From Candidatus Eiseniibacteriota bacterium (lineage in GTDB: Bacteria > Arandabacterota > Arandabacteria > JAGLYR01), in NCBI GenBank assembly GCA_023132135.1, contig JAGLYR010000137.1, positions 1 through 11,374 on the forward strand: 11,374 nucleotides of DNA, written 5' to 3'. Shown piece after piece: positions 1-11,374 of the stretch (its first letter is position 1; each line of letters opens with the position of its first letter). The notes below the pieces were generated by a model. The model worked only from the letters and a program-made list of their open reading frames with translations, made no database searches and was not told where the DNA came from. Made by a program: the position numbers and the translations under genes.

Positions 1-88
1 CACCCTGTCACCTGTCACTTGGTTGAGGCAGCGCCACGTCCGTGTGACGAGGGCGAGTGACAAGTGTCGAGTGTCGAGGAAATAGGGC
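1..88 (+). repeat. Left arm of a long inverted intergenic repeat
   Basis: This stretch matches the reverse complement of 4527-4615. Positions 38-88 pair without any mismatch over 51 nt with 4527-4577, and the rest differs by four substitutions and one 1-nt indel. It is built from degenerate 7-nt words such as GTGTCGA and CCTGTCA. It may continue beyond the window start. It is non-coding and ends about 20 nt before the next start codon. It is likely a dispersed intergenic repeat and not a transposon end, since no transposase lies between the arms. Confidence 0.85.
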
Positions 89-110
89 GGAACTCCGAGG
101 AGGAATTGCA

Positions 111-473
111 ATGAAGGTTGTGGTGACATCGGCAGGCCAGACAATGGACTCCGAAGTGGATTCCCGCTTCGGACGGGCCGCGTATTTTCTGCTGGTCGAC
201 ACCGAGACGGACGAGCTCGATGCCGTGGATAACTCGCAGGATCTGGAAGCGGCGCAGGGAGCCGGCATTCAGGCGGCGCAGAAGGTTGCGGGGTTGGAGC
301 CCGAGTACCTGATTGGCGGTCACTGCGGCCCGAAGGCTTTTGCCGTGCTGAGTGCCGCGGGGATCAAGGTTGTCGTGGGAGCCCACGGAACCGTGCGGGA
401 GGCCGTGCAACAGCTCCAGCAGGGCGAACTACGTGAGGTGGGTGAGGCGGATGTAGAGGGACACTGGGTTTGA
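111..473 (+). CDS. NifX/NifB-type dinitrogenase iron-molybdenum cofactor family protein (ORP-like)
   Basis: This is a 120-residue single-domain protein of the NifX/NafY/MTH1175 fold, a family that carries metal-sulfur clusters or cofactor precursors in the cytosol. The beta strand MKVVVTSAG opens the domain, the family segment VDSRFGRA is at 16-23, and GGHCGPKAF at 69-77 supplies His71 and Cys72 near the expected cluster site. I chose the ATG at 111 because AGGAGG lies at 98-103, 7 nt upstream, and the domain begins exactly there; an in-frame start at 57 would begin inside the repeat. The next gene, 84 nt downstream, is a Mrp ATPase with a second copy of this domain. That pairing recalls ORP (about 12 kDa, binds a Mo-Cu-S cluster) and MrpORP of Desulfovibrio. 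The family call is firm. The ORP-like role and the metal are inference; a general Fe-S or Mo chaperone is the alternative. Confidence 0.85.
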   Translation: MKVVVTSAGQTMDSEVDSRFGRAAYFLLVDTETDELDAVDNSQDLEAAQGAGIQAAQKVAGLEPEYLIGGHCGPKAFAVLSAAGIKVVVGAHGTVREAVQQLQQGELREVGEADVEGHWV

Positions 474-557
474 CGCGGCAAGGGCGCGAACAGTGAACCT
501 TTGGCCGTAGATTGTGCAGGTGGTTGGTGAGAAACGCGAGCTAAGGAGGTTTTCCAG

Positions 558-1850
558 GTGACGATGGGCGAGTGTAAAGGAGGCGGTTCGGGTTGCAGCG
601 CAACGGGGGGCGGGGTGCCCGGGATGGGCGCAGAGCAAGAGGCGGTTGACAAGCGGATGTCGCACATCCGGCACAAGATCATGGTGCTCTCGGGCAAGGG
701 GGGCGTTGGAAAGAGTACGGTTGCGGTGAATCTGGCCTACTCGCTGTCGCTGAAGGGGAACCGGGTCGGGCTTCTGGATGTCGATGTGCATGGTCCGAGC
801 GTCCCCAGGATGCTGGGCTTGGATGGACAGCCGGTCGCGGGAAAGGACGGGGGGCTCGCGCCTGTGGAAATGGGCCCCAACCTTCTGGTGATGTCCATGG
901 GGTTTCTCCTCCGGGATAAGGATGACGCTGTAGTGTGGCGGGGACCGCTCAAGGCAAACGTCATCCGGCAGTTCCTGTCCGATGTGGAGTGGGGCGAACT
1001 GGACTACCTCATCATCGACTCTCCGCCTGGAACGGGGGATGAGCCTCTGTCCGTTGGACAGCTCATTCGCGGCGCGGATGGGGCCATCGTGGTTACGACA
1101 CCGCAGGAAATAGCGCTGGCCGATGTGCGCAAATCCATCAGCTTCTGTCGCGGTCTGGGTCTTCCGGTGCTGGGGGTGGTCGAGAACATGAGCGGATTGG
1201 TGTGTCCGCACTGCGGAGAGCGCGTGGATGTATTCAAGAGCGGGGGAGGGGAGGAGATGGCCCGGGACATGGGAGTGCGCTTCCTGGGGCGGATTCCTCT
1301 GGATCCCGGCGTCGTGGAGCTGGCAGACCGGGGAAAGCTGGTCGTCGAACACGCTCTCGGGCCGGGTACGGCGGAGAGCTTCCAGGCGCTGGCAGAGACT
1401 GTGATCGGACTGGAACAGGGATCGACATCGACGGAGCAGCAACCGGAGAAACGGAGGCGGGACTTGACGAAAGGTGAGACCCGGGATCCCGGGGTTGATG
1501 GGGCAACATCCATGAGAATAGCGATTCCCGTAGCAGGTGGAAAGCTATGTGCGCATTTCGGGCACTGTGAAACATTTGCCCTCATTGATGTGGACACCGA
1601 GGGCAAGAAGATTGTGAGGCAGGAGAGAGTTGTTCCTCCCGGGCACGAGCCCGGCGTGCTGCCGCGGTGGCTCTCGGAGCAAGGCGCCAACATGATCATC
1701 GCCGGCGGGATGGGCCAGCGAGCGCAGGCGCTGTTCCGGGAGCAGGATATCGAGGTCGTGGTCGGTGCGTCAGCGGAAGATCCGGAGTTGGTTGTCCAGA
1801 GCTATCTAAAGGGGAACCTGGAGACGGGGGACAACCTCTGCGATCATTAG
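558..1850 (+). CDS. mrp: Mrp/NBP35-family Fe-S carrier ATPase fused to a C-terminal NifX/ORP domain (MrpORP-like)
   Basis: The protein has 430 residues in two parts. Residues 38-285 form a Mrp/ApbC/NBP35 ATPase: deviant Walker A SGKGGVGKST at 45-54, switch segment DVDVHGPS at 74-81, IIDSPPGTGD at 152-161, and the CPHC pair (Cys216, Cys219) that bridges a Fe-S cluster in Mrp dimers. A short N-terminal tail contains Cys6 and Cys13. A charged linker (288-318) leads to a NifX/ORP-type domain (319-430) with CAHFGHCETF at 331-340 and GGMGQRA at 383-389. The GTG start at 558 is preceded by AAGGAGGT at 543-550; ATG at 564 is an alternative. The same fusion is known as MrpORP in Desulfovibrio, where it works with ORP and MinD-like ATPases. 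Here only the small NifX-like gene is adjacent. The likely role is cytosolic assembly or transfer of a metal-sulfur cluster; which cluster cannot be told from sequence. Confidence 0.93.
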   Translation: MTMGECKGGGSGCSATGGGVPGMGAEQEAVDKRMSHIRHKIMVLSGKGGVGKSTVAVNLAYSLSLKGNRVGLLDVDVHGPSVPRMLGLDGQPVAGKDGGLAPVEMGPNLLVMSMGFLLRDKDDAVVWRGPLKANVIRQFLSDVEWGELDYLIIDSPPGTGDEPLSVGQLIRGADGAIVVTTPQEIALADVRKSISFCRGLGLPVLGVVENMSGLVCPHCGERVDVFKSGGGEEMARDMGVRFLGRIPLDPGVVELADRGKLVVEHALGPGTAESFQALAETVIGLEQGSTSTEQQPEKRRRDLTKGETRDPGVDGATSMRIAIPVAGGKLCAHFGHCETFALIDVDTEGKKIVRQERVVPPGHEPGVLPRWLSEQGANMIIAGGMGQRAQALFREQDIEVVVGASAEDPELVVQSYLKGNLETGDNLCDH

Positions 1851-1896
1851 CAGCAAGTGCGCACGCCGGGCTCAGCCCGGCAATCCGTCTTGCTGC
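1850..1896 (+). terminator. Nested hairpin directly after the mrp stop codon
   Basis: An inner perfect stem GCCGGGC/GCCCGGC (1865-1871 with 1875-1881, 3-nt loop) is enclosed by a symmetrical 7x7 internal loop and an outer stem GCAGCAAG/CTTGCTGC (1850-1857 with 1889-1896). It starts on the last base of the mrp stop codon, where a 3' end is expected. There is no T-run after it, so it is not a textbook intrinsic terminator; a 3'-end stabiliser is equally possible. Confidence 0.5.
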
Positions 1897-1898
1897 AG

Positions 1899-2075
1899 AG
1901 GGGTGAAAGCCGAAAGCCGAAAGGTGAAAGGCCAAGCCTGACACCAAATACTGCACCTTCACCCCGGTCACCTCTCTCCTTCTCTCCTCTCGCCTCCCTG
2001 TCAACGAGAGAACCTGAGAAGCACTCGTCCCTATTGTCTATTTCCTACATTCTATTTCCTCTACGGTTCCGGTCC
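1899..2075. repeat. Heptamer-phased non-coding repeat region
   Basis: This gene-free stretch is organised in 7-nt steps. Four consecutive GAAAG-type heptamers lie at 1905-1932, CT-rich heptamers follow around 1971-2000, and TCTATTTCCT occurs twice 14 nt apart (2037-2046, 2051-2060). GGGGTGAA at 1900-1907 is complementary to TTCACCCC at 1958-1965. The word CTATTTCCTC (2052-2061) also occurs at 4530-4539, and its complement at 77-86, which links this region to the inverted repeat. I see no credible coding capacity. It resembles in style the short tandemly repeated heptamers described from cyanobacterial intergenic DNA; that comparison is by analogy only. Confidence 0.6.
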
Positions 2076-2108
2076 ATCCTCAAGGAAAAGCGCATTGGCT
2101 GGTTGCCG

Positions 2109-2137
2109 TTGCGGGTCCGCCGGGCCTATGGTATAAT
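2109..2137 (+). promoter_or_regulatory. Sigma70-type promoter for the secreted protease gene
   Basis: A perfect -10 TATAAT at 2132-2137 is preceded by the extended element TGG (TGn) at 2129-2131. A weak -35 TTGCGG sits at 2109-2114 with a 17-nt spacer. Transcription would start near 2144, giving a leader of about 50 nt to the ATG at 2197. It lies at the downstream edge of the repeat region, the expected place. Confidence 0.65.
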
Positions 2138-2196
2138 AGATGGTCATGAGTAGAGTCGTGAGATGCGTGTCAGCTTTGCATAGAGGGAGGTTCTTC

Positions 2197-4509
2197 ATGA
2201 AGAAGGGGAAGGCTTTTGTAATGATTGGTGTCTTTTGTGTGGCCATTCTAGCTCTCCTGGTCTCTATCCCGGCGGTGGCCGGAGAAGATGCGACTCACGA
2301 CGGGGCTCTGGGGGTGGCCAATCCCGCAGCCGTCTACTGCCGCGAACTGGGCTACGAGGTCGAAGTTATCCGGACAGAAGCCGGCGAGCGGCTGATATGC
2401 ACCCTGCCCAACGGCGAGATCTGCGATGCGTGGGATTTCTACAGAGGCAAAGTCTGGCAGGAATATTCCTATTGCGCGCTCCAGGGGTACGAAACGGTCA
2501 CCCGGACCAACAGCGACGGTTCCTTTACCACTGAGTGCGCGGTCTGTATGGGTGTGGACGGGACGGAGATGGGAACCGTAGCAGAACTGATGAACCTGAC
2601 CGGGAAGATCATCACCGGTATCGGGATTCCGGGGGATTCCGGCGTCCCGGAGGAATTCCCTGTCTATGGACAGCCCGGTCGGGACCTTCCGTCCTACTTC
2701 AACTGGTGCGACCAGGGCGGATGCACGTCCGTCAAGAACCAGTCCTCCTGCGGCAGCTGCTGGGCCTTCGCCACGGTGGTTCCCCTCGAGTGCAACATCC
2801 TGATCAAGGAGAGCGTGGAAGTCGATCTCTCCGAGCAGTGGCTGGTGAGCTGCAACCAGGAGGGCTATGACTGTGGCGGCGGCTGGTGGGTCCACCAGTA
2901 CCACGAGTGGAAAACGGATCCCTGCGGTGGGACGGGAGCGGTTCTGGAGTCCAACTTCCCCTACACAGCGACGGATGCTCCGTGCAACTGCCCCTACGAC
3001 CATGACTACCTCATTGAAGCCTGGGACTACGTGGGCAGTAGCAGCAGTGTTCCCCCGGTCAACTCCGTCAAGCAGGCCATCATGGACTACGGTCCCGCCT
3101 GCGTTGCCGTAACTGTGAACACCGCATTCCATGACTACAGCGGCGGCGTGTTCAACAGCTGCAGCACTTCGGGCGTCAACCATGGCGTCGGTCTGGTCGG
3201 CTGGGACGACAGCCTGGGCTCCGGCGGCGCCTGGCTCTTGAAGAACTCCTGGGGACCGGGCTGGGGCGAGAACGGATACATGTGGATTGAGTACGGCTGC
3301 AGCTACATCGGCTACGCGGCCACCTACGTGGACTACAGCAACCCGCTGAAGATCGCGCTCCCCAATGGGGTTCCGGAAGCTGTTCCTCCCGGCGAGGCGA
3401 CGACCCTCCTGGTCCAGATCGACGAGACGGGCGATATCTACGTCTCCGGAACGGGCATGCTTCACTACCGCTACGACGGCGGGACATACCTCACGTCATC
3501 CCTGGTGCATCTCGGTGGCGACTTGTACGAAGCCACACTGCCCGCTCCGGCCTGCGACGACTCACCGGAGTACTACTTCAGCGCCGAGGGTGTGGCCTCG
3601 GGAACCGTCTACAATCCAAGGCAGGCCCCGACGTCCAACTACACGTCGGTGGTGGGCACTCTCACGACGGTCTTCGCCGACGATTTTGAATCGGCTTCCG
3701 GATGGACCGTGGAGAATGATGCGTCTCTCACGGATGGCGCCTGGGACCGCGGCGTCCCGGTGGGTGGAGGGGATCGCGGCGATCCCCCGACCGACTTCGA
3801 CGGATCGGGCAAGTGTTTCCTGACAGACAATGTCGATGATAACTCCGACGTCGATGGAGGAATCACGTGGCTGATTTCTCCGGTTCTTGACGCCACGGTG
3901 GGGGATCAGGTCCGGATCAAGTATGCCCTGTGGTACACGAACTACTTCGGGAACAATCCCAACAACGATCTGTTCAAGGCCTACGTGTCCAATGATAACG
4001 GTTCGAACTGGATACTGGCGGAGACGATTGGGCCCAGCAGCTCGAGCGGATGGACGGAGCGGGGCTTCCTCATCAACGACTTCGTCACCGCTACGGATCA
4101 GGTGAAAGTTCGGTTCGAAGCTTCGGACCTTGGCGGGGGATCCGTCGTGGAAGCGGGCATCGATGCATTCATGGTTCAGGTGCTCGAATGCGCGGAGACC
4201 GGTGTTGCCGACCTGCGTGTTGGCGTGTCCGACTATCGTCTCCACGCGAATGTCCCGAACCCCTTCAATCCGAACACGGTCATCCGGTACGAGCTGCCTC
4301 GGCCGGGTGCGGTTCATCTCAACGTCTATGACGTTTCCGGCCGCATGATCCGGGCGCTGGTGAGCTCGCCGCTCCAGGGAGCGGGCGAGCACTCGGTCGA
4401 GTGGAATGGTCGGGACGGAAGCGGTCAGCCGGTGGCTTCGGGTGTGTATTTCTACAGGCTCGAGACCGGCGAGAGGACATTCACGAGGAAGATGGTATTG
4501 ACGAAGTGA
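2197..4509 (+). CDS. Secreted papain-family (C1A) cysteine protease with DUF333, jelly-roll region and C-terminal sorting domain
   Basis: The protein has 770 residues. A signal peptide occupies 1-28 (Lys-rich start, hydrophobic core, cleavage after AVA28). A DUF333-like segment follows at about 41-98 (NPAAVYC to the WDFYR region). The C1A catalytic domain spans about 165-382: oxyanion Gln182, nucleophile Cys188 in CGSCWAFA, His329 in GVNHG and Asn350 in LLKNSW, so all catalytic residues are present. A beta-rich spacer (385-490) is followed by a MAM/concanavalin-like jelly-roll region (493-665). A FlgD-like/type IX-style sorting domain (about 678-770) starts at PNPFNPNT and ends TRKMVLTK. I see no I29 inhibitor propeptide; DUF333 occupies its place. 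I chose ATG 2197 for its GAGGGAGG ribosome-binding site at 2183-2190 and its proper signal peptide; the upstream in-frame ATG at 2140 lies at the promoter. The protein is probably exported and surface-anchored or released to degrade external protein. Confidence 0.93.
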
Positions 4510-4526
4510 TAGGCTTGCGGAATGCG

Positions 4527-4615
4527 GCCCTATTTCCTCGACACTCGACACTTGTCACTCGCCCTCGTCACACGGACGGGGCGCTGGCCCCAATCCAGTG
4601 ACAGGTGACAGGGTG
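4527..4615 (-). repeat. Right arm of the long inverted intergenic repeat
   Basis: This is the inverted partner of 1-88, with 51 nt uninterrupted at 4527-4577. It is made of near-heptamers: TCGACAC twice at 4538-4551, TTGTCAC at 4552-4558, and GTGACAG twice at 4598-4611, with a third imperfect copy running into 4620. It begins 17 nt after the protease stop codon. It is non-coding. The sequence 4616-4680 after it shows nothing recognisable. Confidence 0.85.
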
Positions 4616-4680
4616 ACAGGCGACTGGGATTGGGGAGTACTGCTGTCCGCGGCTTGCGCTCTCCATCAATCACCGGGGTC

Positions 4681-4731
4681 ATAGGCTGGGTTATTCAGGA
4701 ATCCCGTGGCGACCTGAATAACCCAGCCTAT
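4681..4731. terminator. Perfect 19-bp palindrome between convergent genes
   Basis: Positions 4681-4699 are exactly complementary to 4713-4731, with a 13-nt loop. The right arm touches the stop codon of the minus-strand beta-helix gene (4731-4733), and the plus-strand protease gene ends about 170 nt to the left. This position between converging genes suits a bidirectional terminator. Neither side carries a T-run, so Rho-independent termination in the classical sense is not shown; an mRNA 3'-end protector or a palindromic repeat unit are alternatives. Confidence 0.6.
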
Positions 4732-5606
4732 TAGCGGTATGCTTCCTTGAGAGTAGACCAGTTGAGAGGTTCGATCCTCTGGACAACACTGTCCGTGCAG
4801 GATTCACCGAACGCCCCGATCAAGACCCCACAGCCATTGTTGACCGGCAGGCACGGAGAATTGTCCCCCAGGCCGTAGTTGTTCTCCGGCGGATTGCAGA
4901 ACTGGGGGTCCGCGGAGAAGTTGCCGCTGGCCCCGGCTTGGTCTTCGATGCAGCCTACCCAGTCTCCCCCCTCGTTACCGTACATGTTGCAGCAGGTTAG
5001 AGTGGGGTGCGATGTGACGGAGCAGGAGATGGGCTCTCCCCCGGTGCAGAAAGCGATGATGGTGTTCTGCAGCGTTGGGCAGGAGGTACTCCCGCAGGAG
5101 ATGGCGGCGCCATATTCCCACGTGACGGAATTGTGCGAGAAGGTGCAGTCTATGATCATGGGAGAGGAATGGTAACAGTGCATTGCGCCGCCGGTATTCC
5201 CGGCCGCGTGATTCCGGGAGAGGAGGCATCGGGAAATCGTCAGAAAAGCGTTGTCGCAATAGATTCCACCTAGGGAGCCCCCGGTGATGGTTATCCCCTC
5301 GACCCGTGCCGTATCGTCCGCGGCCTCTATGTACCGGCACTCAATCACGCTGCCCCCGAGCTGTCCGTCAATGACAACACAATCGGGTTGCCCTGTTTCG
5401 CTCCGGAGGCAGACTCCCGATTTCATATCGACGCCGTGCTCGTAGTAGGTTCCACAGGCGACCTCAACTGTGTCCCCGGCACTTGCGGAATCGATCCCGG
5501 CCTGGATTGTCGGACACGGGGAAGGGACGTACCAGGTCGTTGCCCGGGCTGGGGCCGAAAACCAGAGTGCTGCAAAACAGAGGAAAATGCCGCCAGGCTG
5601 TCTCAT
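4731..5606 (-). CDS. Secreted right-handed parallel beta-helix repeat protein
   Basis: The protein has 291 residues. A signal peptide (1-22, hydrophobic core FLCFAALWF, cleavage after ARA22) precedes WYVPSPCPTIQAGIDSA at 25-41, the usual opening of DUF1565/pectate-lyase-like beta-helix proteins. Several coils follow (about 100-205), with Asn/Gly turns and many Cys residues (GGIYCDNAF, IDCTFSHNS, CNMYGNEGG). The closing segment SADPQFCNPP...SPCLPVNNGCGVLIGAFG (231-267) is typical of this family in FCB-group candidate phyla. A short tail ends NWSTLKEAYR. The start at 5606 was chosen for the signal peptide and an AGAGGT ribosome-binding site; in-frame codons further upstream would bury the signal. 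The gene is transcribed divergently from the PerR operon. I see no enzymatic residues that let me assign an activity; surface polysaccharide binding or a structural role is possible. Confidence 0.82.
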   Translation of the reverse strand: MRQPGGIFLCFAALWFSAPARATTWYVPSPCPTIQAGIDSASAGDTVEVACGTYYEHGVDMKSGVCLRSETGQPDCVVIDGQLGGSVIECRYIEAADDTARVEGITITGGSLGGIYCDNAFLTISRCLLSRNHAAGNTGGAMHCYHSSPMIIDCTFSHNSVTWEYGAAISCGSTSCPTLQNTIIAFCTGGEPISCSVTSHPTLTCCNMYGNEGGDWVGCIEDQAGASGNFSADPQFCNPPENNYGLGDNSPCLPVNNGCGVLIGAFGESCTDSVVQRIEPLNWSTLKEAYR

Positions 5607-5675
5607 ACCGTACCTCTGATGCGGACTAGAATCCGATCGATGGTCAATGGTCTGAGGTCCATCTATACCACACAC

Positions 5676-5704
5676 ATAATACACATGTATATCGTCAGCA
5701 GCAA
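5676..5704 (-). promoter_or_regulatory. Promoter for the beta-helix gene
   Basis: Read on the minus strand, TTGCTG (5704-5699) and TATTAT (5681-5676) are separated by 17 nt. The -10 matches the consensus at five of six positions; the -35 is weak. It lies about 70 nt upstream of the start codon at 5606 and about 25 nt from the -35 of the opposite promoter, which makes a compact divergent control region. Confidence 0.5.
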
Positions 5705-5728
5705 ATGAGGCCGGAAGGGAAAAACACC

Positions 5729-5757
5729 TTGACAGGAGGAACGAATGGCACTATATT
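5729..5757 (+). promoter_or_regulatory. Strong sigma70-type promoter of the oxidative-stress operon
   Basis: A perfect -35 TTGACA (5729-5734) and a -10 TATATT (5752-5757, five of six) are separated by exactly 17 nt. The transcription start would be near 5764, about 40 nt before the PerR-type gene. No comparable promoter was seen between the following genes, so this is the best candidate for driving the cluster to about 11279. Confidence 0.75.
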
Positions 5758-5766
5758 GATAATAAG
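5752..5766. promoter_or_regulatory. Possible Fur/PerR-family operator over the -10 element
   Basis: TATTGATAATA (5754-5764) is an imperfect palindrome of two 4-bp arms around GAT, and it contains GATAAT, a Fur-type half-site. It overlaps the -10 and the predicted transcription start, where a repressor would block RNA polymerase. It does not match the Bacillus PerR box (TTATAATnATTATAA) well, so the call rests on position and AT-rich symmetry. Confidence 0.35.
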
Positions 5767-5802
5767 AAGCGTTCCGAGTAGCGTTAAGAATAGGACGTTG
5801 TC

Positions 5803-6219
5803 ATGATTCCAGCTTCGAAAAGGCGGATGACTCTCCAGCGAAAGATCATCCTGGAGGAGATAGAAAAGGTGAACGCACATCCGGCAGCGGATGAGGTGTA
5901 CGAGCTGGTCCGCGGGCGTCTGCCCAAGATCAGCCTCGGCACGGTTTACCGGAACCTCGAGATCCTGTCCGAGAGCGGTCTCATCCGGAAGCTCGACCTG
6001 GGAGACGGGCAATGGCGTTTTGACGGGAATCTGAAGGATCACTACCACGTGCAGTGCATCAGGTGTGGCAGGATTGGAGACGTGTTCTGCAAGCCATGCG
6101 AGGATCTGGAGGAATCGGTCCAGGAGAAAACCGAGTTCGAGATCCTCTCGCACCGGCTGGATTTCGTGGGGTTGTGCCCGGAGTGCAAACGGAAGGAGGA
6201 ACAGCAATGGCAGGACTGA
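5803..6219 (+). CDS. perR: Fur-family transcriptional regulator, PerR type
   Basis: The protein has 138 residues, usual for the family. The winged-helix DNA-binding part covers 8-75, with the recognition helix around SLGTVYRNLEIL (45-56). The dimer/metal part contains DHYHVQCIRCG (79-89). Structural zinc would be held by Cys85/Cys88 and Cys125/Cys128. The residues expected for the PerR peroxide-sensing iron site are all found by position: His26 (AHPAAD), Asp74, His80, His82 and Asp93. The Asp at 93, where Fur and Zur usually have Glu, favours PerR. An extra CxxC (Cys96, Cys99) is unusual. PerR with Fe(II) is inactivated by H2O2 oxidation of its His ligands, which derepresses targets. The gene is first in the operon and overlaps the rubrerythrin start by 13 nt, so autoregulation is likely. 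The ribosome-binding site is weak (AGGAC). Confidence 0.88.
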   Translation: MIPASKRRMTLQRKIILEEIEKVNAHPAADEVYELVRGRLPKISLGTVYRNLEILSESGLIRKLDLGDGQWRFDGNLKDHYHVQCIRCGRIGDVFCKPCEDLEESVQEKTEFEILSHRLDFVGLCPECKRKEEQQWQD

Positions 6220-6782
6220 AGGGAACGAAGACGGAAAAGAACATCCTGACGGCATTCGCCGGCGAATCGCAGGCGCGTAACCGCTATGCCTACTTCGCCG
6301 GCAAGGCAAGGGACGAAGGGTTCGTGCAGATCTCAGCGATCTTCACCGAGACGGCAGACCAGGAGAAGGAACATGCCAAGCGCCTGTTCAAGCTGCTGGA
6401 AGGCGGCGAGGTGGAAATCCAGGCAGGCTTCCCGGCAGGGGTCATCGGGACGACCGCCGAGAACCTGAAAGCGTCGGCGGGCGGAGAGAACTTCGAGTGG
6501 ACAGAGATGTATCCCGAGTTCGCCAAGATTGCCCGCGAGGAAGGCTTCGACGAGATCGCAGGGATATTCGAATCCATCGCGGTGGCCGAAAAGCAGCATG
6601 AGAAGCGCTACTTGGGCGTACTGGCGAACGTTGAGGCGGGGACCGTGTTCAAGAAGGACAAGGCGGTTGTCTGGCGGTGCCGGAATTGCGGATACCTCCA
6701 CGAAGGGACAGAGGCCCCGAGTTTGTGTCCGGCCTGCGCGCATCCACAGGCGCACTTTGAGCTGCTCTGCGAGAATTGGTAG
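6207..6782 (+). CDS. rbr: Rubrerythrin
   Basis: This 191-residue protein is a cytosolic diiron peroxidase that reduces H2O2 to water with electrons from rubredoxin. The ferritin-like four-helix domain (about 1-145) carries the expected ligands: Glu20, Glu53 and His56 in the first half, Glu94 and Glu97 in the second, and the E-x-x-H pair Glu128/His131. The C-terminal rubredoxin-like domain (about 152-191) binds iron with Cys158/Cys161 and Cys174/Cys177. Length and domain order match the classical Desulfovibrio type. The start at 6207 has GGAAGGAGGA at 6191-6200 upstream and overlaps the end of the regulator gene, which points to translational coupling. The high-molecular-weight rubredoxin further down the operon is a plausible electron donor. 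Confidence 0.96.
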   Translation: MAGLKGTKTEKNILTAFAGESQARNRYAYFAGKARDEGFVQISAIFTETADQEKEHAKRLFKLLEGGEVEIQAGFPAGVIGTTAENLKASAGGENFEWTEMYPEFAKIAREEGFDEIAGIFESIAVAEKQHEKRYLGVLANVEAGTVFKKDKAVVWRCRNCGYLHEGTEAPSLCPACAHPQAHFELLCENW

Positions 6783-6820
6783 AACAACAGGAATTGGCCT
6801 GGAATGCCAACAAGGGGTGG

Positions 6821-7714
6821 GTGTTGAGGAAGAGAACGGGGAGCGTTGCGATCCGAAACCGGCTAAACGATCTCTATGCCAGGTACAACCGGCGGGAGTT
6901 CGTCCATCCGGATCCCATCGAGTTTCTGTACAGATACGAGAATTCCCTCGATCGGGAGATTGCCGGGCTGGTCGCCTCTTCGCTGGCCTTCGGGAGGGTT
7001 GCCCAGATCCACCGGAGCGTATCCCGGGTGCTTGACCGGATGGAAGAACCGGCTGCATTTGTCCGGGAAACACCGCCACGATCAATCCGGAAAATCTTCG
7101 CCGGCTTCAGGCATCGGTACGCGACGGGGATGGAGATGGCGGAACTGCTGCTGGGTATCCGGCGCGCGGTCAGGGAGCACGGATCGCTGCGGGCCTGTTT
7201 CGTGAGCGGGATCGGTGAGGAGGACGAGACAGTTCTCCCGGGGCTCAATGCTCTCGCCGAGAATCTGGTGGGCGACAGTGGAGGGGAGTGCAACAGCCTG
7301 CTTCCGCTGCCCCGCCGCGGTAGCGCCTGCAAACGATTGAATCTGTACCTGCGTTGGATGGTGAGGCATGATGAGGTGGATCCCGGGGGGTGGGACGAGG
7401 TGCCTCCATCAAGGCTGATTATCCCTCTGGATATTCACATGTACCGAGCCGGCCTGGAACTGGGATTCACAAGGAGGAAATCGGCCGATCTCAAGACAGC
7501 TCTCGAGGTGACAGAAGGATTTCGCAGAATCTGTCTGGAGGATCCTGTCCGATACGACTTTGCGATCACACGGTCTGCGATTGGGCAAACACGAGTCTCC
7601 GGGCTGGAGCATCATGCGGGAGAACCAGGAGGATCAGAACAGGAGGATCAGGATGAGCGAAAGAACAGGTCTGGTGACGATCGAAGGAGGACCACTGACG
7701 CTATCGGGCGATGA
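6821..7714 (+). CDS. DUF2400/TIGR02757 family protein with a frameshift-extended C-terminus
   Basis: The GTG start at 6821 gives 297 residues; TTG at 6824 or TTG at 6776 are alternatives. The family pattern is clear: LNDLYARYNRREF near the N-terminus, DPIEFLYRY, EIAGLVASSLAFGRVAQI (about 46-63), LLPLPRRGSACKRLNLYLRW (about 160-179) and LIIPLDIHMYR (about 199-209, Asp204 and His206), then DPVRYDFAITR. The biochemical function is unknown to me. The PLD-x-H segment followed by helices resembles the VDTHV region of HhH-GPD DNA glycosylases, and its place in a peroxide-defence operon would fit DNA repair; this is inference. The last 24 or so residues (EQEDQDERK to AIGR) are charged, lack family character and are read from tpx in another frame. 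They result from a 14-bp duplication at 7626-7653. The normal product would stop at about residue 273 with an ATGA overlap. Confidence 0.82.
   Translation: MLRKRTGSVAIRNRLNDLYARYNRREFVHPDPIEFLYRYENSLDREIAGLVASSLAFGRVAQIHRSVSRVLDRMEEPAAFVRETPPRSIRKIFAGFRHRYATGMEMAELLLGIRRAVREHGSLRACFVSGIGEEDETVLPGLNALAENLVGDSGGECNSLLPLPRRGSACKRLNLYLRWMVRHDEVDPGGWDEVPPSRLIIPLDIHMYRAGLELGFTRRKSADLKTALEVTEGFRRICLEDPVRYDFAITRSAIGQTRVSGLEHHAGEPGGSEQEDQDERKNRSGDDRRRTTDAIGR
7626..7653 (+). repeat. 14-bp tandem duplication of the tpx ribosome-binding site
   Basis: CAGGAGGATCAG occurs at 7626-7637 and again at 7640-7651, a period of 14 nt. Each copy contains AGGAGG; the second is 6 nt from the tpx ATG and is the one ribosomes would use. 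Because 14 is not a multiple of three, the duplication shifts the overlapping DUF2400 reading frame. Confidence 0.9.
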
Positions 7715-8168
7715 GGTCAAGGTTGGGGACAAGGCCCCGGATTGTGATGTCCTGGACAATGACCTGAACCCCGTAAAGCTATCCGGTTTCGCTGGGAAGG
7801 TGCTGGTGATTTCCGCAGTCCCATCGCTGGACACTCCGGTGTGCGATACCGAGACCCGGAGGTTCAACGATGAAGCGACGAAGCTGGGTCCCGACGTGGT
7901 GATCCTGACGGTCAGCATGGATTTGCCCTTTGCGCAGAAGCGGTGGTGCGGCGCGGCGGGGGTGGATCGTGTGAAGACAGTCTCGGATCACCGGGACGCG
8001 TCCTTCGGCGCTGCATACGGGGTTTTGATCAAGGAACTGCGCCTGCTGGCGCGAGCTGTCTTCGTGGTGGACAAGGAAGGTGTTATCCGGTACATCCAGC
8101 TGGTCAAGGAAGTGACTGATGAGCCGGATTATGAATCGGTTCTCGAAGCCGTGCGGAAACTGATGTAG
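7653..8168 (+). CDS. tpx: Thiol peroxidase (Tpx, atypical 2-Cys peroxiredoxin)
   Basis: The 171-residue length is typical of Tpx. The protein reduces H2O2 and alkyl hydroperoxides using thioredoxin-type reductants. The peroxidatic site is SLDTPVCDTETRRF, with Cys64 and Thr61; the resolving Cys99 lies in FAQKRWCGAAG; the conserved Arg134 is in LLARAVFVVD. The C-terminal QLVKEVTDEPDYE (149-161) matches the family. The start at 7653 is set by AGGAGG at 7641-7646 and by the N-terminus MSERTGLVTIEGGPLTLSG, which aligns with Tpx; codons further upstream in this frame belong to the overlapping DUF2400 gene. The overlap with DUF2400 is 62 nt because of the local duplication. Confidence 0.96.
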   Translation: MSERTGLVTIEGGPLTLSGDEVKVGDKAPDCDVLDNDLNPVKLSGFAGKVLVISAVPSLDTPVCDTETRRFNDEATKLGPDVVILTVSMDLPFAQKRWCGAAGVDRVKTVSDHRDASFGAAYGVLIKELRLLARAVFVVDKEGVIRYIQLVKEVTDEPDYESVLEAVRKLM

Positions 8169-8176
8169 GGGGCGCC

Positions 8177-8212
8177 GGGAGGTGCGGGATGGCCCGATTC
8201 CCCGCTCCGCCC
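8177..8212 (+). other. Intercistronic hairpin between tpx and the desulfoferrodoxin gene
   Basis: Positions 8177-8189 pair with 8199-8212 around a 9-nt loop; the GC-rich stem has two mismatches and one bulged C. It fills most of the 64-nt gap and is not followed by a T-run. It could be an mRNA processing or stability element or partial attenuator; the assignment is by inspection only. Confidence 0.35.
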
Positions 8213-8232
8213 AGGATTGATGGAGGTGTACA

Positions 8233-8607
8233 GTGGCAGAGAAACTTGAGATCTACAAGTGCGAAATATGCGGGAACATCGTGGAGGTTCTTCACGGCGG
8301 CAAGGGGCAACTCGTATGTTGTGGCGCGCCGATGAAGCGTATGGACGAGAACACGGTGGATGCCGCCAAGGAGAAACACGTCCCTGTCGTGGAGAAGGTC
8401 GCCGGCGGGTTCAAGGTAACGGTCGGAAGCGTTGCCCATCCCATGGAGAAGGACCACTACATCGAGTGGATTGAGCTGGTCGCGGGCGGGAAGGCCTACC
8501 GGGCATTCCTGAATCCGGGCGATGCGCCGGAGGCGATGTTCTGCATCGAGGCAGACGAAGTGACGGCGCGCGAGTACTGCAACCTTCACAGACTGTGGAA
8601 AGGATAG
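8233..8607 (+). CDS. dfx: Desulfoferrodoxin (2Fe superoxide reductase)
   Basis: This 124-residue cytosolic protein reduces superoxide to H2O2 without releasing O2, a hallmark of anaerobes. Center I is a rubredoxin-like Fe(Cys)4 site: Cys10, Cys13, Cys29, Cys30 (CEIC and the adjacent CC). Center II, the catalytic Fe(His)4Cys site, is complete: His49 in EKHVPVVEK (with Glu47 and Lys48 that assist catalysis), His69, His75, Cys116 and His119 (YCNLH). Length and order match class I desulfoferrodoxin. It starts with GTG at 8233, preceded by TGGAGGTG. The H2O2 it makes would be removed by rubrerythrin and Tpx from the same transcript, and rubredoxin from the next gene can supply electrons. Confidence 0.97.
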
Positions 8608-8652
8608 AAGCGATGCTGAGCAAGTCGATGCATCAGCGCCGAGCTGGCCAAG

Positions 8653-8685
8653 ATGGTGGAAGAACGGAAGGGGGTAAGCACATGA
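8653..8685 (+). other. Vestigial or minimal reading frame before the rubredoxin fusion gene
   Basis: Within the 74-nt gap after the desulfoferrodoxin gene, the frame [16 protein letters not shown] runs to a TGA at 8683-8685 that overlaps the next start codon as ATGA. ATG 8653 would give only 10 residues. Such an overlap usually marks a true gene end, so this may be the tail of a gene otherwise lost. It is very short and may be chance. Confidence 0.2.
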
Positions 8686-9395
8686 TCACCGAAGGAATGA
8701 TCGATGCCCTGCTCACGTTGCCCTACGGCCTTCACATTGTTACTTCCCATGACGAGGGGAAAGTGAACGGCCAGGTGGCAAACGCGGTCTGCCAGGTGAC
8801 AGCGGAGCCACCAAAGATGATGATTTGCATCCACAAAGGCAACCTGACCCACGAGTACATCTCGAAGAGCAGCGTTCTGGCCATCTCCGTCCTTGAGCAA
8901 GAGACTCCGATGACGTTCATCGGTCTTTTTGGATTCAAATCGGGACGGGATGTGGACAAGATGTCAGAGACTAAATGGGAAAAAGGAGTGACGGGTGCTC
9001 CCGTCGTGATGGACCACGCCGTCACTGTTTTTGAGGGGAAGGTCGTAGACGAGTGCGACGTCGGGACGCATACTCTTTTCCTTGCGGAGATCGTCAGAGC
9101 GGAGAGGGTCAAGGAAGCGCCGCCGCTCACCTACGCGCACTATCGGGCGGTCAGGCATGGCAAGTCCCCAAAGAATGCACCGACCTACCATCCTCCCTCC
9201 GGGGAGGAGAAGGCGGAAAGGAGCGGAACCGGTATGAAGAAGTACGTGTGTGACGTGTGCGGCTACGTGTACGATCCCGCCATCGGCGATCCGGACAACA
9301 ACATAGCGCCGGGAACGGCTTTCGAGAGTCTTCCGGACGACTGGGTTTGCCCGCTGTGCGGGGCCGGCAAGAGTGATTTTTCAGTTCAGCAGTAA
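8682..9395 (+). CDS. hrb: High-molecular-weight rubredoxin: flavin reductase-like domain fused to rubredoxin
   Basis: The protein has 237 residues in two domains. Residues 1-165 are a flavin reductase-like FMN-binding domain ([12 protein letters not shown] at 13-24, [22 protein letters not shown] at 29-50). After a linker (166-184) comes a complete rubredoxin (185-237), with iron-binding Cys190/Cys193 and Cys223/Cys226 and the typical [23 protein letters not shown] middle. The Moorella protein Hrb has this build and passes electrons from NAD(P)H via FMN to the rubredoxin iron and on to a flavodiiron protein or rubrerythrin. No flavodiiron protein is present here, so rubrerythrin and desulfoferrodoxin are the likely partners. 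The start at 8682 follows GGAAGGGGGT at 8665-8674; a start at 8595 inside the desulfoferrodoxin gene is unlikely. Confidence 0.93.
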
Positions 9396-9409
9396 GGGAG
9401 GCTCGAAGA

Positions 9410-10363
9410 GTGGCCGGGATCGCAGACGATGTTACCGGGCTCGTAGGAAACACACCGCTGGTGAGACTCAACCGGATCGGTGAGGGCCTGGGCGCGGAAA
9501 TCGTTGCAAAACTGGAGTCGTTCAATCCGTGTTCGAGTGCGAAGGACCGGATTGGCCTGAGCATGATCGAGGCGGCCGAGCGCGACGGGACGATCGGCAA
9601 GGATACGATCGTCATCGAGCCCACCAGCGGAAACACGGGGATAGCCCTGGCTTTTGTCTGCGCGGCCAAGGGGTACAGGCTGATCCTGACGATGCCCGAC
9701 ACGATGAGCGTCGAGAGGCGGCAGCTGTTCAAGGTTTTCGGTGCGGATCTGGTTTTGACACCAGGGGCGGAGGGAATGCCGGGAGCCATCCGCAAGGCGG
9801 AGAAGCTGGCGGCATCGGGTCCCGGGTACTTCATGCCCCAGCAGTTCAAGAACCCGTCAAATCCTGAGGTCCACAGAAAGACAACGGCGGAGGAAATCTG
9901 GGAAGACACCGGGGGGCGGGTTGACATTCTGATCTCGGGTGTGGGGACCGGTGGCACCCTCACGGGGGTGGCGGAAGTCATCAAGGAAAGAAAGCCCTCA
10001 TTCAAGGCGATAGCGGTCGAGCCCGCGGATTCGCCCGTTCTCTCGGGAGGCGCTCCGGGGCCCCACAAGATCCAGGGGATCGGCGCAGGCTTTATTCCCG
10101 ATGTGCTTCGCACGGATCTGGTGGACGAGATCATTCAGGTCCGGCATGAGGACGGCGGGGCAATGGCCCGCAGGCTCGCTCGCGAGGAAGGTATCCTGGC
10201 GGGCATCTCTTCCGGCGCGGCGCTGTGGGCGGGGGTGGGGGTAGCCGGGAGACCGGAGAACGCCGGGAAGATGATAGTGGTCATTCTTCCCGACACCGGG
10301 GAGCGGTACTTGAGCACATGGCTGTTCGAGGATCCGGACGAAGGAGGAGGCAATGGGTCGTGA
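9410..10363 (+). CDS. cysK: O-acetylserine sulfhydrylase (cysteine synthase A)
   Basis: This 317-residue PLP enzyme of fold type II condenses O-acetylserine with sulfide to make cysteine. Lys45 in NPCSSAKDR forms the internal aldimine. The substrate loop PTSGNTG is at 71-77 and the phosphate-binding loop GVGTGGT at 177-183. GISSGAA at 265-271 supplies the Ser near the pyridine nitrogen, and [10 protein letters not shown] is at 294-303. Length and motif order are standard. The GTG start at 9410 has AAGGGAGG at 9394-9401, only 14 nt after the rubredoxin fusion stop. The end overlaps the acetyltransferase start by 11 nt, so synthesis of the two steps of cysteine formation is coupled. Cystathionine beta-synthase-like activity is a less likely alternative. 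Confidence 0.95.
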
Positions 10364-11279
10364 CCGCCGGCGGGAGGAAAACAAGCTCGGGTCCATCGTA
10401 GATCGGCTGTGCGATCGGGAAAGTGGACTCATCGGGCCGGCCCGGAGGGGACATGGCCAACCTCTGCCTTCGAGGGACGCAGTCATCAGTATTGTGGAGG
10501 ATCTGCGGGCGATCCTGTTCCCGGGGTACTTCGGAATCTCGGATCTGGATGTGGATAACATGCAGTACCACGTCGGCTCCACGCTGGATCGGGTCCGCCG
10601 GGAACTCCAGGAGCAGATCAAGCGGGGGATCTGCTTCGTCTGTGACAAACCTCCCGATGAGTGTACCACGTGTGAAGATCGCTCCCTGGCGATGATAGAC
10701 GCTTTCGTCGAACGGCTGCCTGTGATCCAGCGCCTTCTGGCAACGAGCACCCAAGCCGCCTACGAGGGCGATCCGGCCGCTACAAGCCCCGATGAGACCA
10801 TCTTCTGCTATCCCGGTATGCTGGCCATCACCAACTATCGCATCGCACACGAGCTCTACCATCTGGGAGTCCCGCTGATTCCCCGAATCATCACGGAACA
10901 AGCGCACAGTCTCACCGGGATAGACATCCACCCCGGCGCGCGCATCGCCGAGAGCTTTTTCATCGATCATGGCACCGGAGTGGTGATCGGGGAGACAACC
11001 ATCATCGGCAAACGAGTCCGGCTGTACCAGGGTGTGACCCTGGGGGCGAAGAGCTTCCCGATGGACAAGGACGGGAATCCTATCAAGGGAATCGACCGGC
11101 ACCCCATCGTGGAGGACGATGTGATCATCTACTCGGGCGCCACGATCCTGGGCCGGGTGACAATCGGCAGGGGTTCGGTTGTCGGCGGCAACGTCTGGCT
11201 CGTGGATGATGTGCCGCCGGGCAGCCGGATTGCCCAGAAGACCGGATGGGGTGAAGCCGGGGAGGGTGATGTGAGATGA
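10353..11279 (+). CDS. cysE: Serine O-acetyltransferase (long, Cys-cluster type)
   Basis: This 308-residue protein transfers acetyl from acetyl-CoA to serine, giving the substrate of the preceding CysK. The N-terminal helical part (1-180) includes a cysteine pair cluster CFVC-x6-CTTC (Cys94, Cys97, Cys104, Cys107) absent from the E. coli enzyme. [22 protein letters not shown] (151-172) leads into the left-handed beta-helix (about 185-290) with [22 protein letters not shown] and GGNVWL. The catalytic pair expected by alignment is Asp191 and His206. The end, GEGDVR, lacks the C-terminal Ile that inserts into CysK in the enterobacterial cysteine synthase complex. The start at 10353 follows AAGGAGGAGG at 10341-10350. 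The Cys cluster could bind zinc or iron; that is inference. It is the last gene seen in the operon. Confidence 0.94.
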
Positions 11280-11301
11280 TCCTGAACCCTGCTTCGGCGG
11301 G

Positions 11302-11374
11302 ATGGTGTTTGTGGTGCTGACCACCTTCACGGTGTCGGGTGGAAGGGTGAGGATTCTGACTCCGGCAACTGGCC
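11302..11374 (+). CDS. Possible start of a further gene, cut by the window end
   Basis: From ATG 11302 a frame beginning MVFVVLTTFTVSGG stays open to the window end (24 codons), 22 nt after the acetyltransferase stop. The ribosome-binding site is poor and the product unrecognised. A start at 11276 (ATGA overlap) runs only 14 codons. A weak 5-bp hairpin (11311-11315 with 11320-11324) also lies here, so the stretch may be non-coding. Confidence 0.2.
   Translation, partial: MVFVVLTTFTVSGGRVRILTPATG

Follow-up and report, generated by a model that had tools for sequence, protein, structure and literature searches.

A short tandem duplication at a DUF2400/tpx junction probably carried the DUF2400 gene past a likely former ATGA stop

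Long overlaps between co-directional genes were classified by Palleja et al. 2008 (PMC2478687), who assigned 68 of 715 cases to 3' extension of the upstream gene by frameshift; in such class iii overlaps the upstream gene is longer at its 3' end, the downstream gene is normal and the overlap is at least 60 nt. Two further kinds of junction are closely related to the one described here: ATGA termination–reinitiation junctions, in which, according to PMC6728339 and PMC10666635, translational coupling depends strongly on short distances, and the short tandem duplications that replication slippage leaves as two adjacent near-identical copies. The window analyzed here (the whole stretch of 11,374 nt of a Candidatus Eiseniibacteriota draft genome) contains a DUF2400 gene that overlaps the following thiol peroxidase gene, tpx, by 62 nt. 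The DUF2400/tpx junction fits the class iii description of a 3' extension of the upstream gene, and differs in that the cause is visible, as a tandem repeat at the junction, and in that the gene lengths are compared with those of relatives, not near orthologues. With one repeat unit, the junction would be exactly of this ATGA kind, with the Shine–Dalgarno (SD) sequence inside the upstream gene; in the present sequence, by contrast, DUF2400 ends in a stop codon 56 nt beyond the tpx start codon. Like other slippage duplications it consists of two adjacent near-identical copies and has many counterparts in the genome but, unlike them, it lies at a ribosome-binding site and alters the 3' end of a gene.

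The sequence CAGGAGGATCAG occurs twice, exactly, at a shift of 14 nt just 5' of tpx (Table 1). The repeat is beyond chance, as the doubled CAGGAGGATCAG was absent from dinucleotide shuffles (0 of 200), and it forms the top-scoring tandem array of the window (TRF score 55). The preliminary description had reported a repeat of 14-nt period before tpx, and had noted that removing one unit brings the DUF2400 frame onto a stop codon overlapping the tpx start. Both copies are present with matching coordinates and frames, and removal of one 14-nt unit again gave a DUF2400 protein of 288 residues ending at TGA 7654–7656, in an ATGA junction; in the present sequence this stop/start overlap is absent.

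Table 1. Coordinates of the features at the DUF2400/tpx junction, numbered from the first nucleotide of the window.
Feature	Position	Strand	Basis or remark
Distal (first) CAGGAGGATCAG copy	7626–7637	+	GGAGG ends 20 nt before tpx ATG
Proximal (second) CAGGAGGATCAG copy, tpx Shine–Dalgarno	7640–7651	+	GGAGG ends 6 nt before ATG 7653
Alternative repeat register AGAACCAGGAGGATC/AGAACAGGAGGATC	7621–7649	+	TRF, event count
DUF2400 / TIGR02757 protein, 312 residues, TTG start as listed	6776–7714	+	Family matches
Non-domain tail, 44 residues; displaced frame after first repeat copy	7580–7711	+	
tpx, thiol peroxidase, 171 residues	7653–8168	+	NF001808, PDB 2jsy
ATGA: tpx start and the TGA ending DUF2400 in the one-unit form	7653–7656	+	
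Actual DUF2400 stop	7712–7714	+	62-nt overlap with tpx

The two copies bearing CAGGAGGATCAG are not identical over the full 14-nt unit, and the best TRF alignment places a 15-nt first copy at 7621–7635 and a 14-nt second copy at 7636–7649. Enumeration of one-unit ancestors and single duplications of 8–23 nt returned only two solutions with one extra event: a 14-nt duplication with one substitution, and a 15-nt duplication with one deleted base. Because both need one further event, the single 14-nt slip proposed in the preliminary description is one of two equal histories; the tandem duplication itself is real, but a duplication of 15 nt with loss of one base fits it as well as the 14-nt slip does. 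On the 15-nt path an in-frame EPGGS repeat would have come first and a separate one-base loss next, and that lost base could be either a mutation or a sequence error. No DNA-level orthologue near enough to date or polarize the duplication was found: DUF2400 was absent from all seven other genomes of the phylum examined, which encode only distant peroxiredoxins, and other relatives share about 60% identity or less. We infer the polarity of the duplication, since no close relative carries DUF2400.

To place the junction in its genomic context, 40 stretches of the draft genome were sampled, of which 8 read as N, giving 351 kb of readable sequence including the window. Short tandem duplication is a common type of mutation in this genome: exact matches of at least 12 nt at shifts of 8–40 nt numbered 31 in the 351 kb, versus 0–4 in shuffles (about 1 expected), and many of the 31 are intergenic. 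Many short arrays with units of 7–8 nt also lie between genes, together with 14-nt intergenic arrays built from the related heptamers GGACTAC and GGACTAG (array sites in the window at 4–18, 54–78, 1905–1932, 1971–1996, 4537–4561 and 4598–4628, and in L043, L056 and L105). Among 199 same-strand neighbor pairs, an overlap of 4 nt was by far the commonest (22 pairs), and the DUF2400/tpx pair alone overlapped by more than 50 nt (gene calls are from a simple codon-score caller and overlap counts are approximate; the caller's upstream tpx start gives 101 nt rather than the 62 nt obtained with ATG 7653). Together, these two observations support an ATGA ancestor; the 4-nt overlap is thus the likely ancestral state and the long overlap derived.

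The DUF2400 domain spans residues 46–268, and about 20 of the 44 residues that follow it are present in the one-unit form too. Tails beyond the domain in 33 relatives, which are homologues rather than near orthologues, have a median length of 22 and a maximum of 39 residues (4–23 in those without a Cys). The description of the charged tail as devoid of family character was borne out. A tblastn search of 53 DUF2400 loci returned only chance matches to it, the aligned DUF2400 C-termini of relatives (again, not near orthologues) lack it, and it has no PHROG or PDB match. One candidate for a shared tail, at L016 (match reported over residues 25–308), was rejected because the match past residue 270 crosses a stop codon. 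The AlphaFold model is confident up to residue 270, and pLDDT falls below 50 at residues 272–312, predicting disorder. Where it runs within tpx, the tail scores −0.166 per codon in codon usage, equal to out-of-frame tpx (−0.17), versus +0.13 in the DUF2400 domain; as the 16 codons directly before the repeat also score low (−0.098 per codon), this measure does not single out the read-through part, and the whole end of the DUF2400 gene is weakly constrained. The next stop in the displaced frame within tpx comes after 19 codons, as by chance. The absence of the tail from relatives, its predicted disorder and its wrong-frame codon score likewise favor an extension derived from an ATGA ancestor.

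The downstream gene is of normal length. Tpx matches NCBIfam NF001808 at 208.6 bits (cut-off 123), with residues 8–168 corresponding to positions 4–166 of 167, and PDB 2jsy with an E-value of 2.8e-61. As the anti-SD pattern of 16S rRNA, GGATCACCTCCTT, was not found in the draft genome, the assessment of SD use relied on spacing statistics. The gap between the proximal GGAGG and the tpx ATG is the commonest in the genome sample; the gap from the distal GGAGG is used by no other sampled gene, and that copy, being too far from the ATG, would not serve tpx. RNA folding at the junction is no more stable than in shuffles, with no unusual hairpin. Because the adjacent SD is intact at the commonest spacing, de novo initiation of tpx should persist, and by analogy with coupled junctions only the stop/start coupling to DUF2400 has probably been lost. 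The suggestion that the duplication may change tpx translation is therefore retained for the coupling, the loss of which we infer, and not for the working SD, which is untouched.

Taken together, a real short tandem duplication that extended DUF2400 past its likely former ATGA stop and left the tpx SD unchanged is the probable explanation of the junction. The duplication (14 nt with a substitution, or 15 nt less one base) would have struck the segment carrying the tpx SD and shifted the last DUF2400 codons out of frame with the likely former stop, the TGA of ATGA. DUF2400 would then read on through about 20 codons of out-of-frame tpx to the next chance stop, and the protein would gain 24 residues, predicted to be disordered, after the folded domain; with the SD unchanged, de novo initiation would be kept, and stop/start coupling probably lost. 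Rather than a new system, the change looks like an ordinary mutation that is probably near-neutral, or it may reflect a single-base error in the sequence.

The equal fit of the 15-nt path leaves room for a one-base error, in which a true in-frame duplication (EPGGS twice) ends at ATGA and the sequence or assembly simply lacks one base. We regard this as unlikely, though several points favor it: a 15-nt duplication with a lost base is no less parsimonious than one of 14 nt with a substitution, TRF favors the register with one indel, the assembly is a draft of 345 contigs, and co-directional overlaps above 60 bp have been attributed either to errors of this kind or to extensions that are not conserved (PMC2478687). 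Against it, short tandem duplications are widespread in the genome, so no error needs to be invoked, and assembly programs are more prone to merge repeated units than to add extra ones. The variant in which the unit was wrongly doubled is less likely than one missing base.

It is improbable that selection has kept the long overlap and charged tail from an ancestor, either as a functional tail or as a double SD that aids ribosome loading on tpx. The frame is open and tails differ greatly in length from one family member to another, but this tail is common to no relative among the 53 loci, matches no known family or structure and is predicted to be disordered, and a double SD is opposed by a distal copy outside the spacing range in use and by unremarkable RNA structure. 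Very improbable also is a tpx start upstream at ATG 7614, preceded by GGAG, from which the repeat would code for MRENQEDQNRRIR within Tpx with no SD duplication at all; no stop interrupts the tpx frame as far back as 7560 and this start was chosen by the codon/SD start score, yet NF001808 begins at residue 8 of the version starting at 7653, the 13 added residues would lie outside the family, and AGGAGG at 7641 stands at the commonest spacing to ATG 7653. We give hardly any credence to a slippage switch, whereby the copy number of the repeat could alter the making of two oxidative-stress proteins; its states, with DUF2400 and tpx coupled at one unit and uncoupled, with the charged tail, at two, are just as remote a prospect. 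Three units would fuse DUF2400 in frame with tpx into a protein of 468 residues.

Apart from its C-terminus, the upstream protein is a clear family member, matching DUF2400 at 231.3 bits (cut-off 25) and TIGR02757 at 186.3 bits (cut-off 139.2). Our literature search found no paper on TIGR02757 and a single passing mention of DUF2400. The predicted structure of the protein (window 6776–7590) aligns with PDB 1orp in VIA-align over 187 residues with Z = 13.0 (note that this is a level at which VIA-align warns about helical proteins), and most of the VIA-align matches listed are DNA glycosylases; Foldseek with the same model gave a probability of 1.00 but an E-value of 0.014. Profile alignment to Nth homologues with hhalign (probability 96%, E = 3e-9) spans the Asp motif and the Cys cluster, and HhH-GPD appears as a weak Pfam match in 5 of 27 DUF2400 members. 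The motif IPxDTHxxR is common to endonuclease III and DUF2400: the invariant D219, in IPLDxHxxR (alignment A1), aligns with VDTHVxR of the Nth homologues, the segment of the catalytic Asp. K186, in GSACKR, is likewise invariant and is a candidate for the catalytic Lys of the HhH hairpin, the profile alignment stopping short of it. Many DUF2400 members have an Nth-like C-terminal Cys cluster, which this protein lacks. On these profile and model comparisons, DUF2400 looks like a divergent member of the HhH-GPD (endonuclease III) superfamily of DNA glycosylases.

The two genes belong to a cluster (5803–11279) of a Fur-family regulator, rubrerythrin, DUF2400, tpx, desulfoferrodoxin and flavin reductase–rubredoxin, then a cysteine-synthase-like PLP enzyme and a hexapeptide transferase, with a good sigma-70-like promoter match ahead of it at 5729. 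Similar oxidative-stress neighbors of DUF2400 recur in unrelated genomes: one (L085) has the order Fur, DUF2400, rubrerythrin, desulfoferrodoxin, and in another (L082) DUF2400 is preceded by tpx and desulfoferrodoxin. Elsewhere in the window, 57–473 encodes a separate copy of the dinitrogenase iron–molybdenum cofactor domain and adjoins a gene (558–1850) in which the same domain is fused at the C-terminus of a Mrp/NUBPL-type iron–sulfur P-loop NTPase; 2140–4509 encodes a papain-family peptidase with a DUF333 domain and a FlgD-like/Por secretion C-terminal region.

The DUF2400/tpx junction offers a legible example of how a small junction duplication can create a long co-directional overlap, and it warns against using this protein's C-terminus to define the DUF2400 family. 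The more valuable result concerns DUF2400 itself, a family still catalogued without a function, which appears to be a DNA glycosylase whose gene keeps company with those for oxidative-stress proteins.
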